64,000 bases of DNA. Origin: Margaritispora aquatica. Taxonomy: Eukaryota > Ascomycota > Leotiomycetes > Helotiales > Discinellaceae. Shown in pieces: positions 1 through 64,000 of this stretch. How positions within the stretch are numbered: the stretch's first letter is position 1; every line of letters begins with the position of its first letter. Below the pieces are notes generated by a model. It was given only the letters and a program-made list of their open reading frames with translations. It was not told where the DNA came from and did no database searches. The stretch spans positions 248,001-312,000 of the forward strand of contig VJWN01000005.1 of NCBI GenBank assembly GCA_007644065.1. The letters are read 5' to 3'. Both the position numbers and the translations under genes were made by a program.

Positions 1-265
1 CTAGTTGTATTAAACATCTTAGTGTATTTAAAACCATACATGTTTGTTTTGCGTATCCCTACTAGCCCTCAGTTCGGCGCATGTTCTAAAGATGAGGCTT
101 ACTTGCTTCCACTGTGCCTGTGAAGATGTCTCCATACGGTGGGTATTCTACTCAGAATGGAAGAATCAGACTCAATTCAATGTAAGTGCTGATAACTTCC
201 AATAATCGCATTTAAGTCTAACATCGCCAAATGCACCACTTTGCCGTCTAATGCACTTTACATAT
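1..265. other. 3' flank of ECM29, no gene seen
   Basis: This edge of the window lies downstream of the ECM29 stop codon. I see no open reading frame or RNA gene in it. It probably holds the ECM29 3' UTR and part of the spacer to the next gene outside the window. Confidence 0.6.
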
Positions 266-3200
266 CTACTCATAACTCTCCAGCGCTTTCATCCCCCTAT
301 CAAGCACAGTCTGTACGCCAGGCGAGCGTTCATTCTTCCTCCCCTCCAAAAACAAGGCCATCATACTCGCCTTACACTCCCTCCTGCCTTCAGTAAACAA
401 ACCAAACACACCGGTCGCGAGTGACTTCACGATCATCTCTGCAGCTTCCGCTCGCTTTAGCCTGAGCGTCTCGTTGCCCGCACCACTGGCCACTTCAAGC
501 TGCTCGAAGAAGTTGGAAGCCAGTTTGTATTTTGAGGATCCTTGCGTGTGGGTCCGCTTACTGAGGCCTTCAAACAGGACTTTGGCGCGTTGGTAGAATG
601 TGAGTTTTGTCGCGACACTTACTTTGGTCGAGGCGATGATTTTGGTCATAAGGTCGAAGACTTTGGGGAGATGAGTGAGGGGAGAGGGGTCAAGGAATTT
701 GATGTTCACTGCTCTGAATATTGCTGAGACACCTGCTGTTACGGTTGTTGATTCTTGAGATTTCTCGGAACCTTTAGCGTCATCGGACGTGTCCATTTTA
801 TCATCTCCCGAATAGTCTTCAAGGATTGGGGCCTGGTATCTGTTAGCTACTGATTTTTATTACCGAGCGAGGAACTTACCACAATGTTGTAGACGTCCTC
901 AAACATATCAATGTCTGTCCGTGCTTCGCTGAACTCCCCAAGACTTGTAAATGCATGCGGACGATAAACATCGTTCTGTCGCTTAGCTTCACGAATAGCA
1001 ATTTTCTTCATCTGGGTAGCAATAGCAGGCTCTGCGTTCCATAATGACGATCCAGCTTTTGTAAACTTGACAAACGCGACCAGAACCTTTTCTTTGCCCT
1101 CGAATGTCTTCAAAGCCAGAGCCTTCTCTAAAGCTGGCCAGATCGCTGCTGCATTCGGGCGGCTTATCTCAGCACCCGACGATTCCACAACGTCAGCAAT
1201 GGTAAGGGCAGCCGTATGCTTTATAGTCCATTTTGGAGAATCTAGATACGATGTGGAAAGGGCGTTGATTTCTGGAGAGTAGAGAACTACAGCTCGCGAA
1301 CCACCAACGTTCTCGCTCCCTTCAAAATTTTAGCAAAGCATTATAGTGTCCAATCTGATATAGAAATGACTTACAGGTCTTCTCGAACTGCTCCTTGACG
1401 TGCGTGTCAAAGTCATGCTTTGCGAAAAACACGAAAGGCAAGAACTCAGCCGCCACTGAATTGAATCTATCTGTGGCAAATTTTGCAACTGCATATACAA
1501 GTTCTGCCGAAACTTGTCGCTTCGTCTCGTCTTCGGCTTTAAAGTACAAGCTCTGTGAGTACTGGGCCAGACGTAAGATTGCTTCGTCAGATGCTCCACG
1601 GGAAAGATAGCCAGCGGCTCTGGCGTACGAGACACTGACCGCGGCATTACGGTCCAGGACTGCCTTCTCCATAAGCTTTAGGAAGACATCGGCATATGGC
1701 TTGAACACAAAGGATCGCCTGGTGGCGAGGCTGACCAAGACGCCCGCAGCACCGATCTTCGAGGGAACTGCGATGTATGTCTTGATACCATTCTCCAGTC
1801 GAGGTACCAATTCCTTCATCGTGGGCTCATCAAGTAGATCCAGACAACGATCGATGCCCTCCATCAAAGGAGACTGTGCCACCGCCGAGGATCGATAGTT
1901 GTCTATTTTCTCCTTTGTGAGACCTTCCGCGTCACTTCCACCAGCTCTCAGGTACAGGTAGTCGATGCCTTCCATTTCTCCGACACTACTTAATAAATCA
2001 AGTAATTGTGTGACCAACTCTGGTATAAATGGGAGCAGTGGCTTGCCACCATGTTTAATAAGCTTCAGGATTGTGATGGCCGAGAAGACCTGCACATCTT
2101 TTGCTGCACTTTCGATGCCTTGGCTAGAAAGCAAGAAAGGTAGGACCTGCTTCAACATTGCTTGAGCATATTTCGATGACGTGCCAGCTTCGAGTTGTCG
2201 CACGAGGATGTTCGCCAAAGCCATACTAAGACTCAATGCTGCTTTGCGGACCGATCCTTTGATATCATCTAAGACCTTGAAGGCAGCACCCCATATATCT
2301 TGTAGATGTGCTTCGTATTTCTCAAACTCACGCTAGATCAAGTAAGCAATTGTGTATAAAATTATCTGACACAGTATGAAGAGAGCAGGTACTAACACCT
2401 TGAATGAGATCTGAGATAGCAGCACAACAAGCTTCTCGAGTTCGCCACTCCTTGCCCAATATACTCTTGAGCAAATCAGCCAAAATTGCCTCGAAGTTGT
2501 CGTTGATAGTGGCACTAGAATCTTTGACTAAAGCATCCCAAATATCGTTCATTGACCGTTGGACATTTGGATTAGGATCAAACCGATACCGATAGAGTTT
2601 GGGATATAGCTTGGGATCCACTTCAGACTCCGAGAGGATATTACTTAAACCAAATCGACCAAAGGCAGCTCTTGTTGACCAAGTTGCAGCGTTCGCTGCC
2701 AAAGACATGAACTTGTACACTAAACTCTGATCTCCGACCTCGTTAGCTAGATTCACGATGTCTTTGTACGACGTGACAGAATCCCCTCCGCCTGTTGGAA
2801 GAGCACCGGGCTCAAAGAGTTCAGTATCGTCATCTACCTTAAGTCGGGTGCTTGAACTCGAGCCGGTGAAAGACTGGACAAGATCAGCGACCAACTTCTC
2901 TCGCAATTCTTTGTCTCCACGCTCGTATACGAGACTCAAACCCCGAGAAGCAGTCTCTTGCACCAGATCATCTCTGGCAGAGAGAAGTCCCATGAACGCT
3001 CCTTGACAGTGCCTCAACCGAGCTTGGAACTCTGGCAGATGTCCTGAATTTGAAATCAAGGAGAAGAGCCATATGCCTGAAGCTTTCTTGAGAGATGGTT
3101 TGGGTGTTTTGCAATCTTCCAATAGTTTCTGAATCACAGCTTCCAGGGTTTCATGGCGCTTCAGACGTCCAACATATGAGCCCTCGACATCTACAGCCAG

Positions 3201-6121
3201 TGGAAGAACATCCGATTCCCAGCAAGCACTCAGACAGCTAAGCGCTTCTCCAACAGAGAAATGAATTTCTGCTTGCTTGAGTTCAAAGAGACCATAAAGG
3301 CTCTGAAGTACAGAAGAAAGAGGACTATCAGTACCGTCATCAAATATTATAGACAATCGGCCTAATGCTGTGATTGCCTTTTCATTGCCCTTTTTGGCAT
3401 CCTCAGTCAGCAGTGTTATGATGCCTGCTGCCTTCTTGGGGGACTTCTCCAGTTGGGCCAAGGTAATCACCTGGGAGGCGCCCATATTGCCTATTGCGCT
3501 GAGGACAGCCTCTTTGGTAGATGCATTTTTCGAACCAATAAATATCTCCAATATTGTAGAGATAACTTGTTCAATGGACTCATCCTCCAAGACATCTGCT
3601 CTTCCATAATATGAGGCTCGACTAGTAACAAAACCGAGGGCTAAGATGCAGCCATGAATTTTGTTGGCTTCTGCTCCAACAGCAGTCTCCCATTGTGCAA
3701 CATCTGTGCTAAGAGATTTAATCTGTTCCACAACAACCGATTTACTATTGATTGGATGTGAAGCTAGAATGCCGAAAGCCTGTGCCGCGAGGAAGCGAGT
3801 TTCAACGTTGTTCGATCTGACAGAAGGCAATAACTCGAAAGCTCTATCAGCGAGTTTGCTGATGACTTTACTTGGAGTGACCGAAGCGACATCAACGAAG
3901 CACTTAGCACAATCGGCAAGGCCATTTCCATCTTTTCGAAGCATGCCTTCAAAAGCAGAGGTGAGATATGTAAGGAGTGCCTCTGCATCAACCGATCTAA
4001 CATAGTCTTTTATTATCTCCCGAGCCTGTTTGTCAGAACGGAAGAGGACGTCCAATTGACGTTCCCAATCGGCATCAATAGTGAGAGGGTTTTCCGATTT
4101 CTCCAAAGCTGTCATGAACAGCATTCGTCGGCAGTAATTGACGGCATACGGAAAGGCACTGATCTTTGTTCCAGCGAAGTTTCCAAATACTGAAACAGAA
4201 TCTACATCCATTCCAGTCTTCATCGAATTGGCAATGCTTGCGTTCTCAAGCATGCTTTTTGAAGTGAAGAATACTTCAATCATTTCTTTCCACTTTGGTA
4301 AAGTGATCGATGCAGATGCGCCGCTTGCATTTAGAATCTTGTACCAGTATGGATCCTAGTTCCAAGAATTAGGACTTAACAATACTTCGTAAATCTAGTG
4401 CCCAAAAAACTTACAAGACCCTTCTTCCCTTCTTCTACGACATCACTTCGCTCGTCTGATCGCCCTCCAAGTGCAAGGATATCAATCCATCTGCCAACAA
4501 TATCACTGTACTCGAGACACCTGTTTGCCCATCTCACTGTTGCAAAACGTGCACTGCGAACAATACCCTTCTCGGCATCAGTCTCGGAAGCATTTGCTTG
4601 CACCATATACTTAAGCAATAGCAGACGAAGCTCATCTCTTAGTTCTTGCTCAAGCGGCGGCGCAAATGTGATGAGTAAACTCGAAAGGGCACCTTCGATG
4701 CTCACAACTATCGAATCTGAGGAAGCATCTTCAGCTAATGACCTGAAGAGCCACTTCACCAGCGATAGCTCTTTTTCAAGAACTGTAGATGGAGTAGATT
4801 TCGCTAATGAGCCTAGAGTCTCATATGCCAAGGCTCTCAAGGTCGCGGCATCTGAGGACTTATCATGAGGAACAGGCCATCCCTGGTCCTCGATATAACT
4901 TTGCAGAAAGCCAACAAGTTGAGGCGCAATGAAAGCGAGGTCCTTCTTTGAACCAATCCTTGACACCCAATTCATGTAATTGAACAAAGCGCTTCTGAAT
5001 TTCGCAGTCTCTAGACCTTTGGCAGGCATATTTGTATTGTCATCCGGCTGAAGTGCTTCTTGTACAATTCGAACAACCTTTTCTGGGAATGTCGTTGACA
5101 CTGCAGATTTAGTCAGAAGGATGAGCAGCTTTGTTTGTAAAGCTGGTTTAAGAGTGAAGTAAGTCTCTAACAGATTTTTTATCATGTCTGAGTTCTCTGT
5201 GGACATTGTCGACCTCTTCAATAAGTCGTCACCAGAACCCGAAATTCTGGAATTGGAATCCCCAGACGCAAATAAAGCAGCTAAAAAGCGCTCCTCGTCA
5301 GTGAAAGCACCGCTAGTCAAGAATGCGAGTACACAAATTTTAGTCTGTGTTAAATTAAGCCCTTCGTCTGCAGTCGGATCCCATGCCTCGGCCTTTCCAT
5401 TCAAAGTCAAAAATTGGTATTCGGCAACAGTAAGTCCAGGACAAGTCATTCCTGTAACGTACTGGCGTATCACCGCTAGAAGCATAAGTTTGGCAAACCA
5501 AGATGCCACAAATGCGGCATCCTCTGGGTGCGTATCAAGTCCAAGAGTTTGTCGCAGCTCTGTATCTTCTTTGCTCCCACGAGGAGGAATTCGAAGCCTG
5601 GGTAATAACCGAAGGAATAGATTGAACATGGTTGCACATGTTGGCTTCCCAGCATCTTTTGACAACCCATGTAAAAGGGTTGGGAGTAAGTCCATTTGTT
5701 CCTGACATAAATTAGATTGGTCGATAATATTCCACAAAACTTCTTACAGAAGATGATAATTTCCCCACACTCTGCTGAATAAACATGAGGTCAAAATGTC
5801 GAATCATAGCAGAGTCCGGGTTCTCTTTATACTGCTTTAGCAGCGCCGCAACAGGAAGAACAATATTCTGGTTTCCACTCAAACGGACTTTGACATGCTG
5901 ACAGACAGACATAACCTTTCTATGTCAATAAATGATACCAGGTCACGTGAAAGCATAGGGTGTCTGACCTTGTTCCGTACGGTTGCATGTTCGCTCCCAA
6001 GCTTCAATAACAGAGGCGCTAGGTAGGGCTTCAAAATGCTTTCTAATTTGTCGTCACCTGCGAGCGCAATACGCATCTCGACTTTGCCACAGAGCTCTAG
6101 CTCTCTAGCTTCGGTCGACAT
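266..6121 (-). CDS. ECM29: Proteasome adaptor/scaffold protein ECM29
   Basis: Large HEAT-repeat protein that tethers the 19S regulatory particle to the 20S core and takes part in proteasome quality control (family knowledge). The N-terminus MSTEARELELCGKVEMRIAL, followed by a LEXXLKPYLAPLLLKL-like stretch, is the Ecm29 signature, and helical HEAT repeats continue to the end. I count eight exons. Exon 1 is 5969-6121 and exon 2 begins at 5915. Further introns lie near 5715-5745, 4357-4415, 2333-2400, 1320-1375 and 835-885. Start is the ATG at 6121, since upstream in-frame residues (from 6160) do not resemble the family. The protein is about 1,800 residues, as usual for the family. An acidic/serine-threonine linker (MDTSDDAKGSEKSQES) opens the last exon, before the final repeats. 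No frameshift is seen. Confidence 0.9.
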
Positions 6122-6794
6122 GTTGTAGTTGATGCGAGAATGCGAAAGGAAAATGGGCAAAGTTGGGGCATGAGAACATCAAGGTAAAAGTGCAAATGGA
6201 GAAGTAAGAGTGAATTAGTAAAAGGACAATCGTTGCTAGGCAAATAGTGAATTACGAAACGTCCAAATTATGTGTTGACGTTGCCTTCGTGCCTGCTCTT
6301 TCGCCTTCTATTTTGGCCTATGCTGGGTCACGGTGAATAATTCTTCCGACCCGTGACATACAAGTTATCTCAAGGCCATCATCAGCTTCGGACCAGCATC
6401 AAATTCGAACGTTAAAGTCTCACTCCCAAAGGAATCTTTGTGGGCCTTGCTCGTCACATCATACAATCGCTATGTGAGTATACATGGCTCTAACAATCAT
6501 TCGATACTAAAATTCCACACATTTGCATTGGTCCTTTTCAAATAGCAGTATCGTGAAGATGATTCTCGGTAATGTTTGACTAATTGAGTTTATTCACTAC
6601 CTTCTTGTGATTGTGTAGTGGTTGGATTACACCACATTCATGGAGTCATTTGAGGATCTAAGAATCCTGATTAGCATCAACTCCGGCTTCAGCTTCAGGT
6701 CAACACCACACGTAGCTAGCTCCATATTAAGCTGCAATACGATTGAATACCGACTTCGAGTATTCCTAGTAAATCTTTTCGTACTATCAGGGCA
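6122..6794. promoter_or_regulatory. Spacer: ECM29 promoter and 3' region of the TF gene
   Basis: The ECM29 start (6121, minus) and the end of the next minus-strand gene (6795) leave about 670 bp. It must hold the ECM29 promoter and the 3' end region of the transcription factor's own locus boundary. The short open frame at 6622-6900 overlaps the transcription factor's last exon antisense and has no recognisable product. Confidence 0.45.
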
Positions 6795-9555
6795 CTACAG
6801 TCCAGTGATGATCAGCCTCTGCCCACTCAGCTCCAGCTCTTCTACCCAATCGACCGAAGTGGCAAGCCCTGTGCGCATTACCGCAGCATGTTGCTTTTGA
6901 TAAATGGCTTCCAATAAATTCCTCACACTTTCCAATCCTCCTCCATAACTAAATGGTTCGACAGCCGTGATCAGATTCATCGCCAATTCCTTCTCTGCCT
7001 GTATGGTTGTGAAAACACCTGCGAGGAAGAGAGGTAACACGACGAAGCGGACTTCGGTTTGGACTCGAGACAAAACAAGACCAGCTGCATGCAGAATCTC
7101 CCTCGAACATCTACTAACATTTATCTTCGCCACGTTAGCACTTGGTTCGATGTCTACCAAGAGAATAGAATATTTGTAGCCTCAACTTACATAAAAGTCT
7201 GGGACTGGATCCTGAAGTTGACCAGGATACATGCTTGTATATGTGTATAAAGTACAAGCGCGAAGCATGAGATATGCCTAAATCAATCAGCATACGCAAT
7301 TTTCTATCACAAACAAAATACAAACATGTTGAACCCAAGCAAAAGCTCGGGGTGGCAATCCTTCCAACGAATTCAACCATACCCAGTACTCAGGAAATTG
7401 AACCTGTATTCTCGATCTTGTGTCTTCTATGGTCTGCAGAAGAACTCGGACGCTCATACGACAGTTCAAGCGATATTCCGCTTCATCGATGTCTTGGTTT
7501 GGGCTCCTGAAGATTCGTTCGCCCTCTAAGCGAAGATTGCGCGCTGTTTGTCCAATGTGCAACGCCAGTAGTAGTATTTCTTGATTGAGATGCAGGAGGG
7601 TTGGGAAATAAGCCTGCTCTTCTGATTTGATGAGATGATCTTGATTGAAATTGAATGCGTCAAAGTTTGAGCCCATTGCTGGGACCATGTTATTCTCCAA
7701 CAGGGCTTCTGCGAATGATCCATTTCCCGTCGTGCTTAAAAGTGCGTATATGTCAACACAAAATACGCTGAACACAACAAAGTCGTAAGGTTCTTCTGGT
7801 TGTGCTTGTCTTCGTAACATGAATATCCTCAAAAGTTGGTCGCTGTGATGCTGGAACATGTTTGATTCTCGACTTCCGGCGGTGGCAATCTATATCGTAC
7901 ATCAGTGTGTTGCAGTATTTTAAACAAACTACCTAAATAATGGGGAACAACCTAGTGTGGCAGCACTTTTCACATAAAGAAAAACTCACTTCGTAGAGCA
8001 GCAGAACGTAGTGACACAAAAATGCGCCATCAGAATATGAATCCTCTGGAATCTGGAGAGTTTCCTTTAATGCAGGAATCACTTTTTGATAGTGTTCCAA
8101 AGCATCGGCAGTCTGAATGTGATTTTTCTGGGCAAGACTGAGCGCGCTCAGAGCCATCATTGCATGATATAGCTACCAAATATTAGCATGCGTATGCATA
8201 GGCTTTAGTAGAGGTCTTACTCCGGGATATGTCCTCGCCTGGGATTCAAACACATCTTCCTCTAGCCCGAATCGTTGTTGCCCTGTCAAGCGAGACGATA
8301 TTGATGCTCGATAATGGCGAAGCAAGTCAGAATCTCTGCCACCAGCTTGTGCAACGTCTAGCATTGACATGAATTGCTGACTGGTATGCATCGAATTGCC
8401 GTGTACCATAGGATAGGAACCTCGACGTAACTTCAAAATATCAGTAAATAATCTAACGCTTCCGGATAAAAACTTGAAGTGATCTGGTGAAGTGATCGCA
8501 TTTCACAAGTTTACAGCTCAATCGGGACAGGTTGTATTTGTATACATACCTCTGTCTCCTTGTACGATGAAGGAGACGTCGAAAGATTCTCCGATCGACT
8601 ATAACTTGAGATTACTTGGTCTCTTTTCCCTGCATCTCCTGGCTCTTCAAAGGTCTTTAAAATTATTATATCAGGATCCTCAATCTTCGGACATGAATGG
8701 CTGAGACGGCTTTGCGAACTTGGTCCGCTCGCAGGGGTCGAGTTTTCGGTTCGATATTCTGGCAAGAACGCGAAGCTTTCTGGATTTGCCAGCACATAGT
8801 AGGACCCAGGTCCTCTGGCTTCTGCCTTCTTCTCTCGCTCTTCGTCGGTCGTCAATGATCGGAAAGGTGGGAGTAAATCTTCGTCATTTGAACCATATCG
8901 AGCATCCCGACTTGATGCGCTTGCCTCAGCTACAGAAATCAGCTTCGTTCCGTTCCCTGTACAACAACATAAATTCTGAAGTGTACATATCCTTTGGTTC
9001 CTTCAAAGACCCGCCCATATTCGATTCCTACTCGAGTAAGGTATCGCTGCAGAGGAGTTACTTACGATCCCAAATAGTACTCCCACAAGTAGATACATCC
9101 TGCTGCATGCGCTCCAAAATTCTGGGAGTGTCGTCTCTGAACGCCAGTCGTGGATTGTAATCACTAACTGGATTAGCAAGCCGATGTGTGCAGAGTGTGA
9201 AAATACCAATACCAAACATGACCCAGGCGTACACATTGCTACGTATATCAGCTTCGTTCTCTATAGTCGATACTGAAAATTTACCCCACACGCTGGACGC
9301 AGCTCATCGCACTTGACTTTCCTCGTCCTACATGTCCTAAAACTCCATCAGCACTTAACCGGATTAAAGATCGAGCAGTGCATACCAGCATCCACTTCTC
9401 GAACGGGGAGGCAGTCTGTTCTTCTTTACTTCTCCACTGATTAGTGTCGGATTTGGTATTGCCGTGCTTAGTTGCACTACTTCGTTTTCCTGCTTTGGAG
9501 CTATGGTTGGAAGTCGAGCATGTTGTCCAGCCGACTCGCGGCGTCGACCTTGCAT
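6795..9555 (-). CDS. Zn2Cys6 fungal transcription factor (Fungal_trans_2-like)
   Basis: Nuclear DNA-binding regulator, target unknown. The finger reads [29 protein letters not shown], a complete C-X2-C-X6-C-X6-C-X2-C-X6-C, followed by DYNPRLAFRDDTPRILERM, a typical fungal sequel. It is spliced from four exons: 9386-9555, 9285-9336 (52 nt), 9213-9238 (26 nt) and one starting at 9163. The last finger cysteine codon is itself split by an intron. Downstream exons give LTTDEEREKKAEARGPGSYY then a long helical domain (exons near 8180-8860, 7990-8170, 7300-7860 and 6795-7160) resembling the Fungal_trans_2 regulatory domain. Start is placed at the ATG at 9555; upstream in-frame sequence is not family-like. 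There is no neighbouring pathway that would suggest a target, although the methyltransferase/monooxygenase pair is 3 kb away. Confidence 0.82.
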
Positions 9556-12249
9556 TTGCAAAGTGGTCGACCAGTTCTCGAATGAGACAGCATACGGTCC
9601 TTACTACTAATATTATGGGATACTCAAAACACTGAGCTCTCGTAAGTTTCTTCTGATTCCAATGTAGAGGGCAAGGTGAATATTGCTGAAGCAGCAACAA
9701 CGACTTAGAGTGTGAGGTATTAAAGAGCCATCTGAGATTAAACATAATGAGAATCTTTGCAGACCCTCCAAGCTCTTGTAAAGAGCCATGATGCAACCAA
9801 ATCGATCCAGGAACAAGTGCTGAAGAGTATTCAAGCCTCGATGAAGGGAGCTATGCAACTCGCGGCCTATGCCGACAGAGCGAACATTGGTAGCCCCCCG
9901 CCCTTAGGGTAGCGGCTCACGACTACTTTGATGACTAGGATAGCTTAAATCATGGCGAATCTCATCCCAAATACAGCCCTGTACTGGCTTAGCTTTCAGC
10001 TTGGAGTGACAAAACTAAGCTGAAGTCATAATAAGTATCCGGGATGCGCAAACAAGCAGAATAAAATTCTTACTGTCGTAAGCATGTGTTCGAGAATTCC
10101 CAATACTTCTGGGCCCCTTCACAGTGATCAAAGCCAAAACCATTGAAATTCAAACGAGGTTTGCGGCCACTTGACTGGCTATCCGAGAAAAATAAGAATG
10201 CACCCATTCTGTAAATGTTGGCCTTCAGACAAGTCTCGAGCTATGCAACCCATAATAGGGGTCCAACTGGCAGCATTCGGCCCTTTCGGACGTATTATTT
10301 ATTTGGCATTTATGCTGCTGGCATCCTACCGAGCTAATGTAGCATGTGGCGCACATCCTTCTCTAGAAAGATGACGACGGCTAAGAACCTTTCCAGAGAA
10401 GACATCTAAAAGCTTGAGGACACCAGAGGTTTCCTAGATAATACCGGTAGCGCGCCAACTAGTTTCACCTTCACCACCTTACTCATATAAGACAAACTCC
10501 GCGTCAATTGATGGTACCAGCTTGCACATACAAGTAGCTTCTCCGCTACAACTTCAGCCGCCGGGCGTGAAAGTAAGTACCCCTATGATACGAGGCAATG
10601 GACATTCATACAGTGATGACTTGACCTTTCCTCAGCTAATCAATATGGCATCCATAGCTCTGAGAATCGCAAGCAGTCATCTTGAAAGCGCAAGCTTGTA
10701 CTGTATCAGGATATAATAATAATGTAATTTCCAATTGTAAGGACATGCTTACTAGGTGGCGTAGAAATTTTGCTTCAGCCAAGCACCCAAATCGTATTTA
10801 AATCCAATATCGTAAGGCGATTGGCGTTTCCTAGCTCTGCCAGATAGATCTTGCATGCTATGCCAACAGAGTGTGTGCATGAGAGGGGGCACTGAAAGTG
10901 GTCGTCGGTCGTCCTAGGCTTTCCCAACCTACTGGGTCGTTACCGTAAAAGGCCGACTAGTTTTGCCGTTTGAACCCTGCATTCAAAATCTGTTGGTCAT
11001 TGGTTGATCTGACGGTTTGGATTGAGCACTAAAATGGGCGAGCATTTCAGCGCTCGGGAATATCCCATATGCCAGGAGAGGTGGACACCGAGGAGCGGAC
11101 AACGTCTAGACTCACAGCTGAGATTTTCAGTTTACAAATACTTGAGATTATCACCTCGCAAGGCTACGGAAGGTATCTGTCATAGTGACACGTATGATAT
11201 TGCATTATTTGTATAAAATTGAACCCTATACCTGCTTTCATCTAGCCTTTGACACATACATTGATAGAGAGAAAGCGACACACCTGTCTATCGGCTATGG
11301 ACTTTCCATGTCTCGCACTCTATCGAGCGATGAAGGTGATTGTGCTTGTCTTGCTCGGTTGTTAGAGAAGAGATCTTCAAAGAGTGGTTGCCATGAAGAC
11401 ATCTGTGTGTGTTGTGAGCAGCGTCGTAAAAGTATGGATTTTGTTTCAATATGTTCATTTCAGTCAATGTAGTCGTGATGTCCTTGCTGAGTGATAAGAT
11501 ATGGAAAGGGCTTGGTCAATGAAAATGCAAACGGACTCTAGATTCGAAATTGAGACCCAAGATTTAATACTTGCATTTATTCGCCCAATATCAATTTACA
11601 TGATTTTCTTCGACTATAAAGAAATTCTAGCGGTAGTGGCGAAATGTCCTGAGCCAATATCGTCAGTTCTGTGATGTTTCTGCTTTCTGGTTCATCACAA
11701 CCCTCAATGTTGAATGACTACAGCACAATTACAGTGGAATTTGAAACCGTTATCCTGCTATCATTTTTCGTAAATAAAGCATCAACCACAGTGATAAGTA
11801 TGAACTCATCCGACACCAAACTCTCAGCCTTCGAAATTGAGCAGTTGGCCGCATTGATCCTGCCATGATGCATGCCCAAGGAAAATGCACCAGCGTCAGT
11901 CGAATAAACATCCCTATATTCATCTTTTCGGTATGTTTTGGTGCAAATATCACCTAGAAGCCTAGACAGGGCATTCTCCTCCAAACCTTTGTTCCTCAAC
12001 TTCCTCAAGCAGCTATGATTAAATCGTAAACTAAGAGGTAGATCTATACACGCCGTACAAAATACAGATCCAACACCAGTCCCTGGTAGCAATCAGCGCA
12101 GAGAAATGGCAACGGTAGAACAAGTAGACCGAGTTATTCTAGGGATCTTACCAACACCAGCTTAACACACAGCAAGATTCGAATCGGACGCTTTTGACAT
12201 CTATTGAGCCTAACCAAACATACAGGTCCCCGGACTCTATCAGGACGAA
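9556..12249. other. Gene-poor 2.7 kb region
   Basis: No convincing gene. Open frames at 10171-10374, 10522-10716, 11022-11216 and 11185-11472 are short and I recognise none. The longest minus-strand frame, 11718-12092 (124 codons), is closed upstream by a stop. Its only ATG-initiated part is short (around SLGMHHGRINA), and I could not extend it through an upstream intron. The region contains the promoter of the Zn2Cys6 gene on its left side. Decayed coding sequence is possible but not shown. Confidence 0.5.
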
Positions 12250-14042
12250 CTAACTACTACTGCTCCCAAGAGGCTTCCGGCCATATACCACGAAGCTAGA
12301 TTCATCAGCATAGCATCAACAAAATATGACAAAGAACTGACCCATGATCCAAGAGATGGTAATTTTTATCATCCAATTCTCTCCTCAATGCGACAAGGAA
12401 AATTTCGACTTCATTCGGCGTCCAGCCAAGTGCTCTGGTGAACATTCCCATCACAATTCCTTGAAGACCCTGCTTCAATTGCTCTGTTGTATTATTAGCA
12501 ATGATTCAATGATCATATCTTTAGATTGACAAACCAAGGTGCCAAAGACCTATTCCTCGCATCTTGCGAGTCGATGGCCATGAACCCCAAGGAATTTCTA
12601 ATCGTGTCTCAACCACATCTACGAAGCCGGCATCTATCATCATGGCTTTCAGTGAGTGTGCTATCTTGAAGTTAAAGCCCATTTTCCTTGACGCTTGATC
12701 GTATAGTTCTAGCCAATAGAAGATTGTCGAAGGTTGAGGATAGTTCGGGTTCGTGGCTTCAGGGCTGACACCAAGTTCAGTAAGCTCTACATAGCCCCCT
12801 GGTTTTAATGTTCTTGAAAATGTTAGATAGAACACTTCGAAATTGAGTATTTTGTATGATACTAACTTGTAAGCTTGCGCTAACATTGCAGGGTAGTCTT
12901 TAATGGCGAGAAACATGAATCGAACATTAATAAGATCATATATTCCTGATCCAAATAGCCACTCGGCTTCCAAATCATCGATTTCGAAAGTCAAGTTCGG
13001 AGGCACCCTGTGGTCTGGTAAATATCGTGACAAACGAGAATGTACGTGAAAACATATACCATTTTGGCTGCACAGGAGACAGATCTGAATATTATTAGAC
13101 TTTACCACTACTAGCATTTGAGATGCATCACTTACCCGTACCAATAACTTGTGCGGATGGATAGGCGTCAGCTATATTAAAATTAGTATCGTCAAACACC
13201 ACAGCAAAAAATCCTTACCAACTTGCATGGCCCATATCCCTAACAAAATATTAATACTAGGTTTACTTAGAGGGATTTGATTCTTCTTACCTGTGCCTGT
13301 GCCAAGATCTAGAATTCTCTGTGGATTTGATCCAATTGGAGAAAAATGTAGTCGAAAGTCCGTGATCAACATCCATTCGTGATGCTTCATATCCTCTCTA
13401 TCAAGTTCGGTCTATATGAATGGTCAATGCATAAGTCGGCTTGTATTACAGCGTTTACTAACCTCGTCATTAGGTAACATGTAGCCTTAAAAACGCTTGC
13501 GATTTAGCGCATATTACTCAAGTAACTCATAATGAGGTGACTACTACTTACGTCCGCCTTGATGAGCATGATATCGTCTTCCATTTTCCCAGTAATAATC
13601 TGTCGTTTCACTGAACACGCTGGTGAAGAGGGATGACCTACGTGAGAATACTTAGTTTGTTGATAGTAGATTAGAAGAAGGATATATTACGATTCGCTGC
13701 CATAATCGCTGAAAGTATCTGGATCCTACGAATATGAGTAACAAAGAAAGACCAATGTTCCCATCAACTTACACCGTGATATCTGCTTCCATCATCGTCA
13801 TCTTCTGCCAAACTTTGGACAGCCGAGTCGTCATTATCATTCTCTGTAAGAACATCAGATGTTAAGGCAGGTTGAGACACCTGATCTTCCCCAGGAAATT
13901 CTGTGATCGTTTCAGGGATGATCGGCGTGATCGAAACATTTGAGTTTGTCGCTTCGCCATGGGGCAGATCGTCATCAGGGGTTGGCGTATGGTCTGGCTC
14001 ATTCCTATGGAGGGCTTCGTCTTGAGATGTAGCTGACTGCAT
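12250..14042 (-). CDS. LaeA/UMTA-like SAM-dependent methyltransferase
   Basis: Class I methyltransferase of the LaeA-like family abundant in filamentous fungi; substrate unknown. After an acidic, low-complexity N-terminus (MQSATSQDEALHRNEPDHTP) come WENGRRYHAHQGG, then RILDLGTGTGIWAMQV (SAM motif I, split by an intron), DAYPSAQVIGTDLSPVQPKW, PPNLTFEIDDLEAEW, LKPGGYVELTE and FVDVVETRLEIPWGSWP. About ten short introns are needed. The reading frame ending at 12521 is not the real C-terminus. An intron there joins WHL to EQLKQGLQGIVMGMFTRALG and WTPNEVEIFLVALRREL, and a further intron leads to HGFVVYGRKPLGSSSS with its stop at 12250-12252. Both joins restore the usual family C-terminus. The gene is divergent from the monooxygenase, sharing a 286 bp spacer. 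Confidence 0.85.
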
Positions 14043-14328
14043 GATACTAGCAATCGACCACTTGGCGTACACTGAGACCTATTGGATTACCGTCAAGTAC
14101 GCTGTGTAGCTGAGTAGGTTTGCACGTATTGTCGACGGGAGGAGATTTCGACATCCTGCACTGTCATCCATATCACCTGCCATGGTCCGTGCATATTCAC
14201 GTTATCTTTTCATGGAGACCTTGGATTGTACTTCCTTCAAGGTTACACCCGGTGGTACCACGCCTAATCCGAATCGTTCCTCGTAAATCTCGCGGAGTTA
14301 TTAAATTGGAAACCAACAGATCTTCAGC
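14043..14328. promoter_or_regulatory. Shared divergent promoter, methyltransferase / monooxygenase
   Basis: The two start codons (14042 minus, 14329 plus) face away from each other across 286 bp, so the promoters must overlap. This arrangement often indicates co-regulation in fungal metabolic gene pairs. No specific binding site was identified with confidence. Confidence 0.5.
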
Positions 14329-16009
14329 ATGACTCTAACCGGAGCGGATGACTTGCAGGTTCTCATCATTGGTGCAGGTACGAGACCACAATGTCACCGA
14401 CATTTTGGGCGTTGTTGACCAGCACAGGAGTGACTGGGCTCTTGATCGCACATGGCTTAAAGCAGGTAGAGGATATTCGCTCGCAAATGTGGTTACTAAC
14501 TGACATTTTCAAAACCAGGCGGGCATAAAGTTCCTGATCTTCGAATCCGAGCCCTCGGTTTCCCATTACCGACCTCGCGAATGGAGCATGGGAATAGTAC
14601 GAACCACTCATCCCTCGATAGACTCAAGTCAAGATACTAACTAATCCTTGTCACTGTACAGCATTGGGCCCTTCCACAACTTGAAGCCTTGCTCTCTCCC
14701 GAATTGAGAGTAAGACTGAAGGAGGCTCAAAATGACCCTTTCTTGGACGCTCCTGAAAAGGACGAAATGAAGATATACAATGGTCTAGACGGCTCAGTCT
14801 TGAAGTCACTGCCAATCCCTAGGACAATACGGGTATCTAGAAGAAAGATGAGAGCTCTAGCAAGCGAGGGAATTGACGTGAAAGTATCTACAATGTGACC
14901 AAGGCTGCCCCCATTTTGCTGATTGTTTACTAGTATGGCTACGATCTTGATAGCATCAAGTATGAGGAGACTGGCGTTACTGCTGTCTTCCAAAATGGAG
15001 AGTCGGTCTCCGGGACTATAGTCATCGGAGCGGATGGTCCAAAATCCAGAGTTCGATCACTTATCCTTGGATCTGAAGCAGATGTCACACCAATGGAGAT
15101 CGTGCACTCAAATGTCGCCGTGATATATAGAGATGCAGAAAAGGCAAAGTTTGTCAGAAGTGCCCACCCTGTGTTCAGCTTTGCGGTCAGACCTGGCGTG
15201 TTATCGTTCTTGTCCAGTATGTTTTCGTTACTACTGGACATTCTCAGACACTGACCTACTTCCAGTTCAAGATGTTCCCGACCCAGAGGATGCAGCAAAC
15301 TGGCGCTTCCAGGTCGTCACCAGCTGGCTAGGAACCAAAGATGAATCCTTAGATGCTGCTGGTCGCCTTGCACAGGTCAAGGAAAAGGGGGCGACTATGT
15401 GTGAACCCTTTCGCTCTGCGGTTATGTGGATGCCAGATGATACAAACGTGACTTATGATACAATGGCTTATTGGGTTTCAACACCATGGGATGATCAGTA
15501 AGCTTTCTCTATCACTTATCTTCTTGGTTATTTGAGCTCGGCACAAGTCATTAGCTTCCTATCATTGGCTCTGTACACCAACGTGGAAGCTGTTTTTGCA
15601 GCCCACCTGCTATGTTTTGCATGTCATGAATGACTTACTGATGTCTTCAAGTTCTGGAACCGTCACTTTAGCAGGAGATGCAGCCCACCCAATGACTCCA
15701 CGTAAGCAACCTAAATAAACTCGCAGTGCTTCACTAACGGCAACAGATCGTGGGCAAGGACTGAATCACGCAATATGTGATGCCAGCCATTTTGTCGCAG
15801 CTATGCAAAAAGTAGCGACTGGTGCATCCAGTTTGAAAGATGCAGTCGCGGCTTACAGTGATGAGGTGGTCAAAAGAGGAGCGGACGAAGTGGTGATCTC
15901 GAAGCAGAATGCTCTTATGATGCTCAACTGGGATCAACTCATGCAAAGTCCTATGATGAAGAGATCTCTGCAAAAGTCTGATTTGAGTGAGGGTTCTGAA
16001 AGCAAATAG
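14329..16009 (+). CDS. FAD-dependent monooxygenase
   Basis: Flavoprotein aromatic-hydroxylase-type monooxygenase, expected to oxidise a small molecule with NAD(P)H and O2. The N-terminus MTLTGADDLQVLIIGAG-VTGLLIAHGLKQAG is the GxGxxG Rossmann dinucleotide fold. GADGPKSRVRS is the DG motif, and GDAAHPMTPHRGQGLNHAICDA is the GD motif that contacts the flavin ribityl chain. All three FAD-binding motifs are intact after removing short introns, for example the one splitting GAG-VTG, the one following IAHGLKQ, and the one after GIDVK (about 14881-14934). The stop falls after SEGSESK. The length of about 420 residues is normal for the class. Pairing with a divergent LaeA-like methyltransferase suggests tailoring of a secondary metabolite; this is inference, as no core synthase is present in the window. 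Confidence 0.85.
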
Positions 16010-16767
16010 ATCCAGGAAGTGCGCATGGTGGGGCATAGGACCGAATGACTTGAACGAAATAATGACCAGCAATGGAATACTATATGTGTTTGTTATCTTC
16101 TCTTGCGTGCTTTATTAATTCATCAAGGCCTCTTGAAATGGCATTGTGGAATAAGTAGAATTCCTAATCTTCATACATAAAAGATGAAACCTGCCAAAGT
16201 TCTTAGCACATGCTGGAGATTTTCACCCACAAAAGGTCCTCGTATAGAAATAGTAACTGATAGTAAGAAGGAATACTCTGTGCAATGCAAAAATTCACTG
16301 ATATTAAAAATAGGATATGACATGATAAATGCTCAACATGGTTACCGATTTTGGTTTAGTTTGGAGGGGAACAATTATCATGTGACTGTTATCGAAGATG
16401 ATGTGCGGGCGGATAAGTGCCGTAGCGTAGGTAGCTGTTGGTTGCGAGGCTATCAACCTCTCTTCTCTCCCATACATTGGGTTTCCATGACACATACTAC
16501 ATTCAACGCAGTACATAATGTCTAGGACCTTAGGATATTTATTATTCTGCATCTGCTAAACCTAAGTTTTTCACCTACTAGTGGCGAATAACGAGTTCTG
16601 CCTCAAAGCGATTCTGTTCTTTCCACAACATTCTCTTGGTGAATCAAGCACCTCCCAGGATCTTCAATTACCACTTCGACACTGCCTTAAACAAATCTTC
16701 CTGGGCATCTAAGCTACACGATCTCAGCTCAAGGTATCTCAACAGGTCACCCAAGAAGCACGGCAAG
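16010..16767. other. Spacer between monooxygenase and UBX gene
   Basis: About 760 bp. It contains the 3' UTR of the monooxygenase and the promoter and leader of the UBX gene. A short plus-strand frame (16184-16525) has no recognisable domain and is probably chance. Confidence 0.5.
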
Positions 16768-18414
16768 ATGGATGACGCCATCGATAATTTTAAAGCCTTT
16801 ACAGGTGCCTCTGACAGCGTTGCTAGACGCTACCTTGGATTGACCGAGAACAACTTTGAGCAAGCTATTCAACTTTTCTTCGATTCTCCTGACCTTGGAG
16901 GGGATTCTGCCCCGCCTGCTCCACCAGTCCCGACTTCAGCACGGCCTCCGAGGCGTGCCCAAATTGATGAGGATTCAGATGGAGATGTGGATATGGACTC
17001 AGATGAGGACGATTCCTCAAGAGCAGCAGCAGCAGCAGTCGGACGCACTGCAGACTTAGAGGATGACGAGGCGATCGCAAGACGAATGCAAGAAGAGCTA
17101 TATGCTGGTGGCGATGGCACTGGTGGCTACGGGGCAGATGGAATCAGGGCACCAATGGAACGTGTAACAGAGACTCTCGTTGGGGGGCACGATGCAGACT
17201 GGCAACCACAAAGAATCCCGAGTGAAACTATGCGCCCCTACAGGGCTAGAGCTCCTCCAGGCGGTAGTTCATGTAAGAATCCTGACTCCCTTTCTTTCTA
17301 AAACCTATCCTAATTTACTGTTTCTGCAGCTCGGCCTGGAGTCTTCAATCAGAGACCAGTTGCTTCTATCTGGGACGAAACAGCTGATGCTAATACGCGC
17401 CGTCAAGGAATGTCAGAGGCAACTGGAGGAGCATCAGACATATCATCAAAAGCTGCCCGCTTAGCAGAGCTATTCAGACCACCATTTGAGCTTATGCGAC
17501 AAGTACCTTGGGATCAGGCTCGTGAAGACGGCAAGGATGAACAGAAGTGGATCATTGTAAACGTCCAAGATCCTGCATTGTTTGACTGCCAGAAGCTGAA
17601 TCGCGATATCTGGCACCATGATGGCATTAAAGATCTCGTCAAGGAGAACTTTATTTTCATTCAGTACACCAAGGACGATCCAAGAGGAAGCCAATATTTT
17701 CAGTACTACTTTCAGCACCGAGAAAATCCTGATGCCTACCCTCATGTTGCCATCATCGACCCAAGGACTGGTGAGCAAGTGAAGGTTTGGTCTGGACCAC
17801 CAATGCCTGATGCATCGGAATTTTTGATGCAATTGGTGGAATTCCTTGACCGCTATAGCCTCGATGCCTCCAGGAAGAATCCTGTCGCCAAACGAAAAGC
17901 CGAGAAACCAAAGTCATTTGATGTTGATCGTCTCACTGAAGAAGAAATGCTCGACTTGGCCCTTCAGAATAGTCTCGCTACCAGTGGTGCTACGCCTGGA
18001 CCCAAGGCTGTGGATCCTGATGAGTTGACCAAGAGCTTCGATGATGTTGGCAAGGGTAAGGGACGAGAAAGCAGTGAAATTGCAGCATCCCCGGTATCCG
18101 AAAACATTCCTGTGACGAGCGATCCTTTCTCCGAAATCGTGGTCGACAATCCACATACAGAACCAGGAGCAGGTCCTGGAGTCACTCGTATTCAATTTAG
18201 ACACTCAAATGGTCGCATTGTTCGAAGATTTAATGAGACCGATGAAGTTCGACGTATTTACGAGTGGCTAAAGGCAGAACCACTGGAGGGCAAGGCTAAT
18301 GCTGCGTTTGACTTGAAGGGTATGGGCAAGGATCTGATCGAACATCTAGACGAAACAATCTCAGAAGCGGGACTCAAGAACGGCACCGTTATGATTGAAT
18401 TTCTTGAGGATTAG
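16768..18414 (+). CDS. UBX-domain protein (UBA-like/UAS/UBX, Ubx5/UBXD7 type)
   Basis: Cdc48/p97 adaptor that links ubiquitylated clients to the segregase (family knowledge). The 529-residue product has an N-terminal UBA-like helix bundle (MDDAIDNFKAFTGAS...ARRYLGLTENNFEQAIQLFF), an acidic stretch (DEDSDGDVDMDSDEDD) and a UIM-like helix (LEDDEAIARRMQEEL). These are followed by a thioredoxin-like UAS domain (KWIIVNVQDPALFDCQKLNR...FIFIQYTKDDPRGSQYF), a second UIM-like helix (LTEEEMLDLALQNSL) and a C-terminal UBX domain (TRIQFRHSNGRIVRRF...DEVRRIYEWL). Exons are 16768-17272 and 17330-18414. The ATG at 16768 starts the domain directly; the in-frame sequence before it lacks an ATG. The domain order matches Ubx5/UBXD7. 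Confidence 0.88.
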
Positions 18415-19687
18415 ATTTGGCGCTGCTATGATTCCACGATTTCACGGACAGCATTACAGGCGTTTGATAGCGAAAGGTCGCTACAGCAGTCCTAGGGATG
18501 GGTTCGCATTGTCCCTACCTATTGCGTTTAGGGCCACTGGTACATGGCTTGGAGTTAGGGTCCTGCTTTTACCTGCTCATCACGCATCTTAGAGGGAGGT
18601 ATATTTGCACTTGTGCAACGTTGAGCATATTTAGAATTAACACTGTCACATGTCGTGGCCTACAAACCTTCGACGCTTTTGTATCTTCAAAAGCGTATCT
18701 GTGGTCTCATGATATTCATCTTCAGGAATGTGCGCTCGGATCTTCAGCCTTATATCCGATATATCTTTCTCCTCCGTATTTATGCAGCAGATCTCACAGT
18801 GACCAATCTGCAGCCACGAACCCACTCTTGTGCCAGCGTGCCTGGGAATCTCCAAGCCCAGCCGAGACCCCTTGAAGAAACCTCGACTTGGTGACCTTGA
18901 TTGGTTGTACAGTGACATGCATGAAATAACAACAAAACAACACACACATCAACAGAACCAAAACGGTATTAAGTGTCTGAGCGAGATTGTCCTGTGAAAA
19001 GCAAAAACGCGTTGCTGCAACGGAGTGTGAACCAAAGGACTCAACAAAAAGAATGGATATCGTGATCCCAATGTCTAATTGTCATGTTTGACAGCCATCC
19101 TAAAGTCTCAATCTTTCCCACAGTGAAGTTGCTTCATCCAGTCGTGCCTCCCTTCCCCAGATTCTTGAAACCCGGCAATATTTCCACATTCCAACTTACA
19201 CACAGTACGACGCTATTGTGGAAGTTGGCGTGTTTATAAACCCATAAATCGCAGTTTCGAGTACACACTGGTTCTGCTATCCATCATTCACCATCAATTC
19301 GATTTCTCTATAGTTTTTACACGTGTATCAAGCCTTCAAATCACTTGCTTCGTGCCGACTACGACCCCACCATCAACACAACGACCGGGGCTGGTGCGCG
19401 CTTCTCGACAAACTTACGAGCTGAGCTCCGCTGCTAAAATTCGTGTGTGTAATTTCCACTGGTGGCCAACGGGGAGGACGGTGCAATATATTCCATTGAT
19501 TCGCAAACAAGTCGCATAGGTACTCGACTGGCACCTCCGAGACACATCCTGGACCGCAAAGCGTGTCTACGTACCTTGCCTATATCTCTGCAAAGTAATC
19601 CCGAGCCATACAAGAACACCGTCCCACCCGGCGGCCAAACCAGTTTTGGCTCAGTTCGTCAAACATCAGATACTTTGGCCTGACGAT
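18415..19687. other. Spacer, kinase promoter and 5' leader
   Basis: No gene is seen over about 1.27 kb. The last 400 bp are C-rich and probably hold the kinase's transcription start and 5' UTR. The frame at 19462-19683 lacks an ATG start. Confidence 0.5.
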
Positions 19688-21928
19688 ATGGCAAGCGGAG
19701 CTGGTATGATGGGCGGTGTGGCAGACCCGGAGACGCTTTACACGAAGCAGAATTGCATAGGTATGGCTTTCCAGATCCTCAAATCCGGCATGTACAGAGG
19801 AGCTTACGATAACAGGTGGTGGTAGCTTCGGAAAGGTTTACAAAGGGTATGTCTCACAGCAGTTGTGTTCAAACCTTCTTGAGTGTTTGCTAACTGAGTA
19901 CAGGGTCGATAAGCGCACTGGGCAAGCGGTGGCTATCAAAGTGATTGATGTCGAAAATGCGGAGGACGAAGTCGAAGATATTATACAAGAGATCTCCATT
20001 CTCTCGGAACTGCATTCCCCTTATGTCACTCAATACCATGGATCATACTTGAAAGGTTCTGACCTATGGATTGTCATGGAGTTCTGTTCCGGTGGAAGCT
20101 GCGGTGATCTGATGAAGCCTGGTCTGATTGGGGAAGATTATATCTCAATAATTATACGGGAGTTATTACTTGGCTTGGAATATCTTCATGGAGACAAGAA
20201 ATTGCACAGAGACATCAAGGGTATATAACACATTTTCTTCATTCAAAACTCAGAATGCTAACATAAATATTGCCAGCTGCGAACGTCTTATTGGGATCTA
20301 ATGGACAAGTCAAACTGGCGGATTTTGGTGTCTCGGGTCAACTTTCAGCGACTATGACCAAGAAGAACACGTTCGTTGGTACGCCTTTCTGGATGGCTCC
20401 TGAAGTGATAAAACAATCAGGATATGACCATAAAGCTGATATATGGTCTCTGGGAATCACCGCTCTTGAGTTAGCAAACGGAGAGCCGCCATACTCCGAT
20501 ATACATCCTATGAAAGTGTTATTCCTAATACCAAAGAACCCACCTCCAGAGTTGGAAGGAAATTTCTCTCGAGCATTCAAAGAGTTCGTTGAACTCTGTT
20601 TACAGAAAGACCCAAGGAAGCGACCGTCAGCAAGAGAGCTTTTGAAGCATCCTTTCGTCAGGAAGGCAAAGAAAACATCTTATTTAACAGAACTAATAGA
20701 AAGGTACGAACGCTGGGCCGTACATCACAAGGGTGGCGATGATGATTCAGACGAGGAGCGAGAAGACGAGCCAAGACCCGCCGCAGCGAACAACGACCTG
20801 TGGGATTTTGGAACGGTCAGGCCGGTCGGTGGCAGAGGCACTGCAAGAGGAGGTCTCAATGCAATGGGCGAGTCGGCTACCAATGCACGATCGTCCAGGA
20901 CTTCGGAGAACGAAGATGATTATGCGGAGCGGGCACGAAGTTCATCACCAACGAAGTCAAAAGACTCGGGATATGTCTCGAGCGTTGATACTGTTAAGGC
21001 AATGACATCTCCTGTAGGAGAGCAGCCTCGGCAGGCTTCACCGCAACGAAGACCCGTTCCAAGTATGGCGCCTTTGTCTCCGGCCAAGATACCTCTGCCA
21101 CCATCACCAGAGAAACACGCTCCAGATACGCCAAGGATGTACCAACCCCAATTCCAACCCCCTCGGACTGTTGAGTCTCCTGATTATGATAAATCCTTAC
21201 AAGATCAACTGCAGCGAGATATGGGCTATCTAAACATCTCAAACACACCTTCTCCTCCTGCATTCCATTACCCTCCGCGACCTTCCCCGCCTATGATCCA
21301 AACAAGTCAATTACCAACACAACCCCCTCGACCACCTATTCAGCAATCTTTACCAAAACTTGCACCGATTAAACTTCCTGAGATTCCACCATTTCGAGGC
21401 CAACCACTACAAAAACTCACTAACCAACCCTTGGCTGGACCTTCCAAGCAACCACATCCTTTACCACAGCAACCTTCCAATCAAAACATAAACCCACGTG
21501 GGCTTGGTCAACAGCCACTTCCAACTCTACCCTCAAAACTTCGCGACAACACCCCCTCCAGGGAAAGCTTAGGCTCAGAGTCTTCTCGAGCACCAACCGC
21601 CATGCCATCTCCAGCGCCATCAAGTCCAACTGGTGAACTGGACCCATTGAATGATGTTATTTTCCCTGCTCTCGAAGAGGCTTTAAAGAGAAGGCAATAT
21701 CGGCTCCAGCAAGCATTCCGCTCATCTAGCGGCACTACCCCAAAGCAGCAAAGGGCACAAGCAGCGCATGAGAAATTGAGGAAACTAGTCTTCAAGTTAG
21801 CTCACGTGTGCAAGGAGATTGACCAGTGGGATAAGGCAGAGCCAGTGGGCATGGGCAGGGATGTTGACGTCTTTCTGGAGGGCCTTCTCGAAGAGATACT
21901 CGTGAGAGTCGAGGCAACTGATGATTAA
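19688..21928 (+). CDS. GCK-III/Ste20-family serine/threonine kinase (Sid1/Nak1-like)
   Basis: Germinal-centre-type kinase acting in septation or polarity (SIN/MOR-type) pathways in fungi. The product is 690 residues. The glycine-rich loop is [11 protein letters not shown], the catalytic lysine is in AIKVIDVE, the catalytic loop is HRDIKAAN, and [18 protein letters not shown] and [19 protein letters not shown] complete an intact kinase domain in the first 290 residues. A long proline/serine-rich, probably disordered linker follows. A conserved C-terminal helix ([16 protein letters not shown]... to [14 protein letters not shown]) closes the protein. Exons are 19688-19760, 19816-19846 (31 nt), 19904-20220 and 20277-21928. 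Whether it is the Sid1 or the Nak1/Kic1 orthologue cannot be settled by eye. Confidence 0.88.
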
Positions 21929-23773
21929 TGAGACGATGTAATACGATGATGCAGTAGTTTTTATGGGTGGTGGTATGGCGTTGTGGTAGCCCTTCATCGG
22001 GGAAGTCCGTTCATGATTTGGGATTGCACATGGAGATCACGGGTGCTGAGATGATGTGGTGCGGATGAGAACTTGGAAGCTAAGGTCATTGGGCTCGGGC
22101 GAGAGGAATAATCGATTTTTGTAAATACCCAAGAAATGCAGGTCAGAAAGCATGTTGTACACAATGTCTATTTTGTCTTCATAATTTTTGAGGCTCGTAT
22201 CAGTACCTGTAATTCTGCAATTCAGAGAAGCTCTTCCATCACCTGGCTTTCTTCTATCTCACTTATGGTTCTCGATACTTAAATAGCAAGATTACAATGA
22301 CAAGTTCAAGTTAAGCCAAACCTGCAGGATTGATCTTCTAGACTAGAGACAAGCGTACTCATAGCCACTCGTCAGGTATATACTCAAGAAATTTTCAGTC
22401 CCTAGAAGTTCGTAGATATATGACTGCATTACGATTATCATTTGTTCGTAGCCAGGTAGGATGTGAACCAAACCAGCCAAAAACCAATACCATAAACCAA
22501 GAACACCAACCTCCAAAGATGAAATCAAACTGTCCCCAGACTTTTGTACCCCGCATTTTCCCTCGCTAAGCTTCATAAACTATTCAATCATGTTTATTCA
22601 GCGGGTTATTTATTAATACAACATCCGAACTACTGCCAAATATACAAAAAGTCAAATATGGCTCTGGCTCTACCGCCAGTTATAGTTGTAATAACACTAT
22701 CGGAACTAGAGGTTCTTAGTGTAGGGGATATTCTTAAACCAGATCAATATCATTGTGTACTAGCTTTAGGGAGACTGAGTGATTTGTTGATTTTTGATTG
22801 ATTCCCGAAGTTGATGTATTTTGGGTAAGGAGAGCACTGGTTTTGCATCAACAAACTACCTGCTGAGTAGTGTCAACATCTTCGATCTCACTACACCTAC
22901 ATCTATCTCGATATCTAACATCACACACCACACCTCTTTCTTTCTTTCTTTCTTTCTTTCTGCTACGTTTGTAGGAACACGAGCACTGCAATATCCACTT
23001 TTTCGACCTTCTGCTCTGGATCTTGAACAGAATTTGTTTGACAGAGCTTGGCTTTTAAACTGAAGACGTTGAACTGAAGAGGTTCTAGTTCGGTAGGTGG
23101 TACTCGCTCTGCTTTGCACTCCATCTTATCACTTTCGTTTCTACGCCTCCATACACTTGCATACTCCCCTCTTCTCAAACCTTTACAGTTCAAGCAAGAC
23201 CGGCCTAGCTGAAAGGAAAATAGCGCTGTCAACCATACCATATTACCTCCACACAGTTTCATATTCTCTTCCTTCCACATCACTGGACTTCAATTTCAAC
23301 GAGATCGATCTCAACTCCAACCTGAAAAGAGAACTCTTCCCATCTCCAGGAGTCTTAGCACACTGAAGACTCGGCTAACCTGACTGAGTTCCTCTTTCAC
23401 AGGTGCTGATGCTTCTTCTCAACAATCTCTTTACGTCAATAATTTCCATCAACATATGAATAATATTCGGGAAGCATTTCAAGCCTTTCAGGCTTTTCAC
23501 AACAATTGTTATTGGCAAGCGGAGACCTACCAATGTGCGTAAAGATTTCATACACTTCAAAATAGCATTATAAAAACATGTTCTAACAGGCTATAGATCG
23601 TTCAATTCATCTTTGTCATCTGAAGACCTTACATTGCGGCCATCATCGCTGCCACTTTGTGGAAGCTTGAGCTCAAGGACCAAGCTCGCTTAGCACCTTT
23701 GCCCCTTTTTCACCATCTCTCTGGAACCATCAGACATCTTTTCATCCATTCTAACAACACGTTCTCGTGCAAC
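21929..23773. other. Spacer with CTTT microsatellite and long leader
   Basis: About 1.85 kb without a recognisable gene. The right half, including the CTTT tract and several pyrimidine-rich segments, probably belongs to the 5' leader or promoter of the CUE-domain gene. Confidence 0.45.
22936..22961. repeat. (CTTT)n microsatellite
   Basis: About six tandem CTTT units upstream of the CUE-domain gene. It is a simple repeat in a pyrimidine-rich promoter region. Confidence 0.85.
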
Positions 23774-26221
23774 ATGGCTTCGACGTCATCTACTCTGGAA
23801 GTAGGACCAAGAAAATTCAACAAAGAGGAACTGGCAGAACACGTCAGAAATATCGTCAAGCTCTGCATTGGATTCCCTGAAGATACGGCCATCATGCTCC
23901 TGAAGAACTACGGAAACGACGAGCAAGCACTTCAGGCAACCCAGCAGATGTGGCTTCCATCCGAAAGTGAATATACACCAGGACCAAGCTTTTCTTCCTC
24001 CCAGTGTCGTACCGATGATGACGAGATGGCACAGGCATTGCAAGTTGGAGAAGTGACAGATCCCGTGAAGATAGCAATGGCCTGGGAGTTGATGAACTTG
24101 TATAAGGTGCATACTAAGAAGGCTTATGTTGATGCAGTCAAGAGCTCGGTCAATATTTACGAGGCGGCTGATAAGCTATGGGCCGATCCTGAACTTATCG
24201 GAATCGACGATGATGAGGATGAGCTAGTAGTCAAGAAGAAGAAAGTCGAGCATCGGGTTTCTGATGATATCAATGTCATGAGCTTACCAGAAGTTGCGCA
24301 GACAGCTTTTGAAGCGGCCGTCGACAATATATCTGCCGCTCGTAGATCCGTTAGGGTTATTAGTAGTCGAGATTTTCAAACCAGCGTCCCAGGATACACA
24401 GAATTTCCACAAACTCCAGCATCATCGTTCTCGAAATCTTCACCTGTTGCCAGTCCAATCCGAGGAGCAGATGGCAATTTTCTACCATTTACCCTCCGTA
24501 CAGGACCTTGTGAGCACCATGTCAGTCCTATATCTAGTCCGCAAGGAGGTACTTCTCTCGAAAATTTGATGGAAGAAGACAAAGATGAAAAACAGGCTGA
24601 GTCTTCAGGTGCTAGAAATATCATTGCGCGAGGCTATGCTTTGATTTCTGCTCCCCGCCGAAGCATCAGTCATCAGACTCAATGTGCCATTACGTTACAC
24701 ACATCTGAGAGCGTAGTTCTCACCGAGGACGATGACCACAGTGATCAGGTAGACGACGAGAAGGATGTATCCGATTCAGATATCAGCAGTAGTGAGGAAG
24801 AGAACAGCACTACCACTACCAGCAGTGTTGATGACACAGAAATGAACGTTCAAACACTCATGAATATGTTCCCACAGGCTTCCGAGAATGATTGTAGAAA
24901 CGAGCTGCAAGTTGCCGAGGGTGATGTCGATGAGGCAGCAGTGAGTCTTATGGAAATCGACTTTGATGACGAGAACAGAAATCTAAGCCAATCTCAAATC
25001 ATGAAGGGTGTATTCGAAAAGGTTATAGATTCCGAAGCCGGTCCAGAAACTGTTGATGGGGGTGGTTCTAAAGGAGCCACTGGGAAGGAGCGAACTTCAA
25101 AGAAGAGAAAAGGCAGCGAGCCTGTAAGTTGTTCCACCATTTTTTGCTAGTTTCTTATTGTCCCAGTTCGTGTTATTTACTGTTAGATTGAGAGTAAAAC
25201 TTACTTACATTACTCCCTCTTAGGCTCGAGATACCCCCTCCCCTACGCAGAAGAGACTTAGGATCGAGCGTAGAGAGAACAGGGAATCTTCAGACACTGT
25301 CCTGAATTTATGGCTTAAGTAAGTGAAATGAAGTCACTTATATCCTTTTGCTTCAAGAATGCTAACCAAGATTCGAGGGGAGTGGACAAGATAGGCACCA
25401 TTCGTGTCATTTCGGATCAAGGCGTCCATCTAATCTTGTGGCCTAAAGCTTTACTAAACAAGGTTCCCATCTTAAAGAAAGATCTCAAGCACATTAGCAA
25501 TGAGGACGCAGATGTAAGCGTTAGGATCCACGATGTCGAAGCCGACGACTTCTCAATGATGATGCACTATAACGAAACGAGACGCCTGAAGCTATTCATC
25601 AACCAAGTCATGACTGAGTCCAAGAAATTGCTTATCATTATGAAAATCATGATATGTGCCGAGACAACAGGTTGTAACATTGGTGTCTACGACCCAGATT
25701 CCAGAATATGCTTCGAGGCCAAGAAGATTCTGGTTGCCGACTGGAGAAACCTCCGCCGTCGTCATATCAAACTCGCTTATGAGAAACTCCTTGAAGGCCA
25801 TCCTCTGCGCAAGCTCTTCGTTGAGGCAATCTTCAAAGTCCGAGTCGAATTTCGGTACATCCCCGAGAACGACTCACATTATTCAAACGATTCAGACTCA
25901 GAACCGGGCTCAGACTCAGATTTGGACTCAGACTCGGAGTTAAAATCAGGATCAGGACCAAGACCAACAAGAAAGCCCACCAATGCTGCGCATGATGCTT
26001 TGTTCAAGAAGCGCGAGCCACCTTTCGAGAAGGAGATCAGAGGCGCGCATGCGATTCGTGAGTTCAGATACGAGTTCCATGACTATCTCGAGAATAGCTG
26101 GCACCATCGAGAGGTTCCTACCAAGCTTCCCAGGAGGAGAAACGGAGGGAGACCTGCTCTTGATCTCACCAGAGAGACTACGCTATCAGATCCTTTGACT
26201 GGTCTGCGTTTCCCTGTCTAG
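23774..26221 (+). CDS. CUE/UBA-like domain protein with degenerate BTB-like C-terminus
   Basis: Function unknown. The region near residues 356-400 (MNVQTLMNMFPQASENDCRN then EGDVDEAAVSLMEID) fits a ubiquitin-binding CUE domain, including the MFP motif. Two more CUE/UBA-like helical segments lie near residues 10-60 and 95-135. The ATG at 23774 is the first true start in frame. Exons are proposed as 23774-25123, 25224-25318 and 25378-26221 (762 residues; total divisible by three). The second intron (GTAAGT at 25319, branch GCTAAC, acceptor CGAG at 25377) fuses the CUE part to GTIRVISDQGVHLILWPKAL, which resembles a BTB/POZ start. Near residues 640-680 comes an acidic SD-repeat stretch. Without that intron the first product would stop at 25322, and a second frame would begin 6 bp later. 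The fusion is an inference. Confidence 0.65.
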
Positions 26222-26895
26222 GTTACTCGTTTCTAGTGCTATGAGTTGTGGTACGCACTCTGGCAGGAATGGAGTTGGATTTGTGGTCGCGACATTGATT
26301 CAGGGACTGATTATTAGGAGGTGTGGTTGGAGCGATTCCCTCTTCTAGTTGTTATTCTTACCTTTCCTTTTGCGTTGTCTTTGGTGTGTTTCTCGTTGCG
26401 TTTAGTCAATTTGGTTCCCTAGCCTTGTTTGATGGCAAGCCAGGACGCACCTGTTATCTCACGGACTTTTTGAAAGGAGCCCGATAGAGAAGCATGAAGG
26501 AGGGAGCTAGAGACAACGTGTGTATTATAATTATCAAAATAGAACATTGCGCTTTGCGCAGCTACTGATAACGTACCACATGTTATTTTACCCTCTCGGC
26601 AATGTGCTCATCGTTAGCGCCCGTCCATGAAAGCGGAATTGTATCTCTTCTATGGCAATGAGCCTACTTAGAAGTATTCTTAAAATTCCTGCTCGAAACC
26701 ATCAACATCCCTCGTCATTGTGATGTCTCGTCGAGTAATTTTTTTTTTAGGATCATAGTTCCATCACTCTGGAACACGACCAGATCAACGCAGAATCAAA
26801 AGCCTCAAAACGTTGTATAATCACTCTCGTACAATAAGGTTAACGATAATCATAGACAAGACTTCGTTGCCGGTGTATTTAGTACAGTGGTATAT
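26222..26895. other. Convergent 3' spacer
   Basis: About 670 bp between two convergent genes. I see no coding sequence. A poly-T run (near 26739-26748) may belong to a 3' end signal. Confidence 0.5.
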
Positions 26896-27781
26896 CTACA
26901 TCAACAATCTCCAGGCACCAAGAATCAAAGCAGCGGTACCTACGAGAAATTAGTAACATTCGACTGTCGCGACTCACCTTATGCTTACCGGTACAAACAC
27001 CCATAAGCCACTGCAAAGTCTGAAACTTTACAGCCTCTAGCTTCTCCCTGAGCACGGCGACTTCCTGCTCAATCTTTGTCTCAGTCTCCTTAATCTTCAG
27101 CTCCTGGGTATTGGCTTCCTCTCTGATTCTTCCCTTCTCCAAGTTTAAATCTAATCTTACAGACGCCTGCGTCCTGCTAATTTCATCTCGTAATCTGCTA
27201 TTCAATTTTGCAAGATCGTTGGTGAGCCGCTCATGCGATGTCCTTGTGGTAGAGGACTCTGTCGAATCTGACGATAATAATTCGGATCGAAGCTTTGCAA
27301 AGTCGACTTTCTGTGTATAAGTAGCTTTGGCTTGGTCTTCTCGAAGAACCATGGTTCTGGTCAGGTTTTGGATGCTATGCAGTGTTAATCCATTGCTTCT
27401 CTGTTATGGCGATTGGACGAACCTCTCTTCAATAACATCACTGAGAACCTTCATCATTGCCACTGCCTGTGTCTCCGTAAACCCTTCCTCTTGCAGTCGC
27501 TGGACAAACTTCAACGTATCGAAGTGGTGATCCCGAGCTCGTCGTGCCGTCGCATGGAATGTTCGATGCTGCATCGACTTTTGAATTATAGTGCTCCTCC
27601 CTCTCGGGATCCCATTGCTTCGTGAAGAATTGCATGTACTGTTCCACGGTGGAGATGAATCGTTGATCCTGCTTAATGTGCTTAATGGGCGTATGGAATT
27701 TGTATTAATAGCAGCATTCTGCCAACTGATTCTTGGAAGGAGGAACTTTGGCAAACTTCTTGTGAGTCCAGCTTGTGCCAT
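26896..27781 (-). CDS. FMP32: Mitochondrial CCDC90/FMP32-family coiled-coil protein
   Basis: Inner-membrane protein of the DUF1640/CCDC90 family; the human relatives include MCUR1, and yeast Fmp32 is linked to cytochrome oxidase and proline metabolism. The N-terminus MAQAGLTRSLPKFLLPRI is arginine-rich and acid-free, as in a mitochondrial presequence. DTLKFVQRLQEEGFTETQAV and AMMKVLSDVIEES open the conserved domain. A long coiled coil follows (KLNSRLRDEISRTQASVRLD and beyond), then a C-terminal membrane segment QWLMGVCTGTAALILGAWRL. Exons are 27423-27781, 26989-27374 and 26896-26939, giving 262 residues. The joins EES/IQNLTRTMVLRED and CTG/TAALILGAW restore the family sequence. An in-frame ATG at 27871 is possible, but the start at 27781 gives the cleaner presequence. 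Confidence 0.87.
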
Positions 27782-27999
27782 ATTCGCAGTGCACACTGTG
27801 GTAGTCTTGATCGTGAATACTTGGAGAGCTCCGAGGCATGGGTCATAAAGATTGGGGCTCTTTCGAGACATGCCCGGCTTGAATCATATCACATGACCCT
27901 GCAACCCCGCGCTAGTGTTACAATTGGAGTCATAGCCAGGCACTTCAAAATCCAGGCGAATTCCAACAATTTTCTGCACCTTCACCACAAAGCTACAAA
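27782..27999. promoter_or_regulatory. Shared divergent promoter, FMP32 / eIF2-gamma
   Basis: Only 218 bp separate the two start codons, so the promoters overlap. Coordination of a mitochondrial protein and a translation factor is possible but not shown by any motif I can name. Confidence 0.5.
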
Positions 28000-29611
28000 A
28001 TGGCAGCAAACGGTGATCGCTACGGAAACGACTTCGAGTCTGATTCTGACTCTGGCCCTGATTCCCCAGGTCTCGAGCCGCAGAAGGACAACGACGAGCA
28101 CATCGAAGAGCTCGACGACAAGCCCATCAAATCCGCACTTAAGAAATCGACACAAAAAGAAGTTGCGCCAACCATAATACGCCCATACCTCCCTCCGCAG
28201 ACTGAGCCCAAAGACCTTGTGCCTGGAGAACTGACGCCCCTCACACCAGAAATTATCGCGAGGCAGGCCACAATTAATATTGGAACTATTGGACATGTCG
28301 CCCACGGAAAGTCGACGGTGGTGAAGGCAATTTCGGGTGTGCAGACAGTTCGATTTAAGAATGAGTTGGAGCGGAATATCACAATTAAGCTTGGTTATGC
28401 CAATGCAAAATTCTATCAGTGCGACAATGCTGAATGCCCTCGACCAACATGCTTCAAGAGTTACAAGAGTGACAAAGAGGTTGACCCACCTTGCGAGAGA
28501 GATGGATGTGCTGGTACATACAGATTACTCAGACATGTCTCGTAAGCTCTCTGGATTTCTTTGAGGGTGGCAGGGTACTAATTTGTGCAGATTCGTCGAT
28601 TGCCCTGGTCACGATATTCTCATGAGCACTATGTTGTCTGGAGCAGCAGTTATGGATGCCGCCCTTCTCCTCATTGCCGGAAACGAAACATGCCCACAGC
28701 CCCAGACCTCAGAACATTTGGCAGCTGTTGAGATTATGAAGCTAAACCATCTGATTATCCTCCAAAACAAGGTTGATCTGATGCGAGAGGAAGCAGCAAA
28801 AGAGCACTGGGAATCGATACAAAAATTCGTCCGAGGCACAGTTGCAGGAGGAGCTCCAATCATTCCTATTTCAGCACAATTGAAGTTCAACATTGATGCA
28901 ATTATTGAGGCTATTGTTCACACCATCCCCATCCCAATCAGAGACTTCACAATGGATCCCCAGATGATCGTCATTCGGTCCTTTGACGTGAACAAGCCAG
29001 GTGCAGAGATCGAGGAGTTGAAGGGTGGTGTTGCAGGTGGATCGATTCTTCACGGTGTCATCAAGCTCGGCGACGAGATTGAGATTCGACCTGGAATCGT
29101 CACCCGTGATGAGAAGGGAGCAATCAAGTGCACACCAATTTTCAGCAGAATCGTCACCTTGAACTCCGAGAATAACGAGCTGAAGTACGCTGTACCCGGA
29201 GGACTTATTGGTGTAGGAACCAGAATCGACCCCACACTCTGCCGAGCCGATCGTCTGGTCGGTTTCGTTCTTGGTCTCAAGGGCCGCCTCCCAGATATTT
29301 ACATTGAAATCGAAGTCAACTACTACCTCCTGCGCCGCCTTTTGGGAGTCAAGACTGCCGATGGAAAGCAAGCCAAGGTCGCAAAGCTGGCCAAGAACGA
29401 GGTGCTCATGGTGAACATCGGATCAACCGCCACCGGAGCCAAGGTTACAGCCGTGAAGCAAGATGCCGCAAAGTTGGTTCTCACAAGTCCAGCATGCACG
29501 AACGTTGGAGAGAAGGTTGCGCTGAGTCGTCGTATCGAGAAGCATTGGAGATTGATTGGATGGGCTACCATTGCCAGCGGTGTCACATTGAACCCAAGCA
29601 CTTCGTCTTAG
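28000..29611 (+). CDS. GCD11: Translation initiation factor eIF2 subunit gamma
   Basis: GTPase subunit of eIF2 that binds GTP and initiator Met-tRNA and delivers it to the 40S subunit. The 520-residue protein has G1 [10 protein letters not shown]3 DCPGHD, G4 NKVD and a SAQ G5. It also has a four-cysteine zinc ribbon ([11 protein letters not shown]...CERDGC) typical of eIF2-gamma, then the two beta-barrel domains. The acidic N-terminal tail (residues 1-60) is variable in fungi. A single 49-nt intron (28542-28590) splits the serine codon before FVDCPGHD. It is intact and of normal length. Confidence 0.97.
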
Positions 29612-30047
29612 GGGGCCTGTGAGAGAAGAAAGGAGGATCTTTATTGAGATTTTTCGGCGTGACGATGTTTCTTGCATGGTTTAATGTATGATCGATCTGG
29701 GATTTTCTTTCCTCATGCACCACGGGAGTCAGGTCGGGTAGATTGGGGCCTAAAAGTTAGCTCGCTCGGTGGGTGGATAGGTAGATGACTGCATGAAATC
29801 AAACCAGACTCAAGAATCAACCTGCCTGTGTCGTGTAGTATTTGCACTATGAACTTAAAACCTGCACGAGTGAGAAAGCCTATACTTACTTACATCGATA
29901 ATGGGAATTTTCAATGTCCAACGAGCTCGTATAAAGAAAAATGGTACGATTTCTCATCTGCCGAACGAACGAACGGCAGATGTGGTGGTAGCTAAGCGAG
30001 TAACCTCTGGACCTTACCTGACCATAGCACTGGAATCATCAAGACCA

Positions 30048-30086
30048 AGACTCAGACTCAGACTCAGACTCAGACTCAGACTCAGA
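30048..30086. repeat. (GACTCA)n tandem hexamer
   Basis: About six tandem GACTCA units after the eIF2-gamma 3' end. The unit contains GACTCA, an AP-1/Gcn4-like half-site, but the tandem array is more probably just a satellite. Confidence 0.8.
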
Positions 30087-30169
30087 CCAAGATCCAAACT
30101 GTCCATTATCCGTGCAAGTTGCACCGTGGAAGTGTACTCGCAGAAGAGAACCATGGATACGTCTTCGTC

Positions 30170-30203
30170 TTGTGTGTGTGTGTATGTGTGTGTATGTGTG
30201 TGC
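30170..30203. repeat. TG-rich microsatellite
   Basis: Alternating TG dinucleotides with TA interruptions. Simple repeat only. Confidence 0.85.
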
Positions 30204-30388
30204 GTCTTGTTGAGCTGGCTTGGAAACTAAGTACCTTACCCTACCTATTTTAAGGTAATCCTACATAAATGCATAGCTGCGTTCACGTTCACGTGCGTGC
30301 GTGGACACGACTTGGTTTTAGGTTCTAGGTTCCAATGCGCTTCTAATGCGACTCTAATGCTAATGCTAATTCTAATTCCATCCATGTC

Positions 30389-30451
30389 CTCTGCCCTCTG
30401 CCCTCTGCCCTCTGCCCTCTGCCCTCTGCCCTCTGCCCTCTGCCCTCTGCC
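30389..30451. repeat. (CTCTGCC)9 minisatellite
   Basis: Nine perfect head-to-tail copies of a 7-bp unit (63 bp). Read on the minus strand it gives a spurious (GQRAEGR)n peptide in two overlapping frames. No gene is implied. Confidence 0.95.
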
Positions 30452-30676
30452 CGCTGACTTGTGACTGCGAAAAGTCTTGAGGCATGCATGTGTTGTGTGA
30501 GAGTAGGGGAGATTGATGTATACCAACAATATGACGATGATAAACAATCAAGACGCGCTCCATTCGTCTCCTCAAAGCCCCTCCTCCCTCCCTACCCGGT
30601 GTGAGATGAGATAAAGATCCCACGAAGTCCAAACGTCGCCGGTCGCTGGTACTTGAGGTAAGTGATTCTTTTCCTT

Positions 30677-30726
30677 CCTACCTACCTACCTACCTACCTA
30701 GATAGATAGATAGATAGATAGATAGA
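30677..30726. repeat. (CCTA)n followed by (GATA)n
   Basis: A CCTA tetramer tract switches at a CTAGATAG junction into a GATA tract. Such CCTA/TAGG tracts recur at 31371-31400 and 37100-37123. Confidence 0.9.
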
Positions 30727-31368
30727 TCCTCTGTTTGTGAACTTGCTAATGTGTAAGATAGGATGGGGTATGATGAGGTAGGTATTTAAGCGTATTCATT
30801 CGCTTTGCTGATGTGTACTGGGATTTAGGTAGGTAGGTATGTTTCAATGCGTTAGTTATCTCGGCGTTTCTGTCGATCGGGTTGGATTCTTGAATTCTTA
30901 GATTCTTGGCTGAGATGGTGATGGTGATGATGAGTTTGTTTGGTGTGAAGTGATGTTAGATGTTAGATGTTGGATGTTAGATGTTGTTGCTTCATGTATA
31001 TATGTTGTGGAGTGAAAATCTATAAGTGAAAGATACAGTAAGGACGTTAGGTTGGTGACTTAGCTCTCTGAGATGTCGTTAAACCCTCGAGGCTAGCCAC
31101 TTGCTCTTGTCTCATTGTACCTAGCATCACTTTAGTCATTTTATTGCTAACTCACGCACGTCAAAGTCATGATGCTTGATGTGTCTATAGGAAAGTGACA
31201 TTCACAGTAGGTAGTCATCAATCGAAACAACACCTCGACTTCGAAGAATCAGCTACCTGCCTACCTACGAAGCACTCGAATATGCGAGGACACCACATAC
31301 TGCTGTCCTGCTTCGGCAAGAGAAGTCCTCGCTTACTTATTTACTTGCGATTCGAGGTTGCGGAGACA

Positions 31369-31400
31369 GCTAGGTAGGTAGGTAGGTAGGTAAGTAGGTA
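31369..31400. repeat. (TAGG)n tetramer tract
   Basis: Tandem TAGG units, the same family as the CCTA tract 700 bp upstream, in opposite orientation. Confidence 0.85.
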
Positions 31401-33530
31401 TGTAGTGTTAGGAACAGATGCGTCAGGCTATGCATGGTATGCTATTCCTGCCACGTTGGTGGCATGGAGGTCGTGGGGTTGTCAGGTATTCTTAGGTATA
31501 CATACACCCACAGGATGCAAGAGAGAACGCGAGAAGCGAAGAAAAGACAGGTAGTTGGGGAGTTGGGTAGGACACCTAACCTCGCCTGGGCAGCGAGAAA
31601 CTGAACTGCCGGTACACCTACAGATCAAGTACACAACTACCAATTGTGAGTGACTCGAGGAATTCCTCGAACGGCAAGTCGAGGTGCGGTTGTACTTGTA
31701 ACGACCCCACGAACAAACCTAGATGGCTGAAGATGTACAACGGGAATCCACTCCGTGGTATCCTTCCCGGCTTGGGTTTATGGTTATGTGACGGATGTGA
31801 GACTATTGGTGTTGATCTTTGAGGTTTTGGGAATATTTGCTCACGGTACGGAGGTAAGAATGGTGTGATGTGATGGAAGTAATGGTTAGTGTGAGTTGGA
31901 AGTAGATTGAATAATTGAATTTTACTGCTTCCTTGCAAGCCTTCTCTGCTTGAAGAGCAAGTCATGCATTTTCAAAGTAAGAGGAGGAATAGACTACGAG
32001 ATAATTGCCTCGCTGCATGCTTACCTTATCTTATGCATGTCGTTTTCGTCGCCATCGGAGACATTTGATGATAGGAGATCTTGTGATGGTGGGTGACACC
32101 AAAAGGGGAGTTTTTGTTTGTTCTGGGGAGCCAGAAAATCTCCATCTGGAATCGTGTTGGTCGTTGCACAAGTAAGAAATCGCATCACGGACACTTGGAT
32201 GTGCCCGACTACAAGCCATCTTCCATCAGCCACTTGACGCTTCGCTCCACCCACGCAAGAATGATGATCTCATTTCTGTACCTTAGGCAGGTTGCGAGAA
32301 TGGTGGTTACACCACAGGATTTGGAACTCAGAAACATTCAGCTGGGTCGGTGTGAAACTTAACATATCTAACCAGTCGCCGTCGAGGTGGACGCTCCCAG
32401 ATATTGAGATGAGACGCCTTTCGGCCGTCCACGGCGGTCGAGAAGATATCCCGCTTTCACTGTTGAGTGCCGTAATTTCTTATTCCACGAACAGAACACG
32501 ATGGTCTTTGAATAAAGGCTAAAAGGAAGAACAACGGGCGTATGCCTGTTTATTATGCATACTGGCGGTGTTGTGTTTGTCGATGCTTGAGTAACGGTGT
32601 TGAAGTGCAGCAGTGTGACGAAATAAATGAGGAACCGATATGTGTGATTCCAAAAGACTTGACCTTGAGCTTCTGATCGAGTGGTTGAAATACGATGGAT
32701 GGACAACATGCTTACATCCGAACCCTTTTAGGCTATTCCATAGCTTGACAGAGGCAGAGACTGAGACTGACAGACGGCGTACGGTGTTCGGCAAATGGTA
32801 CCAAACCAATGAGTCGGTCTTGGAGGTTCACTATCTGTGAATCAATCGGCTGCCAGTTGAAGCCTCCTGAGTCATCATCTTGTGGCGGGCAGCGTCAAGA
32901 GTCAATACCGTATCGTAATGATCGTGGCTTGCTTTCGCAAGGATCAACGACTCGAATGGCGAATCGAAGCGATGACCACAGGCCATGAAAGTCATGGAAA
33001 GCCAAGAAAGCCATGCATGGCAAACATGGAAGGAGAAAAGGCCGGTCTTTCATAAAGTTGCACGGGGACGAATCGGAGACTTTCCTTGATGGCTGAGAAG
33101 AGGGAGCGGACGAAATTCCAACCGAAGTATGCAGAAATATACAACATCTAGAGCGATATGCAAGTCAGAGAATGTTCGCTTGATAGAAAAAAGTCCGCTT
33201 TAGGACGTCCAAGTGGGGAGAAAAGGCCATGGGAGGAGCGGAGGTGGGGAGCGGATTTAAGGATATACAACGGGGTTTTGTTTGTTGATCGATTATCCGA
33301 TTATTAGATGGGAATTTAATTTGATTCAAAATTGATGACACAGGGGGGGATAGGATCGAAATGCCAATCGCATCGCACCGCTCGTTTGCAAGAAATACCG
33401 AGGGTCAGGTATCAAAGAGTAAATGTGCCATTGTCATTGTGTACTGTACTGTACTGTAACTACAGTATTGTGTCAAATAATCCAATATTTACCTACATGG
33501 TGATGTGATGGTGTGAGACTGAGGTTGATA

Positions 33531-33555
33531 TAAGAATAAGAATAAGAATAAGAAT
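33531..33555. repeat. (AATAAG)n tandem repeat
   Basis: Four tandem AATAAG units in AT-rich spacer upstream of the MFS gene. Confidence 0.8.
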
Positions 33556-34091
33556 CATCCAAGAATCCAAGGACATTTTTCCATCTCTGCCCAAACTCTG
33601 ATAGAGTGAGAATGAATGAGAATGAGTGAGTGATGGTTCAGATAAGCTCAATTCCCCTTACCGAAACTTCAGGAGTCTAGCACGGTAAAGCCGCTAGCTT
33701 CGAAGCCTAAAATAAAAAGTGTCCCCAAAGATATCCCAAGCGTGCCCACTGTCCACTGCCCACTGTCACACTGTCCACTGTCCACTGCCTCCAAGCAGTT
33801 CAAGGACTTCGGACCCGCTCAACCTCCGGGCCCCGTTCTTTCCCTTTCACGGTTTTACCACCCAGTTTACCACTTTTTTTTACCACAGCGGCCTTCGGAT
33901 TCGTGTTCGGTTCCTTCTCTTTCAGGTAACTCGTCCACTCACAACTTTCTAAAGGGGCGCTCTAGAATAGGACTCAGGCGTTGGGTGGGTCGGGATCTTG
34001 ACTGATCCGCGACAATATCTAGATTCCAGGGCTCGCCAGGCGTGTCAAGGTACAAAACAAACCTCCACACCCAGCCAGCACTCTCAACACC

Positions 34092-34130
34092 GTCAACCAG
34101 TCAACCAGTCAACCAGTCAACCCGTCAACC
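34092..34130. repeat. (GTCAACCA)n tandem octamer
   Basis: About five copies of an 8-bp unit in the probable 5' leader or promoter of the MFS gene, with one C variant. Confidence 0.85.
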
Positions 34131-34172
34131 AAACTCCCGTTAGTCTAAATCCACCATCCACCATAATCCACA

Positions 34173-34184
34173 CCCCCCCCCCCC
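34173..34184. repeat. Poly-C run in MFS leader
   Basis: An uninterrupted run of about 12 C about 300 bp before the MFS start. Its length is likely to be polymorphic or subject to sequencing error. Confidence 0.8.
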
Positions 34185-34486
34185 TTTCAAGTCCAAAAAA
34201 GCCCAGCCCGCACCCTGTCAACGCCTCCTTGTCAGCAGGCATCACTAAACGAACGCCGAACACTCGGACTTGCCCTGGTCTACCCTGGGCCCTGGGTAAT
34301 AAAATTAATAAGAGAACAAAAGGACGGGAACCAAAAAGTACACAGTACATAACCATCGAGGAGGACCACTTCCGCATTCTGGTGTTCGACATTCTCTTCG
34401 TCCCTTCCCCATTGTGCCCCTCCCTCTTGATTGTGGTTTGACACTTTTTGGTCTTCGCCCTTTCCTGATAATCACTCTTTTTCACA

Positions 34487-36404
34487 ATGGCCAGTCCTAG
34501 GAAGTCCGTCTTGGACGACTCGACGTCCGAGACGCTCAAGAGCACCAATGTCTCGATTAATGAGAAGAAAATCGAAGACGAATCTTCATACCGACAAGGT
34601 TCCGTGTCACCAACACCAAAGGAGGAAATAGTAGAGGAGGCAAAGGAACAAGACACCACAGCCGACTTGACGAAAGTCATGACCTCCGCAGAGGGCGTCG
34701 AGTATCCTACAGGAATGAAGTTGGGCTTGATCTCTCTTGCGCTTTGTCTAAGTGTGTTCCTGATCGCTTTGGACAACACCATTATTGTATGTATAAGTTA
34801 CTACTATCGCTTTTTTGCACGAGAAAATTACTTGAATTGTGCTAATCTTTGTACAGGCAACTGCTATTCCCAAAATCACAGATCAGTTCCACTCTCTACC
34901 TGATGTTGGATGGTACGGAAGTTCATATCTCTTGACTACCGCCTCCTTCCAACTCCTCTTCGGCAAATTCTACACATTCTACTCAATTAAGTATGTGTAC
35001 CTCGTGGCCATCGGTATCTTCGAAATCGGCAGCTTCATTTGCGGTATTGCGCCAAACTCGGTTGCTCTTATTGTTGGACGTGCTATTGCAGGATTGGGTT
35101 CAGCCGGTATCTTCTCAGGCGCACTCATCATTGTCGCATACTCTGTTCCTCTCCAGAAGAGACCTATGTACTCTGGATTCATCGGTGCTATGTACGGTAT
35201 CGCATCTGTCGCTGGACCTCTCCTCGGTGGACTCTTCACAGACAAGGCCACATGGCGTTGGTGCTTCTACATCAACTTGCCCATCGGTGCTATCACCATG
35301 GTTGTCATCTTGATCTTCTTCAAGGCTCCAGATCGCGTCAAGGCAGAAAATCTAGGATGGAAGTCTCGTGTGCAGTCATTTGATCTTTACGGCACAGTTG
35401 TGTTTATCCCAGGTATCATCTGTTTGCTTCTGGCACTTCAATGGGGTGGAACCAAGTACGAGTGGAACTCATGGAGAATCATTGTCCTCTTCGTTCTCTT
35501 CGCCATTCTTATTGGTATCTTTATCTTCGTCCAATTCTGGAAGCAAGAGACTGCCACAATTCCACCAAAGGTCATCAAGATGCGAAGCATTTGGACGGCC
35601 GCATATTACTCGTTTGCCACTGGAGCTTTCTTCCTTCTCCTGGTTTACTTCCTGCCAATCTGGTTCCAAGCTGTGAAGGGTGCCTCGGCCGTCAAGTCAG
35701 GTGTCATGAATTTGCCATTGATCATGTGCTTGGTTGTTGCTTCTATCATCAGTGGTATTGGAGTCACAGTTTTGGGATACTGTAAGTTTTCTTGACACAC
35801 TTTTCCCTGTGACATTTTACTAACTCTTACAAGATGCTCCTCTCATGATTGCAGGAACCGTCTTCGGTGCAATTGGCTCTGGACTACTCTCCACTCTTCA
35901 GCCAGATTCCAGCCATCAGATGTGGATCGGTTACCAAGCCATCTGCGGTATTGGTGTCGGCTTGGGAATGCAGCAACCTTTGATCGCTGTCCAGACTGTG
36001 CTTGATATCTCTCTCGTGCCCATTGGAACTTCGTAAGTTAAACATCTTTACCCATCCACTGTGATTTATTCTAATGTCATCATAGCATCATCATTTTCAT
36101 GCAAACTCTTGGTGGTGCTTTGTTTGTCGGAATTGCCCAAACAGTTTTCAGCAACAAACTTGTTGAGGGACTTGCGAAATACGCCCCAACACTTGACCCC
36201 AAGATTGTCCTCAGCATCGGAGCCACTTCTCTACAAAAGACCTTGGATAAGGATGAGTTGCCAGGTGTCATAATGGCATACAATGACGCACTCACCATGT
36301 GCTTCTTGGTTGCAGCCATCATGGCCGCATCGACCATCGTTGGCAGCGCGCTCATCGAGTGGAAGAGCGTCAAGGGCAAGAAGATCGAGATGGCAGGTGC
36401 TTAG
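34487..36404 (+). CDS. MFS transporter, DHA14 (14-TM drug:H+ antiporter) type
   Basis: Plasma-membrane exporter of toxicants or metabolites. The 580-residue product has a hydrophilic N-tail of about 75 residues. LALCLSVFLIALDNTIIATAIPKITDQF (first helix) carries the LD-NTI-ATA-P-I motif typical of DHA14 proteins. GRAIAGLGSAGIFSGALII (motif B region) and SVAGPLLGGLF (antiporter motif C) follow, then WRWCFYINLPIG. Fourteen hydrophobic segments can be traced. Exons are 34487-34786, 34857-35781, 35834-36032 and 36086-36404. It is an isolated gene between repeat-rich spacers, with no biosynthetic neighbours, so the substrate cannot be guessed. Confidence 0.92.
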
Positions 36405-37077
36405 ACAAAGCGACAAACAAAAGAACTCTGCATACATGCATGGCATAATGCTTATTTTGATGGAAATGCATATACCCAGGCGTTTGGTAATTACGGGACA
36501 AGCGAGCGATACCTACTTTTATGGTCTTTTAATCTCTGCATTCATTTGCATATGGGCTTTCTATCCTTTTGATGGAAGTCTGACGACACACATACTCACG
36601 CACAGAAACACTCTGCTTTTTACTTGAAAACTCTTTTTTGTATGATAATCCGATAGAGGATGGGCATTGTCAGAGTGGCATTTTTTTAATGTTGAATGTT
36701 GGATGGGAGGTGATAGATAACCTGCTCATATGCCGACTTGACTGAGATGCTTGCTTAGATCCAGTAGATTAGTTTTGCACACTCAGCTCTATGTAGAGTA
36801 TCTGAATAGAAACCTGATTGAGACGCAATTTTTGGATGATGAATAAGTTGAGCTGCTTTTGCTTGTGATTCATCTCCACCTTCCAAGTTTTACTTTACTT
36901 GTCCAGTGACTGTGACTTGCTTTGCTTTGATGTGATTGATTCTTTGATAAGCATGAAAGAAATGCGAGATGAGGTGTATGAGATATACGTGGTGTGAAGT
37001 GATGTGATATGATTAAAGTGCGGTGAGTAAAGCGCCGCGAAGCTTACCTATAATACCTTAAACCACGAGTTAGCATG

Positions 37078-37123
37078 TGTCTATCTATCTATCTATCTAG
37101 ATAGGTAGGTAGGTAGGTAGGTA
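37078..37123. repeat. (CTAT)n followed by (TAGG)n
   Basis: A CTAT tract meets a TAGG tract through a CTAGATAG junction, nearly the mirror image of the 30677-30726 array. Confidence 0.88.
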
Positions 37124-37255
37124 TGCGATAGACTGGTGATATATAGGCATTGTTTTTGGTTCTGGTTCTGCTTTGGTTCTCAGCTCTGGGAATGGTACGG
37201 TAAGGTAGGTAGGTAGGTGGGTAGGTATTAGGTGGTGCTATTGGAACGGGTGAGA

Positions 37256-37281
37256 GGAAGAGAGAGAGAGAGAGAGAGAGT

Positions 37282-37330
<49 letters not shown>
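37256..37330. repeat. (GA)n(GT)n(GA)n compound microsatellite
   Basis: About 75 bp of GA, then GT, then GA dinucleotides. The strand asymmetry (all purine G with A/T) makes unusual DNA structure possible. Confidence 0.92.
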
Positions 37331-37337
<7 letters not shown>

Positions 37338-39613
37338 TATTTTTTAATAATAATAAAATAGAGAGATAGAGGAGATAGATAGTGGGGACAAATAGAGGAG
37401 ATAAATGGAAAAAGGTATGTCTTGAGAAAGAGAGCATGGAATGTGATATAGTCAAACAGACAGACAGACAGCCACAGAGCACAAGAAATTTAGTAGAATG
37501 AGTGATTCGGTTGAGTAGATGATATGTGAATGCATAAGGCGGTGGAATTTATGGATGGTTTTGAATGGTTAGATGAACGAATGAACGAGTGAACGAATAA
37601 ATGAATGAGTACGCTTTTCGATTGCCTAGTTTGGGATTGGGGTTAGGATTTGGGTTTGATTTAGGTTGTGATTCTAAGGTAAAGTGCTTTGGATTCTGGG
37701 TTGGGGCTAAGTATAAAGTATAAGATATAAATTTACCTACCATACTTTCGTGATACCTACAATCTTTTGAAAAGGATATTTATTCGAGACGCGTGGTAAG
37801 TAGAGTAAGGTAAGTAGGGAGGTACCTTAGATAAGCGATCCTATTGTTTGACTTTTTTCGGGGGCAGGACGTAAGGTATAAGATATAAAATATGGGAAAT
37901 GTGTGGGAATAGATGCCCAAGGCAAGATCTTACGATGGGTTTGTATGTACTTGATTAGTGTATAACCCTACGAGGTAGCTAGAGGGAAGGGTTGTAGAGA
38001 GGGGTGTTGGAAGTTTATGGTGTATAGATAAAGTGCAGTTTAAGTCATATGTCGTGGGTTGTGGGAGTAAAGTACTTGAGTTAAATAGAAGACTAGCTAG
38101 CGCAAGGTAAGTTTCCTATACTGGAGTTTGGATTGATGATGGCACTTGCTTCCGTAGCTGGATACGAAGTAGAGGAAGGATAGAGGCAGGTATATTTGAC
38201 TTTTTGGGGTATTGGATAATTAGTTATGTTTGCTTCAATCATGTTTGGAGATACTGACGGCATGAGATTGCACAGGGTGAGGCGAGGTGAAGATCAGTAG
38301 GTAGAAATCTAGCAAGCTAGTGGGATCAAAAAGCATGGGGAGTTGAGACAAGTAGAACTTGCTAGCTTTTGATTTCTTGGACTTAAAATTCGAGGCGTCG
38401 TTGATTTGTGAGGAATGTTTAGAGATTTGAGAATAAATTGCAAGTGTTCGCAGTCAGATATTGAGATTCAACTTCTCGCTTAAGTCAGACTCAACATCTA
38501 AAAAATTCGAGTTTGATGTAGGAGCTGGAAGGATATGGAACCTCTCTTGGACAGTAAGTAGCTACCAACGATTTTGGTCGGCATTTTGTGTTGCATGTTG
38601 TCCGTTATTATCATTGCTAGGTAGGTGGGGACGTATGGAGGACCACTGGTGCATGCAGGTTGGTATAAGTGAAAGAACTAGCATCAATCTTCAGTTTAAA
38701 AATTAAATGATTGAGAATATGTGATTGGGACTATATTTTTCAGCGATCGAAGGATGAAGAAAGGTACCTTAGCTTTGTCTGCAGAGTTGCTTTGGGATTT
38801 TGGGGCGAAACTCAATTTGAAAATCACATTCGTGCAAACGTAGGCTCGGAACATGATCGCCTAGGAGTCTGTATTGATATTTGAAACGTCTCTTTTGGAT
38901 GTGGGGATATAGTGTTGGTGTGGAAGGGAAACAGAACAAGGAGATAGGACGTCAAATGTGTGGATGACATAAACCGACGAGCTCGAGGTAGACTTTGTTC
39001 ATCGGCACAATTTCGCGTTTGTAGCAAAGAAACCATTCACTGTCAACGAACTGCAAAAGAACCATGTTTCGTTATGAGTGTAGATATCCAGTTGACTCTT
39101 GTCCTTTTGAGGATCGGTAGGCAGCTTTTGGAAGGATTTATTGTCAACTGGCGTTGTGGAAAAAAGGTAAAGGATATATTTTTAGACTTCTTAATGGAGC
39201 TCAATAAAATGAGCAGAGATTGTTCAACTATGAACTTCAAGAACGTCTCACCTTCACGAAAAGCAGTAATTGGATTGACCAATTCATCATTGGATGTCGG
39301 TAAAAATCAGCCTGATATTCCCCAGAACTTCAGGAGATTCGAAATTGACATTGAGCCCCTTTTTCATCGACACGTGACACTGACCTGACAAGGCCCGTGC
39401 CCAAGGGCCAAATTGTCCCAAGGCCAGCGAGCAGCAATACGACGCAATCAACATCAACTTTCAGCATTCCAACTTTCCACACTGCGTCCCGTTTATTTTA
39501 AGGGAGCTTTGAACATTTCGCTGATCTGCTAATAATTCTGCTGCACATTTTCAATTACTGAGTACCTTCCGCGATACAGAGCGCCCCCGCGCAGCGCAAA
39601 TACAACATTCAAG

Positions 39614-42600
39614 ATGGTGTCGGCCCTGCCCATCAGGTTCACGGAGCTGCTCCAGGTACGTAACGCGCTCCTCTCGATCCGCTATGGCTATGTATTGAAG
39701 CTGACAATCTGCTACAGTTAACGAACCCCGGTGTAGATATTCAGGTGCGTTGTGGAACTCTCTGCGCGAGGCTGCGAATGATCTAGACTCTCAGGCACCT
39801 GCGTTTGGATAATTATTCTAACATCAATGATTACAGCAAACATCAATTGGATTCAACACATGCGTAAGCACTTGCCCTGACCTCTAATTTATGATATCTT
39901 ACTAACTCTCCCCCAGACACTTGAGTCGGATTCATTCATTTGCGTACGAGAAAAGAAAGGCGAAACGTCCGAAGTAGTTATTGTTGACCTGAAGAACAAC
40001 AACAATGTCATCCGACGACCCATCAAAGCCGACAGTGCTATCATGCATTGGACCAAACAAATTATCGCCCTGAAGGCACAGTCCCGGACACTCCAGATAT
40101 TCGATTTAGCCCAGAAGCAAAAGCTGAAGTCTGCGACAATGAACGAGGATGTTGTGTTCTGGAAGTGGTTCAGCGAGACGAGCTTGGGATTGATCACAGA
40201 TACAACAGTATACCACTGGGATGTGTTTGACCCAAACCAAGCATCTCCCGTGGAGGTCTTCAAGAGAAACCCAAATTTGACTGTATGTTGAGCTAGTACT
40301 AGGTACATGTTGGGATGCTAACTGTTTCCTTAGGGCTGCCAGATCATCAACTACAGAGTAAGCGAGGATGCTAAGTGGATGGTGGTTGTTGGTATCACAC
40401 AACAAGCCGGCAGAGTAGTGGGAGCCATGCAACTATACTCTCGAGAGCGAGGCATAAGCCAAGCTATTGAGGGCCATGCTGCAGCATTTGGTACATTACG
40501 GTTAGAGGGAGCTGCGGCAGACACCAAGGTCTTCACTTTCTCTGTTCGAACTGCCACAGGCGCAAAGCTTCACATTGTTGAGGTGGACCACTTAGCTTCG
40601 AATCCAACCTTCCCAAAGAAGGCCGTGGATGTTTATTTCCCTGCCGAGGCCATGAACGATTTCCCAGTCGCCATGCAAGTTTCGCAGCGGTATAGCATCA
40701 TCTACCTGGTCACCAAATATGGATTCATCCACCTGTACGACTTGGAGAGCGGCACATGCATATTCATGAACCGGATATCCAGCGAGACGATTTTCATTAC
40801 TGCATCTGATTCTGAATCTGCAGGCCTTGGTAGGTTCCACTTTACTGTTTAATTATCAGCGCAGGCTAACAGATTTTTGTTCAGTCGGAATCAATAGACG
40901 TGGTCAGGTTCTTTCGGTCGCTTTGGACGAGGATACCGTTATTCCATATCTTCTCCAGAATCCCGCAAACTCGAGTTTGGCTGTGAAGCTCGCATCGAGG
41001 GCTGGCCTGCCCGGTGCCGACAACCTTTATGCACAGCAGTTCGACCAGCTCCTGAACACCGGAAACTATGCTGAAGCTGCGAAAATTGCTGCAAACTCGC
41101 CTCGTGGCTTTCTCCGTACCCCACAGACGATCGAGCGGTTCAAGGCTCTCCCTGCCGTGCCTGGTCAACTCTCGGTTATTCTCCAGTACTTTGGCATGCT
41201 CCTCGACAAGGGAACCCTCAACAAGCACGAAACTTTGGAGCTTGTGAGACCTGTTCTGGCCCAGAACCGCAAGCACCTTTTGGAGAAGTGGATGAAGGAG
41301 AGCAAGCTCGACTGTTCTGAGGAGCTGGGTGATATTGTCAGACCACAAGATTTGAACCTGGCTTTGAGCATCTACTTGCGCGCAAATGTTGCTCCCAAGG
41401 TCGTGGCTGCTTTTGCTGAGAGTGGACAATTTGAGAAGATCCTACCATATGCTGCACAGGTTGGTTATCAACCAGATTATGTGGTATTGCTTCAAAATAT
41501 CGTAAGTTGTTCCCCCCTCACCAATTGGAGCATTTGTGGTGCATCTGGGATATTAGCTAACCATAATTTAGATCCGAATCAACCCAGAACGTGGTTCAGA
41601 ATTTGCTACACAGCTTGCCAACCATGAAGGTGGTTCATTAGTCGACATCGAGCGTGTGGTTGATGTGTTCCAGTCTCAAGGCATGGTTCAGCCAGCCACA
41701 GCTTTCCTTCTTGATGCTCTCAAGGAGAACAAGCCTGAGCAGGGACATTTGCAGACTCGTCTCCTTGAGATGAACCTCATCAACGCCCCACAAGTTGCTG
41801 ATGCGATTTTGGGTAACGACATGTTCTCTCATTATGATCGTCCTCGCGTTGCACAATTATGTGAGCAAGCTGGCCTCTCTCAACGCGCCTTGGAGCACTA
41901 TAGCGACCCAGAATCAATCAAGCGTGTGATTGTCAATATTGTTGCTTCGCCCACTTTCAGTCAAGACTGGCTCAACAACTACTTTGGAAGCTTATCCCTC
42001 GAGCAATCGCTTGATGCCCTGGACGCCATGTTGAAGTCCAACATCCGCCAAAACCTCGGTGCTGTGGTGCAAATCGCTACCAAGTACTCTGACCTCCTCG
42101 GCCCTGTTCGGTTGATCGATCTTTTCGAGAAGTACAAGACTGCCGAAGGACTATTCTACTACCTTGGAAGCATTGTCAACGTTAGTGAGGAGTCGGAGGT
42201 CATCTTCAAGTACGTTGAAGCTGCAACCAAGATGGGCCAGTTCAATGAAGTCGAGCGAATTGCGCGTGATAGTAAGTTCTCAACACATCTCCATATCCTT
42301 AAAATGCCGCTAACCTTGGGCCTTCAGATAACTTCTACAACCCAGAGAAGATGAAGAATTTCCTCAAGGAGGCTAAGCTAACCGAGCAGCTGCCACTTAT
42401 CATCGTCTGTGACAGATTCAACTTCACGCATGATTTGGTCTTGTATCTGTACCAGAACAAGCACTTCAAGTCTATTGAGGTTTATGTCCAACGTGTAAAC
42501 CCTGCCAGAACTCCTGCAGTCATCGGTGGTTTACTCGATGTTGATTGCGATGAGGCTACCATCAAGACCTTGTTGTTATCTGTCAATGCTGCATCAATCC

Positions 42601-45600
42601 CCATCGATGAGCTTGTCGCAGAGGTCGAGAAGAAAAATCGTCTAAAGATCTTGCTTCCTTTCTTGGAAAAGACTCTTGCTGAGGGGAATCAACAACAAGC
42701 CGTTTACAACGCCCTTGCTAAGATTTACATTGATTCTAACAACAACCCAGAGGCTTTCTTGAAGGACAACGACCAATATGATACCTTGATCATTGGAAAC
42801 TATTGTGCTAAGCGGGATCCTAATCTGGCTTATATTGCGTTCAGAAAGGGTGGTAATGATCTTGAGCTGATTCAGATTACCAACGAAAACACCATGTTCA
42901 AGGCTCAATCCCGTTACCTTCTTGAGAGAGCTGATAGAGAGCTTTGGGCTTTTGTCCTTAGCGCAAACAACATGCATCGCCGCTCAGTCATTGACCAGGT
43001 CATCTCAACTGCGGTTCCTGAGTCTACTGAGCCCGACAAGGTTTCTATCGCTGTGGCATCATTCTTGCAGGCTGACTTGCCCGTCGAATTGATCGAACTC
43101 TTGGAGAAGATCGTTCTTGAGCCAAGTGTGTTCAGTGACAACACGAACTTACAGAACTTGCTCATCCTCACTGCCACCAAGGCTGACAAGGGTAAAGTCA
43201 TGGACTACATTCACCGTCTGGACGCCTACGATGCTCCAGATATTGCCAACATCTGTGTTGAAGTCGGCCTGTTCGAAGAGGCATTGGAAGTCTTCAAGAA
43301 GATCAACGACCATACAAGCGCCGCCAATGTTCTTGTTGAACACATTGTCAGCATTGATCGTGCACAAGAATATGCTGAGCGTGTTGAACTCCCAGAAGTA
43401 TGGAGCAGAGTTGCCAAGGCTCAATTGGATGGACTTCGTGTCTCTGACAGTATTGCCTCTTACATTCGAGCTGAGGACCCCAGCAACTACAGCGAAGTCA
43501 TCGAGACTGCAACACATGCCGGCAAGGATGAGGATTTGATCAAGTATCTCCGCATGTCACGAAAGACTCTTCGCGAGCCACCCATTGACACTGCTCTTGC
43601 CTTTGCCTATGCACGTACCGATCAGCTCAGCGAATTGGAGGACTTCCTTCGGGGTACGAATGTTGCTGATATCGAAGAGTCCGGAGACAAGGCCTACGCT
43701 GAAGGTCACCACCTGGCTGCCAAGATCTTCTTCACCAGCATCTCTAACTGGGCCAAGCTTGCGACTACATTGGTGCACTTGGAGGACTACCAATCTGCTG
43801 TTGAGTGTGCCCGCAAGGCTAACAACATCAAGGTCTGGAAGCAGGTCAACGCTGCGTGTGTGGAGAAGAAGGAGTTTAGACTGGCACAGATTTGCGGTCT
43901 CAACTTGATCGTTGATGCTGAGGAGTTGCAAGATCTTGTTCAGCAGTATGAGCGCAATGGCTACTTTGACGAGCTCATCACTCTTCTTGAGCAAGGTTTA
44001 GGTCTTGGTACGTTCTTTCCCCAAAATTTCCTTTCCTTCCTATCTCCCACTTCCTGCCTTTTCCTCTCCTCTGCCCCTTCCCTATTCTATCTCAGTGAGA
44101 TTACCTGCCATATCATGGAGAGGGAACAATTTTCTCGTTCTTCATTCCTCTTCTTACCTTCAACACCCACATTACGGAGTGGAGTCCACGAACCTCCAGG
44201 ACAGTATCAGAGAACCACAGACCTGAAGATATCAATTCAACGATCTGGGATCATTCAACTCGCTCATCATTTCAACGATCATTGAAAGCATCCCAGAGCC
44301 GCAAAACTGAAGATACCAAATCTGCCATCAAATCATAATTGGACATCGTCCATTCTCTCACCATGGCCTCTGTCCATGAGTTCATGCTATGGACGACATG
44401 GACGCTTCTCACTCTTACGACTTCGAACATCAAGAATCCTGTCCATGATATGCTCTTTCCCACACAAGGTGCCATGGAGAAGCTCCTGCTCAAAGTCACT
44501 TTTGCTACTGGCTTGATGGAAGCTTTGCGGTCCAAAATCCCGCCAACAATCGACTTCTTCAAGAGCTTGCCCACCGATGTCCTTGGACTTTGGGGTGTAT
44601 ACCTCATTCTACTCGAAAAAGTCGACTGCCGCCCCAAGATCTACATCGGCTCTTCAGTGAACGTTGCAGGCATGAATACTCGATTCACTTCTTACAATAA
44701 CGGCCATGCCATTCCGAAATGGGTTCAGCATGCTATCGAGAATGGCTTCACCATTACGCATAAAGGTGTGCTTTGCTGGACTACCATACCAAATGGGCAA
44801 TACCGATTTCCAATGCGTTCACTCCTCCTCATACTCGAGGCTTTCTTGTCTCTTGCGCTCTGGGCTATGCACTCTCGAACCAAAACTTATGGCATGCCAA
44901 ACTTCCTGTCTTGGCCAATGGACGCCATCCAATATGATGGTTGCTGCGGTCACGTCTCTATCTCGGAAATGGTCAGGGGCGAAGAAGATGGCCTCACCGC
45001 GGACCAAGTTGCTGTCAAGGAAGCAGCGATGGAGATTCGACGCAAAGAGCAAATGATCGTTGGAGGTCGAAGATACTATGCCAAAGTCAAAGCTGGGGAA
45101 TTCGAAGGCTGGTACGAAAGAAAGCGAGCCACCACCAAGAAGAGCCACGCCAAGGTCAAAAAGTCGAGGAAATGGTCCTGTGAACCTTGTGGCAAGGCCT
45201 TCATCAGCCAATACGCCTTGAATGACCACAAATCCCGATCGCTTCACCTCAACAAAGTCAATGGTTATAACTACACTAGACCCGACAAGAAGCGCAGAGG
45301 TGATGCTGTCAAAGCTGCCAAAACCCACCATTGTGCTACGTGCGATGCTGCTTTTGTATCACAATCTGGGCTGGCTTCACACAACAAGGGACCCAGGCAT
45401 CTTGCCAGAGCAAGAGCTGCTCAGGCAGCCTCTTAACAACCTCATACGCAAAAGAACTTTTGGAATTGCTTTGCTTATGTCTCAACATCTCGTAATGCTA
45501 CGATATCTTCTACTTGCAACATTAGAAATCATTTTGCTGCTCAGGCAGCTGAGACTAGCCCAGTCTCATATAGTCTCATCACTAACACAATCATTTCTTG

Positions 45601-46827
45601 GACTTTTTTTCATGTCATCATCAACTAACAATCGACATTACCGAGTCATGTACTAATACTATCTTTAGAACGCAGCCACATGGGAATCTACACCTCCCTC
45701 GGCGTTGCTTTGTCCAAATACCACCCAGATCGCGTCATGGACCATGTGAAGTTGTTCTGGGGCAGAATCAATATCCCCAAACTCCTTCGTGCCTGTGAGG
45801 ATGCTAACCTCTGGCCTGAACTTGTGTTCTTGTACTGCCATTATGATGAGTGGGACAATGCAGCTCTCGCCATGATGGAGCGTGCTGCCGATGCCTGGGA
45901 GCACCATTCCTTCAAGGACATTGTTGTCAAGGTTGCCAACTTGGAAATCTACTACCGCGCACTCAACTTCTATCTCCAGGAACAGCCATCTCTCTTGACC
46001 GATCTCCTCCAAGCACTGACGCCAAGAATTGACGTCAACCGTGTCGTGAAGATGTTCGAGAAATCCGACAATATTCCTCTAATTAAGCCTTTCTTACTCA
46101 ATGTTCAGTCTCAAAACAAGAAGATTGTCAACGATGCCATCAATGATCTCTTGATCGAGGAGGAGGACTACAAGACGCTACGCGACTCGGTTGAGAACTT
46201 CGACAACTATGACCCAGTCGAGTTGGCTCAACGCTTGGAACGCCATGATCTTGTCTTCTTCCGCCAAATTGCTGCCAACATCTACCGCAAGAACAAGCGA
46301 TGGGAGAAATCTATTGCTCTTTCGAAGCAGGACAAGTTGTTCAAGGATGCCATCGAGACTTCAGCTATGTCCGGCAAGTCTGATGTTGTAGAGGAGCTGC
46401 TCAGATACGTAAGTTCCCGATCTAATTTTTCCGAACATAATTTTCCGTGTCCCATAACTAACACTCCTCCTAGTTCGTTGATATCGGCAGCCGTGAGTGC
46501 TACGTCGGCATGCTCTATGCATGCTATGAGCTCATTCCGGTGCACGTCGTCATGGAAATTTCGTGGCGCCACGGTCTGAACGACTTCACGATGCCCTTCA
46601 TGATCAACTACCTAGCCCAACAACACTCTACCATTGAGATGTTGAAGAAGGACAATGAGGAGCGGAAGAATCGCGAGAAGTCACAGGAGAAGGACGAGAG
46701 CAATACTCCAATCCTTGGTGGTAGTAGATTGATGATCACAAATGGACCTGCCGGCCGCCAGTCACCAGCTCCATTTGCGCAGACGAACGGATTTGCACCA
46801 CAACCAACAGGCTATGGTGGATTCTGA
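39614..46827 (+). CDS. CHC1: Clathrin heavy chain (interrupted by a gene-bearing giant intron)
   Basis: Structural subunit of clathrin triskelia in endocytosis and Golgi-endosome traffic. The N-terminus MVSALPIRFTELLQLTNPGV opens the seven-blade propeller and CHC repeats follow. The C-terminal part reads LLRYFVDIGSRECYVGMLYA before the trimerisation region and a GYGGF-like end. Ten exons total 1,682 residues: 39614-39655, 39718-39744 and 39837-39863 (27 nt each), 39917-40282, 40334-40829, 40885-41501, 41572-42271, 42328-44007, 45669-46408 and 46474-46827. The ninth exon joins LLEQGLGL to ERSHMGIYTSLGVALSKY exactly as in the family, so the 1,661 bp between them must be spliced out. Without splicing, the frame reads 92 codons into the intron and stops at 44285. 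Confidence 0.96.
44363..45436 (+). CDS. Intron-encoded GIY-YIG nuclease-like protein with two C2H2 fingers (A)
   Basis: A predicted 357-residue protein lying wholly inside a clathrin intron, in sense orientation. GVY (78-80) and YIG (94-96, in KIYIGSS) form the GIY-YIG pair, with R107 and E159 placed like the catalytic Arg and Glu of GIY-YIG enzymes such as I-TevI. A YDGCCGH motif (191-197) follows. A basic linker leads to two U1/jaz-like C2H2 fingers, C273-C276-H289-H295 (CEPCGKAFISQYALNDH) and C324-C327-H340-H346. The first 60 residues are hydrophobic in part. The ATG at 44363 is in CACCATGG, a good fungal start context. The protein is homologous along its length to the one in the pyruvate carboxylase intron. 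The role as a homing endonuclease is inferred. Confidence 0.82.
   Translation: MASVHEFMLWTTWTLLTLTTSNIKNPVHDMLFPTQGAMEKLLLKVTFATGLMEALRSKIPPTIDFFKSLPTDVLGLWGVYLILLEKVDCRPKIYIGSSVNVAGMNTRFTSYNNGHAIPKWVQHAIENGFTITHKGVLCWTTIPNGQYRFPMRSLLLILEAFLSLALWAMHSRTKTYGMPNFLSWPMDAIQYDGCCGHVSISEMVRGEEDGLTADQVAVKEAAMEIRRKEQMIVGGRRYYAKVKAGEFEGWYERKRATTKKSHAKVKKSRKWSCEPCGKAFISQYALNDHKSRSLHLNKVNGYNYTRPDKKRRGDAVKAAKTHHCATCDAAFVSQSGLASHNKGPRHLARARAAQAAS
45416..45549 (+). repeat. Pair of identical 14-nt hairpin motifs
   Basis: GCTGCTCAGGCAGC occurs at 45416-45429 (last codons of the intron gene) and again at 45536-45549 (intron tail). Each can fold as a GCTGC/GCAGC stem with a TCAG loop. Confidence 0.75.
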
Positions 46828-49810
46828 AGAGCGATAGAGGCGCGAGGATAATACATAATGACGGGGCAGTTCGAGTGTACCATGGTTGAATTTTTCTACA
46901 GCGGTTATGCCTTGGGGATGATGTGTTTGACATCTCCCATCATCATGAATGTAGTTGTAGGTACCTTATGCATTGGTCTGGAGGGAAGGTTCTCGTGGGT
47001 CGAGGTCAATTTCTCCCGGGCTACTACGGTGGGCCGGCTTTGTAACTGATAGGAGCGTTCTTGGGGATTAGGTTGATTTTCTCTAGATTCTCTTGATGTA
47101 TTCTGACCAACAAAAAGCCCTTTTACATCTGCATTTGTGTTTTTTCTGTCTGTGACGGTTCCTGCTCGCCGTCTTATGTGCTTTGTGAAAATTTGAATGT
47201 GAGTGCGGTGTCTTGGAAAAAAGTGCCAGCAAATCGAGACATACATGAGGTTTAGGTACTGTGCCGTATATATGTATGTAAGACTTACCTCGTGTGTGGT
47301 GTTCTGTCATTACTAATGAGGATGGTGGAGGGGCAGAAAAAGCAAGTGCGTGGAATCTGGGGATTCTGTTCCTATTGCTCTTGCTCCATGCTCCAATATG
47401 TGGAGTGACTGGAGTAACGAAGAATTTCTTTATTCTTTTCCATCGGCAGCACGCCCGCCAGCCAGCCAGCCAGTCATTCAGCCACAGCCACTTGACTTGC
47501 AGACTTGCAGACAGATGGACGCAGATTCAGATGTGGTATAACGTGGGGATCCAATGGGCTTCTCGAGTCGTATGCGCATTGTTTTGCTTTTTGGTCCTTC
47601 TAGTCCTTCTGGTAAGACTTATATTTTCATTTGCCTCTATTGAGTGAAGAAATTGCTGGAGGTTATATAAGGTACCTTAGGTATGAATAAACTTTTGTGT
47701 GAATGTGTGATAATATTTTGTACATTGAGGGACATATTTATTGTTGGCTTCATTGGAGAACTCATAGGTAAGGTAATTAGACAAGCCAGAGGTATCTTAC
47801 TTGGGCAGTTCTACCTTACTACACTTTTCTTTTCGGTTGTGAAAGGTCAGTAGGTACCTATTCGCCTTTTTACATGTCTTAACTTGACTGAAGTCTGAAC
47901 CCTAGCTCCTTTACAGTGAACCCCTCTGGTAACCATGGGTTCAGACTTCAGGCTCTCTTGCAAAAGGCGAGTAATAGTAGCCTCGATGGAAAAGAAATGG
48001 TGTTAGCCTCTGTTGCTTGTCTCAAGCCAGGAGCGGCTATACTCGGTTATCTGTCGTGCATAAATGTCTCGTCTTTGGGATATTCGGATTGTGACTTTTT
48101 TCAGAGTTGAGAATTGAGAGCGAGATGACCCAGCTGCCGAGGTCGGACGCCCCGCGCTTTCGGGATAGAATTTTGCGAAAAAAGACGAGGTGGTCAGGTC
48201 GGTCATTTTTCTGGATTCCAATTTTCCCATGAAAGGGACTCCCAGAGCATGTGAGAATTGAATTGGGAAAGGGATATGGGCCTAAAGTGCTCGCTGGTGT
48301 TTGAGATGGGGGGACTGAGATGGGTTGTGGGGATCTGCCAATTGTGGCCGCTTGCGTCAGAGTCAAGAGCAGAGGGGTGAGAGTTGAGCTGTGCGAAAGC
48401 TCCCCTGCATGCGAGGGCAGCGAAGAGACTTTCACGAGCAATTTTCTTTTTTTTTCCCCCTCCTTCTTGGTCTGTTGGCACGTTGGCATGTTGGCATGTT
48501 GTACTCGAGATGGTCGGATTTGCTGCATTTGCATTTGCATAGGAGGATGAGAAGGATGATGGGGAAATTTTCCAGATGTGTATCTATCTCCACGGCATAC
48601 CCGGTCTGCCTATGAGAGAGCTGGTTACAAAGTAATAGCTGTATGTGGACGTTCCTGCAAGTGAGTACTAGGTAGTGGGTGAATGAGTGAAGCGAAAAGA
48701 ATTAATAAACCAAAAATGCACCCCCATTCGGTTGGCTTGACTTACGTCAGAGGTTTGATATCGAATACTGATACCCAGCCAAGGTATATCTATTTCAATA
48801 CCGAGCGGTAATAAAACCACGGCCGTTGCCATCAGAGATCAAAGCTGCTCGGTACGAGCTAGAATATTTCACTAGAATTAATTTAGTGAATCAATCAACC
48901 AACCTAGCAACTACACCGATCCCGTCCAAGTCCAAATTCAGTCCAATCCAATTCTTTCTCCAACCAAGTCTTATCGTGGGGGGGCAAGTATCAAAAACTT
49001 GAGCATATCAGATTCTGACGATCAAACTCGACGTCAATTCAGCACAAGCTCTAACAAAGAAAAAAACTCAATCGTATCACGTTATCCTCAAGACAGCTGG
49101 GAGCACAGAAGAATTTTGCTTGGATCTCATATCGCGGTAAGTCGATTGGAAGGATCTTGCCCAGCTGCAGCACCTGGCAATTGTGCACACGGCGTGGTGT
49201 TTTAGACCAAGGGGACAGGCCAGGAAGGAGGGGGGGAGACTAAGAGGAGAGAGGCTAGGAGACTTGGTGGTCTTTCTGTGCCGAAGCGGTGCGGCAGGAA
49301 CGATAGGGATTTTTACTAGACGTACCTTCCTTGTATCCTTGGTATCCTAGTAAATTTACCCCACTACGGATCACGCCAACCCAAGGTGAGTGACCTGAGT
49401 GACTGTGTGAGGGAAGTGAGGGAAGTGAAGAGAGCTACCACAGCCAAGGCAAAGAAAGGTCACAACACAGAAACGTACAATAAAGCCGAGTCACTAAATT
49501 TCTCATCTTCCATTCTTCCTTTCCTCCATCCTCAATAAACAAAACCCCCCATTGATCAACTCTATACTGAACCTCTGCATCTTTTATCTATCCCCATTGA
49601 CTCCTGCGTGCACCTGGAATCCTTCTTTCAATAGCTCGTGAAGCTTCATTCACCCCTCTTTTACCCTCTCTCGGTCGGCACAAGCTACCTACCCACCTAG
49701 CTTGCTCTCGGAGCTCACCACCCGCAAAGTAAACATTCGAAGCTTGAAGCTCGACATCCTCTCTCTCTCTCTCTCTCCCTACACTTCCTACACATACAAC
49801 ATCTGCAATC
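46828..49810. other. 3 kb intergenic region, PYC promoter
   Basis: No gene recognised. A minus-strand frame at 48037-48540 is low-complexity at its start and matches nothing known. From about 49500 the sequence becomes pyrimidine-rich and is probably the pyruvate carboxylase promoter and 5' UTR, ending with a CT tract (49760-49776). Confidence 0.5.
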
Positions 49811-52800
49811 ATGTCTGCCGTCGAGGATCATGAACACGAACATGGCCCAAATGCTGGCTACAGCGAGGTCTTTGAGGAGGGCAAGGATACCCAGCAATCG
49901 CAAACCATCCATCGCATTCGTGCAAACTCCAGCATCATGCAATTGAAGAAGATCTTGGGTGAGTCCCTGCCCAGCATCATCGGGCGTCAGCATTAGATGG
50001 ATTATGTTGCTAACCATTGATGTTGTGTGACTACAGTGGCTAATAGAGGAGAGATTCGTGAGTACAATTCCTTCAGATCATGTTGTGCGAGTATCAATGA
50101 CTGACGTTGTGTAGCTATTCGTGTACGTATTTCCGCTTGGCGGGGTAGTTGGGTTATTGGAGCTTCACTGACCGAGCTTGTGCTGCCATAGATTTTCCGT
50201 ACTGTAAGCATGGCCTTCCCTTCCAAAACCTGCCTATCAAATTCTGCGGAAACAATTATGCGGGCGCTGACTCGAAACTAGGCCCACGAACTGTCACTTC
50301 AGACAGTTGCCGTCTTTAGGTAAATCTTGGAAGCTTCACTTCGGCCTTTTGGTGGGGCTAACACATTGGCAGTTATGAGGACCGACTCAGCATGCACAGA
50401 CAGAGTAAGTCACCGCCTATCTTGCCATTCGCCAAGAACATTCACTAACTACTCTTCTCCCTACAGAAGCCGATGAAGCCTATGTTATTGGAAAGCGAGG
50501 ACAATACACACCCGTTGGAGCGTACCTGGCTGGTGACGAAATTATCAAGATTGCTCTTCAACATGGCGTGCAGATGATTCATCCCGGTATGGAAAATCCC
50601 TCAATTCGCTTAGAAGTGGTCTAACTTATCACGCAGGTTATGGATTTCTTTCCGAAAACGCTGCCTTTGCTAAGAATGTCGAGAAGGCCGGTCTTATCGT
50701 ACGTCCTTTCAACATGTGATTTGGTGAAGCCGGCTAATTGGATCTGCAGTTCGTTGGTCCATCACCAGAAGTGATCGACTCCCTTGGAGACAAGGTCTCA
50801 GCCAGGACCTTGGCCATCAAGGCTGGTGTGCCAGTTGTGCCCGGTACTGAGGGTGCTGTCGATAAATTCGAAGATGTCAAGAAATTCACCGACGAGTATG
50901 GCTTCCCAATCATCATCAAGGCCGCCTACGGAGGTGGTGGACGTGGTATGAGAGTCGTCAGAGAGCAAAGCACATTGAAGGATTCCTTCGAGCGTGCTAC
51001 CTCTGAGGCCAAGTCTGCGTTTGGAAATGGAACTGTTTTTGTGGAGCGTTTCTTGGATAAGCCCAAGCACATTGAGGTGCAACTCCTTGGCGACAATCAT
51101 GGAAACATTGTCCACTTATATGAGCGAGATTGTTCCGTGCAGCGAAGACATCAAAAGGTCGTCGAATTGGCACCTGCCAAGGACCTCCCACCTGATGTTA
51201 GAGATGCTCTCCTTGCCGATGCCGTCAAGCTCGCCAAGTCGGTCAACTACCGCAACGCTGGAACAGCCGAGTTCTTGGTTGATCAAAAGAACCGATACTA
51301 CTTCATCGAGATCAACCCTCGTATCCAGGTCGAGCACACGATCACCGAGGAGATCACAGGCATTGATATCATTGCCGCCCAAATTCAAATCGCCGCTGGT
51401 GCGACGCTGGCTCAGTTGGGACTTACGCAAGATCGTATCTCCACTCGAGGATTTGCTATCCAATGCCGTATCACTACGGAAGATCCCTCGAAGGGATTCT
51501 CACCTGATACCGGAAAGATTGAAGTTTACCGTTCTGCTGGTGGAAATGGTGTCCGGTTGGATGGTGGTAATGGATTCGCTGGCGCAATCATTACTCCTCA
51601 GTAAGTGGTTTTTTTTCTTTCAACACTTCGGAAGCGAATGCTTCTCTTTGTTTCACACATCCAATTGATCACAAGTGCGGTATACTAATCTTGTACTAGT
51701 TACGATTCCATGTTGGTCAAGTGTACTTGCCATGGTTCCACATACGAAATTGCTCGACGAAAGATGCTTCGTGCTTTGGTTGAGTTCCGTATCCGTGGAG
51801 TCAAGACGAACATCCCTTTCTTGGCATCTTTGCTTACTCATCCTACCTTTATTGAGGGTACTTGCTGGACTACTTTCATCGATGATACACCAGAGCTGTT
51901 CGACTTGGTTGGATCGCAAAACCGTGCTCAAAAGCTTCTCGCCTATCTTGCCGATGTCGCTGTTAAGTACGGCCCCTATCTCCATACTATATCAAAGCGT
52001 ATAAAACTAACACCGTTTACAGTGGATCTAGTATCAAGGGCCAAGTCGGCGAGCCCAAATTCAAGGGAGATATCATCATGCCAGAGCTTTTCGATGAAAG
52101 CGGAAAGAAGATCGATACCAGCGAGCCATGCAAAAAGGGATGGAGGAACATCATTGTTGAGCAAGGTCCAGAGGCATTTGCAAAGGCAGTACGCAAGAAC
52201 AAGGGCTGTCTTCTCATGGACACTACCTGGCGTGATGCCCATCAATCTCTCTTGGCTACCCGTGTCCGTACAGTTGATCTCTTGAACATCGCCAAGGAGA
52301 CCAGCCACGCCTACAGCAACCTGTACAGTCTTGAGTGCTGGGGTGGTGCTACCTTCGACGTTGCTATGCGTTTCTTGTATGAGGATCCTTGGGACAGACT
52401 CCGCAAGATGCGAAAGTTGGTTCCCAACATTCCTTTCCAGATGTTGCTCCGTGGTGCCAATGGTGTCGCATACTCCTCTCTTCCAGACAATGCCATCTAC
52501 CACTTCTGCGAACAGGCAAAGAAGCATGGTGTGGATATCTTCCGTGTCTTTGATGCGTTGAACGATATCGATCAACTTGAGGTTGGTATTAAGGCTGTTC
52601 AAAAGGCCGGTGGTGTTGTTGAGGGTACCGTGTGCTTCAGTGGAGATATGCTGGTAAGTTCACTCGTTCCTTCCCTCTTATTTTAAGCACACTCAAACCA
52701 CATGCCTCCTTCCCCATCCTCCCCCCCTCCTTCCTCATTACCACGCCTTCCATCAGTTCGCAAGTGTCGCAACTGCCTCCAGAGGGGTATGACTCCTCAC

Positions 52801-55672
52801 TTCCAAAACCTCGACCTCAAAATTAAATTTCAATCTCACTCCATCAACCTCCACATTCTCTCATCAAACCTCCAAAACCTCTCATCAAACCTTCACACCT
52901 CTTCATCAATTCGAGAGATCCAAACCTCAACCATTGGACGGCTCTATCACGTTTTCTTCTTCCAGGAGAGCCCGAACCGACTGAAACCTCCCCGCTACCC
53001 CACAAATCGACACTGTCCATTTCAGCATGGCCCTCACAAACGAGCTGATCATGACTTTCATTGGGGGACTTTTCTGGGCCTTCCTAGATGTGACACCAGG
53101 ATCCCTGAAGCTCAATGTATACGCTCTGATCATTGCCACACATGAGATACTCCTGCAGTTGCTCTTGAGTTGCAAAATGGAGTTTGCTCCTGGCCTACTC
53201 GAGGTACTCCAATCCGAGAGTCCACCTGGCCTGGCATATTTCAAGTCCTTGCCACTTGTTATCGACCGACGCTGGGGTGTTTACATACTTGTACTCGAGA
53301 AGTCAGGTGAAAGACCCAAACTGTATACTGGCAGTGGCACCTACACCCGAGGAATCTCTGCTCGTATGGGCCAATATAGAAGAGGAGAAATGATTCCACA
53401 TTGGGTCTCGATTGCTCTAAACAACGGCTACAAGATCACGCACAAAGGCCTTGTTTGCTGGTCACCCAATCCTGCTCCTTCGGTCAGGTTCGCTACTCGA
53501 GCATGCTTCCATCTCGCCGAGTGTTTCTTCTCTCTGTACTTCTGGACCATGGTCTCTCGAACTACGGACTACGGAATGCCACACATATGCCCCTGGGATA
53601 TTGACACCCTTGAGTACGACGGCTGTTGCGGTCATACTTGTCTGAACGAAGGGCTTGGAGATATGCATCAGCACCTGACATCTGCACAAATTAACGCTCT
53701 CGATGCTGAGAGGAAGCTCAAGAATAGCCGCAGAGATGCCACAACTCGTGGGCCTGAGAGAACAGCACTCGCACGGAAGACACTGAGAACGAAAGCTTTG
53801 TCTACCAACAAGTTCTTGTGCGAACCTTGCAATATCAACTGCAGCGATAACCGTGAGCTCAAGAACCACCAAAAAACCGAAAAGCACAAGCGCAATGCTG
53901 CCGGAATCGTTCTCCTACCTCAGAAAACCAGAGTTGCCAACAAACGAGTGGAGCTCCATGCCGCGAATATTGCTGCCCGCAGATTTTGCTGTGACCCCTG
54001 CGGTGTGAATGTTGTTACACAATCACATCTCAACGAACATTTCAGAGCGAAGAGCCACATCAAGATGATGGCCCTTCAGTCGAGCACTTCGCTCGACTCG
54101 CTCTGACATGGCACTGACCTTTTTGGACTCTCTTGGAATCTTTTTCTTCTGTTGTTACACATTATGACACCGTCCATTCATGCAAATTAGCATCGCTCTA
54201 TTTTACTAATGTTATATTTAGAATCCAAAGAAGAAGTATAACCTCGACTACTACATGAATCTAGTTGGGAAGCTTGTTGACCTCAATATTCATATTCTCG
54301 GCATCAAAGACATGGCTGGATGCATGAAGCCAAAGGCCGCAACCATCCTCATTGGGTCTATTCGTGAGAAATACCCTGATCTTCCGATCCATGTTCACAC
54401 TCATGATTCTGCTGGTACCGGAGTCGCCTCCATGGTCGCCTGCGCAAATGCTGGAGCCGATGCTGTTGATACTGCTACTGATAGTATGTCTGGGATGACA
54501 TCTCAACCATCAGTCGGTGCCGTTATGGCCTCTCTGGAAGGCACCGGACTTGAACCAGGTCTGAACGTCCATCACATTAGAGCCATTGACACTTACTGGG
54601 CTCAACTTCGTCTCTTGTATTCTCCATTTGAATCTGGAGGTTTTCCTGATCCAGAGGTGTACGAGCATGAAATCCCAGGTGGTCAATTGACCAACATGAT
54701 GTTCCAAGCATCTCAACTGGGTCTTGGCGCTCAGTGGGCAGAGACCAAGAAAGCTTATGAACAAGCAAACGACCTCCTCGGCGATATTGTCAAGGTCACC
54801 CCTACTTCTAAGGTTGTTGGTGATTTGGCACAATTCATGGTTTCCAACAAACTTAACTTTGACGATGTTCAGAAGAAGGCAGGCGAGCTTGATTTCCCAG
54901 GTTCCGTTCTTGAGTTCTTCGAGGGTCTTATGGGTCAACCATTTGGCGGTTTCCCTGAGCCATTGAGGACCAATGCCCTTCGTGGTAGACGCAAGCTTGA
55001 CAAGCGTCCTGGTTTGACTTTGGAGCCTCTCGATCTTGCAAAGATAAAGAAGGAAATTTACACCAAGTATGGCAGCGTGACCGAGTGTGATGTTGCTTCC
55101 TACGCCATGTACCCCAAGGTTTTCGAGGATTACCGAAAGTTCATCACCACCTATGGTGACTTGAGTGTTCTGCCAACCAAGTACTTCTTGTCGAAGCCTG
55201 AGATTGGAGAGGAGTTTCACGTCGAACTTGAGAAGGGTAAGGTTCTGATCTTGAAGCTTCTTGCTATCGGTCCTTTGTCAGACACCACTGGTCAAAGAGA
55301 GGTGTTCTACGAAATGAACGGCGAAGTCCGCCAAGTCACTGTTGATGACAAGAACGCTGCCGTTGAGAACACCAGCAGGCCAAAGGCCGATCCTGGAGAC
55401 AGCAGCCAAGTCGGTGCACCAATGTCTGGTGTCGTTGTTGAGCTGCGCGTTAAGGAGGGCGGAGAAGTCAAGAAGGGCGATCCTCTTGCTGTTCTCAGTG
55501 CGATGAAGATGGTATGTCTAATCAACCCAGAATTACGAATTATACTAACAAGTAATAGGAAATGGTTATCTCAGCACCACATGCTGGTAAGGTTGCCAGC
55601 GTCCAAATCAAAGAGGGAGACTCTGTTGGTGGCTCGGACTTGATCTGCAAGATTGTCAAGCCAGGCCACTGA
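49811..55672 (+). CDS. PYC1: Pyruvate carboxylase (interrupted by a gene-bearing giant intron)
   Basis: Biotin enzyme converting pyruvate, bicarbonate and ATP to oxaloacetate; cytosolic in fungi, and no presequence is visible. The 1,197-residue product has biotin carboxylase ([45 protein letters not shown]), carboxyltransferase ([30 protein letters not shown]) and biotinyl (LSAMKMEMVI) domains. Thirteen exons: 49811-49958, 50037-50057, 50115-50122, 50192-50203, 50282-50319, 50373-50404, 50467-50586, 50637-50698, 50750-51600, 51700-51966, 52023-52653, 54222-55511 and 55559-55672. Exon 3 is only 8 nt, but with its neighbours of 21 and 12 nt it restores GEIPIRIFRT exactly. Exon 11 ends at CFSGDML and exon 12 begins [15 protein letters not shown], the normal family sequence. 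Confidence 0.97.
52654..54221 (+). other. 1,568-bp GT-AG intron carrying a GIY-YIG gene (element B)
   Basis: The donor GTAAGT follows the codons for GDML. The 3' end is TACTAAT, then TTTAG, before exon AATCC. Other introns here are 47-98 nt. The contents are a C/T-rich leader (52670-52770), a 373-nt 5' segment, a 359-residue sense-orientation gene and a 115-nt tail. GACACTGTCCATT (53009-53021) lies just before the start codon and GACACCGTCCATT (54166-54178) lies after the stop, so the gene is flanked by a near-perfect 13-nt direct repeat. Confidence 0.88.
53027..54106 (+). CDS. Intron-encoded GIY-YIG nuclease-like protein with two C2H2 fingers (B)
   Basis: A predicted 359-residue protein inside a pyruvate carboxylase intron, homologous to protein A. 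Shared blocks are YFKSLP, WGVY-L-LEK---RPK-Y-GS, IP-WV--A--NG--ITHKG--CW, RF--R, SRT--YGMP and YDGCCGH. GVY is 84-86, but the YIG is changed to YTG (100-102, in KLYTGSG). R113 and E165 are retained. Two C2H2 fingers are at C265-C268-H281-H287 ([17 protein letters not shown]) and C322-C325-H338-H344. The N-terminal 50 residues are strongly hydrophobic. The ATG at 53027 has a CAGCATGG context. The role as a homing nuclease is inferred; the YTG variant may be less active. Confidence 0.8.
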   Translation: MALTNELIMTFIGGLFWAFLDVTPGSLKLNVYALIIATHEILLQLLLSCKMEFAPGLLEVLQSESPPGLAYFKSLPLVIDRRWGVYILVLEKSGERPKLYTGSGTYTRGISARMGQYRRGEMIPHWVSIALNNGYKITHKGLVCWSPNPAPSVRFATRACFHLAECFFSLYFWTMVSRTTDYGMPHICPWDIDTLEYDGCCGHTCLNEGLGDMHQHLTSAQINALDAERKLKNSRRDATTRGPERTALARKTLRTKALSTNKFLCEPCNINCSDNRELKNHQKTEKHKRNAAGIVLLPQKTRVANKRVELHAANIAARRFCCDPCGVNVVTQSHLNEHFRAKSHIKMMALQSSTSLDSL

Positions 55673-56228
55673 ATTATAGTGTAAATTTGTTGCTCACGAG
55701 GGCAATTCTTATCGGGCCAGGTTGAGTTAATGGCTGTGTTGGAGAAAATACATCTATTGGTGATTGCTGGGTGGTGGGTGAGATTAAACGCAAAGTCATG
55801 GATGGATGATGGAATACGAATAGCGAAGATGTTGGGCTGGTTGGTAGGTATGGGGTGTTTTGGAGGCTTTTGGGCAGAGTGTAAATGCTTCTTTATAACT
55901 TAACCAATGAACCATTTTGAAATCATAGTTGGCCCTCGCTTATGAATATTTCCTCGCTTGTCTATATTAATTGGCATTGACCAATGTTCCCGTAGACCCT
56001 TTTACACACCATCAAAGTGTCACTTCAGCCTGCACATTGTGTTGCGTTGTTATTCACTTAATCATTTCCATTAACGGGATGGTAAACAGCCACTAGAGCA
56101 TGTCTCTGTAGCTAATTATATACAATTCATGCCTTGAGGTGCTCACCTCTTCATTATTGATACAAGTTTCATGTTCTCATAAAGCCCCAATTCGCGATAG
56201 TCTCATCTCACTCAATGGATAGAGCTCG
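55673..56228. other. Convergent 3' spacer after PYC
   Basis: About 560 bp between two convergent genes (pyruvate carboxylase ends at 55672; the next minus-strand gene ends at 56229). It holds only 3' UTRs as far as I can see. Confidence 0.5.
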
Positions 56229-57338
56229 TCACCTCTCCCTCTGTATTATATCACCCCTTCCCAGAGGTTGCATCCCATCACTCAACACCATCGCCTCCCT
56301 ATTCCTCCTCCTTACCAAGTGCTCTTCCACACTCTGTCCCACCCTCCTCATTGCTGGCTGCTCAACAAACATATTCTCGAAATCATCTCTCTCCCCATCC
56401 TCTTCCCCATCATCACCGCTATCCACGCTCCCCTCCCCAGCCGTGCCCTCACCCCCTTGCATTCGCGTGTCCCCCTCTGGCTTTGGCAGCGGCAGCCGCA
56501 AATGCTCCGCCACCAGTCCCGTGCGAATCAACTGCTCCCTTCCCTCACGATTGTGGAATAGCGCCCTCACCAGCCCTGCGAGCCGGAATGGCGGCTCTTG
56601 CGCCGTCACGCACGCCAGCAGGTTCGTTTGTCGTTCCTGCGGTGTCGTGCCCCAGGGTTCATGTGCAAGCCAGCGTGATACGAAATTTGAGGAAACCAAG
56701 AGTCGTGGCCCGTATTTCGCGGTCAGTTGTGTGAGCATCAGGAGTAGGTGCTGCTCGAGTGCTTCTCGGCTGTACCAGTTGTCCCAGGTTGTGTTGAAGG
56801 GTGCGCGGGTGGAGGGTGGGATGTCCGCTAGGGAGAGCGTGAGGGAGCGCATGAGCGCTTCGTAGGAGGAGGGCATGTGGAGGAGGTGGATGTATGCTAA
56901 GTGGTGTTAGTGTTCTCTTTCTCGTGATGGGACAAAGAGGGGGGAGGGGCGAGAGGAGAGGAGACCCATAGTACAAATATTCATAATCATGCTCAAGGCT
57001 CTAATGCCCTGCTCCCTGAGCTCATACTCCGGTTGCGTGATATACCACAGCAGCGCATTGAGTGTACTTCCATCGTGCAAGGCGCGCTCGTAGACAATAA
57101 TCGCGGCCGTCTCTTGCACCGCATAGTTTGGGCTACTGAGCAACTTGTCAAGCGTGCTGAGTTTGAGGGAATCCTCTACTTCTTGCGTGATGTATTGCGG
57201 TTTGTTCTCAGGTGGTGCTTCGATTGCGGCGGTGCGCGTGTGGATTAGTCGGCGTCGGATTAGGTTCAGTGCTAGACACGCGGAGAGACCAAGTGTGAGG
57301 AAGAGGAGCCGGTCTTGGAGAGCTGGCGAGAGCGCCAT
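56229..57338 (-). CDS. Membrane-anchored, ARM/HEAT-like protein of unknown function
   Basis: I do not recognise this family. The 343-residue product begins MALSPALQDRLLFLTLGLSACLALNLIRRRL, a single N-terminal transmembrane anchor with a basic stop-transfer end. Helical repeats of ARM/HEAT type follow (LLSSPNYAVQETAAIIVYER; ITQPEYELREQGIRALSMI). The tail is acidic and disordered (EGSVDSGDDGEEDGERDDFE) before a basic, arginine-rich end. Exons are 56975-57338 and 56229-56896, joined as MNICTM-GLL replaced by MNIS-YIHLLHMPS after splicing. The orientation suggests a cytosolic repeat domain held on a membrane. It is divergent from NOP14. Confidence 0.72.
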
Positions 57339-57600
57339 TGCTTCGTTGGAGGGGGTGTTGTTACATTTATCTTTATAGAAGGCTGAGTGAATCGATGTTT
57401 GATCTACAACTGTAATGATGCAAATTGGTGAAGTTGGGTGGGCTCGGGGCTAAGAGCTGGTGGTGAGGCTCGGGGATGCTATATTGAGGATAGTGGCTGC
57501 CGATAAGCGATTGTAGCGGGCGATATGGCAGGTACAGAAAAAAAGTTCGAAATATTTAGAGCTTCAAAACACTCACGAATGTACGGAAATATACACCAAA
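57339..57600. promoter_or_regulatory. Shared divergent promoter, ARM-like gene / NOP14
   Basis: The two start codons are 262 bp apart, so both promoters are in this spacer. The frame starting at 57525 lacks a supporting family match and runs into NOP14 in another frame. Confidence 0.5.
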
Positions 57601-60406
57601 ATGCCGCCTTCACAATTGAAAAGATTAAAAGCCTCACTGAGGGAGCAAGGGATTACTGGGCCACAGCAGTCGAAAAAGCAAAAGAAGCAGAATGCGCAAA
57701 ATGGCGTTAGCAAAGAAAAGAAGGTCCATAGGACTGTTGCGCTGAATGGAATTCGCGAGCAGTTCAATCCTTTTGATTTCAAGGCTCCTGCTAGGAAGCC
57801 GAAATTCGATGTCACGACTGAGCATTCTCACAAGCCTGCGTTGAGGAGGCCGGGGCTGCAGAAGAGCCAGGATGAGGAGATGGTAGGTTTTGCGGATTCT
57901 GTCGTGGTGGGGTGGCATGTGGCTAATTGGGTTTCTGTAGAGGAGGCAAGCGTATTTGGAGGACCAGCAGAGGAAAGGCAAAGTTGGAGGTATTATGGAT
58001 AGGCGTTTTGGAGAGAACGATCCATCTATGGCGCCTGAAGACAAGATGCTGGAACGGTTTACGCGAGAGAAGCAATTGAAGCATAAGAATTCCTCGGCGT
58101 TTGATCTTGAGGATGAGGAGATGGATGGGGAGCTCACGCATATGGGCAAATCTCTGTCTTTAGATGGACCGACTCTTAGGGACGATTTCGAGGAAGACGA
58201 TTTGGTGCTTTCGGATGCGGAGGATCATCCTGAGGACGACGAGGAAAGCAAAGCCAGGAAACGAAGGAGGTCGGAACTACTTGGTGAGGAGGAAGATGAG
58301 GATGAGGAAGATGATGAGGAGGATAGACCTGAGAGGAAGAAGTCGAAGCAAGAGGTTATGAAGGAGGTCATTGCCAAGTCGAAGCTGTATAAGTACGAAC
58401 GCCAGGCTGTTAAGGATGACGATGAGGATGTCAGGGAAGAGCTTGACAAGGAGCTGGCTAATATCCATGGACTTCTGAGAGGGTTTACGCAAAAGCCAAA
58501 AGCTGCAGCTCCGTTGGGCATGAATCCTGATCGTGCAGCGCAGTTGAGCGGACCGGATAAGATTCTCTTCGACAAGGAGTACGACAAGCGACTACGACAA
58601 CTGGCCCAGGACGAGCGAGCAAAACCAACCGAGAAATCGAAACCAGAAGACCAGGTTATCCTCGAAAACGCCCAGAAATTACAGGAGCTAGAGGCTAAGC
58701 GACTTCGACGGATGAGAGGCGAGGAAGATAGTGAAGATGAGCAACAGGAGAAGGGCAAGAAGAAGGGCCAGAGTCAGACGCAGGATGATGATGAGGACGA
58801 TTTTGGGTTTGGAGATGGTATCAAGACTCGTCCGACTATGGCTGAGATGGGTATTGACGATGAGGATGACTTTGAGATCGATGATGATCTGGTTGCAAGT
58901 GGTTCCGATATGGAGGATTCTGCAAATGAGGACTCTGACGACGACGACGATGAAGGTGGTGATGCGGAGGACGATGAAGACGAGGAGGACGATTTCACGA
59001 AAGGCCTGTTGACTGATGCTGAGAGGAAACGACCTGAATTCCTTACGGGTGCCAACGGACCAGCTCAGGAAATCGAAATGCCTGCTGAGAATGGAGTCAA
59101 TGGCAATCTTGCATATAAATTCGCCTGTCCAGAGTCTCACGAGGAATTCCTAGCCATAACGAAAGTCATTGATATTCTGGACTTGCCTATCGTTGTTCAG
59201 CGGATTCGAGCCCTGTATCATCCCAAGTTGAGCAGCGAGAACAAGGGAAAATTGGAGATCTTTGCCGTCGTTCTTGTTGACCATATTTCATACCTCGCCA
59301 ACCAGGAAGATCGACCACCTTTCGCTGTATTGGAGACACTCATTCGCCATATCCATTCAATGGCAAACTCATATCCTATCGAAATCGCTAATGCCTTCCG
59401 TCGGCACTTGAAGGATCTGGAGTCGGCAAGAGCTATGTCTCCTACTCCAGGGGATCTGGTTATCCTTACAGCTATCGGATCCATATTCCCTACTTCTGAT
59501 CACTTCCATCAAGTCGTTACCCCTGCAATTCTTTGCATGGGCCGATATCTTGGTCTCAAGATCCCTCAAACACTCTCGGATTATGCGACTGGAGCTTATC
59601 TCTCGACTTTGTGTCTCCAATATCAAAGACTTTCAAAGAGATACATACCTGAAGTTATGAACTTCATCGAAAACACCCTGTGTTGTTTAGCACCCGTCAA
59701 GTTCGCTAAATCACCAGGAAATTTTCCCTTGCATGAACCGAAGACTTCGCTACGGATCGTGAGCGCACCTACATCGCCTAGGAGGCTCAACATATATGAT
59801 TGTCTGGCACAGGAAGATTCTGACGAGGAAGAAGAAGCTTTGAAGGCTGCAATACTAGATGTCAACCTTGGTCTGCTTGCTGCAGCTGCGGAGACTTGGT
59901 CCGACAAAGCAGCTTTCACGGAAGTCTTCGAACCAACTTTAAGCATCGCCAAGCATTACTCCAGCAAGAAATGCCGTTCCAAACTCAGCGAAAGCACCCT
60001 CCAAACTCTCCGTATTCTAACTCAAACCCTTACCATCGCTCTCTCCACTGCACACCTCTCACGACGCTTCCTCGCCCTGCACAACCACAAGCCCCTGGCG
60101 ATCAAGATGCAGATCCCCAAGTTCGAAGAGAACTTCAACCCGAACCGACACTACGACCCCGACAAGGAGCGTACCGAGTCCGCGAAGCTTAAGAAGGAGC
60201 ACAAGCGCGAGAAGAAGGGCGCGATTCGCGAGTTGCGCAAGGATGCAAATATTCTTGCTGTGCAGAGCCTTAAGGAGAAGAAGGAGAGGGATGCTGCGTA
60301 TGAGAAGAAGTATAAGCGTCTTGTGGCGGAGATTCAGGGTGAGGAGGGAAGGGAGGGAAAGCAGTATGAGAGGGAGAAGGAGTGGAGGAAGAAGGCGAGG
60401 AAGTGA
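57601..60406 (+). CDS. NOP14: Nucleolar complex protein NOP14 (SSU processome)
   Basis: Component of the small-subunit processome needed for 18S rRNA processing and 40S export. The 915-residue product starts MPPSQLKRLKASLREQGITG. Family blocks are NPFDFK, DEEMRRQAYLEDQQRKGKVG, DRRFGENDPSM and PEDKMLERFTREKQ. Long acidic tracts (residues about 170-220 and 370-480) are followed by the conserved C-terminal domain (FACPESHEEFLAI... to FEENFNPNRHYDPDKER). The tail is basic and lysine-rich. Exons are 57601-57882 and 57941-60406; the join DEEM/RRQAYLEDQQ matches the family. The acidic blocks create several open frames on both strands that are not genes. Confidence 0.95.
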
Positions 60407-61517
60407 GTGGTTATTAGAGCGTCGCGTGCGGTGGATTGGGATTGAGAATATAATACCCATGAATGTATTTGGATTGACCATTAACACCTATAAGTTACGA
60501 GATTGTTGAAGCTTGAGTCGTGTAATACTTGGTGATCGCTTTGCAACCAATCACCAAATCATTGAACAACATAAACAACCACAACTTTGAATCCTCCAAA
60601 CCACATAGCACATCTAAACTTAGCAATATTTTTAAGCAAGTGGTACATTCATACCAAATGACCCACACCAAAAAGCACATCAAATTCATGATCCCAGCCT
60701 CGAGCTTCAAGTCTCCATAAAGATGCTAAGTTAGCATTTGGAGACAGAGCAAACTATGCCCACAGCTCTTAGCCTTCATATTAAAATACCTCGATTCAAT
60801 GGTAGAAAACCTCTCTGATCTTATACCACTAGTTATCCTCGAGCCTTTGTTATTCTGAAATCAAAATTAACTAAGCAGGAAGAAAACTAGTCATACACAA
60901 AGAGAAAAATGGTTGTTTAGAATTCGATAGTTTCCTTGATAGTTCTTTGCTCAGAGTTTGAGTTTGTGGTTATGATTGGTTGCGAGCACAAAGACTGTCA
61001 TGTGTTACCGATGATATAGAAGCAATGTGGAAGCAACTCCCTTGGTCTGTTTGTCCACGATGGTGTTTTATCTGTCGATGGGCGTGGAAACAACAACTTA
61101 AAGCTAAGTAAATAGTTTCAACCTTGGGGAATTAGTATGGTATTAATGTGCGCTATAGTCAATTCGAATTCAGTAGTGTAAGAAATTGCAATTGTTGTAC
61201 TGCAGCAAAGATTTGGGGGTAGAATCAAGAAGTATCGAGGAGGAGCTTACGTCATTTAGACATGTCTGTATTTCATGATCATAAATCTAATCACTTCAGA
61301 AGTAAGATTCAATGAAAGTGGTTTGTTCGGGTCTTCCATTGCACTCGCTTAAAATGCCACTTAACCAAACGTGCAAACTTGACAATGTTCAATCTAATAT
61401 ACAAACTCGATGACAAATAAACAAAAATCTATAACACTATACCTCTTTAGAAGTCTCGCACATCACGTCTCTAAGCGTAGCCACCACATCTCGTCTCAGA
61501 CCCAACGTTCTACAACC
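60407..61517. other. Convergent 3' spacer, no gene
   Basis: About 1.1 kb of AT-rich sequence between convergent genes. The open frames at 60529-60720 and 61410-61757 show no recognisable product; the second is antisense to the hydrolase gene. Confidence 0.5.
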
Positions 61518-63263
61518 TCATCTCACCATAACCCCACCATCACCCAGCACCCTCGGACTCACAATGCTCGCTCTCCCATCTCTTCCCACTGTAACAACAA
61601 ACTCATCACTCGCTACATCTCCCCAATAGATCTGGTCCACATTTCCCCAACTAACACACCCGCTTCCAAACATGCCACCTACACCCTTCGCCCCTGGATT
61701 CTCATACACAGCTCTGAATCCCATCTCTGTCTCCCCTTTAGCATTAGTGTTCGTTAAGCCAGTGGGATACAGATGCACACTCGGTCCGGCAACAAGAGAT
61801 GTGAGCATATTCGTGCCATTGCTGATCCACCTCGTGACTAGTAGTCCAGGTTGAGACGAGGACGTGGTAAGCGAGATGCTTGAATTCAATTTCGAACTCG
61901 CAGGCGCTGTGTAGATTCCCGAAAAAGACTCCTCCGCTTCTTCACGGGCAGCTTCTTCAATCGCAGGAAACAACGTCTCGGAAATCATATTCGCCAACAA
62001 CGCCGTGTTAGCATTCGCGTTCTTCCCTGCCGTCAAGATAGTAAACCCGACATTCCAATCTGGCACAAGAATCAAGATGGACGAATAACCGGGTAGGTCA
62101 CCATTTTTACTGTACGTGTCGACGATGTGTGAGTTCCCGAGACCAGTGTATCGACTGATCTCCCACGGTGCGCCGACGGCGAAGAGGGGCGAGGACGTGA
62201 ATGAGCGGGGCTTCATCCAGCGGCGGGTCAAGGCTGGCGGGAGGAGAGTGGAGGAGAGGATTGAGCGTCCGATGTTGGAGAGATCCGTGAGAGTCGAGTA
62301 CATCCCTCCGGCTGGGGATTCGTCGCCGAGCGGGAGGGCGTAGGATGACCCGTCTGGGATGATGGCTGATCCATTCGAAGCAGGTAAGCTCCACGATGAG
62401 TGGTTTAGATTCAAGGGCTTAAAGAGGTGCTCTTCTACGAGCTCGGGGAACGAGGCCCCGGTTATGTTCTCGAGAGCGTAGCCTAGGATTTGAAACGCAG
62501 CATTGGAGTAAATAGGCGAAGAGCCAGGTGCGTAGATAGGATGGCGCTTAGTGAAGCCTGCGAAGAACTGCGATCGAGTGCAGTATCCACCTCCCTGGCA
62601 GAGGACTCTAGCTGTGCTGTTCGCTGGCGGGAGACCGAGTGCTGCTGTATTTGGGATAGGGAGAAGAAGCCCACCGACTTGGCCGAAGCCAGCATAGTCA
62701 CGGCCTATATCTGCCGTTTGAGAAGCGAGGTCGCCGAGGGTGATGTCTTGCCACGAGACCTGATTGATGGCGTTGTTAGTTGATGCGTTTGTGGCTTGAG
62801 AGGCTGCTAGGAGCTCGGGAACGTAGTGGGTTATGGGTGTGTTGAAGGCGATGTCGCCGATGGAGAGGAGGAGGGTGTAGACTGAGACGAGCTTGGTTAT
62901 GCTTCCTATGCGGTAGATGGTATTGGAATCTAATTTCTTGGTTCCGTATTGGTAGGATGTGAGGGCTGGTGCCGAGTAGTGTTTTGAGAGAAGTGATTGT
63001 TTTTCGTGAGTTGAGAATATCTCGAGGGAGAAGGAAGTGTTGAGTCCGTCGAAGAGGGAGCCAGAAGAGGTGTTGTTGGAAGACGTTGCAGTATTGAAGA
63101 GGCTGGTAAGGTTGGTAATAGCCTTCATGAATGTCTTACTTGTTGAAAGACTCTTTGGAACTGGATACACGGGCCCTTGTAGTGGGCATATTGCATCAAC
63201 TTGAGCAAGTGGTAGGATAGTTGCAAGAAATGCAAGCATAGAGAAGTGAGGTGAGAGCATCAT
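61518..63263 (-). CDS. Secreted beta-lactamase-like serine hydrolase
   Basis: Class C beta-lactamase/D-aminopeptidase fold protein; in fungi these act on diverse esters or lactams and sometimes in secondary metabolism. The 581-residue product has a signal peptide (MLAFLATILPLAQVDA, cleavage predicted near residue 24) and an intact SxxK (S121-I-T-K124). It also has YSN (252-254) as the second catalytic motif. Numerous NxS/T sites fit secretion. GYSSILILVPDWNVGFTILT belongs to the last strands of the fold, and a C-terminal extension follows, as in fungal relatives. It is a single exon, unlike most genes here. An M at 63263 is followed directly by another, so the start is ambiguous by one codon. 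Substrate unknown. Confidence 0.86.
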   Translation of the reverse strand: MMLSPHFSMLAFLATILPLAQVDAICPLQGPVYPVPKSLSTSKTFMKAITNLTSLFNTATSSNNTSSGSLFDGLNTSFSLEIFSTHEKQSLLSKHYSAPALTSYQYGTKKLDSNTIYRIGSITKLVSVYTLLLSIGDIAFNTPITHYVPELLAASQATNASTNNAINQVSWQDITLGDLASQTADIGRDYAGFGQVGGLLLPIPNTAALGLPPANSTARVLCQGGGYCTRSQFFAGFTKRHPIYAPGSSPIYSNAAFQILGYALENITGASFPELVEEHLFKPLNLNHSSWSLPASNGSAIIPDGSSYALPLGDESPAGGMYSTLTDLSNIGRSILSSTLLPPALTRRWMKPRSFTSSPLFAVGAPWEISRYTGLGNSHIVDTYSKNGDLPGYSSILILVPDWNVGFTILTAGKNANANTALLANMISETLFPAIEEAAREEAEESFSGIYTAPASSKLNSSISLTTSSSQPGLLVTRWISNGTNMLTSLVAGPSVHLYPTGLTNTNAKGETEMGFRAVYENPGAKGVGGMFGSGCVSWGNVDQIYWGDVASDEFVVTVGRDGRASIVSPRVLGDGGVMVR

Positions 63264-64000
63264 GACTTTGTCGGATATGATGGTTATGTTGATGATATAA
63301 TTTGAGAGAGAAAAGAGAAGTTCGAGATCAAGTGACTATCGAAAAGAGTAGATGGTTGTGAGGAATGAACAATATTGTCGAGATGCTTGAGATATCTTAT
63401 ACTCTTTGAAATTTCCTAGCCCAGCATCTCCTTACAAGCATGTCGTAATGATACCTAGACATAGCCACTCGCAAGTCTTACAAAAGACACGAATATAGCA
63501 AGATTTTGGCTACAAAGACGCAAAGTGCCTGATCATCATGCAAATGTTCAAATTTCCTGGCGAGATTAAGCGAGGGAGAAGGTGGCTCAGTTCAAAATGT
63601 ACGACTTGACCAATGAAAGAACCACATTTGAACGACTGAGCCTTACAAATTGCTGACTAAACAAAATAAACTTCCAGACTCTCCGGTTGACTTCCTGAGT
63701 CTGTATCTGGGGAAGAATCCTTCGTCATTTTCCCAACAGGAGCCTGAAATTTCACGCGTAAGCTGCTGACTTACACGGAGGATGGATTAGAGAAGATTGT
63801 AATAGTGGTTGATCGATTCGCGAGGTTCACCTTGCACTAAATAGAACCGTCCTGTGGGATTGCCCCTTGGAACTTGGGCATTGAGAGCTGAACACATGTG
63901 TTAAAATTGAGGAGTACGGAGCATAAATCAAAAATGAAACAAAAAGACTCGCTTATTGCTAGACTACAGCATGATAACCCAGGTGTAACACGCCTGTTCG
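63264..64000. other. Promoter of the hydrolase gene and window edge
   Basis: No gene seen over the last 737 bp. It contains the promoter of the beta-lactamase-like gene (minus strand, starting at 63263). Confidence 0.5.

What the first reader, a model, noticed from the sequence alone, without database searches (positions are those of the whole stretch)
52654..54221. Second, homologous GIY-YIG/C2H2 gene in a pyruvate carboxylase intron
A 1,568-bp intron 8 kb downstream carries a 359-codon sense-oriented gene clearly homologous to the clathrin one in order and spacing of motifs. Finding the same rare cargo in introns of two unrelated essential genes argues for mobility rather than chance capture.
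Basis: partly seen in the sequence, partly recalled or inferred. Interest (0 to 1): 0.92.

Follow-up and report, generated by a model that had tools for sequence, protein, structure and literature searches.

The report
Cutting-enzyme genes inside fungal introns
This fungus, and many related fungi, carry a family of DNA-cutting-enzyme genes hidden inside introns of essential genes; they look like selfish elements that each specialise on one conserved site, a way of life that I found described only for a group of giant viruses.

The parts
52654..54221 (+). PYC nuclease intron, GT-AG, 1,568 bp, phase 0
53027..54106 (+). 359-codon nuclease ORF (stop included)
   Evidence: five genome copies; 26 database relatives
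53267..53641 (+). GIY-YIG domain (residues 81-205)
53519..53521 (+). codon of Glu165, the expected catalytic glutamate (role by analogy)
   Evidence: 76 of 76 relatives
53810..53896 (+). first C2H2 zinc finger (residues 262-290)
   Evidence: below Pfam cut-offs in this copy, above two of them in the clathrin copy
53984..54058 (+). second C2H2 zinc finger (residues 320-344)
54204..54221 (+). branch-point-like TACTAAT and acceptor TTTAG
   Evidence: motif by eye
44008..45668 (+). clathrin heavy-chain nuclease intron, GT-AG, 1,661 bp, phase 1
44363..45436 (+). 357-codon homologous nuclease ORF in the clathrin intron
51601..51699 (+). ordinary 99-bp PYC intron at the site where Elsinoe PYC carries the nuclease (within about two codons)
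42272..42327 (+). ordinary 56-bp clathrin intron at the site where Venustampulla clathrin carries the nuclease

Best explanation
The PYC intron is one member of a family of selfish homing introns in nuclear genes of filamentous ascomycetes. A GIY-YIG nuclease with C2H2 zinc fingers is encoded on the sense strand of a spliceosomal intron, so that the host gene stays usable because the spliceosome removes the insertion. Each lineage of the nuclease recognises one highly conserved coding site. It cuts an allele, paralogue or foreign copy that lacks the element, and repair from the bearing copy installs the element. Shown by sequence: nesting, sense orientation, five copies in five conserved genes, near-invariant core residues, grouping by target site. 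Predicted: the fold. Inferred: expression from within the intron, splicing, nuclear entry, cleavage, repair, and transfer between species.
Confidence: 0.78

Rival explanations
1. Only the nuclease gene moves: it repeatedly invades older ordinary spliceosomal introns, which serve as safe harbours; it neither creates nor moves introns.
For: At 8 of 14 sites occupied in other fungi this genome has an ordinary intron on about the same boundary (binomial 1.3e-9 at two codons' tolerance, 5.7e-7 at five). Intron positions may simply be old and shared.
Against: 6 of 14 sites have no intron here. Related nucleases at near-equivalent sites of paralogues (ATP1/ATP2, CPA2/URA2) point to recognition of coding sequence rather than of an intron.
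Confidence: 0.4
2. A nested host gene: the nuclease was domesticated and is inherited with the host gene for some cellular role.
For: All five ORFs are intact and share near-invariant core residues.
Against: Eleven different host genes in all and grouping by site across fungal classes; the own copies are not a clade.
Confidence: 0.06
3. An ordinary transposable element whose survivors are found in introns because insertions elsewhere in the gene are lost.
For: Insertions in introns are tolerated in general (established knowledge).
Against: Few copies, no intergenic full-length copy in six searches, always sense, repeated use of the same codon boundaries in different species.
Confidence: 0.05
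4. A group I or group II intron with its usual homing gene, misread as spliceosomal.
For: GIY-YIG genes are common in fungal mitochondrial group I introns (PMC7487136; start of abstract seen in a listing).
Against: No Rfam match at gathering threshold in the window or L006-L008; GT-AG ends with branch-point-like motifs in 4 of 5.
Confidence: 0.02

Closest known systems
Mirusvirus spliceosomal homing introns, 'shintrons' (PMC12768974, Nat Microbiol, Nov 2025; passages and section 9 read)
   Same: GT-AG introns without group I/II signatures that carry endonuclease genes, GIY-YIG among them; preference for conserved key genes; target-gene specificity
   Different: Here in cellular nuclear housekeeping genes of fungi; one GIY-YIG/C2H2 family; near-equivalent sites in paralogues; ordinary introns on the same boundaries. 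No virus found: no relative confirmed in viral contigs
I-TevI and other group I intron GIY-YIG homing endonucleases
   Same: Nuclease fold and core residues; gene nested in an intron; presumed homing (recalled for I-TevI)
   Different: Spliceosomal host intron; C2H2 zinc fingers; nuclear genes; no detectable match to the Pfam GIY-YIG profile
Inteins and group I introns at conserved sites (PMC2814812, abstract only)
   Same: Insertion at very conserved parts of conserved genes (by my reading of the host proteins; not scored)
   Different: That study found no such preference for spliceosomal introns, so this family would be an exception
Introner-like elements and propagating stwintrons of fungi (recalled; PMC12403724, start of abstract in a listing)
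   Same: Multiplication of spliceosomal introns in fungal genes
   Different: Few divergent copies with a nuclease gene and a fixed site, instead of sequence-similar copies at new positions

Membership tests
Spliceosomal homing intron (shintron) | Spliceosomal GT-AG borders, no group I/II signature | tested here: met
   4 of 5 introns GT-AG with branch-point-like motif; the DED1 intron lacks a normal acceptor at the needed boundary; no Rfam match. Actual splicing not tested
Spliceosomal homing intron (shintron) | Nested endonuclease gene | tested here: met
   Sense ORFs of 357-425 codons in 5 of 5; predicted GIY-YIG fold; activity untested
Spliceosomal homing intron (shintron) | Target-gene specificity | tested here: met
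   Site labels 10 changes vs shuffled mean 20.7, 0 of 200 as low
Spliceosomal homing intron (shintron) | Spread into intron-free copies by cleavage and repair | not testable with these tools
   Needs protein, crosses or isolates; only inferred in the viral paper too
GIY-YIG nuclease superfamily | GIY-YIG fold | tested here: met
GIY-YIG nuclease superfamily | Core residues: two Tyr, Gly, Arg, Glu | tested here: met
   Y86 74/75, Y100 73/75, G102 75/75, R113 71/75, E165 76/76; correspondence with I-TevI positions recalled, not superposed
GIY-YIG nuclease superfamily | Match to Pfam PF01541 (a detection aid, not a definition) | tested here: not met
   The profile rings at two other places of the genome and at none of the five copies
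Group I/II intron | Conserved ribozyme structure | tested here: not met
   No Rfam family at gathering threshold in window, L006, L007, L008
Introner-like elements | Many sequence-similar intron copies in one genome | tested here: not met
   Own proteins 27-35% identical; between introns one shared 16-mer at E 0.01

The most novel reading that the evidence does not exclude
Homing endonucleases are a source of ordinary spliceosomal introns in nuclear genes: a nuclease-bearing intron homes into intron-less, highly conserved coding sites, spreads between species and between paralogues, then loses its gene and stays behind as an ordinary short intron, as this genome may show at 8 of 14 target sites.
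Probability: 0.35. Interest if true: 0.95.

Novelty: new variant of a known kind. Interest (0 to 1): 0.88.

Why it matters
How spliceosomal introns arise and spread is a long-standing question. A nuclease-driven mobile intron in cellular nuclear genes would give it a testable engine with named sites, named nucleases and, presumably, culturable hosts. It would extend shintrons from giant viruses to cells and would mean natural homing in essential nuclear genes. Practically, it would explain at least 31 apparently wrong public gene models, in which clathrin, pyruvate carboxylase, aconitase and others are joined to a nuclease.

Tried and rejected
Relatives in viral contigs and in prokaryote genomes: none confirmed (7 and 8 pattern matches). 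Pfam, PHROGs and PDB sequence searches showed zinc fingers and weak hits (one search lists only 25 of 67 families). Foldseek with the whole model: nothing at E 0.001 or better in PDB or in the viral library, where the first two ranks are named homing endonuclease (E 0.011) and putative GIY-YIG homing endonuclease (E 0.033). Idea that ordinary introns at target sites are longer relics: medians 87.5 against 60 bp, Mann-Whitney p 0.098, not significant; those lengths are approximate (the clathrin one entered as 65 bp is 56 bp). Group I reading: rejected. One expansion inside this genome: rejected. A second DED1 gene that would explain the odd acceptor: not found. A [D1,2] stwintron reading of the DED1 intron does not fit the letters (my reading).

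Rows dropped or weak: from the site tree P0073 (near-duplicate of P0074) and P0076 (nuclease part under 200 aa); from the first tree P0045, P0046 and rows under 300 aa. Junctions and site labels were read by eye. In one search I merged ATP1 with ATP2, and CPA2 with URA2 and P0052, into one label each; this was fixed in the script, before the site tree was seen but after the tree and the best hits. P0052 (NYL^YTTYN) and P0070 (TG^A) have sites some codons or more away from others of their label; P0047 and P0072 are placed only within about ten codons; P0032 and P0068 read in about four or five codons after ACG^PCIG. Weak partial matches in the own genome (C45:999189, C46:1799307, C47:389785, C34:276370; E 0.014-0.25) were not followed.

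Full report
What is there. The pyruvate carboxylase gene is split after TVCFSGDML by a 1,568-bp intron, 52654-54221, with GTAAGT as donor, TACTAAT near the end and TTTAG as acceptor. Of the eight other introns mapped in this gene, seven measure about 47-99 bp and one, in a poorly aligned stretch, 282 bp. Inside the long intron lies a sense ORF of 359 codons, 53027-54106. The clathrin heavy-chain gene upstream has a 1,661-bp intron, 44008-45668, with a 357-codon homologue, 112 of 337 aligned positions identical, E 2e-62.

Five copies, five conserved genes. Six searches of the 42.4-Mb genome with family members give the same five full-length copies; four further matches are weak and partial (E 0.014-0.25). 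Their flanks are exons of PYC, clathrin heavy chain, the DEAD-box helicase DED1, GCN1 and the ATP synthase beta subunit ATP2, in sense orientation in 5 of 5. Host names outside the named records are my reading of the translations. Intron lengths are 1,568, 1,661, 2,388, 1,750 and 1,917 bp. Four of five have GT-AG ends with a branch-point-like motif. DED1 is odd: by my reading its frame needs a one-base exon and an acceptor ending in CG, and no second DED1 was found. Nothing in the window or L006-L008 reaches an Rfam threshold. DED1 is 98% identical to that of Lachnellula arida over 287 residues, so I infer a source near the Leotiomycetes.

The same element in other fungi. A search limited to long proteins found 30 proteins holding the nuclease among 7,994 scored candidates; an earlier one found P0032. 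All 31 are annotated fungal proteins that join a nuclease to a conserved gene: PYC 4, clathrin 1, arginine CPS (CPA2) 7, pyrimidine CPS (URA2) 2, DED1 4, aconitase 6, SSB-type Hsp70 2, SSA-type Hsp70 2, ATP1 3; P0073 and P0074 are near-duplicates (hosts from record names, Pfam lists and reading). In 13 of 31 host sequence stands on both sides of the nuclease. I take them for gene-caller fusions across an intron, as in this genome; that was not checked on their DNA. The hosts lie in Leotiomycetes, Sordariomycetes, Dothideomycetes and Eurotiomycetes; classes were looked up for Venustampulla, Vermiconidia, Meristemomyces and Exophiala and are recalled for the others. P0026, from a Lecanoromycete record, is a relative without known context. 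The sample is biased: only joined products could appear, so free-standing relatives are not counted.

Nucleases follow the site. PYC SGDML^NP is shared by this fungus, Pochonia and F. fujikuroi; DED1 AAR^GLDI by this fungus, F. nematophilum and Pseudogymnoascus; CPS MIN^YNPET occurs in several classes and in both CPA2 and URA2 (junctions by eye). On a tree of 34 nucleases (5 own, 29 of 31 others) the site labels need 10 changes (minimum 9; shuffled mean 20.7; 0 of 200 as low). Host class needs 16 (minimum 4; shuffled mean 18.5; 17 of 200 as low). One clade of the five own copies is rejected (p-AU 5e-8), as is one of the three F. fujikuroi nucleases (0.007). ATP1 and ATP2 nucleases form one clade (97/94), and ATP1 alone is disfavoured (0.037; group chosen after the tree was seen). 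ATP2 TG^LTIAEEF here and ATP1 TG^ASIGEFF in Chaetothyriales look equivalent to within a codon or two; the F. fujikuroi ATP1 site is about four codons on. Against this reading: one clade of the URA2 pair is not rejected (0.168), and the F. fujikuroi PYC nuclease stands outside the PYC pair, though one clade is not rejected (0.18).

Ordinary introns on the same boundaries. For 14 target sites seen only in other fungi I asked what this genome has. Eight carry a short ordinary intron at about the same boundary: PYC ITPH^Y, clathrin RD^NPEK, CPA2 MIN^Y and NYL^Y, ACO1 SPK^D and ACG^PCIG, SSB1 KKR^TF, ATP1 SMG^EWF. Six do not: ACO1 VEYH^GPG, SSA, DED1 QIER^GCDL, URA2 MIN^Y, CPA2 LQETG^, ATP1 TG^A. 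With 45 ordinary introns mapped in 7,775 codons of nine host genes, a rough binomial gives 1.3e-9 at two codons' tolerance and 5.7e-7 at five. It treats sites as independent and intron positions as even, which they are not quite. Nuclease sites and ordinary intron positions are thus linked. Either the gene invades old introns, or gene-bearing introns decay into ordinary ones. Without other fungal genomes I cannot tell which; intron lengths do not separate them (p 0.098).

How it most likely works. The spliceosome hides the insertion from selection. The nuclease, made from the intron (inferred), binds a conserved coding site through its zinc fingers and GIY-YIG module, cuts copies without the element, and repair copies the element in. 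Conserved essential sites keep the target available across species, as argued for inteins and group I introns (PMC2814812, abstract); that study saw no such preference for spliceosomal introns.

Known or new. Mirusvirus shintrons (PMC12768974; passages and section 9 read) are the same kind of thing in viral genes; the paper says that such endonucleases had not been seen in spliceosomal introns before. Ten searches of open PMC papers listed none whose title or abstract start, or the passages that I opened (PMC11889510), describes them in cellular nuclear protein genes. Most subscription papers and preprints are not covered. I file it as a new variant: cellular shintrons of one GIY-YIG/C2H2 family.

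Noticed in passing
five nuclease introns: window 44008-45668 and 52654-54221, L006, L007, L008: The palindrome AAAG..CTTT (mostly AAAAGNACTTTT) occurs 8 times in 9,284 bp (PYC 0, clathrin 1, DED1 4, GCN1 1, ATP2 2); shuffles give 0.28, at most 3 in 1,000, and it tops all 256 palindromes of that form. AAAAGTACTTTT has 20 places in the genome, 4 of them in the DED1 and ATP2 introns. The motif was spotted by eye first, and at least one copy lies in nuclease coding sequence.
   Followed up: partly
L006 (reverse strand), DED1 nuclease intron: To keep the DED1 frame two introns with a one-base exon between them and an acceptor ending in CG seem needed; an AG a little upstream would insert five residues in a helicase motif. 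Assembly error, unusual splicing or a damaged gene.
   Followed up: partly
SSB1 gene, L058: SSB1 has an ordinary intron of about 139 bp at KTKK^DLSGDARALRRL, the place equivalent to the SSA-type Hsp70 site where two other fungi carry the nuclease.
   Followed up: no
public protein records P0032 and P0047-P0076: 31 annotated fungal proteins join a conserved enzyme to a nuclease and look like wrong gene models; P0073 and P0074 also carry a ribosomal-protein-like N-terminus by my reading. P0013, a family member, is named rubrerythrin.
   Followed up: partly
G000:C26:122461-122613 and G000:C12:2047457-2047609 (L044, L045): The only two places where Pfam's GIY-YIG profile rings in this genome; the first holds a stop codon. 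Not identified.
   Followed up: no
window 37001-39000: Strong GC skew (0.54 and 0.39 per kb) with AG/GT microsatellites and G-rich runs.
   Followed up: no
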